The notes beneath the pieces were generated by a model. The model saw only the letters and a list, made by a program, of their open reading frames with translations. It was not told where the DNA came from and ran no database searches. The position numbers and the translations under genes were made by a program. From Desulfonispora thiosulfatigenes DSM 11270 (GTDB taxonomy: Bacteria > Bacillota > Peptococcia > Peptococcales > Desulfonisporaceae), in NCBI RefSeq assembly GCF_900176035.1, contig NZ_FWWT01000018.1:1-45879 (forward strand): DNA of 45,879 nucleotides, in the 5' to 3' direction. Positions 1 through 45,879 of this stretch are shown here, in pieces (position 1 is the first letter of the stretch; each line of letters begins with the position of its first letter).

Positions 1-382
<382 letters not shown>

Positions 383-501
383 AAATAAAGACGAAAATCT
401 TCACTGTGTAGTTTTGAGAGAGCAAAGTATCATTTAAAGTTTAAGTAGGAAAAATACTTAAACAGATAAAGGATATATTTTTTCTCATTAATTACATATT
501 T

Positions 502-619
502 TCTCGGTGATAATAGCGGAGGGGTCACACCCGTTACCATTTCGAACACGGTAGTTAAGTCCTCCAGCGCTGATGGTACTTGGACCAGAGGTCCTGGGAG
601 AGTAGGTCGTCGCCGGGAA
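502..619 (+). rRNA. 5S ribosomal RNA
   Basis: This is a complete 5S rRNA of about 118 nt. The 5' TCTCGGTGA pairs with the 3' TCGCCGGGA to form helix I with two G-U pairs. The conserved CGAACACGG loop lies at 543-551 and the AGTAGGTCG segment at 601-609. It follows the 23S gene by about 120 nt, the normal rRNA operon order. Confidence 0.95.
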
Positions 620-624
620 CACAC

Positions 625-653
625 AAAAAACCACCTGATTAGGTGGTTTTTTT
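625..653 (+). terminator. rRNA operon terminator
   Basis: The hairpin AAACCACCT / AGGTGGTTT has a 4-nt loop and a run of T, immediately 3' of the 5S gene. It is a standard intrinsic terminator for the rRNA operon. Confidence 0.92.
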
Positions 654-690
654 ATTTAGTTGAATTAGTTGAGTAATAGACTAAAACATA

Positions 691-719
691 TTGACAGAAG
701 AAAATATAATTGGTAGTCT
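691..719 (+). promoter_or_regulatory. possible promoter of the riboswitch-sigma factor unit
   Basis: A perfect TTGACA lies at 691-696. At the 17-bp spacing there is only TAGTCT (714-719), a weak -10. A perfect TATAAT at 705-710 is too close to the -35 to pair with it. A promoter must lie between the rRNA terminator and the riboswitch at about 738, but the exact elements are uncertain. Confidence 0.3.
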
Positions 720-737
720 CAAGTAAGAATAGAATAA

Positions 738-820
738 AAGGGCAAAACTAACGAAAGTTAGTGACGCAAAGCTATGGGTCTAAATCTATATTTAAAGATA
801 TGATTGCCAGGTTGCCATGA
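738..820 (+). promoter_or_regulatory. cyclic di-GMP class I (GEMM-I) riboswitch aptamer
   Basis: The aptamer has the class I c-di-GMP landmarks in order: AGGGCAAA (P1 5' side), a P2 stem ACTAA capped by the CGAAAG tetraloop, the conserved GACGCAAAGC core, the GGGTCTAA receptor part of P3, and the closing CCAGGTTGCC. GTTGCC at 811-816 can pair with GGGCAA at 740-745 (P1, ligand-bound) or with GGCAAC at 858-863 (the 5' arm of the downstream terminator). This predicts that ligand frees the terminator arm, so c-di-GMP should turn the sigma factor gene off. Aptamer identity is firm; the direction of control is inferred from this pairing switch. Confidence 0.9.
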
Positions 821-854
821 TAAAGATTATATTTTTATCCTAGTGAAAAATATA

Positions 855-881
855 AAAGGCAACTAAATGTTGCCTTTTTTT
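855..881 (+). terminator. riboswitch-controlled terminator
   Basis: GGCAAC (858-863) and GTTGCC (869-874) form a short hairpin followed by seven T. It lies between the c-di-GMP aptamer and the sigma factor gene, and its 5' arm competes for the aptamer's GTTGCC. It is therefore the likely expression platform. Confidence 0.85.
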
Positions 882-917
882 ATTTTTCACTATCAAAACT
901 TTAAAGGAGTAAATATC

Positions 918-1565
918 ATGAAGTATTCAGAATGTATTAATCTTTCGGAAGAAGAACTCATTTATTTAGCTAAAAGTAATAATAAAAATGCTGAAGAAAT
1001 CTTAATCGAAAAGTATATGAAAATATTATATTGGATAAGTCAGAATTATTATGCTAAAGGAGCCGATAAAGATGACATATTACAAATTGCATTAATCTCC
1101 TTTCATAAGTCTATTTCTTGTTATAAAAATATTGAAAATTCACTATCATTTAAAAACTTTGCAGCTCTATGTGTAAGGAGAGAGTTAATTAGTTTTTTAA
1201 AACACACTAATAGCTTGAAAAATGAGTTTTTAAATAATGCAATACCTGTTTACTCCTCTGCCCCTACTTTTAAGGAAAATGATGAAAATCAATGTTCATC
1301 TTATTTTGTAAATACAATGCTTAAAGATTCATCACCTAACCCTGAAGAGATGCTTATTGATAATGAATTACAAGAATACATAAAAGAAGAAATCGATAAT
1401 AAGCTTTCTGAATTAGAAAAAAAGGTATTAATTTTAAAATTAAAGGGATATTCCTATAAAGAAATATCTATACTAATAGATAGAAATGAAAAGGCAATTG
1501 ATAATAGTATTCAAAGAATTAGGAAAAAATTAAAGAATCTATGGATAGAATTAAAAGTAGGTTAA
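918..1565 (+). CDS. SigH-like RNA polymerase sigma-70 family factor
   Basis: A 215-residue sigma factor. The N-terminal region (about residues 10-75, EELIYLAKSNNKNAEEILIE, then GADKDDILQIALISFHKSI) matches sigma region 2. The C-terminal part (about 160-210, LSELEKKVLILKLKGYSYKEI) is a region 4 helix-turn-helix. Overall arrangement and length are closest to the sporulation factor SigH, which controls stationary-phase and early sporulation genes, but sequence drift suggests a paralogue rather than the main SigH. The start at 918 is chosen because AAAGGAG lies 8-10 nt upstream; an upstream ATG at 867 falls inside the terminator hairpin and has no binding site. The gene is the first after the c-di-GMP riboswitch, so its expression should respond to c-di-GMP. 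The 87-residue gene at 1592 follows. Confidence 0.85.
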   Translation: MKYSECINLSEEELIYLAKSNNKNAEEILIEKYMKILYWISQNYYAKGADKDDILQIALISFHKSISCYKNIENSLSFKNFAALCVRRELISFLKHTNSLKNEFLNNAIPVYSSAPTFKENDENQCSSYFVNTMLKDSSPNPEEMLIDNELQEYIKEEIDNKLSELEKKVLILKLKGYSYKEISILIDRNEKAIDNSIQRIRKKLKNLWIELKVG

Positions 1566-1591
1566 AAAAACAATATAATAGGAGGTTCAAT

Positions 1592-1855
1592 ATGGATAGA
1601 CACCCTACACATACACAAATTATTTATGCAGATAACAAAGAAGAGGCAAAAGAGAAATATACAGCATTAGGTATTAAGCCAGACCATGACCTTAAACCAG
1701 AAATTGAAGTTTTTAAAGTTACTGAGGAAGAAGATTTCGATCCCGAATCACCTTTTAATTTAATTGGTGAAGTCTCACTTAGTCCTGAAATTATGGAAAA
1801 GGTTAACGTAGATTTAGCAAGAGCGTATGTAATTTATTATATGGAAAAGGTGTAA
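1592..1855 (+). CDS. small acidic hypothetical protein
   Basis: An 87-residue soluble protein that I do not recognise. It is acidic, with an EEEDFDPESP stretch in the middle and a helix-prone C-terminal part (LARAYVIYYMEKV). It has no membrane segment, signal peptide or cysteine cluster. The ATG at 1592 follows AGGAGG (1580-1585) at good spacing; an in-frame ATG at 1541 lies inside the sigma gene without a binding site. It begins 26 nt after the sigma factor and shares its terminator, so it is probably co-transcribed under c-di-GMP control. A role as a partner or modulator of that sigma factor is possible, but only position supports it. Confidence 0.75.
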   Translation: MDRHPTHTQIIYADNKEEAKEKYTALGIKPDHDLKPEIEVFKVTEEEDFDPESPFNLIGEVSLSPEIMEKVNVDLARAYVIYYMEKV

Positions 1856-1896
1856 ATAATTAGTACCGCCTATTAAGGTGGTATTAATTATTTTTG
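1856..1896 (+). terminator. terminator after the sigma factor unit
   Basis: ATAATTAGTACCGCC pairs with GGTGGTATTAATTAT around a short loop and is followed by TTTTTG. The long AT-flanked stem sits right after the 87-residue gene. Confidence 0.85.
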
Positions 1897-1897
1897 T

Positions 1898-1926
1898 TTG
1901 AAAGGGTATAAAATAAATGATATACT
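1898..1926 (+). promoter_or_regulatory. promoter of the flavodiiron-rubredoxin operon
   Basis: TTGAAA (1898-1903) and TATACT (1921-1926) are 17 bp apart, each matching five of six sigma-A consensus bases. The start of transcription would be near 1933, giving a leader of about 22 nt before the FprA start codon. Confidence 0.65.
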
Positions 1927-1954
1927 TATAGAAATATAGATATGGAGGTATATT

Positions 1955-3148
1955 ATGGAAAAGTTAAGAGAGAATATCTACCGTGTAGGAACTACAGACT
2001 GGGAGTTAAGACATTTTCATGGATTTGAATTGTCTACTCACCGTGGAAGCACTTATAATTCATATCTAATTAAAGATGAGAAAACAGTTCTTTTAGATAC
2101 AGTTTGGGCACCTTTAACAGAGAGATATATTGAAAACCTACAAAAATTAGTAGATGTTAGTACCATTGATTATTTGATTATTAACCATGCAGAACCTGAT
2201 CATTCAGGTGCTATAGCAAAGGTAATGGAGTTAGCACCTAATGCAACAATCGTAGTATCTCCTAAAGGAGAAGAAAGTGTTAAACGATACTTTCACAATC
2301 ATCAAAACTGGAAATTTCAAGTTGTAAAAACTGGTGATAAAATTAATATTGGTAAAAATGAGTTAATTTTTGTGGAAGCACCTATGTTACATTGGCCAGA
2401 TAGTATGTTTACCTACCTTACAGGTGAAAATATATTGTTTTCTAATGACGCTTTTGGTCAGCATTATGCTACTTCTGAAATATATAATGACCAAGTTGAT
2501 CAAGATGAACTTTACCAAGAAGCCTTAAAGTATTATGCAAATATATTGACTCCTTTTAGCAAATTAGTTACTAAAAAGTTAGATGAAGTAGTAGCTTTAA
2601 ACTTACCACTAGAAATGATTGCCCCTGCTCATGGTGTAATATGGAGAGAAAACCCTGGACAAATTATTGAAAAGTATTATGAGTGGGCAAGTGGGAAAAC
2701 TGAAAAAAGAGTAACAATTATTTATAGCTCAATGTGGCATTCAACACAAAAAATGGCTGTAGCTATTGCTCAAGGTCTAGAGGAAGTTGGAGTCAGCTAT
2801 AAGATGTTTAATATGGGTAACTCAGATACTAATGATGTAATTACAGAAATATTTAAATCTAAAGGATTAATAGCTGGTTGTTCAACTGTTAATAATGGTG
2901 TCTTACCATCTATAATGCCTATAATCGAAGAAATAAAAGGTTTTAAATTCGCCAATAAGATAGCTGCTACTTTTGGTAGTTATGGATGGAGTGGAGAATC
3001 TCCTAAAGTCTTAGCAAAATATTTAGAAGATGCTAAGTTTAAAATAGTCCAAGACTCAATTAAGTATAAATATAAGCCAACAGAAGAAGACTTGAAAGAA
3101 TGTATTGAGTTTGGTAAACAATTTGGAGAGAAAATAAAGGAGGATTAA
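1955..3148 (+). CDS. fprA: flavodiiron protein (FprA), O2/NO reductase
   Basis: A 397-residue cytoplasmic A-type flavodiiron protein that reduces O2 to water and/or NO to N2O with electrons from rubredoxin. The N-terminal metallo-beta-lactamase-like domain (about 1-250) carries the di-iron ligands, including H78-A-E80-P-D82-H83, a later LHWPDS histidine, the aspartate in SNDAFG and the histidine in PAHGVIW. The C-terminal flavodoxin domain (about 253-395) starts with [16 protein letters not shown], an FMN phosphate-binding loop. Length is typical of the family. GGAGG precedes the ATG by 8 nt. The rubredoxin gene follows 2 nt later, so electron donor and enzyme are co-transcribed. Expected role: protecting oxygen-sensitive iron-sulfur enzymes such as those encoded downstream. 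Confidence 0.95.
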
Positions 3149-3150
3149 TT

Positions 3151-3312
3151 ATGAAAAAGTATGTATGTGATGTATGTGGTTATGTCTACAATCCAGCAGT
3201 AGGAGATCCTGATAATGGAGTTGAAGCAAATACTTCATTTGACGATATACCAGAAGATTGGGCTTGTCCAGTTTGTGGTGTAGGTAAAGATCAATTTAGT
3301 CCTGAGGAATAA
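3151..3312 (+). CDS. rubredoxin
   Basis: A 53-residue rubredoxin, a mononuclear Fe(Cys)4 electron carrier. The two ligand pairs are C6-x2-C9 (CDVCG) and C39-x2-C42 (CPVCG), with the usual [10 protein letters not shown] and DIPEDWACP stretches between them. It begins 2 nt after the FprA stop with AAGGAGG as binding site. Co-transcription and known biochemistry make it the immediate electron donor of the flavodiiron protein. Length and motifs are canonical. Confidence 0.96.
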
Positions 3313-3316
3313 TCAG

Positions 3317-3345
3317 AGGCGAGCTGAATGCTCGTCTTTTTATTT
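3317..3345 (+). terminator. terminator of fprA-rubredoxin operon
   Basis: AGGCGAGC pairs with GCTCGTCT around TGAAT, followed by a T run. It sits 4 nt after the rubredoxin stop codon. Confidence 0.88.
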
Positions 3346-3410
3346 AGAATTAATAAAGAGATTAAGTATATAATAAAAAAGTAATATTTTAGAATTTAGG
3401 GAGGGATTTT

Positions 3411-3974
3411 ATGAAAAAAAGTTTAATAATTGTTGGAGTTATTGTCTTGATTTTAGTCTTATCTATAGGATCACTTTCAGGAAGATATAACAATATGGTA
3501 ACTACTGAAGAAAACATATCTGGTAAATGGGCGCAAGTAGAAACACAGCTACAAAGGAGAATTGATTTAATCCCAAACTTAGTAAGTACTGTCAAGGGTT
3601 ATGCTGAGCATGAACAAGAAACCTTTACAGCCATAACAGAGGCTAGAAGTAAGGCTGCAGGAGCTCAAAGCGTCTCTGAGAAGGCAGAAGCTAATACTGA
3701 ACTAGCAGGAGCTCTAAGTAAATTAATGGTTGTAGTGGAGAGATATCCAGATTTAAAAGCAAATCAAAATTTTATTAGATTACAAGATGAACTAGCAGGT
3801 ACTGAAAATAGAATAGCTGTAACTAGAAAAGATTATAATGATGCTGTGCAACAATTCAATACTTATATAAAACATTTCCCTAATAATATCATCGCTGGAA
3901 TGTTTAATTTTGAGAAGCATGATTACTTTAAAGCAGATGAAGGTGCTAAAGAAGTTCCTAAAGTCGAATTTTAA
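3411..3974 (+). CDS. LemA family protein
   Basis: A 187-residue LemA-family protein. A single N-terminal membrane segment (about residues 4-24, SLIIVGVIVLILVLSIG) anchors a helical domain. The family signature is clear: YNNMVTTEENISGKWAQVE, then QRRIDLIPNLVSTVKGYA, then FNTYIKHFPNNIIAGMFNF. Most of the protein is probably extracytoplasmic, and its molecular function is not established. It is followed 12 nt later by a TPM-domain protein, a frequent LemA-TPM pairing in bacteria. The ATG at 3411 has AGGGAGGG about 7 nt upstream. Confidence 0.93.
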   Translation: MKKSLIIVGVIVLILVLSIGSLSGRYNNMVTTEENISGKWAQVETQLQRRIDLIPNLVSTVKGYAEHEQETFTAITEARSKAAGAQSVSEKAEANTELAGALSKLMVVVERYPDLKANQNFIRLQDELAGTENRIAVTRKDYNDAVQQFNTYIKHFPNNIIAGMFNFEKHDYFKADEGAKEVPKVEF

Positions 3975-3986
3975 AGTGGTGATTAA

Positions 3987-4739
3987 ATGAATAAAAAAAT
4001 AAAGATATTATTTGTCACCTTTTTAATTTTAACATTTTTTACCAACGTAGCCTATGCTCTTACCTTACCCAATTACACAGGAGATATTTATGTTCAAGAC
4101 TTTGCTGAGATGATTTCTCCAGAGTTAGAAACTGAAATAAATAATATTTCCAGGTCTTTAGAAGATCAAACCACAGCCCAAATTGCTGTAGTAACCATTC
4201 CTTCCCTTGAAGGAAATGATATCGAACTATATGCAAATGAATTATTAAGAAAATGGGCTATAGGTAGTAAAGAAAAGGATAATGGAGTGCTTGTATTAAT
4301 TGCTAAGGAAGAAAAAGATTTTAGAATTGAAGTTGGCTATGGACTAGAAGGTAGAATTAATGATGCTAAGGCAGGAGATATTTTAAGAGCAGCTACGCCT
4401 TCCTTTAAAGCAGGTAATAATGATGAAGGTGTAAGTGTTATATATAGTTCTTTAATACAAGAAATAAGTGCAGAGTATGAAATAGATATAAACAATTTAT
4501 ATCCAGGGACAGCACCAGAAACTGGATTAGGAACAGAAAAAGAAGCTAAGCTACCTTTTTGGGCAAAAGCATTATTTGTAATAGTTTTAATTTATTTAGC
4601 TATATTTCACCCCGATGTACTTATGATGTTAATTTATATGTTCTCGCGTGGTGGAGGTGGTTCAGGTGGAAATTCTGGAGGCTCACGCAGAGGTGGAGGT
4701 GGATCATCTGGAGGTGGAGGAGCTTCTGGTGGTTGGTAA
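3987..4739 (+). CDS. TPM domain membrane protein (YgcG-like)
   Basis: A 250-residue protein. A Sec signal (about 1-25) is followed by an extracytoplasmic TPM domain (about 28-165; VQDFAEMISPELETEINNIS, AQIAVVTIPSLEG, RIEVGYGLEGRI). A transmembrane helix lies near residues 193-215, and the tail is rich in glycine and serine (GGGGSGG-type repeats) and ends in GGW. This order (signal, TPM, membrane helix, Gly-rich tail) is the YgcG-type layout; function is poorly known, with links to photosystem repair in plants and cell-envelope upkeep in bacteria. It shares an operon with lemA. Other reading frames through the Gly-rich codons are open but are shadows. Confidence 0.9.
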   Translation: MNKKIKILFVTFLILTFFTNVAYALTLPNYTGDIYVQDFAEMISPELETEINNISRSLEDQTTAQIAVVTIPSLEGNDIELYANELLRKWAIGSKEKDNGVLVLIAKEEKDFRIEVGYGLEGRINDAKAGDILRAATPSFKAGNNDEGVSVIYSSLIQEISAEYEIDINNLYPGTAPETGLGTEKEAKLPFWAKALFVIVLIYLAIFHPDVLMMLIYMFSRGGGGSGGNSGGSRRGGGGSSGGGGASGGW

Positions 4740-4745
4740 GATAAA

Positions 4746-4790
4746 GGGTAGGATTTGTAATATTAATTATAGATCCTATTCTTTTTTATT
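4746..4790 (+). terminator. weak terminator after lemA-TPM operon
   Basis: TAGGAT (4749-4754) can pair with ATCCTA (4773-4778), followed by TTCTTTTTT. The loop is large and the stem short, so this is only a likely terminator. Confidence 0.4.
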
Positions 4791-5264
4791 ATTCGAGAAG
4801 TATAGATTTTCTTGTCTCTATTATTATCATTTTATAGAGATGCGGTAATTGTTTGTCTTTAATAATTATTTTAATAATGAAATATTTAAGCCTTTAATTA
4901 TAGAATCTTGCAAATAAGGATTTAATACTGTTTTTAAATTTATAAAATTATGGAAGGACTACATACTAAGAATAAAATTTAAATATAGAAGAATTAAAAT
5001 AAATAGAGGTAAAAAAATAAAATTTGTAATATAATTAAAAAAACAATTATCAGAATATTGAAAACATTGCGAACATATGACCATAACAAATTAAATATAC
5101 TAGTTAATAACAAATGAACTGGTATAAAAAATAATTATTATTTAAATGTTTTGCTTTTTCCACTATTAAAAGAAATCTTATTGAGAATATTGCTAATAAT
5201 TTTTAAATTGCAAATTTTCAAACCCTTACTACAAAACTATCTATTTATTTTTATATACAAATAT
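4791..5264. other. long AT-rich intergenic region before the hdr-flx operon
   Basis: About 500 bp without a convincing gene on either strand. It is very AT-rich with frequent stops. A possible promoter for the downstream operon is TTGAGA (5181-5186) with TAAATT (5204-5209) at 17-bp spacing, a moderate match only. I see no known riboswitch. The length suggests an unrecognised regulatory region for the operon at 5280. Confidence 0.5.
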
Positions 5265-5279
5265 AAGGAGGTATGAAGT

Positions 5280-6509
5280 GTGAGTGCTATTTTGGTAGAT
5301 ACACTAGAACCTAAGTTTAGAGAGGAAATATGCAAAAAATTCACCACCTTAAATGATAAACTTGATTTTACTAACTGCTTAACTTGCGGAATGTGCACTG
5401 CTGGGTGTCCATATAGTGATATCCACGAAAACATGGATCCACGCAAATTTATACGTAAAGTTCTTGTTGGGATGAAAGAAGATGTACTTACTAATGAATT
5501 TATTTGGAATTGTACTATGTGCGGTAGATGCACTATGGAGTGTCCAATGAAAGTAGATATAGGTGGGATTGTAAGAACAGTTAGAGGAAACTTTGGCTTA
5601 AGAGCCCCTGGCTTTTTACAAGATATTGTTGAAGCACAATTACATTCAGGGAATCAAATGGAAATAACTGAAGAAGATTATTTAGATACCCTAGAATGGA
5701 TGGAAGAAGAATTACAAGAAGAAGTAGACGATGAAAATGCAAAAATTCCAGTAGACAAAGAGGGTGCTGACTTTTTATTCCTTTGGGATCCTAGGGAAAT
5801 CAAGTATTACCCAAGTGATGTGCAAAGTATAGGAAAAATCATGTATGCAGCTGGTGCAAATTGGACTTGTAGTAGTAAAGTTTGGGATGCTACTCATTAT
5901 GGTTTATTTACAGGTGATGATGAGGCTTCAAAAATTTTAATGCAAAGAGTTGCTGATGAAGTTAAAAGATTAAAAGTTAAATATCTGGTAGTAACAGAAT
6001 GTGGTCATGCTTTTAGAGCTCAAAAGTGGGGTCCAAAAGTTTGGTTAAATAAAGAAGATGCAAGTTATCCGGTTTACAGCATTTTAGAATTAATGGCAAG
6101 GTGGATTAAAGAAGGAAGAATAAAATTAGATAAATCTAAAAATACAGAAGAAATTACTTATCATGATCCATGTAATGCTTCTCGTAAAGAAGGTTTAATA
6201 GAACTTCCACGTTATATTTTAAGTCAAGCAGTAGAGCCAAAATTAAAAGAAATGTGGCCTACCAAACAGTATAACTATTGCTGTGGTGGCGGTGGAGGAT
6301 CACTTGGTTTAGGATCAGATTATAAAGATAATCGTTTGAAAAAAGGTAAAGTAAAAGCAGATCAAATAGAAAATACAGGATGTAAGGTTTGCGTAACTCC
6401 TTGTCATAACTGTTATGACCAACTTAATGAAATTATTAGACACTACAAGTTAGATGTAAAGCTTAAGCATATTCATCATTTAGTAAGTAATGCTCTGGTT
6501 TTAGATTAA
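5280..6509 (+). CDS. HdrC-HdrB-like fused iron-sulfur protein
   Basis: A 409-residue fusion of an HdrC-like and an HdrB/HdrD/DsrK-like part. Residues 30-90 carry two [4Fe-4S] motifs, C33-x2-C36-x2-C39-x3-C43 and C78-x2-C81-x2-C84-x3-C88. The C-terminal half has one full CCG motif (C298, C334-C335 within YNYCCGGGGG, then C368, C371, C375 and C378), which in this family holds a noncubane [4Fe-4S] cluster acting on disulfides or thiols. The first CCG repeat is degenerate (only C197 and C241). This is the terminal reductase-like subunit of the complex encoded by the operon. GTG at 5280 is the start, with AAGGAGG 8 nt upstream. The true substrate is unknown; a soluble disulfide/thiol protein or small thiol is the obvious guess. 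Confidence 0.87.
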   Translation: MSAILVDTLEPKFREEICKKFTTLNDKLDFTNCLTCGMCTAGCPYSDIHENMDPRKFIRKVLVGMKEDVLTNEFIWNCTMCGRCTMECPMKVDIGGIVRTVRGNFGLRAPGFLQDIVEAQLHSGNQMEITEEDYLDTLEWMEEELQEEVDDENAKIPVDKEGADFLFLWDPREIKYYPSDVQSIGKIMYAAGANWTCSSKVWDATHYGLFTGDDEASKILMQRVADEVKRLKVKYLVVTECGHAFRAQKWGPKVWLNKEDASYPVYSILELMARWIKEGRIKLDKSKNTEEITYHDPCNASRKEGLIELPRYILSQAVEPKLKEMWPTKQYNYCCGGGGGSLGLGSDYKDNRLKKGKVKADQIENTGCKVCVTPCHNCYDQLNEIIRHYKLDVKLKHIHHLVSNALVLD

Positions 6510-6532
6510 TTAAAAGGATGTGAGTTAAGGTA

Positions 6533-9500
6533 ATGGCTGAGGTAATTAAAATGAAAAATAATAAACAGGGTTCTGTTATGGTTGTAGGTGCAGGTATTGC
6601 TGGAATTCAATCATCGCTAGATCTAGCAGAAATGGGTTATAAGGTTTATTTAGTGGAAAAAAGTCCAGCTATTGGTGGAACAATGCCTGCCTTAGATAAA
6701 ACTTTTCCAACTAATGACTGTTCTATGTGTATTCTTTCGCCAAAACTAGTGGAGTGCGGTCGTCATCTTAATATTGAAATATTAACTAATAGTGAGGTAG
6801 AAGAGGTCTCTGGAGAAGTAGGAAACTTTAAAGTAAAAGTAAAAAAAGAACCTCGTTTTATAGATACAGATAAATGTACTGGTTGCGGAGATTGTGCAAC
6901 GGCATGTCCAGTTGAAATTAATAATGAATTTGAGAAAAACTTAAGTAAATCAAAAGCTACTTATAAAAAATACGCACAAGCATTTCCTAATGCATTTGCA
7001 ATTATGAAAGATGGAACAGCTCCATGTAAGGGTACTTGTCCAGCGAATGTAAATGCTCAAGGCTATATTGCCTTAACTAAAGCAGGTAAACTAAAAGAAG
7101 CAGCATCAATTGTTTACGATGATTTATTAATGCCTGGTGCTTTAGGGAGAATTTGTCCTCATCCTTGTGAAAATGAGTGCAGTAGAGCACAAGCTGAAAG
7201 TGCATTATCTATTGCAGGAATTAAAAGATTTTTAGCTGATAATCACAAGCGTCCGGCTCTAAATATATCAGAATTTAAAGATGAAAAGATTGCCATTATT
7301 GGTGCAGGTCCAGCAGGTCTTACCTGTGCATTTGAATTATTAAAGAAGGGCTATAAAAGTACAGTTTTTGAAGCCTTACCAGTTGCAGGTGGAATGTTAG
7401 CAGTAGGAATACCTGATTATCGCTTACCGCGAGAAACCTTAGATAAGGAAATTAGTTTCTTAACTGAAAATGGGGTAGAAATTAAATATAATACTAAATT
7501 AGGCCAAGACATTACTGTAGAAGGACTAAAAGCAGAAGGATATAAGGCAGTATTTATTGCAACAGGTGCTCATAAAAATAGACCTTTAGATATTGCTGGA
7601 GAAGAATTTGTTTTATCAGGAGTAGATTTTTTAAGAAAAGTTAACCTAGGTGAAAAGGTAGGATTAGGTAAAAAGGTTGGTATCGTAGGTGGTGGAGACG
7701 TTGCGATGGACGCAGCAAGAAGTGCTCTACGCTTAGGTGCGCAGGAAGTTACTATTTATTATCGCCGTTCAAGAGCGGAATTACCAGCAAGATTAGAAGA
7801 AATAGAAGGCGCGGAAGATGAAGGAATTAAGTTTAAATATTTAGCAGCGCCAATAATAGCGGTCGAAGAACAAGGTAAACTTCAAGGAGCAGTATTTGTT
7901 GAAATGGAGTTAGGACAGCCAGATGAATCTGGAAGAAGAAGACCAGTGATGAAACCAGATTCAGAGTATTATGAAAAGCTGGATACAATTATTGCTGCTG
8001 TTGGTCAAAAGGCAAGTATAGATGGTTTACCAGAAGAATTAGAATTAACTAGTTGGAAAACAGTAATCGGTGATGAAATAACTCTTGCCACTTCTTTAGA
8101 TGGTGTATTTGTGGGTGGTGAAGTAAGAACGGGTTCTGGTATTGCCATTGAAGCAATTAACGAGGGTAAAAAGGCATCTGAATCTATCATCCGTTATATA
8201 AAAGAAAAAGATTTAGCAGAGGGTAGAGATGAAAAACCAAAAGTAGCGGCTAAACCACCTGTAGATAAAGATTTAGTAAGGCTAGAAAGAGTAAACCATA
8301 ATGAATTACCAGTTGATGAGAGAATTACAAACTTTGAAGAGGTAGCCCTACCTTTTAGTGAAGAAGATATTTTAAGAGAATCGAATCGCTGTATGGATTG
8401 TGGACCTTGTTCAGAATGTATGGAATGTGTGAAAGTTTGTAAAGCAGAATGTATAGATCATACTCAAAAAAGAGAATATATAGATCTTAACGTAGGTGCA
8501 GTTCTATTAGAACCAGGATTTACAGAATTCCCAGCTGAAGATATTAGTAGTTATGGCTTTGGAAGATATAAAAATGTAGTAACAAGTGCTCAGTTTGAGC
8601 GTATCCTTAGTGCTTCAGGTCCTTTTGGTGGACATTTAATCAGACCATCTGATCATAAGGAACCAAAACGTATTGCTTGGATTCAATGTGTAGGATCAAG
8701 AAATGAAAGAGAAAATAAAAGTTATTGTTCAGGCGTATGTTGCATGTATGCAATCAAAGAAGCAGTTATTGCAAAAGAGCATAGTGAAGATCCACTAGAT
8801 ACAAGTATTTTCTATATGGATATGCGTACCCATGGTAAAGATTTTGAAAAATATTATGAAAGAGCAAAAAAACAAGGTGTTAACTTTATTCGTTCAAGAA
8901 TTTATGAAGTTGATGAAAAAGAAGACGGAAGTATGGTAATCCGTTATGCTACTGATGATGGTAGATTAATGGTAGAAGAATATGATTTAGTTGTTTTATC
9001 AGTTGGTTTATGTGCACCAACGGGTTCAGAACAAATTATGAATGTTATGCAAATAGAAAATAACAAATATGGTTTTGCTAATACCCCAGTATTAGAGCCA
9101 ATTAAAACTTCTAGAGATGGAATATTCGTTGCAGGGGCATTTAGTGGTCCTAAAGATATTCCAGAAACAGTAACACAAGCCAGTGCAGCAGCTATTGAAG
9201 CCGCTAAGTCATTAATGGAAGTTAAAAATACTTTAGTTAAAGAAAAGGTTTATCCAGAAGAAATAGATGTAATAGGTCAAAAAGCACGTATAGGTGTATT
9301 TATTTGTCATTGTGGAATCAATATATCTAGCGTTGTTAATATTAAAGAAGTTGTTGAATATGTAAAAGATTTAGAAAATGTAGTTTTCATAACTGATAAC
9401 ATGTATACCTGCTCTCAAGATAGTCAGTTAAAAATGAAAGAAATTATTGAAGAGCATAATTTAAATAGAGTAGTAGTTGCTTCTTGTAGTCCAAGAACTC

Positions 9501-10945
9501 ATGAACCTTTATTCCAAGAAACTTTAAAAGAAGCAGGATTAAATCCATATTTATTTGATATGGCAAATATCAGAGATCAATGTTCTTGGGTACACAGGGA
9601 TAATCCAGTAGCAGCAACAGAAAAAGCAAAAGATTTAGTTGCTATGGCGATTGGAAAAGCAAGAAGATTAGAACCTGTTCACACAACCAGTTTACCAATT
9701 CATGCACAAGGATTAGTAATTGGTGGCGGCGTAAGTGGTATGACTGCTGCACTGAGCATAGCATCTCAAGGATATAGCGTTCACTTGGTGGAAAAAACTG
9801 GAGAACTAGGTGGGAATGCTAATCATATAGGTTTTAACTATCAAGGTGAACCAGTTAGTGAATACGTACAAACATTAAAAGAAGAAATAATGAATTCTCC
9901 TTTAATCCATGTTTATTTAAATGAAAAAATTGCTGATCTCAAAGGTTTTATTGGTAACTTCGAAACGAGTTTAGCAAGTGGAAAAAATATTTCACACGGA
10001 ATAGTTGTTTTAGCTACAGGTGCTAAAGAATATACACCAACAGAATATGCTTATGGTCAAGACAAAAACATTATGACCTATAGGCAGTTAAAAGAAGCTG
10101 TAATGACAAACCCAGAATCTTTAAAAGAAATGAAAAACTTAGTATTAATTAATTGTGTGGGTTCTAGAAATACTGAGCACCCATATTGCAGTAAAATTTG
10201 TTGTAACCAAGCTGTACAATTGTCTTTGAAAGCTAAAGAAATAAATCCTGATATAAATGTATTTGTTCTTTATCGTGATATGAGAACTTATGGATATAAT
10301 GAATCTTTCTACACTGAAGCTAGAAGAAAAGGCGTTATTTTCATTAGATATGAACAGGATCAAGCACCAGAAGTAGTAACTACGCCTCAGGGTATACAGG
10401 TTAAGGTAAGAGATATTACTCTTGATCAAGAACTTTTAATCCCAGCAGATACTATTGGTTTAGCTGCAGCAACAGTTGCCGATATGGAAAATTTAGAATT
10501 AGCTAAATTCCTTAAGGTACCAATGAATGAAGATGGATTCTTCTTAGAAGCTCATATGAAATTAAGACCAGTTGATTTTAGTACTGATGGAGTATTTCTA
10601 TGTGGATTAGCTCATAGTCCAAAGCCGATGGCAGAATCTATTATTCAAGGTAAAGCGGCAGCTGCTAGAGCATGTACAGTATTAAATAGGAAAGAAATAA
10701 CTGCAGGTGGTTTAACAGCTCATGTAAATATTAGTATCTGTAGTGCTTGTGGAACTTGTGTAAGTATTTGTCCAGCTAAAGCAGTCGAGATAGATCCAGA
10801 AAAAAATGTTGCTAAGGTAAACGAAGCTCTTTGTAAAGGTTGTGGCGCATGTGCCGCTTCTTGTAGATCACACTCAATTGATGTAAAAGGCTTCAAGAGC
10901 TCGCAAATCGTAGCAATGCTTGACGAGATTTGTAATGTGGGGTGA
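6533..10945 (+). CDS. giant HdrA with embedded GltD/NfnB-like NAD(P)H module
   Basis: A 1470-residue flavoprotein. Module 1 starts directly with a QmoA-like HdrA FAD fold (GAGIAGIQSSLDLAEMGYKV) and a [4Fe-4S] motif C115-x2-C118-x2-C121-x3-C125. It is then interrupted from about residue 160 to 640 by a GltD/NfnB-like block: Cys at 165, 169, 208, 212 and 216, a second FAD site (IIGAGPAGLTCAFELL, about 253), an NAD(P)H site (GIVGGGDVAMDAARSAL, about 384) with YYRRSRAELPA, and a Cys-rich end C620-C640. HdrA sequence then resumes (IAWIQCVGSRN, SGVCCMYAIKEA). Module 2 (from about 920) is a full HdrA: FICHCGINIS, ASCSPRTHEP, FAD site VIGGGVSGMTAA (about 1060). It ends in two ferredoxin motifs (C1403-C1413, C1434-C1444). 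As HdrA homologue it is the presumed bifurcating flavin hub. A later ATG at 6551 is an alternative start. The fusion is unusual. Confidence 0.88.
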   Translation: MAEVIKMKNNKQGSVMVVGAGIAGIQSSLDLAEMGYKVYLVEKSPAIGGTMPALDKTFPTNDCSMCILSPKLVECGRHLNIEILTNSEVEEVSGEVGNFKVKVKKEPRFIDTDKCTGCGDCATACPVEINNEFEKNLSKSKATYKKYAQAFPNAFAIMKDGTAPCKGTCPANVNAQGYIALTKAGKLKEAASIVYDDLLMPGALGRICPHPCENECSRAQAESALSIAGIKRFLADNHKRPALNISEFKDEKIAIIGAGPAGLTCAFELLKKGYKSTVFEALPVAGGMLAVGIPDYRLPRETLDKEISFLTENGVEIKYNTKLGQDITVEGLKAEGYKAVFIATGAHKNRPLDIAGEEFVLSGVDFLRKVNLGEKVGLGKKVGIVGGGDVAMDAARSALRLGAQEVTIYYRRSRAELPARLEEIEGAEDEGIKFKYLAAPIIAVEEQGKLQGAVFVEMELGQPDESGRRRPVMKPDSEYYEKLDTIIAAVGQKASIDGLPEELELTSWKTVIGDEITLATSLDGVFVGGEVRTGSGIAIEAINEGKKASESIIRYIKEKDLAEGRDEKPKVAAKPPVDKDLVRLERVNHNELPVDERITNFEEVALPFSEEDILRESNRCMDCGPCSECMECVKVCKAECIDHTQKREYIDLNVGAVLLEPGFTEFPAEDISSYGFGRYKNVVTSAQFERILSASGPFGGHLIRPSDHKEPKRIAWIQCVGSRNERENKSYCSGVCCMYAIKEAVIAKEHSEDPLDTSIFYMDMRTHGKDFEKYYERAKKQGVNFIRSRIYEVDEKEDGSMVIRYATDDGRLMVEEYDLVVLSVGLCAPTGSEQIMNVMQIENNKYGFANTPVLEPIKTSRDGIFVAGAFSGPKDIPETVTQASAAAIEAAKSLMEVKNTLVKEKVYPEEIDVIGQKARIGVFICHCGINISSVVNIKEVVEYVKDLENVVFITDNMYTCSQDSQLKMKEIIEEHNLNRVVVASCSPRTHEPLFQETLKEAGLNPYLFDMANIRDQCSWVHRDNPVAATEKAKDLVAMAIGKARRLEPVHTTSLPIHAQGLVIGGGVSGMTAALSIASQGYSVHLVEKTGELGGNANHIGFNYQGEPVSEYVQTLKEEIMNSPLIHVYLNEKIADLKGFIGNFETSLASGKNISHGIVVLATGAKEYTPTEYAYGQDKNIMTYRQLKEAVMTNPESLKEMKNLVLINCVGSRNTEHPYCSKICCNQAVQLSLKAKEINPDINVFVLYRDMRTYGYNESFYTEARRKGVIFIRYEQDQAPEVVTTPQGIQVKVRDITLDQELLIPADTIGLAAATVADMENLELAKFLKVPMNEDGFFLEAHMKLRPVDFSTDGVFLCGLAHSPKPMAESIIQGKAAAARACTVLNRKEITAGGLTAHVNISICSACGTCVSICPAKAVEIDPEKNVAKVNEALCKGCGACAASCRSHSIDVKGFKSSQIVAMLDEICNVG

Positions 10946-10950
10946 ATTAA

Positions 10951-11358
10951 ATGAGTAAAAAAGTAGTTGGATTTTTATGTAACTGGTGTAGTTATGCGGG
11001 GGCGGATTTAGCTGGTGTTAGCCGCCTCCAATATCCACCTAGTTTAAGAATAGTTAGAATACCTTGTTCGGGCCGGGTTGATCCTTTGTTCATTTTTACT
11101 GCTTTAAAAGCAGCTGATGGTGTATTAGTTGCAGGATGTCATCCTGGAGATTGCCATTACACAAGTGGGAACCTAGTAGCTAGGCGAAAATTTGCTTTAA
11201 CCAAAAGTTTACTAAATTTTGTAGGCGTTGAAGATGAAAGAGTACAGTTTGACTGGATTTCTGCAGCAGAAGGGCCTCGTTTTGCAGAAACTGCAAATAA
11301 AGTAGCAAATAGTATTGAAGAATTGCCCCAATGGGATAGATGGGGGGAGAGCAAATGA
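10951..11358 (+). CDS. flxD: MvhD/FlxD-like [2Fe-2S] subunit
   Basis: A 135-residue MvhD-family protein (hydrogenase iron-sulfur subunit; FlxD in Flx-Hdr systems). It passes electrons from the input module to HdrA. The conserved cysteines are visible: C10-x2-C13 (FLCNWCSYAGADLAG), C39 (RIPCSGRVDP), C63 and C68 (AGCHPGDCHY). Start at 10951, 5 nt after the HdrA stop. The next gene begins inside its stop codon (ATGA), so translation is probably coupled. No hydrogenase gene is nearby, so the electron source is more likely NAD(P)H through the downstream subunits. Confidence 0.93.
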   Translation: MSKKVVGFLCNWCSYAGADLAGVSRLQYPPSLRIVRIPCSGRVDPLFIFTALKAADGVLVAGCHPGDCHYTSGNLVARRKFALTKSLLNFVGVEDERVQFDWISAAEGPRFAETANKVANSIEELPQWDRWGESK

Positions 11359-12185
11359 GTAGAGCAATTTTTAAATTAAAAGATAAAGCAAAAGAGTTAT
11401 TAGAAAAAGAAGAGGTTAAACAGGTTATTGGTTTTACAGAAGGAACCTTACCAGGTAAATGTACACCTTTCTTTGCTAAAACAGTAGAAGATGTGGAAAA
11501 ATTAGTCTGGCAGCAAGGTTGTAATTTGAATTTAGCGAACTATTTAGTAAAAACAAAAGAAAAAGTTGCCATAATCGTAAAAGGCTGTGATAGCAGATCT
11601 GTTGTTAATCTTATAAAGGAAAATCAGGTCAATAAAGATAATGTTGTAATTTTAGGAGCAAATTGTCCTAGTACAGATACATGTGCTAAATGTAAGCAAC
11701 ATTCTCCAGTTATTTCCGACTTTAGTGCTGAAGAAAGTATTTCTTCAAAAGATACTGATTTTTCTGATGTAGAAGAATTTGAAAAAATGTCATCTGGTGA
11801 AAGAAAAGCCTATTTACAAGAAGAAGTATCAAAATGTATTCGTTGTTATGCTTGTCGTAATTCTTGTCCAGCTTGCTATTGTAAAGAATGTTTTGTCGAA
11901 GAACATTTACCTAATTGGATTGGCAAGACAACAGATATAGCTGATAATATGGTTTTTCATTTAACTAGAGCAATCCATGTTGCCGGAAGATGTATAGGAT
12001 GTGGTGCTTGTAAAAGAGCATGTCCGATGGATGTGAACTTAGGTATTTTAAATAGAAAAATGTTAAAAGATGTGCATGATTTTTATCAAGAAGAATCAGG
12101 CATGACAATGGAATCAGAATTAGTATTAAACAAATTTAAGTCAGATGACCCAGAGAACTTTTTAATCGGGGGTGAAAAAGAGTGA
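11355..12185 (+). CDS. flxC: FlxC-like ferredoxin-type iron-sulfur subunit
   Basis: A 276-residue iron-sulfur protein. The N-terminal part (GFTEGTLPGKCTPFFAKT; VKGCDSRSVVNLI; LGANCPSTDTCAKC) resembles the N-terminal region of F420-hydrogenase beta/FrhB-like proteins. The C-terminal half has two [4Fe-4S] motifs, CIRCYACRNSCPACYCKEC and CIGCGACKRACPMDVN. This matches FlxC-type electron-transfer subunits. Start at 11355 overlaps the flxD stop (ATGA), with GGGGGGAG 6 nt upstream; an ATG at 11340 is an alternative adding five residues. The 3' end overlaps the next gene by four bases (GTGA). FlxC naming rests on order and cluster content, not on a search. Confidence 0.85.
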   Translation: MSRAIFKLKDKAKELLEKEEVKQVIGFTEGTLPGKCTPFFAKTVEDVEKLVWQQGCNLNLANYLVKTKEKVAIIVKGCDSRSVVNLIKENQVNKDNVVILGANCPSTDTCAKCKQHSPVISDFSAEESISSKDTDFSDVEEFEKMSSGERKAYLQEEVSKCIRCYACRNSCPACYCKECFVEEHLPNWIGKTTDIADNMVFHLTRAIHVAGRCIGCGACKRACPMDVNLGILNRKMLKDVHDFYQEESGMTMESELVLNKFKSDDPENFLIGGEKE

Positions 12186-13168
12186 GTAGATTTATAATTG
12201 ATAAAGCCAATCTTATTTCATGGTTAAAAAATTTGGATCAACAAGTATTAGCACCTGTAAAAGAAAAAAATGGCTATGCTTTTAATGTTTGGGATGGTGA
12301 AAGCATACCTTCAGAGGAATATAAAAACACTCTTAAAACTCCTAAAGATTTATTCTTTCCCCAACATGAAACATTATTAAGATATCAAAAGGTTAAAGGT
12401 GAAAGACCACGGATAGAAGCACCCGAATTAGCTAATGAAGAAAGAATTATTTTTGGTATGCGTCCTTGTGATGCTAAAAGTTTATATTTAATTGATAAAG
12501 TATTTATTGGTAAAGATTATGTAGATCCTTATTATCAAGCACGCCGGGCAAATACTTTGATGGTTACCTTAGTTTGTGAAAAGCCAAGTAGAGCTTGTTT
12601 TTGTGATGATTTATTAGCAAAAGCCGGATCCGATATTCAGTTAGTTCAATTAAATGATGATCAATATTTAGTAGAAGCAATTACTGATAAAGGAAAAGCA
12701 GTATTCCAATTATCAACATATTTAGACGCTGATGAAGAAAGCTTAGCTAAATTAAAAGAAATAGAAGCATTTAAACAAGAAGCAGCTAGTACTGGAGTAG
12801 CCCAAAAGTTAGAAAATATGTTTGCTCATACAATATGGTCAGATATTGAAGAAAAATGTTTAAATTGCGGAGTTTGTAGTTTCCTTTGTCCAACTTGTCA
12901 TTGTTTTGATATAACTGATGACTTAAAAGGTGAAAAAGTACGTACGTGGGATACCTGTATGTTTGCTTCATTTACTAAACATGGCTCAGGTCATAATCCA
13001 CGCCCTACAGGTAAAGAGCGTATGAGACAAAGAATAATGCATAAGTTTAGTTACTTCCCTGAAAATAATGGTGAAGCAGCTTGCGTAGGATGTGGACGTT
13101 GTGTCGAAAATTGTCCAGTTAACCTCGATATCAGAGAAGTACTAAAAGCAATTAAGGAGGTATCTTAA
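12182..13168 (+). CDS. flxB: FlxB/AsrA-like 4Fe-4S subunit
   Basis: A 328-residue protein like the A subunit of anaerobic sulfite reductase and FlxB. The N-terminal domain (IIFGMRPCDAKSLYLIDKVF; VCEKPSRACFCDD) is of the AsrA/hydrogenase-subunit type. The C-terminal dicluster ferredoxin domain has CLNCGVCSFLCPTCHC and CVGCGRCVENCPVNLD, separated by a loop with GHNPRPTGKERMRQR. It starts with GTG overlapping the previous stop and ends in TAATG, overlapping the flxA start by one base, so the subunits are translationally coupled. Expected role: electron relay between the flavin subunit FlxA and FlxC/FlxD. No AsrC sirohaem subunit is present, arguing against a sulfite reductase. Confidence 0.87.
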   Translation: MSRFIIDKANLISWLKNLDQQVLAPVKEKNGYAFNVWDGESIPSEEYKNTLKTPKDLFFPQHETLLRYQKVKGERPRIEAPELANEERIIFGMRPCDAKSLYLIDKVFIGKDYVDPYYQARRANTLMVTLVCEKPSRACFCDDLLAKAGSDIQLVQLNDDQYLVEAITDKGKAVFQLSTYLDADEESLAKLKEIEAFKQEAASTGVAQKLENMFAHTIWSDIEEKCLNCGVCSFLCPTCHCFDITDDLKGEKVRTWDTCMFASFTKHGSGHNPRPTGKERMRQRIMHKFSYFPENNGEAACVGCGRCVENCPVNLDIREVLKAIKEVS

Positions 13169-14007
13169 TGCATAATCCATATCTTCCTTATGAAATGAAA
13201 GTAGAAAAGATCGTTGTAGAAAGTCCGGAAAAAGATTTAAAAACTTTTGATTTAAGCTTTGTTAATCCAGAAGATATAGAAAAATTTAAATATACAAGTG
13301 GACAATTCGCCGAGGTAGGAATAGTAGGATCAGGTGAAGCTCCTTTTGGTATTGCTAGTGCTCCAGAAGAGAAAAATTTAATTCGTTTTTCTATAAAAAA
13401 TGTAGGATCATTTACCAGTGCAATTCATGCAGTAGCAGAAGGAGATATTATTACTTTAAGAGGACCACTTGGTAATAGTTGGCCATTAGAAAACTTAAAA
13501 GGTAAGGATATCGTAATTGTAGGTGGAGGATTTGCTTTTACAACTTTAAGATCATTAATCAGACATATCTTAGAACCAGAAAATCGTGCTGATTTTGGAA
13601 AAGTAGATGTTGTCTATGGTAATAGAAGCCCAGGCCAAATGCTTTATAAGGAAGAATTAAATGAATGGGCTAAAAGAGATGATATCAATATGCATCTAAC
13701 AATCGATAGACCAGCTGATGATTGGGATCATTTAGTAGGATTCGTACCAGCAATTACAGAGCAAGTAATTAAAGCATCTGATAATTCCGTAGCTATCGTG
13801 TGCGGACCACCTTTAATGATTAAATTTACCTTACCTGTATTAAAAAACCTTGGCTTTACAAGTGAGAGAATTTACACATCTTTAGAAATGAAAATGAAAT
13901 GTGGAATCGGTATGTGTGGACGTTGTAATATTGGTAAAGTATATGTATGTAAAGACGGACCTGTATTTACAATGGCAGAATTAGAAAAATTACCTAGTGA
14001 ATATTAA
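13168..14007 (+). CDS. flxA: FlxA-like FAD/NAD(P)H oxidoreductase subunit
   Basis: A 279-residue ferredoxin-reductase-fold subunit of the AsrB/PyrK/HydG-like group. The FAD-binding barrel is at about 10-110 (GQFAEVGIVGSGEAPFGI; SIKNVGSFTSAIH; LRGPLGNSWPL). The nucleotide domain follows (IVIVGGGFAFTTLRSL; DVVYGNRSPGQMLYKEEL; AIVCGPPLMIKFTLPVL). A C-terminal [2Fe-2S] site is MKCGIGMCGRCNIGKVYVC. In FlxABCD-HdrABC of sulfate reducers this subunit oxidises NADH, and that is the likely input or output site here. It is the last gene of the operon, followed by a strong terminator. Confidence 0.88.
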   Translation: MHNPYLPYEMKVEKIVVESPEKDLKTFDLSFVNPEDIEKFKYTSGQFAEVGIVGSGEAPFGIASAPEEKNLIRFSIKNVGSFTSAIHAVAEGDIITLRGPLGNSWPLENLKGKDIVIVGGGFAFTTLRSLIRHILEPENRADFGKVDVVYGNRSPGQMLYKEELNEWAKRDDINMHLTIDRPADDWDHLVGFVPAITEQVIKASDNSVAIVCGPPLMIKFTLPVLKNLGFTSERIYTSLEMKMKCGIGMCGRCNIGKVYVCKDGPVFTMAELEKLPSEY

Positions 14008-14048
14008 AACTAAAGCCCTATTCTGAAATAGAATAGGGCTTTAGTTTT
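14008..14048 (+). terminator. terminator of the hdr-flx operon
   Basis: AAACTAAAGCCCTATTC pairs over its full length with GAATAGGGCTTTAGTTT around TGAAATA and ends in T. It is one of the strongest hairpins in the window and starts right after the flxA stop. Confidence 0.93.
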
Positions 14049-14265
14049 TGGATAAAATATATGAGTAGCTATTTTTTTTATAGTTTTAATTATCCCTATT
14101 ATGCTAGTGGTTAGATGGAAATTCATGAGAGTAGCGTGCTTTACAGAATAAAATCTGTATGTTATACTCCAAAAATCGAAAGGAACTTTTACCATTATCC
14201 TTTATTAAGGTTAATTTAGAGAGGATATTAAAGTTTTTTAAATAACTTCAAAGGAGTCGATTTTT

Positions 14266-15873
14266 ATTTTATTTCCAAAAGATACTCAAAACATAGATTG
14301 GCCAGTTCTATTTTTGAGTGGTGGATTACTCGTCTTATTTATTATTGCCTCGTTCATTAACATGGATTTTATTTCCAACATAGTTAACACATCTTTTGCC
14401 TTTTCAGTGAAATATTTCGGTATCTTCTGGCAAGTAGTTTTATTAGCAACATTTTTAATTGCTATAGGAATTGCTGCTAGTAGTTATGGAAGGTTAAAAT
14501 TAGGAAAGCTCGAAAAGCCAGAAATGAGTACCTATAAGTGGATTTCTATTATAATGTGTACTTTATTAGCTGGTGGAGGGGTATTTTGGGCAGCAGCTGA
14601 GCCTTTATATCATTTTATCTCTATACCTCCAGTATTTGGTGAATTGCAAGCGGGAACACCTGAAGCAATTATTCCAGCTTTATCTCAAAGTTTCATGCAC
14701 TGGGGATTCTTAGCATGGGCTATTTTAGGAACTTTAAGTTCAATAGTATTAATTTATGCCCATTATCACAAAGGCATGCCTTTAAAGCCTAGAACTTTGC
14801 TTTATCCGATATTTGGGGAAAAAATTCTAAATAAGAATCCTATCTGGACAATTATAGATGCTTTTTCAATTATTGCAGTAGCTGCAGGAACCATTGGTCC
14901 TATTGGTTTTTTAGGACTACAAGCTAGTTTTGGTTTAGAAGAACTCTTTGGAATACCAAACACTTATACCACGCAATTAGCTATTATTATAGGTGTAGTG
15001 CTTGTTTCAGGACTTTCAGCATTAACAGGACTTCATAAAGGTATTCAATTGTTAAGCAGATTTAATATTGGTTTATCTTTTATTTTAATAATGGGAATTT
15101 TATTACTAGGTCCGGGAGGCTTTATTTTTAATAATTTCCTACCTGCATTTGGTTCATATATTCAAAAATTCATTTTATTAAGTACCTATCGTGGTGATCA
15201 AGGTTGGTTAGGTTCTTGGACTGTATTTTTCTGGGGATGGTTCTTGGGTTATGGACCAATGATGGCGATTTTTATAAGTCGTATTTCCAGGGGACGTACA
15301 ATTAGAGAATTAATCGTAGCTGTAGCAGTTATAGCTCCAATAATTTCATGTTTTTGGTTTACCGTAGTAGGTGGAACAGGGATTTACTATGAATTATTAA
15401 ATCCAGGAATCATATCTGGACCACTTACCGATGCAGGAATGCCAGCAGCAATGATAGCGACTACACAGCAATTACCATTTGGTAATATATTTGGACCAGC
15501 ATTTTTATTGTTAACAATATTATTTGTTGCGACAACTGGTGATTCCATGTCCTTTACAATTTCTATGGCTATGACAGGTGAAGGAAATCCACCTAAATTC
15601 TTAAGAGTATTCTGGGCGGTTGTAATGGGTGTAATAGCTGCAATATTACTATATATTGGTAATGGTGGTATAGATGCTTTACAATCATTCATTGTCGTCA
15701 CAGCGGTACCAGTATCCTTCTTAATGCTACCCATGCTATGGCTTGCACCAAAAGTAGTAGGATTATTAGCTCAAGAACAAGGGATACTTAAATATTACTA
15801 CCCTCAAGTAGAAAAAGAAAAAGAAAAAGAAAAAAAGGCCTTAAAAACAGCCAAGAAGTTATCACCAAACTAA
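14266..15873 (+). CDS. BCCT family (betaine/carnitine/choline-type) transporter
   Basis: A 12-helix membrane transporter of about 535 residues. Family signatures: GGGVFWAAAEPLYHF in the central region, and the BCCT motif WTVFFWGWFLGYGPMMAIFI followed by SRISRGRTIREL. Two of the aromatic positions of the classical betaine-binding motif (WWISW in BetP) differ here (WFLGY), so the substrate is uncertain. The reading frame is open upstream of the first standard start (TTG 14314): LFPKDTQNIDWPVLFLSGG matches the usual BCCT N-terminus. The only well-placed ribosome site, AAAGGAG (14249-14255), precedes an ATT at 14266, so I infer a rare ATT start. Single gene between two terminators. It may import an osmolyte or a trimethylamine substrate. 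Confidence 0.9.
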   Translation: MLFPKDTQNIDWPVLFLSGGLLVLFIIASFINMDFISNIVNTSFAFSVKYFGIFWQVVLLATFLIAIGIAASSYGRLKLGKLEKPEMSTYKWISIIMCTLLAGGGVFWAAAEPLYHFISIPPVFGELQAGTPEAIIPALSQSFMHWGFLAWAILGTLSSIVLIYAHYHKGMPLKPRTLLYPIFGEKILNKNPIWTIIDAFSIIAVAAGTIGPIGFLGLQASFGLEELFGIPNTYTTQLAIIIGVVLVSGLSALTGLHKGIQLLSRFNIGLSFILIMGILLLGPGGFIFNNFLPAFGSYIQKFILLSTYRGDQGWLGSWTVFFWGWFLGYGPMMAIFISRISRGRTIRELIVAVAVIAPIISCFWFTVVGGTGIYYELLNPGIISGPLTDAGMPAAMIATTQQLPFGNIFGPAFLLLTILFVATTGDSMSFTISMAMTGEGNPPKFLRVFWAVVMGVIAAILLYIGNGGIDALQSFIVVTAVPVSFLMLPMLWLAPKVVGLLAQEQGILKYYYPQVEKEKEKEKKALKTAKKLSPN

Positions 15874-15931
15874 GATTAAAACCATTAAAACTTAAATAAA
15901 ACTAAATCTAAAATTAACCAAACACGAATAG

Positions 15932-15999
15932 AAAGCACAAAGCTCGTTTAAAATGTACCCTTTATAAAGTACATTTTACTACGGGGATTGTGCTTTTTT
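15932..15999 (+). terminator. terminator of the BCCT gene, long hairpin
   Basis: A 66-nt imperfect hairpin: AAAGCACAA pairs with TTGTGCTTT, CTCGT with ACGGG, and AAAATGTAC with GTACATTTT around a 10-nt loop. A run of T follows. The stem is longer than other terminators here, but I see no further role. Confidence 0.85.
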
Positions 16000-16059
16000 T
16001 ATAGCTATGAATAAAAGTCTTTAAATTTGGATAAAATGCTTTTATATATGTTATATTTA

Positions 16060-16068
16060 TGCTATAAT
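16060..16068 (+). promoter_or_regulatory. extended -10 promoter of the 32-residue peptide gene
   Basis: TGCTATAAT is a perfect extended -10 (TGn plus TATAAT). No good -35 is seen at 16-18 bp, which is common for extended -10 promoters. The predicted start is about 30 nt upstream of the small gene at 16107. Confidence 0.55.
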
Positions 16069-16106
16069 ATAAACATATTAAATATTCTTATTCGGGGGTA
16101 TTGACT

Positions 16107-16205
16107 ATGAGAAACGAAAACACTAAAAATAAAACCAATCCTTTTGTAACTCCGTTGATCACAATTGCTATTATAGCAAATCTTTTAAGTTTTGTTTTAA
16201 TATAA
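16107..16205 (+). CDS. 32-residue single-pass membrane peptide
   Basis: A short gene with a polar, lysine/asparagine-rich N-terminus (MRNENTKNKTNPF) and one hydrophobic helix (LITIAIIANLLSFVLI) that runs to the C-terminus. GGGGG is 9 nt upstream of the ATG. It has its own extended -10 promoter and its own strong terminator, which argues for a real transcribed unit rather than a chance frame. No family is recognised. Possibilities include a membrane-protein accessory peptide or a toxin-like peptide; I see no antisense RNA to support the latter. Confidence 0.65.
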   Translation: MRNENTKNKTNPFVTPLITIAIIANLLSFVLI

Positions 16206-16215
16206 TAAAAGATCA

Positions 16216-16258
16216 TTAAAAACCATCTGGTTGCTGATAAAAGCCAGGTGGTTTTTTT
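16216..16258 (+). terminator. terminator after the membrane peptide gene
   Basis: AAAAACCATCTGG pairs with CCAGGTGGTTTTT and is followed by a T run. Confidence 0.9.
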
Positions 16259-16410
16259 ATGTATAGACCGCTGATAGAAAGCACTTAAATTGTTATTAAG
16301 TTCATTAAACAGGAATACTATTACAAGTGTCGAAACTTTATTTAAAGAAGAATTATTTTAATAGAATAAATGTAACAGATGTGTAATTTAAATTTAGGAG
16401 GTTTTAATAT

Positions 16411-16971
16411 ATGAGAGTTATAGTGTTTTTAGCTGATGGATTTGAAGAAGTTGAGGCAATTACCGTGGTAGATTATCTTAGGAGAATGAATATAGATGTA
16501 GATACTGTAGCTATTACAGAAAATGAAAAGGTAAAAGGTGCTCATAATGTAGTTGTAATAGCGGACAAAAAGGTCTCAGATTTAAAAGAGATAGATTTAT
16601 ATGATGGTGTAGTTATACCAGGAGGAATGCCTGGTGCTGCAAATCTTAGGAATCATGAAAAGGTAATCAAAATTGTAAAAGATCTAAATGATAAAGAGAA
16701 ACTTGTAGCCGCCATATGTGCGGGTCCTATAGTTCTACAAAAGGCAGGGGTTATTACTAGTAAGAGAGTTACATCATATCCTGGATTTGAAAATGTTTTA
16801 GCAGATGGAATTTATATAGGTGAAAATGTAGTAAGAGACAAAAATATAATAACATCAAGAGGGCCAGCATTAGCAGTAGAGTTTGCTATTGAGATAGTGG
16901 ATTACCTATTAGGAGATGAAAAGGCAAGAGATTTAAAGGAAGATATATTATATAAACAGGCAAGTGAATAG
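16411..16971 (+). CDS. DJ-1/PfpI family protein (deglycase/protease-like)
   Basis: A 186-residue class I glutamine-amidotransferase-like protein of the DJ-1/ThiJ/PfpI group. The catalytic cysteine lies in the nucleophile elbow AAICAGPIVLQ (about C103), and the conserved acidic residue in ADGFEEVEAI (about E16). VVIPGGMPGAANLR is the expected oxyanion loop. Family members act as glyoxalases, protein-repair enzymes or chaperones; the exact reaction here is unknown. It is monocistronic with AGGAGG 10 nt before the ATG and a terminator after it. Confidence 0.92.
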   Translation: MRVIVFLADGFEEVEAITVVDYLRRMNIDVDTVAITENEKVKGAHNVVVIADKKVSDLKEIDLYDGVVIPGGMPGAANLRNHEKVIKIVKDLNDKEKLVAAICAGPIVLQKAGVITSKRVTSYPGFENVLADGIYIGENVVRDKNIITSRGPALAVEFAIEIVDYLLGDEKARDLKEDILYKQASE

Positions 16972-16992
16972 AGAGGTTATGTTGTAGTAACT

Positions 16993-17040
16993 AAAAAAGG
17001 TCTAGGCTTTAATTAATTTTAAAGCCCAGACCTTTTTTAT
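16993..17040. terminator. bidirectional terminator between DJ-1 and SDR genes
   Basis: AAAAAAGGTCTAGGCTTTAA pairs with TTAAAGCCCAGACCTTTTTT. Runs of A before and T after the stem let it serve both the plus-strand DJ-1 gene and the convergent minus-strand SDR gene. Confidence 0.9.
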
Positions 17041-17060
17041 ATTTAAATCTTATAACTTTT

Positions 17061-17813
17061 TTAATGAGAAATTATGCCCCCATCAATTATTAGTTCATTT
17101 CCCGTTATATAAGAAGAATCATCTGAAGCTAGAAATAACATGCCATTAACTATATCTTCTGGTTTTCCGAGACGTGAAAGAGGTATTTCCTTTAGCGTGG
17201 CTTTTAAATAATCTTGATTTTCTAATATTTGAGCTGACATAGGGGTTTCGATAACGCCAGGATGTATGGAATTTACACGTATATTATATTTGCCTAATTG
17301 TGCTGCGGAGGCTTTAGTTAGACTACGAACTCCTCCTTTAGAGGCTGTGTAAACATTTACTCCTGATCCTACAATAGCTACGTAAGATGACATATTTATG
17401 ATTGAGCCACCACCAGATTTGATCATTATAGGCTCGATGGCTTGGGTTCCTAAAAATGTACCCAAGAGGTTGATATTTATTACTTTGTTCCATTCATCTA
17501 AGGTTAAGTCACGTAAAGGTGTAGGTGTGGCACCAACGCCTGCGTTATTAATCAGAATATCTATTTTTGTAAATCTTTTATATACTTCTTCAAGAATATT
17601 AGTCCAATCATCTTTAGATACAACATCATGCTTATAGGCTATGGCAGTACTATATTTTTCATTAATTTTAAACATGGTTTCCTCTAATACATCTTCTCTA
17701 AAATCTGTGCCTATAATAGTGGCTCCTTCTTTTGCAAATCTTTCAGCACAAGCTGCACCTATTCCTGATGCTGCTCCAGTAACAAGTGCAATTTTTCCTC
17801 TTAATCTTCCCAT
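17061..17813 (-). CDS. short-chain dehydrogenase/reductase (SDR)
   Basis: A 250-residue classical SDR, an NAD(P)-dependent alcohol/ketone oxidoreductase of the FabG/glucose-dehydrogenase type. The Rossmann glycine motif is VTGAASGIGAA (residues 12-20), the NNAGVG motif is at 89-94, and the catalytic triad is S143 with Y155-x3-K159 (NVYTASKGG). The acidic residue after the second strand (TDFRE) suggests NAD preference. The C-terminus ITGNELIIDGGIISH is typical. The start at 17813 is preferred because GGGAGGT lies 8 nt upstream; an ATG two codons earlier (17819) is too close to that site. It is a lone gene and its substrate cannot be told from sequence. Confidence 0.92.
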   Translation of the reverse strand: MGRLRGKIALVTGAASGIGAACAERFAKEGATIIGTDFREDVLEETMFKINEKYSTAIAYKHDVVSKDDWTNILEEVYKRFTKIDILINNAGVGATPTPLRDLTLDEWNKVININLLGTFLGTQAIEPIMIKSGGGSIINMSSYVAIVGSGVNVYTASKGGVRSLTKASAAQLGKYNIRVNSIHPGVIETPMSAQILENQDYLKATLKEIPLSRLGKPEDIVNGMLFLASDDSSYITGNELIIDGGIISH

Positions 17814-18004
17814 TATCATGACCTCCCGAATATAATACTGAATTTATTAACAGTATACTATTTCAAACAATCTTAATATACAGAAAATTATGAATTCAGG
17901 GCAATGATTTTTAATGGTTCTGATAAAAAGGTAGTTTATGGTACATATAGTGCGAGAAAATTTTATTAATTAAATTTATTTAACCTCTGCATTATTGTTT
18001 TCAT

Positions 18005-18033
18005 TTTCTTAAGAAATTTGTAAGAATTATAAT
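18005..18033 (+). promoter_or_regulatory. putative promoter and response-regulator box of the two-component operon
   Basis: TATAAT at 18028-18033 has no consensus -35. Instead a direct repeat, AAGAA at 18011 and again at 18022, lies at exactly 11-bp spacing over the -35 region. OmpR/PhoB-type regulators bind such 11-bp tandem boxes, so autoregulation is plausible. This is inferred from spacing only. Confidence 0.35.
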
Positions 18034-18107
18034 AGTAAATTCTTAGAATCTATATGATATGATTTTACATGAGATATCTCGTAAACGATCAAGGAGTGAA
18101 TCTATAG

Positions 18108-18794
18108 ATGTATAATGTTTTAGTTGTGGATGATGAAAAATCAATTACGGATGCGATTGAGGTTTATTTAAAAAATCAAAACTATCAGGTTTTTAAGGCG
18201 TATGATGGGCAGGAGGCTTTAGATATTTTTGCTCGGGAGAAAATTCATCTGATCTTGATGGATGTAATGATGCCTAAGATAGATGGAATCATGGCTACGA
18301 TGAAGATTAGAGAAAAGAGTACAGTGCCTATTATTTTTCTTTCGGCAAAGTCTGAGGATATGGATAAAATATTAGGGCTTAATATGGGAGCGGATGATTA
18401 TATTACGAAACCTTTTAATCCGTTAGAATTATTAGCCCGGGTGAATTCAAATTTACGCAGATATACAAATTATGCTAGTGAAACAAAAGTTTTTAAAAAT
18501 ATAATTCAAATAGGTGGGGTAGAGTTAAATGATGCCAATAAAACTGTGGTAGTTGATGCTGAACTGATAAAAATCACCCCGCTTGAGTATAAAATTCTGT
18601 ATTTACTTATGTGTAATCCTAATAGGGTATTTTCTATCGAGGAGATTTATGAGAAGGTTTGGAATGAGCCTGCTTATAACCCTGATACGGTAACGGTTCA
18701 TATTAGAAGGATTCGGGAAAAAATAGAGATTAATCCAAAGGATCCAAAATATTTGAAGGTGGTGTGGGGCATTGGATACAAATTCGAAAAATAA
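18108..18794 (+). CDS. OmpR/PhoB-type response regulator
   Basis: A 228-residue DNA-binding response regulator. The receiver domain (1-120) has the acidic pair D8-D9, phospho-acceptor D52 (LILMDVMMPKIDG) and the conserved lysine K101 (YITKPF). The C-terminal winged helix (about 130-228) ends in DTVTVHIRRIREKIE and LKVVWGIGYKFEK, the recognition-helix and wing sequences of the VanR/PhoP-like group. AAGGAG is about 11 nt before the ATG. The kinase gene begins inside its last codons. Likely targets include its own operon. Confidence 0.94.
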   Translation: MYNVLVVDDEKSITDAIEVYLKNQNYQVFKAYDGQEALDIFAREKIHLILMDVMMPKIDGIMATMKIREKSTVPIIFLSAKSEDMDKILGLNMGADDYITKPFNPLELLARVNSNLRRYTNYASETKVFKNIIQIGGVELNDANKTVVVDAELIKITPLEYKILYLLMCNPNRVFSIEEIYEKVWNEPAYNPDTVTVHIRRIREKIEINPKDPKYLKVVWGIGYKFEK

Positions 18795-20874
18795 GTTTAC
18801 TCCAACTTCATGGGGTACTTTATTAATTATTTTACTATTAGCTGCTATTTCAGTAGGTGTATATGCACCTATAAAGGATGCTTTTATTAAAGAGAATACT
18901 TCTAGATATCTAGGGAGCTATCAGTTCAAACATGAAATAGGAGATTTAACTAGTTTTTTACTAACGGATGATTTTGAAGATAGAAGTTATATAGAACAAA
19001 GATATCAAGAATTAAAAAGTATCAAATATTATATTAAGAAAGCCCAAGGAGTTGAGATTAAAAGCAATATACCGGATGTAAATGAAGCAATTTTGCAAGA
19101 GGAAATAAAGAAGAGTCAGTTTTATTTAACTATAAAGACTGATGAGACAGGAAAACCTACTATCGAAAGTTCACATGAAAGTAGATTTACTAAGGACTGG
19201 TTTATAAATGAGAGTGGAGTGCGACAGGAATTTACTGAAGAAGTGACTGAAGCACCTTTAGCACCAAGTATAACAGGTGAATCTCAAATAACAGAAAATA
19301 AGGTTTTTTCTAAAACAAGCCCAAAAGAAAGTAAAAATAAATATGCTAATTTAGAAATTGTGTATGTAATTTCTGGTAGTTTAGCGAACCATAGTGACCT
19401 CTTTGCCTATAATTTTAAAAACTTTAATGTAAGTCAGAATATAATTTTAATTTTAATTATTGGGGCAATTGGTATTTTGCTTTTAACAATTTTGGCTTTT
19501 GCTATTCCTTATAATTCACAAAAGCAGGCCAGTTTAGTTCGGGTTTTTAATAGAATGTATTTAGAGTTTAAGTTTTTCCTCTGGTTAGTATTTTTATTAG
19601 GATCGGTTGGAATTTTTAGTTTAATTTCGAGTACCTATTATCCAAATGGTTATTTTTTTAGCAATTCGCTTAATTTTGTAAATATAATCGCAGATGCTAA
19701 TTTATTTTTCTATCTTATTGGGATACCTATTACTTTTATTTTATATATGCTCATATATGTAAGCATAGTTTATCTTAAATATATTAATGAACACGGATTT
19801 AAAGAAGGTCTACTTAAAAACAGTATATTTGGTAAGTTGTTATTTTCAGGTATAACAAATGTAAAAAAATTAAGTCAAGAAATAATAGAAGTGAGTACTG
19901 AGAAAGAAAGTTCGGATAAATTATTAAAAATATTAGGGATTAATTTAGTAGCGTTAGGTATTATTGCAATTACTTTCCCTTTTGGCATCCTTTTAGCGAT
20001 AATTTATACGATCTTTTTAGCGAAATATTTGTTGAAAGTTATTAGCAAAATTAGATCTTTAAATGAAGCTACTCGCGAAATAGCTGAGGGTAATTTTACA
20101 GTTAATATAGCAGAAGATGTGGGGATTTTAAATCCAATAGCAAAAAATCTAAATAATATCAATCAAGGCTTTAAGGTCGCAGTAGAAAAGGAAATTAAAA
20201 GTCAAAACATGAAAACAGAGCTAATTTCTAATGTTTCTCATGATCTTAAAACACCACTTACTTCAATTATTACGTATATAGATTTATTGAAAAACAGGGA
20301 TACAGATGAACAAACCCAAAAGGAATATTTAGAAGTTTTAGAGCAAAAGTCTAAGAGATTACAGATATTAATTGAAGATTTATTTGAAGCTAGTAAGGCA
20401 AGCACTGGGAATATTGATCTTCATTTTGAAAATATTGATGTTATCGCTCTTCTCAGACAAACTTTAGGTGAAATGGAAGAAAAAATTAAGAATAGTACTT
20501 TAGAAATTAAGTTAAATTTTCCTGACAATAAAATATATTGTGAATTAGATGGACGGAGAACCTATCGAATTTTTGAGAACATTATGAGTAATATTTTAAA
20601 ATATTCTATGATAGGTTCGCGGGTATACATTGATATTTTAGAGAATGAAAAAGAAGTAAGCTTTGTTTTTAAAAATATTTCTGCTTATGAGATGAATTTT
20701 GATAATGAAGAGATAACAGAAAGGTTTACAAGGGGAGATAAATCACGAAATACCGAAGGGTCAGGCCTAGGACTTGCCATAGCAAAAAACCTGACCCAGC
20801 TACAAAAGGGTAAGATGGATATTATTATAGATGGAGATTTATTCAAGTTAATAATTACATTTTTAAAAATATAA
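18772..20874 (+). CDS. multi-pass membrane sensor histidine kinase
   Basis: A 700-residue kinase, partner of the regulator just upstream. A first membrane helix (about 15-33) is followed by an external segment of about 190 residues, then several membrane helices between about 224 and 420 and a HAMP-like linker (LNEATREIAEGNFTV). The dimerisation box has phospho-acceptor H490 (SNVSHDLKTPLTS). The ATPase domain shows the N box (NIMSNILKYS), FTRGDKS and GSGLGLAIAKNL. Translation starts at TTG 18772, overlapping the regulator by 23 nt; no ATG or GTG is available in frame before the first helix. The layout with a large external domain and many membrane helices recalls VanS/antibiotic-sensing kinases of clostridia, but the signal is unknown. 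Confidence 0.93.
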   Translation: MDTNSKNKFTPTSWGTLLIILLLAAISVGVYAPIKDAFIKENTSRYLGSYQFKHEIGDLTSFLLTDDFEDRSYIEQRYQELKSIKYYIKKAQGVEIKSNIPDVNEAILQEEIKKSQFYLTIKTDETGKPTIESSHESRFTKDWFINESGVRQEFTEEVTEAPLAPSITGESQITENKVFSKTSPKESKNKYANLEIVYVISGSLANHSDLFAYNFKNFNVSQNIILILIIGAIGILLLTILAFAIPYNSQKQASLVRVFNRMYLEFKFFLWLVFLLGSVGIFSLISSTYYPNGYFFSNSLNFVNIIADANLFFYLIGIPITFILYMLIYVSIVYLKYINEHGFKEGLLKNSIFGKLLFSGITNVKKLSQEIIEVSTEKESSDKLLKILGINLVALGIIAITFPFGILLAIIYTIFLAKYLLKVISKIRSLNEATREIAEGNFTVNIAEDVGILNPIAKNLNNINQGFKVAVEKEIKSQNMKTELISNVSHDLKTPLTSIITYIDLLKNRDTDEQTQKEYLEVLEQKSKRLQILIEDLFEASKASTGNIDLHFENIDVIALLRQTLGEMEEKIKNSTLEIKLNFPDNKIYCELDGRRTYRIFENIMSNILKYSMIGSRVYIDILENEKEVSFVFKNISAYEMNFDNEEITERFTRGDKSRNTEGSGLGLAIAKNLTQLQKGKMDIIIDGDLFKLIITFLKI

Positions 20875-20917
20875 TTACGCTTTTAGATATATAATTATTA
20901 AAGGGAAGACTTACTAA

Positions 20918-20953
20918 TAAAGAAGCATAGCTTAGGTTATGTTTCTTTTTATA
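20918..20953 (+). terminator. weak terminator of the two-component operon
   Basis: AGAAGCATA can pair with TATGTTTCT (one G-U pair) around GCTTAGGT, followed by TTTTTA. Confidence 0.5.
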
Positions 20954-21080
20954 TTAAAAATTTATTTACATATAGTTGACTTATATTCAATAAACTAATA
21001 CTCTATATAAAAGGATATGTTTGTACGTTTAGGTAAAAAATACATTAAAGCATATAAAGAATGTATGAGGAGGAATAATA

Positions 21081-21461
21081 ATGAAGGTCAGTGAAATAAT
21101 AAAAAACGACTTTGTCTTAATCAGAGAAAGTGAATCTATCGAGGTTGCGTTAGAAACAATGAATCGGTTAAAAATTAATGGAATGCCGGTAGTTAACAAA
21201 GATAACATGCTTAGTGGGATGGTAGTAAAAGCGGATATTTATAGATTTCTGATGCATCCAGGACATTATGATACTTGCCCTGTGGAATGGGTAATGTCAA
21301 AAAATGTAGTCACTGCTGATGGTGATGAAGAACTAGCAGTAGTTGCAAAACGTTTAAGAGAACATAATATAATTGCTATGCCGGTGCTTAAAGATGATAA
21401 AATAATGGGAGTCATAACTATAGAGGATTTCTTAGATAATTGTATTGCTAAAGGTGTTTAA
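21081..21461 (+). CDS. CBS domain pair protein
   Basis: A 126-residue protein made almost wholly of two CBS motifs (about 7-58 and 72-124), which together form a Bateman module that binds adenine nucleotides or related ligands. Typical stretches are GMPVVNKDNMLSGMVVKADI and AMPVLKDDKIMGVITIEDFL. It has no fused enzyme or membrane domain, so its partner is unknown. GAGGAGG is about 8 nt upstream of the ATG. It is monocistronic and terminated by its own hairpin. Confidence 0.92.
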   Translation: MKVSEIIKNDFVLIRESESIEVALETMNRLKINGMPVVNKDNMLSGMVVKADIYRFLMHPGHYDTCPVEWVMSKNVVTADGDEELAVVAKRLREHNIIAMPVLKDDKIMGVITIEDFLDNCIAKGV

Positions 21462-21471
21462 ACAAGAATTA

Positions 21472-21511
21472 AAAGATGATTTCTATCTAGAAGATAAATC
21501 GTCTTTTTTTT
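21472..21511 (+). terminator. terminator of the CBS gene
   Basis: AGATGATTT pairs with AAATCGTCT, with an inner TATCT/AGATA stem, followed by eight T. Confidence 0.88.
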
Positions 21512-21622
21512 ATCCCAAGGTAATTTTCTATAATTAGTATAAAGAAATGAGATATATTTTATAAAAAATGGTAAAATAGTAAATAGTCACGACAATGAAC
21601 GATCAAGAATTTAGGGGGACAA

Positions 21623-24600
21623 ATGTTTAATATAACTAATCAAATTATCGCTAATGGCTGTTCTAGACATAATAGTTTATCTTTAGGTGAGGAGTATTAT
21701 AATGAAGGAGCTGTTAGAGACTTAGAATTTATTTCTAGCTTTAATGCTTTTAGAGGATATGTTAGAGGTGGTAATAATTATCGTATAACGATTGTTTTTA
21801 ATGAACAAGGTTCTTTGAAAGATTATATCTGTTCTTGTCCAGATTATCAAAATTATCCTAGTCATTTTTGTAAACATTTAGTAGCAGGTTTACTAGCTAT
21901 CAAAAATATAAAGAGTTTTAATCCAGAGCTTAGAAATGCTCAAGAAGTTACAGAAAATCTTTTTCATCATTTTGCGAGTAAAACTGAAGAAGGCTTTAGG
22001 CAAGTTTTAGATTTAGAAGTAGTACTTAATTATCAAGAAATTGATGATTCCAATGAGAAACCTTACCTAGAATTTAAGATAGGGTTTGAAAAATTATATG
22101 TAGTTAAGAACGTAAAACGTTTAGTGGAAGCTATGCAGACTGGCAAGAATTTAGTATTTGGAAAGAATTTTACGTTTTATCCTTTGCAAAATGGTTTTAA
22201 ACCAGACGATAATTTTATTATAGAAATGTTAAAAGATATTTATGATATAGATGAATATAAAATTAGTTCTTATGAAGACAAAAAAGGATCGCTTTTTTCA
22301 GGTAAAAAGGTCTATTTATCCGACTCATTTTTAGAAAAATTCATAGATTTAAGGGAAGATAATTTAATCGTTAATATTAATGGGATAAATTATGATCAAA
22401 TGCCTATTATTGATGCTGATTTACCGATCAACTTTCAAATTGAAAAAGAGCAGGATAGGCTACGAATTCAAAGTGATATTTTATCTAATATTTTGGCGCT
22501 TACGACTAAAGGCTCATACTTTTTTTATGCGGGTAAACTTTATAGGCCATCTAAAAAGCAAATAGCTAATATAATGCCACTCTATAGGAGTTTTAAAAAA
22601 AGCATTTCGAATTCTTTGCTAATTTTACCTGAGTATAAAGAAAAATTCATTTCAGAAATTTTACCTGAATTAGAAAAGGCCGGAGATGTAGATGTCAGTC
22701 CGAACTTAGAAGAAGAAATAGTAAAGATTCCTTTTAATAGCTCGATTTATTTAGATATTGATGAAGGAACTTTATGGGCTGAGATTAAATTTATTTATGG
22801 TAAATGGGAAATAAATCCTTTCAGTAATAATACGATACCGACCGAAGGGTTTATTTTGGTACGAGATATGGAAAAAGAAAAAAGAATAATGGCTTTACTT
22901 GAACGAACTAATTTTAGGGTGAGTAATTTAAAGATCTATCTAGATGACGAAGACAAGATATTTGAATTTTTAACGGAAATAATACCTGAGTTAAGGGAAT
23001 CTGCGAACGTTTATTATAGTAGCGAAGTTAATGCGCTAAAAATGATACATAAGCCTGTATTTACAGGACAGGTTAGCTTAAATAATAATATCGGGATGTT
23101 GGACTTTTCTTTTAAATTAGAAGGGATAGAAAGAGAAGAGTTATATGATATTTTAGCTGCTTATAAAGAAAAGAAAAAATATTATCGTTTACGTGATGGA
23201 AGCTTTATGCTCTTACAAGAAGAAAATTTTGGTGAAGTTTCTGATATAGTTAATTTATTAGGCTTAAAGAAAAAGGATTTATTACAAGAAGTGCAGCAAA
23301 TACCAAAATATAGAGCTATGTATTTTGATGGACTTATGGAAAAACAAGAGTTAGGCTTTTTAAATGTTAATAATTCATTTAGAGAGTTAACTAAAAACAT
23401 AAAAAACCCTGAAGACCTAGATTTCCCTTTTCCAAAGGAAGTTGAAGGTTTATTAAGAGATTATCAAAAAAAAGGGTATAAGTGGCTAAAGACTTTGGCT
23501 CATTATGGATTTGGTGGAATTTTAGCTGATGATATGGGTCTTGGAAAGACTCTGCAATCAATTACCTATATTTTATCAGAACAAAAAGAGAACACTGAAC
23601 CAGTACTAGTAATAGTACCTACATCTCTTTTATATAACTGGCAAATGGAGCTCGAACAATTTGCCCCAAGTATGAAAACAAGAATAATAAGTGGTTCTAG
23701 AAATGAAAGACGAGAGCTTTTAGATAACTTAGAAGAAGTTGATTTAGTCATTACTTCTTATCCATTAGTGCAGAGGGATATTGAAGAATATCTAAACTAT
23801 AATTTTAGCTATTGTATTATAGATGAAGCACAATATATTAAAAATCCGCATTCACAAAGAGCAAAGGCTGTAAAAATGATCAAGGCAAAAAATTATTTAG
23901 CCTTAACTGGAACACCAATAGAAAATTCTTTAATAGAATTATGGTCAATTTTTGACTTTATTATGCCAGGATATTTGCCTGCGTATACCGAATTTACTAG
24001 GAAATATTTAAATCCGATTGAAAAAGAGGGTGATGCTAAAGCCACTAATGATTTAGCAAAGCTAGTGAGACCCTTTATTTTACGCAGAGTAAAAGAAGAT
24101 GTTTTGAAGGAATTACCAGCTAAAATTGAAAACAAAATGATTTCAGAATTAACATTAGAGCAAAAGAAAATATATCTAGCTTATCTCGAAAAAATAAGTA
24201 AGGAAATTACTGATGATCTTAAAGAAAAAGGGTTAGCAAAAAGTAGAATTAAAATATTAGCAGGATTAACAAGGTTAAGACAGATTTGTTGTCATCCAGG
24301 TCTATTTTTAGATAATTATACAGGAGATAGTGGTAAGCTTGAGCAACTAAAAGAAGTGTTACAAGAAATTATTGGTCAAGGTCACCGGGTACTTATTTTT
24401 TCACAGTTTACTAGTATGCTAGCAATAATTAGTGAGATGTTAGATAGAGAAAATTATAAATATTTATATATTGATGGTAGTGTAAAGGCAATGGAACGAA
24501 TGGTGCGTGTTTCTGCGTTTAATGAAGGAGAAGGGGATATCTTTTTGATTTCTTTAAAAGCGGGGGGTACAGGTCTTAATTTAACTGGTGCTGATGTCGT

Positions 24601-24841
24601 AATTCATTTTGATCCATGGTGGAATCCAGCTGTAGAAGATCAAGCATCTGATAGAGCTCATCGTTTTGGACAAGAAAAGGTTGTGCAGGTATTGAAATTT
24701 ATTGCTAAAGGAACTATTGAAGAAAAAATTTATAAACTTCAGTTAAAGAAAAAAGAATTAATAGATAAACTAATTGAGCCAGGAGAGACTATGTTAAGTT
24801 CTTTAAGTGAGCAAGAAATATATGATTTGCTTGAAATTTAA
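21623..24841 (+). CDS. SWIM zinc-finger SNF2-family helicase (HepA-like)
   Basis: A 1072-residue SNF2 ATPase. The N-terminal SWIM zinc finger is CSCPDYQ ... HFCKHLVAGLLA (about 70-92). A long middle region is of the bacterial SNF2-associated type. The motor starts at about 600: Walker A DDMGLGKTLQS (GLGKT about 639), DEAQ box IIDEAQYIKN (about 733), ALTGTPIENS, and helicase C motifs FSQFTSMLAII, SLKAGGTGLNLT and DQASDRAHRFGQ. It is expected to translocate on double-stranded DNA and remodel DNA-protein complexes; the exact role of bacterial members is unclear. GGGGG precedes the ATG by 4 nt. It heads a three-gene unit with a FUSC-like membrane protein and a small Cys-rich protein. Confidence 0.94.
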   Translation: MFNITNQIIANGCSRHNSLSLGEEYYNEGAVRDLEFISSFNAFRGYVRGGNNYRITIVFNEQGSLKDYICSCPDYQNYPSHFCKHLVAGLLAIKNIKSFNPELRNAQEVTENLFHHFASKTEEGFRQVLDLEVVLNYQEIDDSNEKPYLEFKIGFEKLYVVKNVKRLVEAMQTGKNLVFGKNFTFYPLQNGFKPDDNFIIEMLKDIYDIDEYKISSYEDKKGSLFSGKKVYLSDSFLEKFIDLREDNLIVNINGINYDQMPIIDADLPINFQIEKEQDRLRIQSDILSNILALTTKGSYFFYAGKLYRPSKKQIANIMPLYRSFKKSISNSLLILPEYKEKFISEILPELEKAGDVDVSPNLEEEIVKIPFNSSIYLDIDEGTLWAEIKFIYGKWEINPFSNNTIPTEGFILVRDMEKEKRIMALLERTNFRVSNLKIYLDDEDKIFEFLTEIIPELRESANVYYSSEVNALKMIHKPVFTGQVSLNNNIGMLDFSFKLEGIEREELYDILAAYKEKKKYYRLRDGSFMLLQEENFGEVSDIVNLLGLKKKDLLQEVQQIPKYRAMYFDGLMEKQELGFLNVNNSFRELTKNIKNPEDLDFPFPKEVEGLLRDYQKKGYKWLKTLAHYGFGGILADDMGLGKTLQSITYILSEQKENTEPVLVIVPTSLLYNWQMELEQFAPSMKTRIISGSRNERRELLDNLEEVDLVITSYPLVQRDIEEYLNYNFSYCIIDEAQYIKNPHSQRAKAVKMIKAKNYLALTGTPIENSLIELWSIFDFIMPGYLPAYTEFTRKYLNPIEKEGDAKATNDLAKLVRPFILRRVKEDVLKELPAKIENKMISELTLEQKKIYLAYLEKISKEITDDLKEKGLAKSRIKILAGLTRLRQICCHPGLFLDNYTGDSGKLEQLKEVLQEIIGQGHRVLIFSQFTSMLAIISEMLDRENYKYLYIDGSVKAMERMVRVSAFNEGEGDIFLISLKAGGTGLNLTGADVVIHFDPWWNPAVEDQASDRAHRFGQEKVVQVLKFIAKGTIEEKIYKLQLKKKELIDKLIEPGETMLSSLSEQEIYDLLEI

Positions 24842-24868
24842 ATTAAAAATATAGTGGGGTTAAAATAA

Positions 24869-25957
24869 ATGATTAATAAAGATAAGCTTAAATACCTAAA
24901 GTCTTTTCCTATTGGAGCTAGAACAATTAAGACTGGTATTGCAGTTGCTTTAAGTATGTTTATTTGTGAATTTTTAAGTGTCCCTCATCCTATATTTGCA
25001 GGTTCTGCTACGGCTGCTAATATGCAGCCTGCTGTCGGGCAAAGTCTAAAACATGCTGGACAGCAGATTACAGTACATTTTATCAGTATTTTTGTAGCTA
25101 TTATTTTAGGTTTAGTAGTAGAACCAAGCCCACTTATTATGGGACTTGCAGCAATAATTATAATTACTATTTGCACTAAACTTAATATTAAAACTTCTAT
25201 TCCGATGGGTATAGTAGCGGCTATCTTTGTTTTAGATGCTCCTAGTAGCGATTTCTTAGAAAATGCTTTAATTCGTTCTATGGTAATTTTTATAGGTGTA
25301 ACGGTAGCTATTGTTGTTAATATGACGATTATGCCACCAAAACATGAAAAGAGATTAATTGAATCTTTATTAGCTTTGAATAAAAGAGCGGCTATTTGTT
25401 TTGAGGATGCAATAAATGGTTATTTAATAGCTACTCCGGCTACCTCTGAATCTCTTGAAGAAAAGGATAAAGAGTTTAAGAAGTATTTAGAAGAGTCGGA
25501 AACCTTATTTGAACTTTATAGTAATGAATGGAGAATTGGCTTTACTAATGATGAAGTAAAAGAAACACTATATAAAGAGTATCTTTCTTATAATAAAATT
25601 TTGTGGAAAAATATAAATGATATTCGTTTTCTTATCGATGAGCGCCAAGTACGCAGGGAAAAGGCTCATAATCCAAATTTAAGTAAAGAATTTATATCAA
25701 TAGCCCAGTTTTTAATGGAAGTTATGGGAGATTTGAAGGAGTATAATATAGCTTTAAGGATGAAAATTGAAGGCAAGGAAATAAGTATAGATAAAACAAT
25801 TAGAATTTGGTCTAAGCTTGACCCAATCATAAATAAATGGCATGATAAAGCAGAAAAAAACACTTATTATCTTCATGCATTAATTGAGATTTCTATAATA
25901 ACTTATAAAATTAGGTGGGCAGCTCACGAATCAGCTCGGATATTAAAAGATTTATAA
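24869..25957 (+). CDS. FUSC/aromatic acid exporter family membrane protein
   Basis: A 362-residue protein. The N-terminal half (about 15-160) has several membrane helices with the ArAE/DUF939 pattern (IGARTIKTGIAVALSMFICE; AGSATAANMQPAVGQSLK; LNIKTSIPMGIVAAIFVL). The C-terminal half (about 170-362) is a soluble helical domain. Relatives include B. subtilis YqjA and YgaE-type proteins of unknown substrate, and aromatic-acid efflux proteins in other bacteria. It starts 27 nt after the helicase gene with a GTGGGG site and ends 10 nt before the next gene, so the three genes look co-transcribed. No functional link to the helicase is evident. Confidence 0.88.
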   Translation: MINKDKLKYLKSFPIGARTIKTGIAVALSMFICEFLSVPHPIFAGSATAANMQPAVGQSLKHAGQQITVHFISIFVAIILGLVVEPSPLIMGLAAIIIITICTKLNIKTSIPMGIVAAIFVLDAPSSDFLENALIRSMVIFIGVTVAIVVNMTIMPPKHEKRLIESLLALNKRAAICFEDAINGYLIATPATSESLEEKDKEFKKYLEESETLFELYSNEWRIGFTNDEVKETLYKEYLSYNKILWKNINDIRFLIDERQVRREKAHNPNLSKEFISIAQFLMEVMGDLKEYNIALRMKIEGKEISIDKTIRIWSKLDPIINKWHDKAEKNTYYLHALIEISIITYKIRWAAHESARILKDL

Positions 25958-25967
25958 GGAGAACAAT

Positions 25968-26204
25968 ATGTTAGTGATTAGATGTTCAGCATGTAAGAAA
26001 AAGTTATGGAAATATGATAAAATCGGTCAAGGTGAAGTTTTGCGGTGCCATAAAGCTAGAATCAAGAATTATTATGCTGATGTAGTTATTGAAGAAACTA
26101 AAATAAAATGTCCTTGTGGTAGGGAAATCGGGATAGACAAAGGAACGTTTTTCAAAATGGATCCCAAAGCTTTTATGTATAATGGTACTAAGAGAAACAA
26201 GTAG
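25968..26204 (+). CDS. small zinc-ribbon-like protein
   Basis: A 78-residue basic protein with CSACKKKLWKYD near the N-terminus, a lone CHKARIKNYY cysteine/histidine, and a CPCGREIGID motif, suggesting one metal-binding ribbon. No family name is assigned. It begins 10 nt after the FUSC gene with AAGGAG as binding site, so it is the third gene of that unit. Codon use matches its neighbours and it is terminated by a shared hairpin. Confidence 0.8.
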   Translation: MLVIRCSACKKKLWKYDKIGQGEVLRCHKARIKNYYADVVIEETKIKCPCGREIGIDKGTFFKMDPKAFMYNGTKRNK

Positions 26205-26237
26205 TTATAAGATATTTGAATTAAAATTATTGTATTT

Positions 26238-26290
26238 AAAAGGTTTGTGCAAAAAGGAAGTATTCCATTCTTTTTGCGCAAACCTATTTT
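26238..26290. terminator. bidirectional terminator
   Basis: AAAGGTTTGTGCAAAAAGGAA pairs with the TTCTTTTTGCGCAAACCT strand, flanked by A and T runs. It separates the plus-strand helicase unit from the convergent minus-strand permease genes and overlaps the last codon of the latter. Confidence 0.85.
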
Positions 26291-26670
26291 ATTGTATTAT
26301 GTTTTGATTTTAAATCTGTCTTTATTTTAGGTTTTGCGATAAATTGATAAATACCGATACCTACTAAGAAAACCCCAAATATTTTTTTTAAGGCTACGCT
26401 GGAAAACGAACTAGCTAGATTTGACCCAATTAAGGCACCAATGACACTACCTATAATAATATATAACGCTAATTTAAAATTAACATTACCTTGGCGAGCA
26501 TGAGTTGTAACTGCAACTATAGCAGTTGGGATAAAGGTAGCTAGGCAAACCCCTTGAGCTACATGCTGCTCCGTACCAACGAAGAATACAAGGGCAGGAA
26601 CTAATAAAATCCCCCCACCCATAGCCATTCCGCTCATAATTCCCATTATAAGACCAATTAGGATTAGCAA
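26284..26670 (-). CDS. half-size TSUP (TauE/SafE, DUF81) permease, second of pair
   Basis: A 128-residue membrane protein with four predicted helices, about half the length of a normal TSUP transporter (about 250). It keeps the family motif GIMSGMAMGGGILLVPALVF and the second motif GSVIGALIGSNLA. It starts with TTG directly after the stop of the upstream half-size gene (TAATTG), with GGATGGTGAT as binding site, so the two are surely translated together. TSUP proteins move sulfite, sulfoacetate or other organosulfur or organic anions; the substrate here is unknown. The two halves probably form a heterodimer. Confidence 0.88.
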   Translation of the reverse strand: MLILIGLIMGIMSGMAMGGGILLVPALVFFVGTEQHVAQGVCLATFIPTAIVAVTTHARQGNVNFKLALYIIIGSVIGALIGSNLASSFSSVALKKIFGVFLVGIGIYQFIAKPKIKTDLKSKHNTIK

Positions 26671-27021
26671 TTAAATCACCATCCTTAGTCCGGCAATTAT
26701 AATGAAAACACTAAAAACCTTGCGTAGAGTATCACTTGGAAGTTTATTCATTAATTTTGCACCTATGTAAGCTCCGATCATAGCACCGATAGCGACATTA
26801 AAAGCTAACTTTAAATCAAGATTACTATTAAGATAATAAACTACGGCACTTGTAAATGCAGTTGGTAAAATGATTGTTAATGAAGTACCGTGAGCTATAT
26901 GTTGCTCTATTCCTAAGATAAAAATAAGCATAGGAATTAAAAATGATCCTCCCCCAATTCCTAATAAGCCATTAATTAAACCAGTGACAAGTCCAATTAA
27001 AATCAATAAAGCTATTCTCAT
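26671..27021 (-). CDS. half-size TSUP (TauE/SafE, DUF81) permease, first of pair
   Basis: A 116-residue four-helix membrane protein. It carries GLVTGLINGLLGIGGGSFLI near the N-terminus and GAMIGAYIGAKLMNKLPSDT later, the same pattern as its downstream partner, so the two are paralogues. Full-length TSUP permeases have this unit twice in one chain; here the repeat is split over two genes. ATG 27021 is preferred over a TTG one codon earlier because GGGAGGT lies 6 nt upstream. The gene is downstream of the ZIP transporter gene by about 85 nt and may share its transcript. Confidence 0.88.
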   Translation of the reverse strand: MRIALLILIGLVTGLINGLLGIGGGSFLIPMLIFILGIEQHIAHGTSLTIILPTAFTSAVVYYLNSNLDLKLAFNVAIGAMIGAYIGAKLMNKLPSDTLRKVFSVFIIIAGLRMVI

Positions 27022-27105
27022 CAAGTTACCTCCCAGCTAATGCTAGGATAGTTTTTGCTATTAACCTATAAAATATGTATTGAAATATGTATGTATTAAA
27101 ATAAA

Positions 27106-27837
27106 TTATATTAGAATAGTAGATGCAATAATTATTAATATTCCTAGAATAGCACCAAAGTATGAAAATGCTAAATTATATTTTGATGCTTCAGGCCATA
27201 ATTCACTACTAACTATAAATGTCATGGCACCACCAGCCAAAGCTAACAAAAGTCCAATTAATTTTGGGGAAATTGAAACTAAGACTAAACCTAAGTATGC
27301 ACCTAGGGGTGTTACTAAACTTATCAAAAATATAATGAGTAAAATATTGCGATTTTTCATACCTGCTATTTTAAGAGGAACTGTGGTAGCCATTCCTTCA
27401 GGAATATTATGTATGCCAATAGCTAGGACAATAATTAAACCTAAATTATCGGTCGCACTATAACCTACCGCAATAGCTATTCCTTCCGGTAAATCATGTA
27501 AGGCTATGCCAATTGCAATCAAGTATCCCATTTTCAAAAAATATCCTTCTTTTTTATTTATAATTCTTTTTATAGGTGGAAAATTGGTTATGAGTTTATC
27601 TAGTAAAGCTAATAATAGTAAACCAAGGAGAAAACCGGTTAGAGTAATAGTTAAATTACTCACATAATAAGCAGAAGGAACTAAATCAACTATGGTTACA
27701 GTTAACATGACACCTGTAGCAAGACCAAGCATAAATGAAAAGAACTTATGACTAGGGGTGCCTAAGGCTAATACAAAAAAGGAGCCAATCAATGTTGCTA
27801 TTCCAGCAACAAAACCATTAAAAATAATTGAATTCAT
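27106..27837 (-). CDS. ZIP family metal transporter (ZupT-like)
   Basis: A 243-residue transporter with eight predicted helices. The two metal-binding helix motifs are GIALHDLPEGIAIAVGY (helix IV) and AIGIHNIPEGMATTVPL (helix V), diagnostic for ZIP proteins that import zinc, iron or manganese. Other family stretches are SFMLGLATGVMLTVTIVDL and LALAGGAMTFIVSSELWPEA. AGGAG is 9 nt upstream of the ATG. Metal specificity cannot be read from the sequence and no Fur- or Zur-like box was recognised upstream. Confidence 0.94.
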   Translation of the reverse strand: MNSIIFNGFVAGIATLIGSFFVLALGTPSHKFFSFMLGLATGVMLTVTIVDLVPSAYYVSNLTITLTGFLLGLLLLALLDKLITNFPPIKRIINKKEGYFLKMGYLIAIGIALHDLPEGIAIAVGYSATDNLGLIIVLAIGIHNIPEGMATTVPLKIAGMKNRNILLIIFLISLVTPLGAYLGLVLVSISPKLIGLLLALAGGAMTFIVSSELWPEASKYNLAFSYFGAILGILIIIASTILI

Positions 27838-27997
27838 ATATATTCTCCTAAACTTTAGTATATTAATAAGTAATTCAAAACTTTAAAGAATAGAACATGA
27901 AAATTTTCACAGGTCATTTATACATATTATTAAAATATTAAAATTATTCGAATAAGAAGGTTTAATTGACAATACTATGAATTTTCAGAATATTAGA

Positions 27998-28026
27998 CTG
28001 AAATGAGTTTATTTTTATTGTATAAT
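27998..28026 (+). promoter_or_regulatory. promoter of the MarR gene
   Basis: CTGAAA (27998-28003) and a perfect TATAAT (28021-28026) are separated by 17 bp. The -35 matches four of six bases. Transcription would start about 28 nt before the MarR start codon. Confidence 0.45.
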
Positions 28027-28060
28027 AGATTCATATACAAATAAAAAAGGGGGGGAATGT

Positions 28061-28486
28061 ATGGCTTTAGGTAAAGAATTAGAGACTTGGATGTTATTTC
28101 GAAAAACTTTTGGCAAAATGCAAAGGGTTGTAGAGGATGACTTGCGTAAATATGACACCACACCAAGTCAATTCATTATTTTGCGTAATCTTTCAATAGA
28201 AGAATCCACTCCTATGTCAGAACTTAGTCGAAAAACATCATGCGTGAATTCAAATATAACTTCAGTAATCGGGAGAATGGAAGAAAAAGGTTTGGTGCAA
28301 AAGGTTCAAGATACAATTGATCGAAGAGTTTCTAAGGTAACCTTAACAGTTAAAGGCAAAGAACTATATGATATAACGGTAGCAAAGCATGATGAGTATC
28401 TGGTAGATATTTTAAAATGCATTCCAAATGATGAATTAGAAACCTTTAATAGACTTTTGTATAAATTATATTCTGGTATTAACTAA
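28061..28486 (+). CDS. MarR family transcriptional regulator
   Basis: A 141-residue winged-helix regulator. The helix-turn-helix is at about 50-75 (MSELSRKTSCVNSNITSVIG), followed by the wing (MEEKGLVQKVQDTIDRRVSKVTLT), the classical MarR DR-x-wing signature. Terminal helices would form the dimer interface. A single cysteine lies in the recognition region, which could be redox-sensitive, but this is speculative. It has a GGGGGGG site 6 nt before the ATG and its own terminator. The divergent ZIP gene is a possible target by position. Confidence 0.92.
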   Translation: MALGKELETWMLFRKTFGKMQRVVEDDLRKYDTTPSQFIILRNLSIEESTPMSELSRKTSCVNSNITSVIGRMEEKGLVQKVQDTIDRRVSKVTLTVKGKELYDITVAKHDEYLVDILKCIPNDELETFNRLLYKLYSGIN

Positions 28487-28508
28487 TCGGCTAAGAGCCG
28501 ATTTTTTT
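28485..28508 (+). terminator. terminator of the MarR gene
   Basis: AATCGGCT and AGCCGATT form a tight hairpin with a 3-nt loop and T run, starting within the stop codon. Confidence 0.9.
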
Positions 28509-28610
28509 AATTGTGGATAAAACTTTGTAGCTAAAGTTGTTTTGGTTGTTGTCATATGCTTTAATTGATACTAGAATATATATAATGATGAGCATGTAAG
28601 GGGAGGAAAA

Positions 28611-29024
28611 ATGGCTAGACCTACTAAAGAAAGAAGAATTGAATTTATACCTGAGGTTACGATGTTTAGACCTTGTAAAACTACTAATAAAGTTTTTGAA
28701 GAAGTTGTTTTAACCTTTGAAGAAATCGAAGCTATTAGATTAAAGGATTTAGAATCGCTAGAGCAGGAAGAGTGTGCTGTGAAAATGGAAGTTTCTAGAC
28801 CTACATTTCAAAGAATTTTAGGTATTGCAAGAAAGAAAATAGCAAATGCTTTAATTGAAGGCAAGATTATCAAGTTTGAAGGTGGTAATTATCAAGTCGC
28901 AATGCGCCATTTTGAATGTCATTCATGTAAGTTTGTTTTTGAAGTCCCTTTTGGTAATGGTATAAAGGGAAAGGATATGGACTGTCCTAAATGTAATGAA
29001 AAAACTGTACACAGATTAAAATAA
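28611..29024 (+). CDS. DUF134 family DNA-binding protein
   Basis: A 137-residue protein of the DUF134/UPF0251 family. The N-terminus MARPTKERRIEFIPEVTMFR and the sigma-region-4-like helix-turn-helix (FEEIEAIRLKDLESLEQEEC, then AVKMEVSRPTFQRILGIARK) are typical. A C-terminal zinc-binding extension has CHSCK and CPKCN pairs. The gene lies 17 nt upstream of an Mrp/NBP35 ATPase gene, a frequent pairing in clostridia, which suggests a shared role in iron-sulfur or redox regulation. GGGGAGG precedes the ATG. Confidence 0.9.
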   Translation: MARPTKERRIEFIPEVTMFRPCKTTNKVFEEVVLTFEEIEAIRLKDLESLEQEECAVKMEVSRPTFQRILGIARKKIANALIEGKIIKFEGGNYQVAMRHFECHSCKFVFEVPFGNGIKGKDMDCPKCNEKTVHRLK

Positions 29025-29041
29025 TTTAAGGAGTGATTTAG

Positions 29042-29875
29042 ATGTCAGAACAAAACGGATGTAGCCCTGAGGCACAAAGTAGTTGTGGATGTTCCGGAAG
29101 CTGTGGATCTCAGCCAGAAGTAAAAGCTAAAGATTTTAATAAGATTAAACACGTTATTGCTGTAATGAGTGGTAAGGGTGGAGTAGGTAAATCTTCCTTT
29201 ACAGGACTATTAGCGATGGCTTTAAAAAGACAAGGACATAAAGTAGGGATATTAGATGCTGATATCACAGGTCCTAGTATCCCAAAACTATTTGGGATAA
29301 AAGGACAACCTAAGCAAAATGAAAAAGGCGTATTGCCTATTGAAAGTAAATTAGGTATTAAGGTTATGTCTATGAATCTATTATTACCAAATGAAGATGA
29401 ACCTGTTATTTGGAGAGGGCCTGTAATTTCCGGAGTAATCCAACAATTTTGGGATGAAATATTATGGGATGAACTAGATTATTTAATAGTTGACCTACCA
29501 CCTGGAACTGGCGATGCTCCTTTAACTGTCTTACAATCACTTCCAGTAGAGCAAGTTTTAATAGTTTCTTCTCCACAAGACTTAGCTAATATGGTAGTTA
29601 GAAAAGCAATTAAAATGGTTGAAAAAATGAATATCCCTATTTTGGGTGTAGTGGAAAATATGAGCTATTTACTATGTCCAGATTGCAACACAAGTATTAA
29701 TGTTTTTGGAAAAAGTAATGTGCAAGAAACTTGTGATACAATGGGTGTAGAATTATTAGGAAAGTTCCCATTAGATGTAAAGTTTGCAGAGCTTTCAGAT
29801 GGTGGTAATATTGAAGATTATGAAGGTGAGAACTTAATCAATTTAGAAAAAAAATTGGACAAGATTGTAAAATAG
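29042..29875 (+). CDS. Mrp/NBP35 family iron-sulfur cluster carrier ATPase
   Basis: A 277-residue P-loop ATPase. The N-terminal Cys-rich segment (CSPEAQSSCGCSGSCG) resembles the NBP35 N-terminal cluster motif. The deviant Walker A is MSGKGGVGKSSFTG (about 41-50), followed by LDADITGPSIP and the LIVDLPPGTGDAPLT switch. A C-terminal CPDC motif (about 220) would bind a bridging [4Fe-4S] cluster between two subunits. It likely carries iron-sulfur clusters to apo-proteins, fitting the many iron-sulfur subunits in this window. It lies in an operon with the DUF134 gene. Confidence 0.93.
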   Translation: MSEQNGCSPEAQSSCGCSGSCGSQPEVKAKDFNKIKHVIAVMSGKGGVGKSSFTGLLAMALKRQGHKVGILDADITGPSIPKLFGIKGQPKQNEKGVLPIESKLGIKVMSMNLLLPNEDEPVIWRGPVISGVIQQFWDEILWDELDYLIVDLPPGTGDAPLTVLQSLPVEQVLIVSSPQDLANMVVRKAIKMVEKMNIPILGVVENMSYLLCPDCNTSINVFGKSNVQETCDTMGVELLGKFPLDVKFAELSDGGNIEDYEGENLINLEKKLDKIVK

Positions 29876-29876
29876 T

Positions 29877-29910
29877 AAAATGCCGCTTATAATGAGCGGC
29901 ATTTTTTTTT
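29877..29910 (+). terminator. terminator of the DUF134-mrp operon
   Basis: AAATGCCGCT and AGCGGCATTT form a hairpin with ten T in a row, right after the Mrp stop. Confidence 0.93.
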
Positions 29911-30002
29911 GTAAAAAAATGCAGATTTATAAAAGGATAACTTGTATTTATGCTTTATTAGTACTAAAATACATAAGTAAGTTTTTTAAAGGGGGAGCAT
30001 TA

Positions 30003-31826
30003 GTGATAAAGGAAAAAATTAGAAATATTGCCATAATAGCCCACGTTGACCACGGTAAAACAACCTTAGTAGATCAGTTATTATCTCAATCAGGTATTTA
30101 TAGGGAAAATGAAAAGGTAACTGAAAGAGTAATGGACTCGAATGATCTAGAAAAAGAAAGAGGCATAACGATATTAGCTAAAAACACTTCAATTAGTTAT
30201 GAAGGATATAAAATAAATATTATTGATACACCAGGTCATGCCGATTTTGGTGGAGAAGTAGAACGTATCATGAAAATGGTTGATGGAGTTGTATTAGTTG
30301 TAGATGCATTTGAAGGATGTATGCCACAGACTAAATTTGTTTTAAAGAAAGCTTTAGAGCAAAATTTAGTGCCAATTTTAGTAGTTAATAAAATAGATAG
30401 AGAAAATGCTCGTGTAGAAGGTGTAGTAGATGAAGTTTTAGATTTATTTATTGACCTTGGTGCAAATGAAGATCAAATAGAGTTTCCTGTTATTTATGCT
30501 TCTGGTTTAAGAGGGATAGCTGGAGAAACAATTGATAGTGTTGGTGAGGATATTGTTCCTTTATTTAATACAATTATTAAACATATACCATGTCCAAGTG
30601 GTGAGTTAGAAGCACCGTTACAGATGCAAGTTACGCTACTAGATTATAGTGATTACCTAGGTCGTATTGGGATTGGGGTAATTAAAAGAGGTACTATTAA
30701 AAATGGTACGATGGCTTCAATCATGAAAAGAGACGGAAAAGTGGAAACTTTAAGGATTAGTAAATTATATGGCTTTGAAGGTTTAAAAAGAGTAGAAATT
30801 CAAGAAGCAAGTGTTGGGGAAATTGTTGCGGTAAGTGGAATGGGTGACTTAAATGTAGGAGAAACAGTTTGTAGTCCTGAATGTGTAGAAGCTTTAGATT
30901 TTATTAAAATAGACGAGCCTACTTTACAAATGAGTTTTATTGTTAATAATTCTCCTTTTGCGGGAAAAGAAGGAGATCCTATTACAGCTAGAAAACTTGG
31001 TGCAAGACTTATGAAAGAAATGGAAACAGATGTTTCTTTAAAGGTTTCTGAAACAGATAGGCCAGAAATATTCTTAGTAGCAGGTCGTGGAGAACTTCAT
31101 TTATCAATTCTAATCGAAAACATGAGAAGAGAAGGATATGAGTTCCAAGTATCAAAACCACAAGTAATATTTAAAAAACTTGATGGCGTTAAAATGGAGC
31201 CTTTTGAAAACTTAACCATTGATGTTCCAGAGGAATATTTAGGAACTGTTATGGAAAAGATAGGAATTAGAAAAGGCGAATTAGTAAACATGAATAATAT
31301 CAATGGAGAAGTAAGAGTAGAATATTCAATTCCAGCTCGTGGTTTAGTAGGGTTTAGAAATGAATTCTTAACTGATACTAGGGGTTATGGAATACTAAAT
31401 CATAGTTTTGATGAATATAAACCTTACAAAGGTGAAATAACTAGTAGAAGAAATGGCGTTTTAATTGCTTTTGAAACAGGAACTGCTTCAAATTATGGTT
31501 TAGTTGCTGCCGAAGAAAGAGGAACTTTATTTATTTCAGCTGGAACAGATGTTTATGAAGGTATGGTAGTAGGGGAAAATAGTAGAGAACAAGATATGGA
31601 AGTTAATATTTGTAAACACAAAAACTTAACTAACATGAGAACATCTGGAAAAGACGATACAGTAAAACTTAAAGCTCCACGCATCTTAAGTTTAGAAGAA
31701 GCAATAAGTTATGCTGGTGACGATGAATATTTAGAAGTAACTCCAGAGAGCATTAGATTAAGAAAGAAATATTTGGATAAAAGCGAAAGAGTAAGAGAAG
31801 CTAAAAGTGCCAAACTAATGGCATAA
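30003..31826 (+). CDS. typA: TypA/BipA ribosome-associated GTPase
   Basis: A 607-residue translational GTPase. G1 is AHVDHGKTTLVDQLL near the N-terminus, G2 lies in KERGITILAKN, G3 is DTPGHADFGGEVE and G4 is VVNKIDRENAR. The C-terminal half has the EF-G-like domains III and V plus the BipA-specific end (FRNEFLTDTRGYGILNHSF; NICKHKNLTNMR). It acts in 50S assembly and stress or cold adaptation. GTG at 30003 is the start, with GGGGGAG 6 nt upstream; the frame is open further upstream but that stretch overlaps the previous terminator and has no family similarity. Confidence 0.95.
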   Translation: MIKEKIRNIAIIAHVDHGKTTLVDQLLSQSGIYRENEKVTERVMDSNDLEKERGITILAKNTSISYEGYKINIIDTPGHADFGGEVERIMKMVDGVVLVVDAFEGCMPQTKFVLKKALEQNLVPILVVNKIDRENARVEGVVDEVLDLFIDLGANEDQIEFPVIYASGLRGIAGETIDSVGEDIVPLFNTIIKHIPCPSGELEAPLQMQVTLLDYSDYLGRIGIGVIKRGTIKNGTMASIMKRDGKVETLRISKLYGFEGLKRVEIQEASVGEIVAVSGMGDLNVGETVCSPECVEALDFIKIDEPTLQMSFIVNNSPFAGKEGDPITARKLGARLMKEMETDVSLKVSETDRPEIFLVAGRGELHLSILIENMRREGYEFQVSKPQVIFKKLDGVKMEPFENLTIDVPEEYLGTVMEKIGIRKGELVNMNNINGEVRVEYSIPARGLVGFRNEFLTDTRGYGILNHSFDEYKPYKGEITSRRNGVLIAFETGTASNYGLVAAEERGTLFISAGTDVYEGMVVGENSREQDMEVNICKHKNLTNMRTSGKDDTVKLKAPRILSLEEAISYAGDDEYLEVTPESIRLRKKYLDKSERVREAKSAKLMA

Positions 31827-31849
31827 GGTTCAAATAAAGATTAAAATTA

Positions 31850-31879
31850 TTGACATTTTTACAAGGTTAGTGGTATTAT
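31850..31879 (+). promoter_or_regulatory. promoter of the Mn2+ riboswitch-terC unit
   Basis: A perfect TTGACA (31850-31855) is followed at 18 bp by TATTAT (31874-31879) with an extended TGG just before it. Transcription would begin near 31886, just before the riboswitch. Confidence 0.75.
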
Positions 31880-31891
31880 TGTTTTAATGGT

Positions 31892-31982
31892 TAAAAGGGA
31901 GTAGTTATAAATACAAGGTCAACATCATGGTGTGAAAAAAGCATCTGGCCTTGTAACCTGTATGGTTAACGAGACTTTTAAC
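31892..31982 (+). promoter_or_regulatory. yybP-ykoY manganese riboswitch
   Basis: The yybP-ykoY landmarks are present: AAAAGGGAGTAG at the 5' side, the ACAAGGTCAACATCATGG leg, GCATCTGGCCTTGT, and the closing GGTTAACGAGACTTTTAA that pairs with the 5' TTAAAAGGGA to form P1. This class binds Mn2+ and usually controls TerC-like and P-type ATPase exporters. The 3' P1 strand is also the 5' arm of the terminator that follows, so Mn2+ binding should block termination and turn on terC. Identity comes from motif order; the ON direction follows the family and the overlap seen here. Confidence 0.92.
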
Positions 31983-32019
31983 ATAATCCATTTTGGGGTT
32001 ATGTTAAAAGTCTTTTTTT
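31973..32019 (+). terminator. terminator controlled by the Mn2+ riboswitch
   Basis: GACTTTTAACATAA pairs with TTATGTTAAAAGTC and ends in seven T. Its 5' arm overlaps the riboswitch P1 strand, so it is the expression platform. Confidence 0.9.
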
Positions 32020-32136
32020 ATGAAAAAAGACAAGCCCTAAAATAGGTAAAGAATAAAAGGGGTGAAAAAAGAAAAGGTTATTATTAGTTTGAATATATTA
32101 TTTTTGGTTAAATTAATAATTGGAAGGGGATTTTAA

Positions 32137-32991
32137 ATGTCAACTAAAAAAGATTTATCTTGGGTTGCCTTTTGGGTTGGGGCAGCGTTAATTTTCAACC
32201 TGGGGATTTATTTTTTTATGGGTCCTCAAAAGGCACTTGAGTTTTTAGGTGGGTATATAATTGAGCAAAGTTTATCTATTGATAATTTATTTTTGTTTTT
32301 AGTTATTTTTAGTAGTTTTGGACTTGAGTCTAAATATCAACATAGGGTTTTAAATTATGGAATTTTTGGAGCTATTGTTTTAAGACTTATTTTCGTAGTT
32401 TTAGGGGTTGCAGTAGTAAATCGTTTCCATAGTATTATGTATATTTTTGGTATAATTTTAATTGTGACAGGTATTAAAGTTTTGGTACAAAAAGAAAAGG
32501 AAAAGGATTTTCGAAACTCTAAATTAATTAAGTTCATTGGTAAATTTATCCCCTTTACTCATAAATTAGAGGGGCAAAAGTTTTTTGTGAAGAAAAATGG
32601 CATACTTCATGCTACCCCTTTATTCGCAATTCTACTTGTGATAGAAGGGTCAGATGTAATTTTTGCGATTGATTCGATACCAGCCATTTTCTCAATAACT
32701 AAAGATCCTTTTATTATTTACTCATCTAATATTTTTGCTATTATGGGATTAAGAAGCATGTATTTTGTCTTGGAAAAAGTTAGTGGAGCCTTTAGATTTG
32801 TGAAACAAGGGGTAGCCATGATCCTAACCTTTACAGGGGTGAAATTAGCCATTCTGTATTTCCATATAGAGATACCAATTGTCCTTAGTATAGGAATTAT
32901 CTTTGGTATTTTAGCTTTAAGTGTGATTGCTTCTGTTTTATATGATAGGTACATGAAAGATAAAAAGGCAAGGTTGGCAAGCGTTAAATAA
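32137..32991 (+). CDS. TerC family integral membrane protein
   Basis: A 284-residue TerC/Alx/YkoY-type membrane protein with about eight helices. Family motifs: LGGYIIEQSLSIDNLFLFL (helix II region with conserved acidic residue), LVIEGSDVIFAIDSIPAIF and NIFAIMGLRSMYFVLEKV. TerC proteins act in metal homeostasis, and members under yybP-ykoY riboswitches are linked to Mn2+ efflux or loading of exported enzymes. AAGGGGA precedes the ATG. The gene stands alone after its riboswitch. Confidence 0.95.
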   Translation: MSTKKDLSWVAFWVGAALIFNLGIYFFMGPQKALEFLGGYIIEQSLSIDNLFLFLVIFSSFGLESKYQHRVLNYGIFGAIVLRLIFVVLGVAVVNRFHSIMYIFGIILIVTGIKVLVQKEKEKDFRNSKLIKFIGKFIPFTHKLEGQKFFVKKNGILHATPLFAILLVIEGSDVIFAIDSIPAIFSITKDPFIIYSSNIFAIMGLRSMYFVLEKVSGAFRFVKQGVAMILTFTGVKLAILYFHIEIPIVLSIGIIFGILALSVIASVLYDRYMKDKKARLASVK

Positions 32992-33004
32992 GAATATAAA
33001 AGTT

Positions 33005-33050
33005 TATCCCCTTATAGTAGAAAAAACAAACTACTGTAAGGGGATATTTT
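33005..33050. terminator. terminator between terC and the minus-strand gene at 33049
   Basis: TATCCCCTTATAGTAG pairs with CTACTGTAAGGGGATA (one mismatch) around AAAAAACAAA, followed by TTTTAT. It lies between two convergent genes and may serve both. Confidence 0.85.
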
Positions 33051-33639
33051 ATGCATTTTTCTTGTTTAAGTTTGATAACACATTTTGAACTAATGGATTT
33101 TGTAATAATTTCATTAAATCTTCCTTAGAAGATAGGCCAGGTGAAGCTGATTTCATTTCAGGATTAGAATTTGCATCATGATCAGAATCTGAATTTTCAT
33201 TAGAATCATTATACGCTTCACTAAAAGATTGATTAAAAGAATTATTATAAGACTGTGTGTCTTTTAAGCTATAATAATTATCATTATAATCGTGATTTTC
33301 TGTATTTTTAGGTGCAGCTGGTTTAGCTTCTGTTTTTTCTTCCTGATAAGAAGTCATTTTGCGAAAAGAGGTAGAAGCCTTAGTAACCACAGGGACAACA
33401 GTGTCAAGGGCATCTAGTAGTTCGTCTACACTATCAGCTAAAGATCTAACTTGATTACAAATTTGCTTAACATTAGCAAGGGGCATAAAAAACGATCGGG
33501 GTTCCTGAGTTGTTTTCCTTGAGCCATCCTCACCTCTATACTCTTGATTATTAATATCTCTATTGTCTGATGCGTTTTTTTCTATATTTTCATCACTTGC
33601 TTGAAATTCTACTGGTCTAGCTTTTATAGTACGGTGCAT
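33049..33639 (-). CDS. unknown protein, paralogue 1 of the LLxNPxxQ family
   Basis: A 196-residue soluble, polar protein that I do not recognise. Three parts are visible: a polar N-terminus (about 1-50); a heptad-like segment (about 50-95, QVRSLADSVDELLDALDTVV) that is probably a coiled coil; and, after a low-complexity Asn/Asp/Ser linker, a C-terminal motif LMKLLQNPLVQNVLSNL. The same coiled segment and C-terminal motif recur in the proteins at 34781 and 35501, so the three form a local family. AGGAGG lies 6 nt upstream of the ATG. Neighbours are membrane micropeptides and sigma-K-like promoters, suggesting a sporulation role. Function unknown. Confidence 0.8.
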   Translation of the reverse strand: MHRTIKARPVEFQASDENIEKNASDNRDINNQEYRGEDGSRKTTQEPRSFFMPLANVKQICNQVRSLADSVDELLDALDTVVPVVTKASTSFRKMTSYQEEKTEAKPAAPKNTENHDYNDNYYSLKDTQSYNNSFNQSFSEAYNDSNENSDSDHDANSNPEMKSASPGLSSKEDLMKLLQNPLVQNVLSNLNKKNA

Positions 33640-33794
33640 ATCTTCACCTCCTTAAATATCCCTATGCAATATTAATATCAGTTTAATAGATAAATATTAC
33701 AGTTAATTTTAGAAAATATTAATCACATTTGGGATTTTCATGCATAGGATTAATTGTCTAAGGATTTTATACGAATTTAGGAGGTGAGTTTTAA

Positions 33795-34010
33795 GTGAAA
33801 GGTTTTTTTAATGAAGATAATAACGTGGAAGGTTTAATTACAATTGTTATTATCGTTCTGCTTTTAGCTATTTTATTTGGTGGATCACGTGGTTTTGGTA
33901 AAGCATTCTCTGAAGAAGAAAAGGAAGAAGAGGATAACCTTTTCCCTGTAATGAGTAATGACGATGAGGTAGATGCAGAAGATTCAGTAGAAGGGGGATG
34001 TGAAGCTTGA
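33795..34010 (+). CDS. small single-pass membrane protein with acidic tail
   Basis: A 71-residue protein: short polar start (MKGFFNEDNNVEG), one membrane helix (about 14-30, LITIVIIVLLLAILFGG), then a strongly acidic tail (EEEKEEEDN ... EEGGCEA-like end with one cysteine). No family recognised. Translation starts at GTG with AGGAGGTG 8 nt upstream. It overlaps the next gene by four bases (TTGA), so the two are coupled. It is divergent from the gene at 33049. A possible CATAGGATT -10 at 33743 with a TCAC 16 bp upstream resembles the sigma-K-type elements further on, weakly. Confidence 0.75.
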   Translation: MKGFFNEDNNVEGLITIVIIVLLLAILFGGSRGFGKAFSEEEKEEEDNLFPVMSNDDEVDAEDSVEGGCEA

Positions 34011-34204
34011 ATCAGCCAGAATTACCAAACTCAATTGAAGATGTAAAGAATATGTTAAAAGGTATTGAAGCATTTTTGCCTGAGGAATACAAAAATGTTA
34101 TAAATGAAGCTATTGCAGGTATTGAAAATGGCGATGGTAATCCAGAAGAAAGTAAACAAAAGTTACAACAATTGCTTTTAAACTTAATGAGTGGGCAAAA
34201 ATAA
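34007..34204 (+). CDS. small soluble helical protein
   Basis: A 65-residue protein with no membrane segment, predicted mostly helical (VKNMLKGIEAFLPEEYKNVI, then ESKQKLQQLLLNLMSGQK). It starts with TTG overlapping the stop of the upstream membrane protein (TTGA), with AGGGGGA as binding site about 9 nt upstream, and ends before a clear terminator. No family recognised. The coupling suggests that it works with the membrane protein encoded just before it. Confidence 0.72.
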   Translation: MNQPELPNSIEDVKNMLKGIEAFLPEEYKNVINEAIAGIENGDGNPEESKQKLQQLLLNLMSGQK

Positions 34205-34209
34205 ATAAG

Positions 34210-34241
34210 AAATAGGCTATTAATTTAGCCTATTTTTTTTA
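34210..34241 (+). terminator. terminator of the small plus-strand pair
   Basis: AAATAGGCTA and TAGCCTATTT form a hairpin with a loop of TTAATT and a T run. Confidence 0.88.
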
Positions 34242-34257
34242 TATCTGCATATATATA

Positions 34258-34291
34258 TTAAAAAAGACTTCCTCATAAGTTTGAGGAAGCC
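34258..34291 (-). terminator. terminator of the minus-strand micropeptide operon
   Basis: On the minus strand GGCTTCCTCAA pairs with TGAGGAAGTC around ACTTA and is followed by TTTTTT. It closes the transcript that runs from 35119 to 34307. Confidence 0.85.
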
Positions 34292-34306
34292 CTATATTTG
34301 CTAGTA

Positions 34307-34438
34307 TTAGCAGCAGCAGCAAATAAATACGAAGAATAAAATAATTAAGATAATCCAAGTCCAGCTTTCTCCACCAAACCATCCGCCACCGCAGCCACCT
34401 TTGTTACCACCGAAACCACAACCTAAATCTTCAACCAT
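34307..34438 (-). CDS. 43-residue Cys-rich membrane micropeptide
   Basis: Begins MVEDLGCGFGG, continues with a Gly/Cys/Trp-rich segment, then one hydrophobic helix (WIILIILFFVFI) and ends in four cysteines directly at the membrane face. GGGAGG lies 8 nt before the ATG. It resembles, in style only, the YjcZ-type sporulation micropeptides of bacilli. It is the last gene of a run of three micropeptides behind the 112-residue protein at 34781. Closest local relative: the peptide at 34486 (both end in ICxCC-like clusters). A spore-envelope role is inferred from context. Confidence 0.75.
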   Translation of the reverse strand: MVEDLGCGFGGNKGGCGGGWFGGESWTWIILIILFFVFICCCC

Positions 34439-34485
34439 TATAATTCCTCCCTACTAATTTATTTTAGTTACTTTCTAACAGAGTA

Positions 34486-34596
34486 TTAGCAACAGCAGTT
34501 ACAAATGAACCAGAAGAATAAAATAGCTATAGCTAACCATACAATCCAAGTGCATTCATTGCCACTTCCAAAGTTAAATCCACATCTTTCACTCAT
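34486..34596 (-). CDS. 36-residue Cys-rich membrane micropeptide
   Basis: Starts MSERCGFNFGSGNECTW, then a hydrophobic helix (LAIAILFFWFI) and a CNCCC end. GGAGGTGAT, an extended Shine-Dalgarno, is 5 nt before the ATG, stronger than average. It lies between two further micropeptide genes in the same direction with 40-47 nt gaps and is probably co-transcribed with them. Cysteines flank the helix on both sides, which suggests metal binding or disulfide cross-linking. Confidence 0.75.
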   Translation of the reverse strand: MSERCGFNFGSGNECTWIVWLAIAILFFWFICNCCC

Positions 34597-34636
34597 TACT
34601 TATCACCTCCTTCTATGAACTATTTACTATGTAAAC

Positions 34637-34744
34637 TTAAGCTTTAGCCTCACAGAAACAATTAATAATTAAAATGATAATTATTAAGGTTATGAGCATA
34701 GTTAAGGTATTGCCATCACCGGTAAAACAACCACCGATTCCCAT
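34637..34744 (-). CDS. 35-residue membrane micropeptide (CFC family)
   Basis: Starts MGIGGCFTGDGNTLTML, then a run of isoleucine and leucine (ITLIIIILII) and NCFCEAKA at the end. AAAGGAG is 8 nt upstream of the ATG. Together with the peptides at 35306 and 36396 it forms a family with a Cys-Phe start, LIT plus poly-Ile helix, and a CFC motif just after the helix. It begins 36 nt downstream of the 112-residue protein at 34781. Confidence 0.75.
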   Translation of the reverse strand: MGIGGCFTGDGNTLTMLITLIIIILIINCFCEAKA

Positions 34745-34780
34745 AGAAAATTCTCCTTTCCTAACTAATAGATTTAAAAT

Positions 34781-35119
34781 TTACTTTTTAGATAAAGATG
34801 CCAAAATACTTTGTAAAGATGGGTTTTGGAGCAATTCACTAATTTGTTCAGTTGATATTTGAGGTTTATTATCCATTGTAACGGGAATATTAGTACTAAC
34901 TAATGTTTGTTCTTCAGGAATTAACTCATTATTTTTTATTGATCTAATGTATTCTTGTGATACCGAGCTTATAATCGGAACCAATTTTTCAATAGAATTA
35001 ACTAAATGATCTAAGCTTTCGGTGATAGTTATAATGTTTTTTGAAGTTTCTCTAATACTTTTTGTCGTTACGTGCATTAGAGAGTCTTGCTCAGTTTCCA
35101 TAAAGTCTTTAGGGTGCAT
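34781..35119 (-). CDS. unknown protein, paralogue 2 of the LLxNPxxQ family (short)
   Basis: A 112-residue protein. The central heptad-like segment (KNIITITESLDHLVNSIEKL, then VPIISSVSQEY) and the C-terminal motif ISELLQNPSLQSILASL match those of the proteins at 33049 and 35501; it lacks their long polar N-terminus. AAGGAG is about 6 nt upstream of the ATG. A sigma-K-type promoter (35195-35223) precedes it by about 70 nt. It heads the operon that continues with three micropeptides. Function unknown; scaffold or anchoring of the micropeptides in a spore layer is a guess. Confidence 0.8.
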   Translation of the reverse strand: MHPKDFMETEQDSLMHVTTKSIRETSKNIITITESLDHLVNSIEKLVPIISSVSQEYIRSIKNNELIPEEQTLVSTNIPVTMDNKPQISTEQISELLQNPSLQSILASLSKK

Positions 35120-35194
35120 GTTTGCTCCTTTCTTCAGTAATTAAATTTAATTACTGACACAAGTTAAAGGATTTAATTATGTAATTTATATTAG

Positions 35195-35223
35195 TACTGT
35201 ATGTAAGAAGTAGTAATTTTGTT
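35195..35223 (-). promoter_or_regulatory. sigma-K/E-like promoter upstream of 35119
   Basis: On the minus strand AACA (35223-35220) is followed by 16 bp and CATACAGTA (35203-35195), an exact fit to the Bacillus sigma-K consensus (mACm, 16 bp, CATAnnnTA) and close to the sigma-E -10. It points at the 112-residue gene, with a leader of about 68 nt. Confidence 0.6.
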
Positions 35224-35305
35224 ACAATCATTTATATTTTTAGAATTTTGTTTAAAGTGGGGATAAAGGTAAAGATAAAGGCTTTATCCCCAAAAAAATT
35301 TATCC

Positions 35306-35410
35306 TTATTCTGCACAGAAACAACCAATAAGCATGATAATGATAATGATTGTTATCAGCATTGATAAGGTATTATTATCACGACCAAAGCAATTACCGA
35401 AAAAGCTCAT
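35306..35410 (-). CDS. 34-residue membrane micropeptide (CFC family)
   Basis: Starts MSFFGNCFGRDNNTLSML, then a poly-Ile helix (ITIIIIIMLI) and GCFCAE. AAAGGAGG is 7 nt upstream of the ATG. It is clearly paralogous to the peptide at 34637 (shared CF, NTL.MLIT and CFC). A possible sigma-K-like promoter (35454-35482) lies about 45 nt upstream. Two AT-rich gaps surround it; I see no larger frame there. Confidence 0.76.
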   Translation of the reverse strand: MSFFGNCFGRDNNTLSMLITIIIIIMLIGCFCAE

Positions 35411-35453
35411 GAAATAACCTCCTTTCAACTTTAATTTAATTACTTACCCCGTA

Positions 35454-35482
35454 CAGAGTATGAATCGAGCAAGGTATTTGAC
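35454..35482 (-). promoter_or_regulatory. sigma-K-like promoter upstream of 35410
   Basis: On the minus strand GTCA, 16 bp, then CATACTCTG. The -10 deviates at the last base; the -35 and spacing are the same as in the element at 36546. It points at the 34-residue peptide gene. Confidence 0.42.
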
Positions 35483-35500
35483 ACTGAAAAAGCAGGAAAT

Positions 35501-36109
35501 TTATTGTTTTTGATTATTAGCTAAATTTTTTAGCATATTTTGGACAAGAGGATTTTCTAGGAATTGAGTAAAACTAGCTTGATTTAGAGGCGGTTTAGTT
35601 GTTTGATTAAAGTTACCCATATCTCTAGAGTAATCTTGCTCATCGGGTGTATTAGATACAAAATCATTTTCATCTACATTAGTATGAACACTATTTTTAG
35701 ATAATGAACTAATAACTGGGGCTAAAAGCTCAATGGAATTAACTATTCCATCTACGCTATTAGCAACCATACGAATACTATCAGCTGTTTTTTTTATATT
35801 ACTTGTTGCAGATGTTAAAAGATAAACAGGTGATCTTTTCAATATAGGTTTTTTGAATTTCAAGTTTGGCTTGTGAAACTTTATTCCATTATTTATAGCC
35901 TTCATTTCAGGCTCATTCATAGTTTGAGATGAAAAATTTTCATAATGCTCAGAATAGTTGTCGACTAGGGTAATATTATCATTCTCAAGATTATGCTCAT
36001 TTAAAGTATTTTCTGATATTTCTCCAGAGAAATCGTTTATATCGTTTGTTATTTCTTCAGTAGTAGATATATTTTCCTCATAGAAATCTTTTTTCTTTTT
36101 ACGACTCAT
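35501..36109 (-). CDS. unknown protein, paralogue 3 of the LLxNPxxQ family
   Basis: A 202-residue polar protein. A charged N-terminus (MSRKKKKDFYEENI) and an acidic region (about 15-65) precede a basic stretch (KFHKPNLKFKKPILKR). Then comes the heptad-like segment IRMVANSVDGIVNSIELLAP (about 118-140), a polar linker, and the C-terminal motif FTQFLENPLVQNMLKNL. Two of these parts are shared with paralogues 1 and 2. GGAGGC lies about 5 nt upstream of the ATG. No signal peptide or membrane helix. Probably in the same transcript as the micropeptides at 36396 and 36224. Confidence 0.8.
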   Translation of the reverse strand: MSRKKKKDFYEENISTTEEITNDINDFSGEISENTLNEHNLENDNITLVDNYSEHYENFSSQTMNEPEMKAINNGIKFHKPNLKFKKPILKRSPVYLLTSATSNIKKTADSIRMVANSVDGIVNSIELLAPVISSLSKNSVHTNVDENDFVSNTPDEQDYSRDMGNFNQTTKPPLNQASFTQFLENPLVQNMLKNLANNQKQ

Positions 36110-36223
36110 TTCTTGCCTCCTTTACTTTATGAGTTAGGCAAAAGTATTAATCTTCATAATTTAAAGAGAAGCAGTAAAAAATGGAAAAGGCCATCTTTTA
36201 CTGCGTAAAACTAGCAAGAAAAT

Positions 36224-36340
36224 CTAGCAATCAAATGCTTCTAATAAAATACCAAGGATATAGAATATAATTAATAAAGTAAAGATAACTTCTAATGCAC
36301 CACCACTAAAAAAGTTAGCACCTCCGAAACCACAGCCCAT
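36224..36340 (-). CDS. 38-residue membrane micropeptide (LEVIFTLL type)
   Basis: Starts MGCGFGGANFFSGGALEVIF, followed by a hydrophobic helix (TLLIIFYILGILL) and EAFDC. AAAGGAGG is 6 nt upstream of the ATG. The CGFGG start is shared with the peptide at 34307, while LEVIFTLLI is shared with that at 36748 (LEIIFTLLI). It lies between another micropeptide and the 202-residue protein, all on the minus strand. Confidence 0.76.
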   Translation of the reverse strand: MGCGFGGANFFSGGALEVIFTLLIIFYILGILLEAFDC

Positions 36341-36395
36341 GATAATCCTCCTTTCAAATCGTGAATTTTCATTAATATAAGTATTTTATTTTTAA

Positions 36396-36506
36396 TTAAT
36401 CAAATATTTGGCAGAAACATGATAAGATAATGATGATAATAACCATAGTTATTAACTTAGAAACACAATTGTCTGAACCGAAAAACCCACAACTTCTATC
36501 TGACAT
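36396..36506 (-). CDS. 36-residue membrane micropeptide (CFC family)
   Basis: Starts MSDRSCGFFGSDNCVSKL, then ITMVIIIIIL and SCFCQIFD. AAAGGAGGG is 7 nt upstream of the ATG. It shares the LIT-polyIle-CFC pattern with the peptides at 34637 and 35306. Three tandem sigma-K-like promoter elements lie upstream between 36546 and 36726, the densest regulatory patch in the cluster. Confidence 0.76.
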   Translation of the reverse strand: MSDRSCGFFGSDNCVSKLITMVIIIIILSCFCQIFD

Positions 36507-36545
36507 GAACGAGCCCTCCTTTCTATGTATGTGTTCTTACAGTGA

Positions 36546-36574
36546 TAAGATATGAATGTTAGTATGAAATTGAC
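36546..36574 (-). promoter_or_regulatory. sigma-K-like promoter P3, proximal
   Basis: On the minus strand GTCA, 16 bp, then CATATCTTA. The -10 fits CATAnnnTA exactly. Transcription would start about 30 nt before the micropeptide start at 36506. Confidence 0.55.
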
Positions 36575-36617
36575 ACAACTTTTTTTAAAATTTTTTCTAA
36601 CCTTTTGCTTACACCCA

Positions 36618-36646
36618 TAAGATATGGAGTTTAGGTAGAAAGTGTT
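36618..36646 (-). promoter_or_regulatory. sigma-K-like promoter P1
   Basis: On the minus strand AACA, 16 bp, then CATATCTTA, an exact fit to the Bacillus sigma-K consensus. It lies in the first of two roughly 50-bp direct repeats, and the element GGGTGTAAGCAAAA follows just downstream of the -10. Confidence 0.58.
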
Positions 36647-36698
36647 ACAAAAATTTTAGAAATATTTTTAGATTCTGTGTATGTTTTTGCTTACACCC

Positions 36699-36726
36699 TA
36701 AGTTATGTAGTAAACTTAAAAGTGTT
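36699..36726 (-). promoter_or_regulatory. sigma-K-like promoter P2
   Basis: On the minus strand AACA, 15 bp, then CATAACTTA. It lies in the second direct repeat and is again followed by GGGTGTAAGCAAAA. Confidence 0.52.
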
Positions 36727-36747
36727 ACGAAAAAGTAAATAAATATT

Positions 36748-36852
36748 TCAAGAAAATAAATCCATTAATAGACTTAAGATAAATAATACTATTAGCAAGG
36801 TGAAAATTATCTCAAGTGATAATGAGGCGTTAAAATTGATTTTTTTAATCAT
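36748..36852 (-). CDS. 34-residue membrane micropeptide (LEIIFTLL type), no Cys
   Basis: Starts MIKKINFNASLSLEIIFTLL, then IVLFILSLLMDLFS. AAGGAGGG is 8 nt before the ATG. Similar to the peptide at 36224 through LE(V/I)IFTLLI, but without cysteines. It is the first of the minus-strand series, divergent from glyQ by about 85 nt, and precedes the promoter repeats, so it may belong to a separate transcript. Confidence 0.7.
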   Translation of the reverse strand: MIKKINFNASLSLEIIFTLLIVLFILSLLMDLFS

Positions 36853-36937
36853 AGTAAAACCCTCCTTTTTTAATGTATAATATAGTAATACTTAGGATTA
36901 TTCTTTTTATTTATAAAACAATTTGGGAGGAAAAAAA

Positions 36938-37855
36938 ATGAACTTTCAAGATATCATTTTGACCCTAAACGATTTTTGGGGTAAGCATGGTTGTATTATT
37001 CAACAACCTTACGATATGGAAAAAGGTGCAGGAACTATGAATCCAGCTACTTTTTTAAGGTCACTAGGACCAGAGCCGTGGAATGTTGCTTATGTAGAAC
37101 CTTCTAGACGTCCAACTGATGGCAGATATGGGGAAAATCCTAATAGGCTACAACATTATTATCAATATCAAGTAATACTTAAGCCGTCCCCTGAAAATTT
37201 TCAAGAACTATATTTAGATAGCTTACGTGCTCTTGGGATTAATCCTTTAGAACATGACATTCGTTTTGTAGAGGATAACTGGGAGTCCCCTACTCTAGGT
37301 GCATGGGGATTAGGCTGGGAAGTTTGGTTAGATGGTATGGAAATCACCCAATTTACTTACTTTCAGCAATGCGGAGGTATAGACTGCAAGCCTGTATCTG
37401 GTGAAATAACCTATGGTATTGAGCGTATTGCTATGTTTATTCAAAAAAAAGATAGTGTTTATGATATAGAGTGGGTAGAGAATATTTCTTATGGAGATGT
37501 TCACCATCAAAATGAGGTAGATTATTCTGAGTATAATTTTGAGGTAGCAGATACAGAAATGTTATTTAACTTATTTAATGCTTATGAAAAAGAAGCTTTG
37601 AGAGTTATAGAGCGGGGATTAGTCCAACCTGCATATGATTATGTTTTAAAATGTTCACATACCTTTAATCTTTTAGATGCAAGAGGAGCTATTAGCGTAA
37701 CCCAAAGGACAGGCTATATTGGTAGAGTTAGAAATATGGCAAGAGTTTGTGCTCAAGGTTATGTTGATCAAAGAGAAAAAATAGGTTATCCATTAATTAA
37801 GGATGAAAATCAAAGAAAAAAATTAGGCTTAAATTCTTTAAAGGAGGAGAAATAA
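36938..37855 (+). CDS. glyQ: glycyl-tRNA synthetase alpha subunit
   Basis: A 305-residue class IIc catalytic subunit of the bacterial alpha2beta2 glycyl-tRNA synthetase. Highly conserved stretches include [32 protein letters not shown] and [18 protein letters not shown], then [11 protein letters not shown]. The ATG at 36938 has GGGAGG 8 nt upstream; an in-frame TTG at 36923 overlaps that site and is rejected. No T-box leader fits in the short gap upstream (36853-36937). The beta subunit follows without a gap. Confidence 0.97.
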
Positions 37856-39931
37856 ATGGCAAATTTACTTTTTGAAATTGGTACAGAAGAAATTCCAGCA
37901 AAGTTTATGCCTCCTGCCTTAAAACAATTAAAAGAATTAGCAGAAAAAAAGTTAAAGGAACAACGTCTTAAATATAAAGAATTAAATACTTATGGAACTC
38001 CTAGAAGGATTGTATTAGAAATTAAGGATTTAGATAGCAGACAAGAAGATTTAGAAGATGAAGTTAAAGGCCCTTCAGCAAAGGCCGCCTATGATGCTGA
38101 GGGGAACTTAAGTAAAGCTGCTTTAGGATTTGCTAAAGGTCAAGGTGTAGATCCTAAAGATTTACAAATAAAAGATACGCCAAATGGTCAATATGTTTTT
38201 GCTAATAGAAAAGAAATAGGTAAAGATGCAAATGAAGTATTAAAAGAAATGTTACCAGGTTTAGCGTTAAGTTTATATTTTCCTAAGCCTATGCGTTGGG
38301 GCGATAAAGAAACTCGTTATGCTCGCCCAATTAGATGGTTAGTTGCTTTACTTGATACTGAAATTATTCCTTTTGAAATTGAAGGAATACACAGTGATCG
38401 TATTACTAGAGGGCACCGTTTCCTAGGATCTGATCATATTATGATTAAAGAAGCATCAGCTTATTTTAGTCTGATGAAAGATAATTATGTAATTGTTGAC
38501 CAAGCCGAAAGAAAGAAACTTATTGTAGAGCAAATTATTGAATTAAATAAAACAATTGAGGGTAAAGTCGAGTCTGATGAAAACTTATTAAATGAAATTG
38601 TTTATTTAGTTGAATATCCGACAGCATTAGTGGGTGGGTTTTCTAAAGATTACTTAGAAATTCCTAAAGAATGTATTATAACGCCAATGAAAGAGCATCA
38701 AAGATATTTCCCTGTTTTAAAAGAAGATGGTGAATTATTACCAATGTTTGTTACAGTTCGTAATGGTGATAGCGAACATTTAGATATTGTAAGACAAGGA
38801 AATGAAAAGGTTTTAAAAGCACGTTTAGATGATGCTAAGTTTTTCTTTGATGAGGATAGAAAGAAAAAATTAGAAGACTATGTAGAAAAATTAAAAACAG
38901 TAGTTTTCCAAGCAAAGTTAGGTACAATTTATGAAAAAGTAGAAAGAATTGAAAAAGGCGCTAAAAACCTAATTGCTAGTTTAAACATTGACGAAGAAAC
39001 AAGTAAAAGAGCATTAAGAGCTGCTTATTTAGCTAAGGCTGACTTAGAAACTAATATGGTTTATGAGTTCTCTGAATTACAAGGAATAATGGGTTCGAAA
39101 TATGCTCTGTACTCTGGTGAAAATGAAATAGTAGCCAAAGCAATTTTTGAGCATTATTTACCTCGTAATGCTGATGACTTTTTACCGGAGACTATTGAAG
39201 GAACTTTAATTAGTATTGCTGATAAAATAGATACAATAACAGGATGTTTTTTAGTTGGTATTGAGCCAACAGGTTCTCAAGATCCATATGCATTAAGAAG
39301 ACAAGCACTAGGAATATGTAAAATTTTATTAGCAAAAAAATTAGATATAAATCTAACTACTTTAATTGCAAGATCTATAGAAAATTACGCCCAAAAGCTT
39401 GAAATCAATAATACAGAAGAAATAATTAAAAAAATCTACGATTTCTTTGAATTAAGAGTAAGGAATATCTTAACTGATGCTAATTATCGTTATGATGTAA
39501 TTGAAGCTATCATATCAGTAGGATATGATCACCTCAATCATATTGTTATGAAAGCAGAAGCTTTAAATGAAATTAAAGGTACTGAGGAATTCACAAAATT
39601 ATTAACTGCATTTACGCGAGCTAATAATTTAGCTAAAAAGGCTGAAAGTATTGTAATAAATGAAGAATATTTAGTTGAAGATAGCGAAAAAGAGCTTTAT
39701 CAAGTATTAACAAAAGGTCAAGAGGTAGTACAAAAGGCTCTAGAAAATCACAAGTTTAAAGAAGTATTACAAGTAATTAGTAAATTTGAAGAACCGATTA
39801 ATAAATTTTTCGCTGATGTAATGGTTATGGATAAGGATGAAAAAATAAAAAATAACCGTTTAGCACTTTTAAAACAAATTACGCTATTAGTAGAACCTAT
39901 TGCTGATTTAACTAAAATAGTACAAGACTAA
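37856..39931 (+). CDS. glyS: glycyl-tRNA synthetase beta subunit
   Basis: A 691-residue beta subunit for tRNA-Gly binding and aminoacylation. It starts with the standard LLFEIGTEEIPAKFMPPALK, contains MRWGDKETRYARPIRWLVAL and the HD-like segment KADLETNMVYEFSELQGIMG, and ends in an anticodon-binding-like helical domain. ATG lies immediately after the glyQ stop (TAAATG), with AAGGAGG inside the end of glyQ. A terminator follows. Confidence 0.97.
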   Translation: MANLLFEIGTEEIPAKFMPPALKQLKELAEKKLKEQRLKYKELNTYGTPRRIVLEIKDLDSRQEDLEDEVKGPSAKAAYDAEGNLSKAALGFAKGQGVDPKDLQIKDTPNGQYVFANRKEIGKDANEVLKEMLPGLALSLYFPKPMRWGDKETRYARPIRWLVALLDTEIIPFEIEGIHSDRITRGHRFLGSDHIMIKEASAYFSLMKDNYVIVDQAERKKLIVEQIIELNKTIEGKVESDENLLNEIVYLVEYPTALVGGFSKDYLEIPKECIITPMKEHQRYFPVLKEDGELLPMFVTVRNGDSEHLDIVRQGNEKVLKARLDDAKFFFDEDRKKKLEDYVEKLKTVVFQAKLGTIYEKVERIEKGAKNLIASLNIDEETSKRALRAAYLAKADLETNMVYEFSELQGIMGSKYALYSGENEIVAKAIFEHYLPRNADDFLPETIEGTLISIADKIDTITGCFLVGIEPTGSQDPYALRRQALGICKILLAKKLDINLTTLIARSIENYAQKLEINNTEEIIKKIYDFFELRVRNILTDANYRYDVIEAIISVGYDHLNHIVMKAEALNEIKGTEEFTKLLTAFTRANNLAKKAESIVINEEYLVEDSEKELYQVLTKGQEVVQKALENHKFKEVLQVISKFEEPINKFFADVMVMDKDEKIKNNRLALLKQITLLVEPIADLTKIVQD

Positions 39932-39940
39932 AAATTATAA

Positions 39941-39972
39941 CTTGCCAAGACTTAAATGTCTTGGCTTTTTTT
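39941..39972 (+). terminator. terminator of glyQS
   Basis: GCCAAGAC and GTCTTGGC form a perfect stem around TTAAAT, followed by a T run. Confidence 0.92.
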
Positions 39973-40108
39973 ATACATTATTCATGGACAATATTGGTAA
40001 AATGATGCATACTAGACAACAAACCTTTTTTTTGAAGGATAATTTGCGTAAAATAAGGCATAATCTCTAATAAGAGTATAAACTATATTAAAAATGGGAG
40101 GGGAATTT

Positions 40109-40918
40109 ATGCACTATGTGGTTTGCGTAAAGCAGGTTCCAGACACTACAGAAGTAAAAATAGACCCTAAAACAAATACTTTAATCAGAGAAGGGGTTCC
40201 ATCAATTATGAACCCATATGATGTTCATGCTGTCGAAGCTGCTATACAGTTAAAAGAAAAGTATGGTGGTAAAGTAACAGTGTTAAGTATGGGTCCACCT
40301 TTAGCAAAAGAAGTATTAAAAAAAGCAATTGGTTTAGGTGCTGATGAGGCGGTATTGATTTCAGATAGGGCTTTTGCTGGAGCGGATAGTTTAGCTACAA
40401 GTTATGCTTTAACAAAGGCTATTGAAAAAATTAATGAACAAGAAAAAATTGATTTGATTATTTGTGGAAAACAGGCAATAGATGGTGATACAGCTCAAGT
40501 TGGACCAGGTATTGCTTCACGTTTAAACATATCTCAATTAACATATGTTATGGAGATAAAAGAAATTAGTGATAATTCCATTTCGGTATTTCGCAAAGTA
40601 AAAGGTGGTCAGGAATTAAGTAAAACAAAATTACCAGCCTTACTTACTGTAATTACTGATATAAATGATGTGAGATATTCTAGCTTAGATAATTTAATTA
40701 AAGCTGCTCGTTTTGATTATAAAACGTGGACTAAAGATAATTTAGATGCTGACATAGAACATTTAGGTTTAAAGGGTTCAGCAACAATGGTAAGAAATAT
40801 TTTTGCTCCTCCACAAAGAGAAAAGGGCGAAATTATTCCTGGTGGGGAAGGTAATGGTGAAAAAGCAATAGCTACTCTTTTAGATAAATTAATACCATTA
40901 GATATAATTCCAAATTAA
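40109..40918 (+). CDS. etfB: electron transfer flavoprotein beta subunit (EtfB/FixA)
   Basis: A 269-residue EtfB. The N-terminus VVCVKQVPDTTEVKIDP and the segment NPYDVHAVEAAIQLKEKYGG are typical, as is ICGKQAIDGDTAQVGPGIAS, which binds AMP or the bifurcating flavin. Start at 40109 with GGGAGGGG 5-8 nt upstream; an ATG 15 nt earlier overlaps that site. It opens a four-gene operon whose order (etfB-etfA-fixC-fixX) is that of EtfABCX/FixABCX complexes, which can split electrons from NADH between ferredoxin and a quinone. Confidence 0.95.
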   Translation: MHYVVCVKQVPDTTEVKIDPKTNTLIREGVPSIMNPYDVHAVEAAIQLKEKYGGKVTVLSMGPPLAKEVLKKAIGLGADEAVLISDRAFAGADSLATSYALTKAIEKINEQEKIDLIICGKQAIDGDTAQVGPGIASRLNISQLTYVMEIKEISDNSISVFRKVKGGQELSKTKLPALLTVITDINDVRYSSLDNLIKAARFDYKTWTKDNLDADIEHLGLKGSATMVRNIFAPPQREKGEIIPGGEGNGEKAIATLLDKLIPLDIIPN

Positions 40919-40936
40919 TCAAGAGGAGGTGTTCTC

Positions 40937-42187
40937 GTGGCAGTTGAAGTTATAAAAAGCAATTGTATTGGTTGTGGAGCTTGTGTACAAGCCTGTCCCT
41001 TTGATGCTTTAGATTTAGTGGATGGAATAGCTGTAGTTGATCCAGAAAAATGTACAGACTGTGGAGTGTGCGTAGGAGTTTGTCCAGCAAGAGCGTTACA
41101 TCTTGAGGAAAGTAAATGTAGTCCTAATAGTAAAGAACAATCTTGTAATGTGAAAATAAAGGAAAAGCAAGTTGATAATAGTGAGATTTCTAAGTACAAG
41201 GGAGTATGGGTGTACATTGAACATAGTTATGGAGATATAGCAGATGTGTCATATGAACTACTTGGTATAGGAAGAAAGTTAGCAGATGACCTAGGAGTTA
41301 AATTAGCAGGAATTTTACTTGGAAGTGATGTAAAAGATAAAACTAAAGATATTTTTGAATATGGTGCAGACCAAGTCTATCTTGTAGATGATCCAGTGCT
41401 AAAGGATTATAGAACAGAGGCGTATTCGCATTGTGTGGAATCTTTAGTAGATAAATATAAGCCAGAAATAATGTTAATGGGAGCAACTACCCAAGGAAGA
41501 GATCTTGCTGGATATGTAGCAACAAAATTACAAACTGGTTTGACTGCTGACTGTACTGAATTAGCTATAGAACAAGAAAGTAGACTTTTATTACAAACCC
41601 GCCCTGCTTTTGGGGGAAATGTAATGGCAACTATTGTTTGTAAAGAAAGTAGACCACAAATGTCTACGGTAAGACCAAGAGTAATGCCTATGCCTGAAAA
41701 AAGACCTGGAAACAAGGGTGAAGTTATCGAAGAGAAAAACACACTGCAAGAAGATGATATTGCAACCAAGATATTAGAAATAGTATCTGAAGGTGGAGGT
41801 CTAGTATATCTAGATAGAGCAGATATTATTGTTTCAGGTGGAAAAGGAGTAGGATCTAAAGAAAACTTTAAAATACTACAAGATTTAGCAGATGTTTTAG
41901 GTGGAACTGTTGGAGCATCAAGAGCGGCAGTTGAAGCAGGATGGATGGAACAGAGTCGTCAAGTAGGACAAACCGGTACAACAGTAAGACCTAAAATATA
42001 TTTTGCACTTGGCATTTCAGGTGCTATTCAACATTTAGTAGGCATGCAAACTTCAGATGTAATTGTTGCGATAAATAATGACCCTGATGCTACTATCTTC
42101 AATGTTGCTAATTATGGTATAGTTGGAGATTTAAAAAAGATTGTACCCGAGTTAACAAAAGAGCTCAAAAAACGGCTTCAAGGTTAG
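40937..42187 (+). CDS. etfA: EtfA/FixB with N-terminal ferredoxin domain
   Basis: A 416-residue fusion. Residues 1-60 are a 2x[4Fe-4S] ferredoxin domain (CIGCGACVQACPFDAL and CTDCGVCVGVCPARAL). After a polar linker the EtfA domain follows (VWVYIEHSYGDIADVSYELL), ending in the FAD-binding C-terminal part (GGTVGASRAAVEAGWM; GQTGTTVRPKIYFALGISGA; VAINNDPDATIFNVANYGIV). Start is GTG with GAGGAGG about 10 nt upstream. The fused ferredoxin suggests that low-potential electrons enter or leave directly through this subunit. Gaps to its neighbours are 14-18 nt. Confidence 0.94.
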   Translation: MAVEVIKSNCIGCGACVQACPFDALDLVDGIAVVDPEKCTDCGVCVGVCPARALHLEESKCSPNSKEQSCNVKIKEKQVDNSEISKYKGVWVYIEHSYGDIADVSYELLGIGRKLADDLGVKLAGILLGSDVKDKTKDIFEYGADQVYLVDDPVLKDYRTEAYSHCVESLVDKYKPEIMLMGATTQGRDLAGYVATKLQTGLTADCTELAIEQESRLLLQTRPAFGGNVMATIVCKESRPQMSTVRPRVMPMPEKRPGNKGEVIEEKNTLQEDDIATKILEIVSEGGGLVYLDRADIIVSGGKGVGSKENFKILQDLADVLGGTVGASRAAVEAGWMEQSRQVGQTGTTVRPKIYFALGISGAIQHLVGMQTSDVIVAINNDPDATIFNVANYGIVGDLKKIVPELTKELKKRLQG

Positions 42188-42201
42188 GGGGGATGATATA
42201 A

Positions 42202-43506
42202 ATGGTACAAGAAAGATTTGATGCAATAGTTGTTGGAGCAGGACCAAGTGGACTTTCAGCTGCCATTACCATGGCAAGGGCTGGTTTAAAGGTTATTATT
42301 TTTGAAAGAGGAGAATATCCTGGATCTAAAAATGTTATGGGTGGGGTTATCTATAGGGAACCAACTTCGAGGGTGTTCCCAGAATTTTGGAAAGAGGCCC
42401 CAATAGAAAGACCTTTAGTAGAAACAAATTATTGGTTTATGACAGATAATGCTGCAACTAAAATAGGATATAGGACAGCAGATTTTATGGAAGATCCTTA
42501 TAATTCTTTTACTGTCTTAAGAGCGAGGTTTGATAAATGGGCAGGAGAAGAAGCTAAAAAAGCAGGAGCATTACTTATTTGTGAAACAGTAGTAGAGGAT
42601 ATAATTAAAGAAGATGGAAAAGTAGTTGGAGTTAAAACTGGAAGAGAAAATGGAAATGTTTATGCAGATGTTGTAGTTATATCAGAAGGAGCCAATAGTC
42701 TTTTAACCCAAGCATCGCTAGGTATGCAAAAAAACCACTTGCCTGCTAATCATTTTGCGATATATGCAAAAGAAATAATTTCCTTACCTAAAGAAAAAAT
42801 TGAAGATCGCTTTGGCTTAGAAAAGGGTATGGGTGCTACCATTGATATGTTTGGTGATACTACAAATGGAATGGTAGGAACGGCCTTTTTGTATACTAAT
42901 AATGAAAGTGTATCATTAGGTGTGGGAGCATTAATCTCGCAGCTAAGTGAAAAGGGAGTAAATCCAAATGATTTATTAGAAAAACTAAAAAGACATCCAG
43001 CTGTTAAGCCTCTAATTGAGGGTGGGGAACCTAAGGAGTATTTAGCGCATATGATACCAGAGGGTGGATATAAGGCAATACCAAAACTTTATGGAAATGG
43101 AGTCGTAATTGTTGGTGATGCCGCTCAATTAGTAAACGGTCTACATCGCGAGGGTTCAAACTTAGCAATCACTTCAGGTAAAATAGCCGCAGAAGTAATT
43201 ATAGACGCTTTTGGCAAAGGCGATTTCAGTGAGGAAAGTCTTGCAAATTATGACAAGCGTTTAAGAGAAACGTTTGTTATTAAGGATTTACAAAAATATC
43301 AAGACTCATCAAGTCATTTTGAAGAAAACCCAGATTTATTTGCTACTTATCCAAAGTTTATGAGTATGGCACTTAAAGAGTTCTTTACCGTAAATAGTGT
43401 ATCTAAAAAAGATAAACAAAAGATTATTATGAAAAATGTTTTCGACGAAAGGTCTAAATGGAAATTAGGTAAAGACCTCTACCACATATGGAGGGTATTA
43501 AAATGA
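42202..43506 (+). CDS. fixC: FixC-type FAD oxidoreductase (ETF-quinone oxidoreductase-like)
   Basis: A 434-residue flavoprotein. The FAD-binding motif is VVGAGPSGLSAAITMARAGL near the N-terminus with IFERGEYPGSKNVMGG, and VVIVGDAAQLVNGLHREG-like sequence (VVIVGDAAQLV) near residue 300. It lacks the C-terminal cluster domain of mitochondrial ETF-QO, because that role is filled by the separate FixX gene. In EtfABCX it passes electrons to menaquinone at the membrane. It overlaps the next gene (ATGA). Confidence 0.94.
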   Translation: MVQERFDAIVVGAGPSGLSAAITMARAGLKVIIFERGEYPGSKNVMGGVIYREPTSRVFPEFWKEAPIERPLVETNYWFMTDNAATKIGYRTADFMEDPYNSFTVLRARFDKWAGEEAKKAGALLICETVVEDIIKEDGKVVGVKTGRENGNVYADVVVISEGANSLLTQASLGMQKNHLPANHFAIYAKEIISLPKEKIEDRFGLEKGMGATIDMFGDTTNGMVGTAFLYTNNESVSLGVGALISQLSEKGVNPNDLLEKLKRHPAVKPLIEGGEPKEYLAHMIPEGGYKAIPKLYGNGVVIVGDAAQLVNGLHREGSNLAITSGKIAAEVIIDAFGKGDFSEESLANYDKRLRETFVIKDLQKYQDSSSHFEENPDLFATYPKFMSMALKEFFTVNSVSKKDKQKIIMKNVFDERSKWKLGKDLYHIWRVLK

Positions 43507-43784
43507 TAAAATTAGAAGATAAGTTATTCTTAAATCGCTATTTAACTGATGATAATAATCATATAAATATTGTTAATCGTGATGAATGCCTAGTATGTGT
43601 GAACAAGCCATGTACCTATGTTTGTCCGGCAAGGGTATATGAGTGGGATGAAAAAGAAAAAAGAATAACAATAGCTTATGAAAACTGTGTAGAATGTGGT
43701 ACTTGTCGTTATGTATGTCCTCCTCATGTAATTGATTGGCGTAATCCTCGTGGAGGTTATGGAATACAATATAAGTTTGGCTAA
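43503..43784 (+). CDS. fixX: FixX-like ferredoxin
   Basis: A 93-residue ferredoxin of the FixX/ETF-QO C-terminal type. Cys motifs are CLVCVNKPCTYVCPARVY and CVECGTCRYVCPPHVIDW, then the typical end RNPRGGYGIQYKFG. ATG 43503 overlaps the fixC stop; a second in-frame ATG at 43488 is inside fixC and less likely because GGAGGG lies just after it. It completes the EtfABCX set and is followed by a terminator. Confidence 0.95.
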   Translation: MIKLEDKLFLNRYLTDDNNHINIVNRDECLVCVNKPCTYVCPARVYEWDEKEKRITIAYENCVECGTCRYVCPPHVIDWRNPRGGYGIQYKFG

Positions 43785-43789
43785 TAGAT

Positions 43790-43857
43790 AGGTTTGGTTG
43801 TTTATTAAATTGCCTGTACAAGGGTATATTTAGTATAACAACCAGACCATTTTTATA
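43790..43857 (+). terminator. terminator of the etf-fix operon
   Basis: GGTTTGGTTGTT pairs with AACAACCAGACC (one wobble or mismatch) around a long AT-rich loop, followed by ATTTTTAT. Confidence 0.65.
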
Positions 43858-43976
43858 TCTTTTAAAAAAAAGGTATAAAATGTATACAAAAAACAAAATT
43901 AGTAGTATCAAATTTGGAAAAACATGATAAATGAATCATAAGAAAAACTTATTCAATTGATAAGGGGATGGAGAAT

Positions 43977-45326
43977 ATGGAAGATGACGGAAAAGAAAAG
44001 CTACAAAAAACCAAAGCTAGTAGTGGATGGTCCGATTTATGGAAAAAGGAAGACTGGTGGGCAGTTTGGTTAGGTCTTGGAATCGTATTTGCAGGAATTC
44101 TATTCTGGTCAATGGGAGGATCCATTAAACCTATTGCGGTAAAAGTTCCAACATGGTCTGAATTTTCTGTAGTAAGTCAATTTTTAGCTGAGAATTTCAC
44201 TAATATTATTTTACTATTCCTAGTTTTAGCGGGTGTATTTGCGATTGCAATCAAAGTCTTAGGACACAAGGTAAGCGATTTCTTAAAAGGATTTATTATA
44301 GTTTTTATCATGTCACTAGTAATTTTAATTTTAGGATCTAACACTTGGTTTAAAGCTTATAACTTAGAGGCACCTCTAGTAGCTTTAGCCTTAGGGTTAA
44401 TAATTGGTAACGGTGTAAAAATACCTGATTGGATGAATGCATCTTTGCGTACAGAGTTTTATGTTAAAACAGGTATTGTTTTATTAGGAGCAACATTACC
44501 ATTTACTTTAATTTTAGAATCAGGACCAGTAGCTTTTGGTCAGGCAACAATAATTGCTGTAACTACGTTTATGTCAATTTATTGGGCTGGTACTAGACTA
44601 TTTGGTTTAGATAAAAGATTTGCAGCGACTTTAGGTGCTGGTGGATCTATCTGTGGAGTATCAGCTTCAATTGCTATAGGTGGTGCGGTAAAAGCAGAAC
44701 AAAAACACGTTTCCGTTGCTATTTCATTAGTAGTTGTGTGGGCGATTGTAATGATTTTCACTTTGCCATTTTTGATTAAGCTTTTGGGCATAGCAGAAGG
44801 TCCAGCAGGTGCTTGGATTGGGACTTCAGAGTTTGCTGATGCTGCAGGTATGGCGGCAGCTGCTGCCATCGGTGAACAGGCAATTCGTTCATTCACATTA
44901 ATGAAAGTTGTCGGCAGAGATATGTTTATAGGTATTTGGTGCTTTATCTTAGCTATTGTTTCAATTACAAAATGGGAAAAAAGAGAAGATGGAACTAAAC
45001 CAGATGCTATGGAGATTTGGCATAGATTCCCTAAGTTTGTATTAGGATTCTTTATTACATCAGCTATAGTTACATTCTTATTAACATCAGTAACTGCAGA
45101 TTCTGCATCAATTGTAAATAGTGATGTAATTGCGCCTATTAAAGTTTTACGTACTTGGGCATTTATTTTCTGTTTCTTCTGTATTGGATTAACTACTCGC
45201 TTTAAGGACTTAACGTCTGTTGGTTGGAAACCATTTGCAGCTTTTACTACAGGTGTAGCAATTAACGTTCCTTTAGGTTTCATCTTATCAGTATTATTAT
45301 TAGGTTCTTATTGGTCTGGAGTATAA
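43977..45326 (+). CDS. YeiH family putative sulfate/anion exporter
   Basis: A 449-residue membrane protein of the YeiH/UPF0324 family (PF03601). Family stretches: LALGLIIGNGVKIPDW, YVKTGIVLLGATLPFTLIL, LGAGGSICGVSASIAIGGAV and SEFADAAGMAAAAAIGE. About ten to eleven helices are visible after a charged N-terminus. Sulfonate or sulfate export is suggested for relatives; the substrate is not certain. The second ATG (43977) is preferred because GGGGATGGAG gives good spacing; the first (43968) lies inside it. It is probably transcribed alone; its terminator is interrupted by the IS element downstream. Confidence 0.92.
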   Translation: MEDDGKEKLQKTKASSGWSDLWKKEDWWAVWLGLGIVFAGILFWSMGGSIKPIAVKVPTWSEFSVVSQFLAENFTNIILLFLVLAGVFAIAIKVLGHKVSDFLKGFIIVFIMSLVILILGSNTWFKAYNLEAPLVALALGLIIGNGVKIPDWMNASLRTEFYVKTGIVLLGATLPFTLILESGPVAFGQATIIAVTTFMSIYWAGTRLFGLDKRFAATLGAGGSICGVSASIAIGGAVKAEQKHVSVAISLVVVWAIVMIFTLPFLIKLLGIAEGPAGAWIGTSEFADAAGMAAAAAIGEQAIRSFTLMKVVGRDMFIGIWCFILAIVSITKWEKREDGTKPDAMEIWHRFPKFVLGFFITSAIVTFLLTSVTADSASIVNSDVIAPIKVLRTWAFIFCFFCIGLTTRFKDLTSVGWKPFAAFTTGVAINVPLGFILSVLLLGSYWSGV

Positions 45327-45340
45327 TTAATATTCAAAAA

Positions 45341-45355
45341 ACACCTTCAAGGTGT
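45341..45355 (+). terminator. hairpin of the YeiH-gene terminator, T tract missing
   Basis: AAAAAACACCTT and AAGGTGT form a hairpin but it is not followed by a T run; the IS3-family end begins at its last bases. It looks like an intrinsic terminator cut by insertion of the element. Confidence 0.5.
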
Positions 45356-45879
45356 ACCGACCCCCAAAAGTTAGACCAAAAATCTAACAATTGGAGGTCG
45401 GTATTTTTATGGCTGCATACAGTTATGAGTTTAAAAAGAAAGTTGTAGATGCATATTTACGTGGCGAAGGAGGTTATACTTTTTTAGCAGAAAAATATGG
45501 AGTAAAAAACAGAAGACAAGTTCTCAATTGGGTACATTACTACGAAGAACTTGGTGATGATGGATTAAAACGTTCAAGAAAGAACGAAGCTTATTCTTTT
45601 GAATTTAAGCTTGGTGTGGTAGAGTCTTATTTAACAAGTGAGGTATCTTATCAGGAACTGGCTCTTTCGATAGGGATTAATAATAATGCTCTTATCGCTA
45701 GGTGGGTAAATGATTATAGAGCGGCTGGTCCTGATGCCTTAAGAGATAAGAAACGTGGGAGAAGGGCTAAAATGAATTCATCAGGTAAGGCTGTTAATAT
45801 ACAACGCCAAGATGATTCAGCTCCTGTTGATACAAGCACTGAGCATGTTAAACAGACTTGAAGCTGAACTCTTAAAACT
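45353..45879 (+). mobile_element. IS3-family insertion sequence (IS150 group), left part
   Basis: The end TGTACCGACCCCCAAAAGTT followed by AGACCAAAA is of the IS150-group type, and the following gene is a typical OrfA. Only the left part is present; the catalytic OrfB and right end lie beyond the window. The target-site duplication cannot be checked. Confidence 0.82.
45409..45861 (+). CDS. IS3-family transposase OrfA (IS150 group)
   Basis: A 150-residue OrfA with two similar helix-turn-helix units: YSYEFKKKVVDAYLRGEGGY with LAEKYGVKNRRQVLNWVHYY, and YSFEFKLGVVESYLTSEVSY with LALSIGINNNALIARWVNDY. A basic stretch (KKRGRRAKM) follows. GGAGG is 11 nt before the ATG. The frame stops at 45859-45861 just where other OrfA proteins enter a leucine-zipper region; the frame shifted by one base reads LEAELLK there, so a one-base insertion (extra A near 45857) may have cut this copy short. 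Confidence 0.87.
   Translation: MAAYSYEFKKKVVDAYLRGEGGYTFLAEKYGVKNRRQVLNWVHYYEELGDDGLKRSRKNEAYSFEFKLGVVESYLTSEVSYQELALSIGINNNALIARWVNDYRAAGPDALRDKKRGRRAKMNSSGKAVNIQRQDDSAPVDTSTEHVKQT

Follow-up and report, generated by a model that had tools for sequence, protein, structure and literature searches.

The arrangement of a riboswitch in front of a sigma factor gene raises the question of whether the level of a second messenger can be passed directly to the control of a set of genes without a protein receptor. Such an arrangement is found in the window, the whole stretch of 45,879 nucleotides of Desulfonispora thiosulfatigenes DSM 11270 that was analysed, where a class I c-di-GMP riboswitch stands before the gene of a SigH-like sigma factor (Table 1). 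The riboswitch probably controls this protein, a lineage-divergent second SigH-like sigma factor, through premature transcription termination. Because the sigma gene is the first in its own unit, the link between messenger and regulon is potentially clean and testable.

Table 1. Features of the riboswitch-sigma locus and related loci of the survey
Feature	Position or loci	Strand	Basis or detail
Probable promoter	691..719	+	TTGACA (691-696), 17-nt spacer, extended TGg-TAGTCT (711-719); read from sequence
Class I c-di-GMP (GEMM-I) riboswitch aptamer	731..819	+	Rfam RF01051
Antiterminator, 810-816 GGTTGCC with 858-864 GGCAACT	810..864	+	Folding
Intrinsic terminator, AAAAGGCAAC-TAAAT-GTTGCCTTTT and U-rich tail	854..878	+	Terminator scan, folding
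SigH-like sigma-70 factor (not SigH), 215 aa	918..1565	+	Pfam, NCBIfam
Small protein, 87 aa	1592..1855	+	No Pfam or NCBIfam family
Two-ORF sigma-like loci with class I aptamer	L041, L059, L253-L255, L257, L261, L263-L267, L269, L271		

The class I aptamer of the original prediction is borne out by an RF01051 match over the full model length, at 80.5 bits (gathering score 35) and an E-value of 2.2e-14. A base check of the window aptamer also found G742, A769, and C815 at the positions expected to contact the ligand, which we take to be the equivalents of G20, A47, and C92 in Vc2. By homology to Vc2, C815 is presumably a ligand contact, and C816 part of the P1 pairing. At position 20 of Vc2, A20 marks binders of cyclic AMP-GMP and G20 marks the c-di-GMP type, thus cyclic AMP-GMP specificity (GEMM-Ib) is ruled out by G742. 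The aptamer itself is ordinary and of the textbook type, and it is expected to bind c-di-GMP.

Downstream of the aptamer, the terminator stem comprises ten pairs (854-863/869-878), and the region has four terminator-like sites, where shuffled sequences have 0.4 +/- 0.7. A further inverted repeat, TAGTGAAAAATA/TATTTTTCACTA, flanks the terminator (842-892) and provides a stem of more than 20 pairs after readthrough. The motif GTTGCC occurs both at 811, in the 3′ end of the aptamer, and at 869, in the 3′ arm of the terminator, with GGCAAC located at 858. Pairing of 810-816 with 858-864 is mutually exclusive with both the folded aptamer and the terminator. GTTGCC had been predicted to pair either with its own 5′ side or with the terminator arm; the competition for the terminator arm holds through GGCAAC at 858, but the pairing with its own 5′ side does not, as 810-813 close P3 in the Rfam structure and only minimum-energy folds without ligand show TTGCC paired with a 5′ GGCAA.

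Folding with ViennaRNA places the antiterminator as the minimum-energy state for RNA ends 862-872. In energies that omit the ligand and tertiary contacts, the antiterminator reaches -29.7 kcal/mol at RNA end 868, against -19.6 kcal/mol when the native aptamer forms without ligand, while at RNA end 884 it is nearly balanced with the terminator (-36.2 vs. -37.1 kcal/mol). Since the antiterminator and the terminator lie near balance without ligand, ligand binding should tip the RNA to termination, turning the gene off. At low c-di-GMP, the unfolded aptamer would pair through its 3′ end (810-816) with the 5′ arm of the terminator (858-864), which lets the polymerase continue into the sigma gene. 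At high c-di-GMP, the bound aptamer would keep 810-816 for itself, and the 854-878 hairpin would form and stop transcription before the gene. A rise in c-di-GMP would thereby lower the expression of the entire sigma regulon. The predicted transcription-terminator platform with a ligand-OFF mode is therefore supported by the exclusive pairings and by folding. The leader draws no support from covariation or conservation, as relatives in the class do not have the switch and the host is the sole genome of its family compared.

The opposite polarity, in which c-di-GMP blocks termination and turns the sigma gene on, is unlikely. Class I switches occur in both polarities, and another switch in the same genome, before a chemotaxis receptor gene on contig C13, has the ON layout. 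In addition, the terminator is present in the ligand-free, full-length minimum-energy fold of the window RNA. However, the 3′ strand of the window aptamer matches the 3′ arm of the terminator and pairs with its 5′ arm. An aptamer that holds its 3′ strand therefore frees the terminator, which argues against an ON switch and for the OFF switch.

Transcription of the leader would start at the probable promoter just upstream of the aptamer. This assignment is tentative, with a weak -10 element and an alternative -10, TATAAT, at 705-710; the promoter was missed by the consensus scan, as its -10 matches at just three of six positions. Immediately upstream of the riboswitch lies an rRNA operon with its own terminator at 625-652, and this operon and an FprA-like gene are the neighbours of the sigma gene in the window. 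It is highly improbable that the sigma factor is expressed mainly from elsewhere, either from its own promoter past the terminator or by readthrough from the rRNA operon, leaving the riboswitch a minor role. The rRNA operon is directly adjacent and, since the region is AT-rich, promoter-like strings are common in the scan, yet the terminator stem is separated from ATG 918 by only ~40 nt, a gap in which the consensus scan found no convincing promoter. This agrees with the original prediction, which relied on the absence of an independent promoter between the terminator and the sigma start. The weak promoter-like matches of the scan at 804-833 and 812-841 would give starts inside the leader that still run into the terminator, and readthrough beyond the rRNA terminator must cross the aptamer and the terminator of the riboswitch anyway.

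The gene behind the riboswitch encodes both domains of a sigma-70 factor, with PF04542 (Sigma70_r2) at 30.2 bits (cut-off 24) and PF08281 (Sigma70_r4_2) at 37.9 bits (cut-off 25.7), and among solved structures the closest is 3MZY, a sigma-H factor of RNA polymerase. The ribosome-binding site AAAGGAG is located shortly 5′ of ATG 918, while the in-frame ATG further upstream, at position 867 within the terminator, is an unlikely start. Codon usage in the sigma frame resembles that of the neighbouring genes, with the other two frames far worse. The GC content of 25% is the lowest of the 29 long ORFs in the window, and third-position GC is normal.

Of the SigH type that had been assigned to this gene, the sigma-70 domains and the likeness to SigH are confirmed, but it is not SigH itself. 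NCBIfam SigH models score the window protein at 112-140 bits, all below their cut-offs of 208-414, and the SigH equivalog test with TIGR02859 and NF006148 failed (127 bits vs. cut-offs of 295 and 208). The canonical SigH is encoded at C10:1651, where it reaches 383 and 415 bits on the SigH models, and the window sigma factor is only 33% identical to it. Genes resembling rlmB, yacP, thyX, and cysS adjoin the gene at C10:1651; the rlmB-yacP-sigH neighbourhood is absent at the window locus and is located there instead. SigH identity is thus ruled out. A mobile or viral origin was likewise rejected, as no relative was found in viral contigs and plasmids gave only distant SigH-like matches.

The protein was compared with the SigH-like proteins of 46 genomes of the class, including the host, the sole genome of its family in the set. 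SigH-like genes are present in 41 of these genomes, which mostly have two, SigH itself and a paralogue. This second gene is found in several of them between cysK and two paired genes whose sequences look like those of nucleoside-recognition (spore-maturation-type) proteins, and in several it lies just downstream of 5S rRNA or tRNA genes. The best matches of the window sigma factor belong to this second, cysK-linked group, with up to 42% identity. Its gene has no cysK neighbour and follows an rRNA operon as several members of the group do. In the tree, the branch that joins SigH to the second group bears the window protein, whose own branch is ~15 times the median length. The window sigma factor is thus probably, though not firmly, a long-branch relative of the class's second SigH-like sigma factor. 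Class I aptamers exist in 24 of the 46 genomes, but a comparison of coordinates found none near a SigH-like gene in the other 45, and Rfam searches of the second-sigma loci of relatives found no class I aptamer. The riboswitch before this sigma gene thus looks lineage-specific, as far as these data go.

The long branch also bears on whether the switch, though working, acts on a decaying gene, a degenerate paralogue with no regulon. Besides the branch length, an unusual amino-acid composition, the low GC content, the lowest Sigma70_r2 score among the 13 sigma genes of the genome, and the loss of conserved residues in region 2.2, where QEAxIGL of the family reads QIALISF, point in this direction, but the intact 215-aa frame with its good ribosome site, the normal codon usage and third-position GC, and the conserved region 4 leave little probability for decay. 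Given the lost region 2.2 residues and the very long branch, it is not certain that the protein is active; as a functional sigma factor, it would be expected to direct its own regulon. Competence, sporulation, or motility, suggested at first as the output, is a speculative assignment.

The original prediction also placed a small gene behind the sigma gene, and an ORF of that kind is present, though not as part of a conserved module. A promoter-like TTAAAA-17-TATAAT at 1551-1579, just before the small gene, may serve it, and the scan places a terminator-like site at 1854-1893; the gene is possibly co-transcribed with the sigma gene. Its homologues, which 12 further genomes of the order carry at 55-64% identity, are lone genes in differing surroundings (L241-L252). 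Since they stand alone in relatives, an operon module of the sigma gene and the small gene is unsupported. The family consists of proteins of ~86 aa with a start like MQHTSHTQVIFADSAEEAKEKYLALGIKPDHD and occurs in 13 of the 46 class genomes.

The host genome (2.41 Mb, 31 contigs) contains Spo0A, 16 GGDEF domains, and 13 Sigma70_r2 genes including that of the window. By inspection, its sigma set resembles SigA, SigE, SigF, SigG, an N-terminal SigK fragment, a FliA-type factor, several ECF factors, and a SigI-like factor, with SigH identified by models. The host is likely an anaerobe that sporulates, probably has flagella, and actively signals through c-di-GMP. The SigK-like gene (G000:C22:405119, L215) encodes only ~149 aa of the N-terminal part, which may reflect a disrupted gene or the insertion of a skin-type element. 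The genome also has three other class I aptamers, two of them preceding chemotaxis receptors. One is the C13 switch, located before the gene of a methyl-accepting chemotaxis protein on the minus strand (L028, ~8670-8831; G000:C13:137747). Here, the aptamer 3′ strand is itself the 5′ arm of the terminator, the opposite of the layout in the window. High c-di-GMP may therefore raise the receptor and lower the sigma factor, as predicted from the two opposite layouts.

The survey of class I switches upstream of sigma genes that had been suggested yielded further cases. It examined which genes follow 142 class I sites, drawn from the class and from a biased phylum sample of the best ~150 sites, with 20 of 162 sites left unparsed by the motif. 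On inspection, many targets resemble chemotaxis, surface, pilus, and flagellar genes. Besides the window gene, sigma-like first genes comprise a SigG-like gene (L147), two-ORF operons (L041, L059, L132), and a Sigma70_r4_2 protein (L194), and Pfam confirms the sigma domains in these genes. At L147 (1-1050; G211:C61:7042), an aptamer of the RF03167 subtype of class I is followed ~240 nt downstream by the SigG-like gene, with a terminator-like hairpin between them; the aptamer may or may not control sigG.

The two-ORF family usually pairs an HTH_16 ORF of ~84 aa with a downstream Sigma70_r4 ORF of ~130-160 aa, and some loci then carry a small membrane-protein, Amidase_3, or serine-recombinase-like gene. 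The family presumably resembles split sigma factors such as SigO/RsoA. With its region-4 half as query, matches were obtained in 18 of 398 genomes, and a class I aptamer was detected at 12 of the 20 loci fetched, no more than ~0.9 kb upstream on the same strand. Together with L041 and L059, this amounts to 14 loci in 13 genomes from 10 Bacillota families. A literature search, mostly outside subscription papers, found no paper on this pattern of sigma-like targets. The recurrence of class I switches before sigma-like genes, in at least ten Bacillota families, raises the question of how far c-di-GMP acts through RNA-controlled sigma factors. It is possible, though we advance it only tentatively, that an anaerobic Bacillota lineage captured a class I OFF switch before a dedicated sigma gene and so brought an entire sigma regulon directly under c-di-GMP, as one case of a wider, unrecognised pattern in Bacillota that includes the two-ORF operons and sigG.

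Among known systems, SigH (Spo0H) of Bacillota is the best-matching sigma family for the window protein, but its neighbourhood differs. The cysK-linked second sigma factors share with the window gene a place just downstream of 5S rRNA or tRNA genes in several members, whereas they have no riboswitch in front, have a cysK neighbour, and are far less divergent. In the two-ORF operons, too, a sigma-like gene comes directly after a class I c-di-GMP switch, although their sigma family is unrelated and usually split over two ORFs. The closest precedent is found in Clostridioides difficile, where the class I riboswitch Cd1 (Cdi-1-3) turns off the flgB operon, including sigD, and thereby lowers the SigD regulon (PMC6366702, PMC8653836). 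Class I switches of C. difficile acted as OFF switches when tested (PMC6200980). A sigma factor as target of this riboswitch class is thus not unprecedented given sigD under Cd1 and the other sigma-like targets of the survey, and the general idea of a c-di-GMP riboswitch acting on a sigma regulon is already established by C. difficile. Like the window switch, Cd1 combines a class I aptamer with OFF control by c-di-GMP that lowers a sigma factor and its regulon. However, sigD encodes a FliA-type factor and lies deep inside a flagellar operon, whereas the window sigma gene is SigH-like and comes first in a unit without flagellar genes; a dedicated SigH-like sigma factor as the first gene appears to be a new target for a class I switch.

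Follow-up and report, generated by a model that had tools for sequence, protein, structure and literature searches.

A candidate late-sporulation cassette of one-helix micropeptides and helical partner proteins in Desulfonispora thiosulfatigenes and other Peptococcales

Sequence comparisons indicate that region 33049-36852 of a 45,879-nucleotide stretch of the Desulfonispora thiosulfatigenes genome (the window, by which we mean the whole stretch of DNA analysed) encodes a genuine and conserved group of tiny membrane proteins, together with their helical partners, that had not been annotated before. The analysis supports the cassette genes as real, under selection, co-occurring, tracking sporulation genes, and carrying sigma-K-type promoters. 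Taken together, the phyletic match, the cohesion of the genes, and the promoters point to a late mother-cell cassette of micropeptides and helical scaffolds; on this reading of the sequences a late mother-cell function in the spore envelope is likely, and its site of action would probably be the spore coat or the outer forespore membrane. No description of the cassette was found in the open-access literature searched.

Gene content of the cluster

The cluster comprises seven micropeptide genes on the minus strand, with three paralogous genes (P1, P2, and P3) interleaved among them, and a pair of small genes on the plus strand (Table 1). An earlier note on this DNA, made from the sequence alone, had reported seven minus-strand one-helix genes of 34-43 codons within 3.8 kb, and all of them are present. 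It had distinguished at least three sequence types, which we recover as type A-like (m1 and m3), type B, with tryptophan in the helix (m6 and m7), and type C, ending in C-F-C (m2, m4, and m5). Each of the seven encodes a single hydrophobic helix behind a strong purine-rich ribosome site; the AGGAGG attributed to every gene is exact in only five, the sites being AGGAGA before 34744 (m5) and GGGAGG before 34438 (m7). Most of the peptides had been said to carry cysteines, as six of the seven do, with two to six apiece, and m1 (36748-36852) has none. With fewer than about 50 residues, a glycine-rich start, and one hydrophobic helix, the window micropeptides have the size and shape of the YjcZ/SscA type; the micropeptides of relatives in one family of the order (f2) are longer, at 65-85 residues.

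A blind scan of the whole 45.9-kb window for open reading frames that start with ATG, span 25-80 codons, follow a strong ribosome site, and encode a hydrophobic helix returned seven matches, all within the cluster, and none in the other 42 kb. The bare region 33049-36852 yields six matches, raised to seven by upstream context; by chance 0.018 would be expected on average, as judged from 500 copies generated by a second-order Markov model of the region, none of which had more than one.

The three larger paralogues with a common C-terminal motif that the earlier note described correspond to P1, P2, and P3, which have in common a helical core and the motif [LF]LxNPxxQxxLxxL. P2 was modelled, with low overall confidence (pTM 0.27), as a disordered N-terminal arm, a confidently predicted helix of 53 residues, and a C-terminal helical hairpin. 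Both of the small plus-strand proteins noted earlier are also found. The upstream one (33795-34010) is the positional counterpart of a one-helix 'VLYTRSLG' gene that adjoins the three-helix gene in relatives, and the downstream one (34007-34204) was modelled as three helices with moderate confidence from an input of only three sequences.

Table 1. Features of the cluster, with coordinates in the window.
Feature	Coordinates	Strand	Description
Micropeptide m1	36748-36852	-	34 aa; type A-like helix, no cysteine
Micropeptide m2	36396-36506	-	36 aa; type C, helix followed by CFC
Micropeptide m3	36224-36340	-	38 aa; type A-like helix
Micropeptide m4	35306-35410	-	34 aa; type C
Micropeptide m5	34637-34744	-	35 aa; type C
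Micropeptide m6	34486-34596	-	36 aa; type B, W..W helix, CNCCC end
Micropeptide m7	34307-34438	-	43 aa; type B, CCCC end
Paralogue P1	33049-33639	-	196 aa; core helix and LLQNPLVQNVL
Paralogue P2	35501-36109	-	202 aa; predicted disordered N-terminus, long helix 94-146, and C-terminal helical hairpin with FLENPLVQNML
Paralogue P3	34781-35119	-	112 aa; core helix and LLQNPSLQSIL
One-helix protein	33795-34010	+	71 aa; GTG start, acidic tail
Three-helix protein	34007-34204	+	65 aa; TTG start, 4-base overlap with preceding gene; conserved cassette marker
Sigma-K-type promoter match upstream of m2	36699-36728	-	GTAAC-N16-CATAACTTA
Second sigma-K-type promoter match upstream of m2	36618-36648	-	GTAAC-N17-CATATCTTA
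Third -10-like element upstream of m2	36546-36554	-	CATATCTTA
Sigma-K-type promoter match upstream of P3	35195-35225	-	GTAAC-N17-CATACAGTA
Near match upstream of plus-strand pair	33724-33746	+	CAC-N16-CATA
Terminator-like hairpin after m3	36171-36204	-	
Terminator-like hairpin after m7	34264-34293	-	

Searches of Pfam and NCBIfam placed no cassette protein above a curated cut-off, a test limited by the short length of the proteins. The YjcZ/SscA models in particular were not matched up to E = 5 by the window peptides in Pfam and NCBIfam, by type B members in Pfam, or by type A members in NCBIfam, comparisons whose power is likewise limited by length. Scans of PHROGs and PADLOC gave weak matches only and no convincing family, and a PDB profile search returned designed or coiled-coil proteins and no usable family.

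Distribution among genomes

A single paralogue used as query found few relatives, and a family profile was used instead. It detects the paralogue family in 15 of the 21 genomes from the order of D. thiosulfatigenes, the Peptococcales, and in no genome among the 25 from the rest of the class; the relatives that carry it are Peptococcaceae/Clostridia MAGs, including UBA7185. Elsewhere in the phylum the family is almost absent from a sample of 299 genomes, with a clear distant match in one (G083) and a weak match, at E 6.5e-4, in another (G285). In most positive genomes the family is represented by genes of two kinds, one full-length with the C-terminal motif and one short and core-only that lies inside the micropeptide cluster.

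The three-helix protein (65-73 aa) follows the same distribution, a profile search recovering it from 14 of the 15 genomes of the order that have the family and from not one of the six that lack it. In most of these genomes its gene is found no more than a few kilobases from a member of the paralogue family; in G003 the parts are split over contigs. The three-helix profile also matches six genomes outside the order, in four of which one-helix micropeptides, some of them cysteine-rich, adjoin the gene. A blind scan of 18 loci for short open reading frames with a ribosome site and helix recovered 47 at distances of up to 3.5 kb from the three-helix gene, and seven in the remainder of those loci.

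Conservation of the micropeptides

Every locus in the genus UBA7185 and its kin encodes a single type A peptide (FFETLIMLIIIIWLLRWLF) together with a single type B peptide, with SWSWIWWIII or a variant of it. Window peptides m6 and m7 align with the type B helix of these relatives through common tryptophans, and are the sole two type B matches in their own genome; the resemblance of m1 and m3 to type A is weaker, and no homologue of type C (m2, m4, and m5) was found outside the window. The conservation of the short frames in relatives, on which the reading in the earlier note depended, thus holds for types A and B.

In nine genomes, collected by a motif within the helix and hence favouring identity there, the 22 residues of the type A helix are identical. 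At the nucleotide level 19 of its 66 sites vary, 15 at third and four at first (leucine) codon positions, and the changes are synonymous only, where silent ones would make up about 19% of single changes made at random. This pattern indicates that the type A helix of the relatives is under strong purifying selection, and their type A and type B peptides are, as far as sequence can tell, translated and under selection. Longer proteins of low complexity in a further family of the order (f4) likewise terminate in a type A-like helix (L012:9947-10465; L051:3751-4146), pointing to a role of the helix in anchoring or docking.

Cysteine cross-linking or metal binding had been proposed for the layer, a proposal that comparison across loci weakens: cysteines range from 0 to 14 per peptide, and among peptides that agree in helix type the count is 0-2 for f4 but 8-13 for f2. 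The cross-link or metal idea is therefore weak and cysteine richness not defining, and cysteine chemistry may instead tune the layer in some lineages.

Promoters

The promoter consensus was first noticed in these data, when the leaders were read as a recurring two-box element. In the window the full pattern occurs only before m2, where it stands twice in tandem, and before P3. The GTAAC form first spotted there is not general; the AC form is. AC-N16/17-CATANNNTA stands upstream of 21 of the 52 cluster genes in a first gene set and of 4 of the 132 other genes at the same loci (p = 5e-10), with shuffles averaging 0.31. A second set, from loci not used in choosing the pattern and four of them outside the order, gave 19 of 46 cluster genes against 3 of 107 others (p = 4e-9). 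Pooling both sets and taking genes with a leader of at least 60 bases, the pattern precedes 38 of 68 cluster genes and 9 of 198 neighbours (p = 4e-19), p-values that overstate the number of separate events because the genes of related genomes are not independent. We note that some of the pattern-bearing 'other' genes may themselves be regulon members, for example one encoding a clostripain-family protein beside a full-length paralogue-family gene.

Patterns for sigma-E, sigma-G, sigma-F, and sigma-A showed no enrichment upstream of cluster genes in the pooled sets; a relaxed sigma-E pattern was found before none of 92 cluster genes and the AC -35 pattern before 38 of the 92. The AC -35 box is a sigma-K feature of B. 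subtilis promoters. Both mother-cell sigma factors share the CATA -10 element, a C. difficile sigma-E site being given as ATA-N16-CATATATA (PMC3789822), and the choice of sigma-K over sigma-E therefore rests on the -35 'AC'.

Link to sporulation

Spo0A or SpoIVA was found in 17 of the 21 genomes of the order. The paralogue family is present in 15 of these 17 and in none of the four without them (Fisher p = 0.0025), so that the cluster is absent from every genome of the order that lacks sporulation genes, a result that goes the way of the spore reading; its occurrence in asporogenous lineages had been named as evidence against that reading. SpoIVA is likewise present in all six of the out-of-order genomes that carry the three-helix protein. 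One sporulation-positive genome, G011, is 96% complete and has no member of the family, so that a genome can retain sporulation genes and do without it. The sigK gene of D. thiosulfatigenes is found as two halves 43 kb apart, and in many relatives it is intact and above cut-off.

Gene neighbours, judged by eye from translations, vary from lineage to lineage but are in many cases sporulation genes. The f2 clusters adjoin SpoIIM-like and XerD-like genes, the f2 full-length genes adjoin dacF-like, polysaccharide deacetylase, and SpoIIAA-like genes, and the f4 cluster adjoins a GerA-type operon; the neighbours in the window (TerC-, TypA-, and GlyQ/GlyS-like) are not spore genes. The spore link suggested in the earlier note is thus well supported by the match to Spo0A/SpoIVA, by the sigma-K-type promoters, and by the SpoIIM-like, GerA-type, dacF, and spoIIAA-like neighbours in relatives.

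Discussion

We propose that the cassette would be made in the mother cell late in sporulation, under sigma-K. The single helix could insert the micropeptides into the outer forespore membrane, itself derived from the mother cell, or the micropeptides might instead pack in the coat as hydrophobic peptides; their ends would be short and rich in glycine and aromatic residues, and in some lineages in cysteine. The paralogues, with their predicted disordered arm, long helix, and hairpin, and the three-helix protein would have a scaffold or adaptor role, bringing the micropeptides together in a layer of the spore envelope. Membrane anchoring fits the micropeptide sequences, and assembly by paralogous proteins with a long helix and a C-terminal helical hairpin is plausible from the model; membrane insertion, location, and scaffold role we infer.

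The readings that deny the cluster any part in sporulation fare worst. Spurious open reading frames in an intergenic region would account for genes so short and in no protein family library, but the number expected by chance is 0.018, the changes in the type A helix are synonymous only over nine genomes, and the cassette parts keep conserved company, so that this reading is barely credible. Type I toxin-like or holin-like peptides, or a prophage remnant, would match the size and the one hydrophobic helix, and are still very improbable, because the genes are conserved across the order alongside sporulation genes, keep company with helical partners and sigma-K-type promoters, and have no convincing PHROGs or PADLOC family. 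Toxin-antitoxin, holin, and phage readings were dropped as nearly excluded on that absence of a family and on the conserved sporulation-linked company.

The other alternatives lie within sporulation itself. Control by sigma-E early in the mother cell, together with a function in engulfment or in building the cortex, would draw on the CATA -10 element common to both mother-cell sigma factors (PMC3789822) and on the SpoIIM-like gene beside the f2 clusters; we consider it unlikely, since the relaxed sigma-E pattern is missing from all 92 cluster genes, 38 of which have the AC -35. A somewhat better chance, though still a small one, attaches to the micropeptides being membrane-active late-sporulation factors rather than structural ones, taking part in mother-cell lysis, membrane remodelling, or germinant access, with the helical proteins regulating or holding them. 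Small hydrophobic peptides are able to act on membranes, and the f4 cluster adjoins GerA-type germination receptor genes, but that neighbour is not seen outside f4, and the several paralogous copies per genome, the tails rich in glycine, aromatic residues, and cysteine, the fusion of the helix to long proteins of low complexity, and the helical partners fit a structural role better.

Beyond this structural reading we offer, as a speculation that is possible and less probable than not, an undescribed spore-envelope module of anaerobic Bacillota, in which outer-forespore-membrane micropeptides would be gathered by long-helix and three-helix adaptors that partly replace SafA, CotE, and SpoVID, with lineage-specific cysteine loads tuning cross-linking. 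The analysis offers several new candidate spore families, tied to the late mother cell by a promoter signature, in an order that includes gut Peptococcaceae as well as D. thiosulfatigenes, and indicates that spore genes of fewer than 80 codons are recoverable by the joint use of promoter, ribosome site, helix, and neighbourhood.

Comparison with known systems

SscA has a role in coat assembly, and we know of no helical partner genes beside yjcZ. In B. subtilis yjcZ belongs to the sigma-K regulon (PMC517825), and tiny one-helix sigma-K proteins are therefore already known as a kind. The cassette peptides resemble the YjcZ/SscA type of Bacillus in being tiny, with one helix and a glycine-rich N-terminus, and differ from it in their other helix types, their often cysteine-rich ends, and their tie to helical partner genes. 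SpoVM and CmpA are very short mother-cell proteins that act at the forespore surface, SpoVM having an amphipathic helix and being made early under sigma-E. The cassette peptides, as predicted from their sequences, would be like both in being very short mother-cell sporulation proteins. Unlike SpoVM, a small sporulation peptide (PMC3533761), they have fully hydrophobic helices and sigma-K-type promoters.

Two reports describe CotY/ExsY and CsxA as cysteine-rich proteins that form outer layers of the spore (PMC8546674, PMC7333573). In contrast to these, the cassette peptides are tiny and one-helix, with a variable number of cysteines. CotY/ExsY and CsxA themselves are not tiny one-helix peptides. 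For the coat scaffold proteins SafA, CotE, and SpoVID, Pfam, NCBIfam, and PDB profile searches found no sequence relation to the paralogues. SafA, CotE, and SpoVID, which organise the coat layers in Bacillus, are reported missing from clostridia, where still-unidentified coat proteins are expected (PMC3533761). Replacements are therefore to be expected, and a scaffolding role in the spore envelope is what we propose for the helical proteins of the cassette.

Putative regulatory elements and neighboring genes

Upstream of the gene for the 36-aa micropeptide m2 lie three near-copies of a promoter-like block in which CATAxCTTA precedes TGTAAG; the copies are arranged in tandem and spaced by ~70–80 bases. 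In the family f4 of the same order, the full-length paralogue-family gene has genes for clostripain-like proteins nearby, two of the three of which are preceded by a sigma-K-type promoter, and these are possible coat-processing proteases. At one locus (L013) another series of short genes adjoins the cluster, with repeated 51-aa MSDxFVASVINQKVVNQSAQQVLVLIAAQ proteins among others; judged by eye, these show no relatedness to the micropeptides.

Locations of features in the window, at related loci and elsewhere in the D. thiosulfatigenes genome (G000)
Feature	Location	Strand	Evidence or size
Promoter-like blocks before m2	window 36546-36728	minus	
Second short-gene run	L013:10592-12847		
Clostripain-like protein	L051:4249-5472		PF03415 match
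Clostripain-like protein	L054:133-1368		by likeness
Clostripain-like protein	L012:5716-6969		by likeness
Split sigK	G000:C22:361722-405463 (loci L117, L118, L119)	same for both halves	halves ~43 kb apart
Serine-recombinase-like gene	L119:6942-8498		518 aa
Sulfoacetaldehyde acetyltransferase (Xsc)	G000:C23:134441-136147		1001 bits, above curated cut-off

The Xsc match, taken with the order, suggests that the D. thiosulfatigenes organism uses taurine.

sigK genes in two pieces

Besides D. thiosulfatigenes itself, genomes G006, G013, G067 and G210 also appear to carry sigK as two pieces. The pieces lie ~2.3 kb apart in G067 and ~6 kb apart in G210, where they are on opposite strands, such that joining them would need inversion rather than excision. 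In D. thiosulfatigenes the serine-recombinase-like gene adjoins the N-terminal half, inside the intervening stretch, and the C-terminal half is flanked within that stretch by phage tail-, amidase-, and holin-like genes. The intervening DNA is predicted to be a skin-like prophage, whose excision would be required before sigma-K could be produced.
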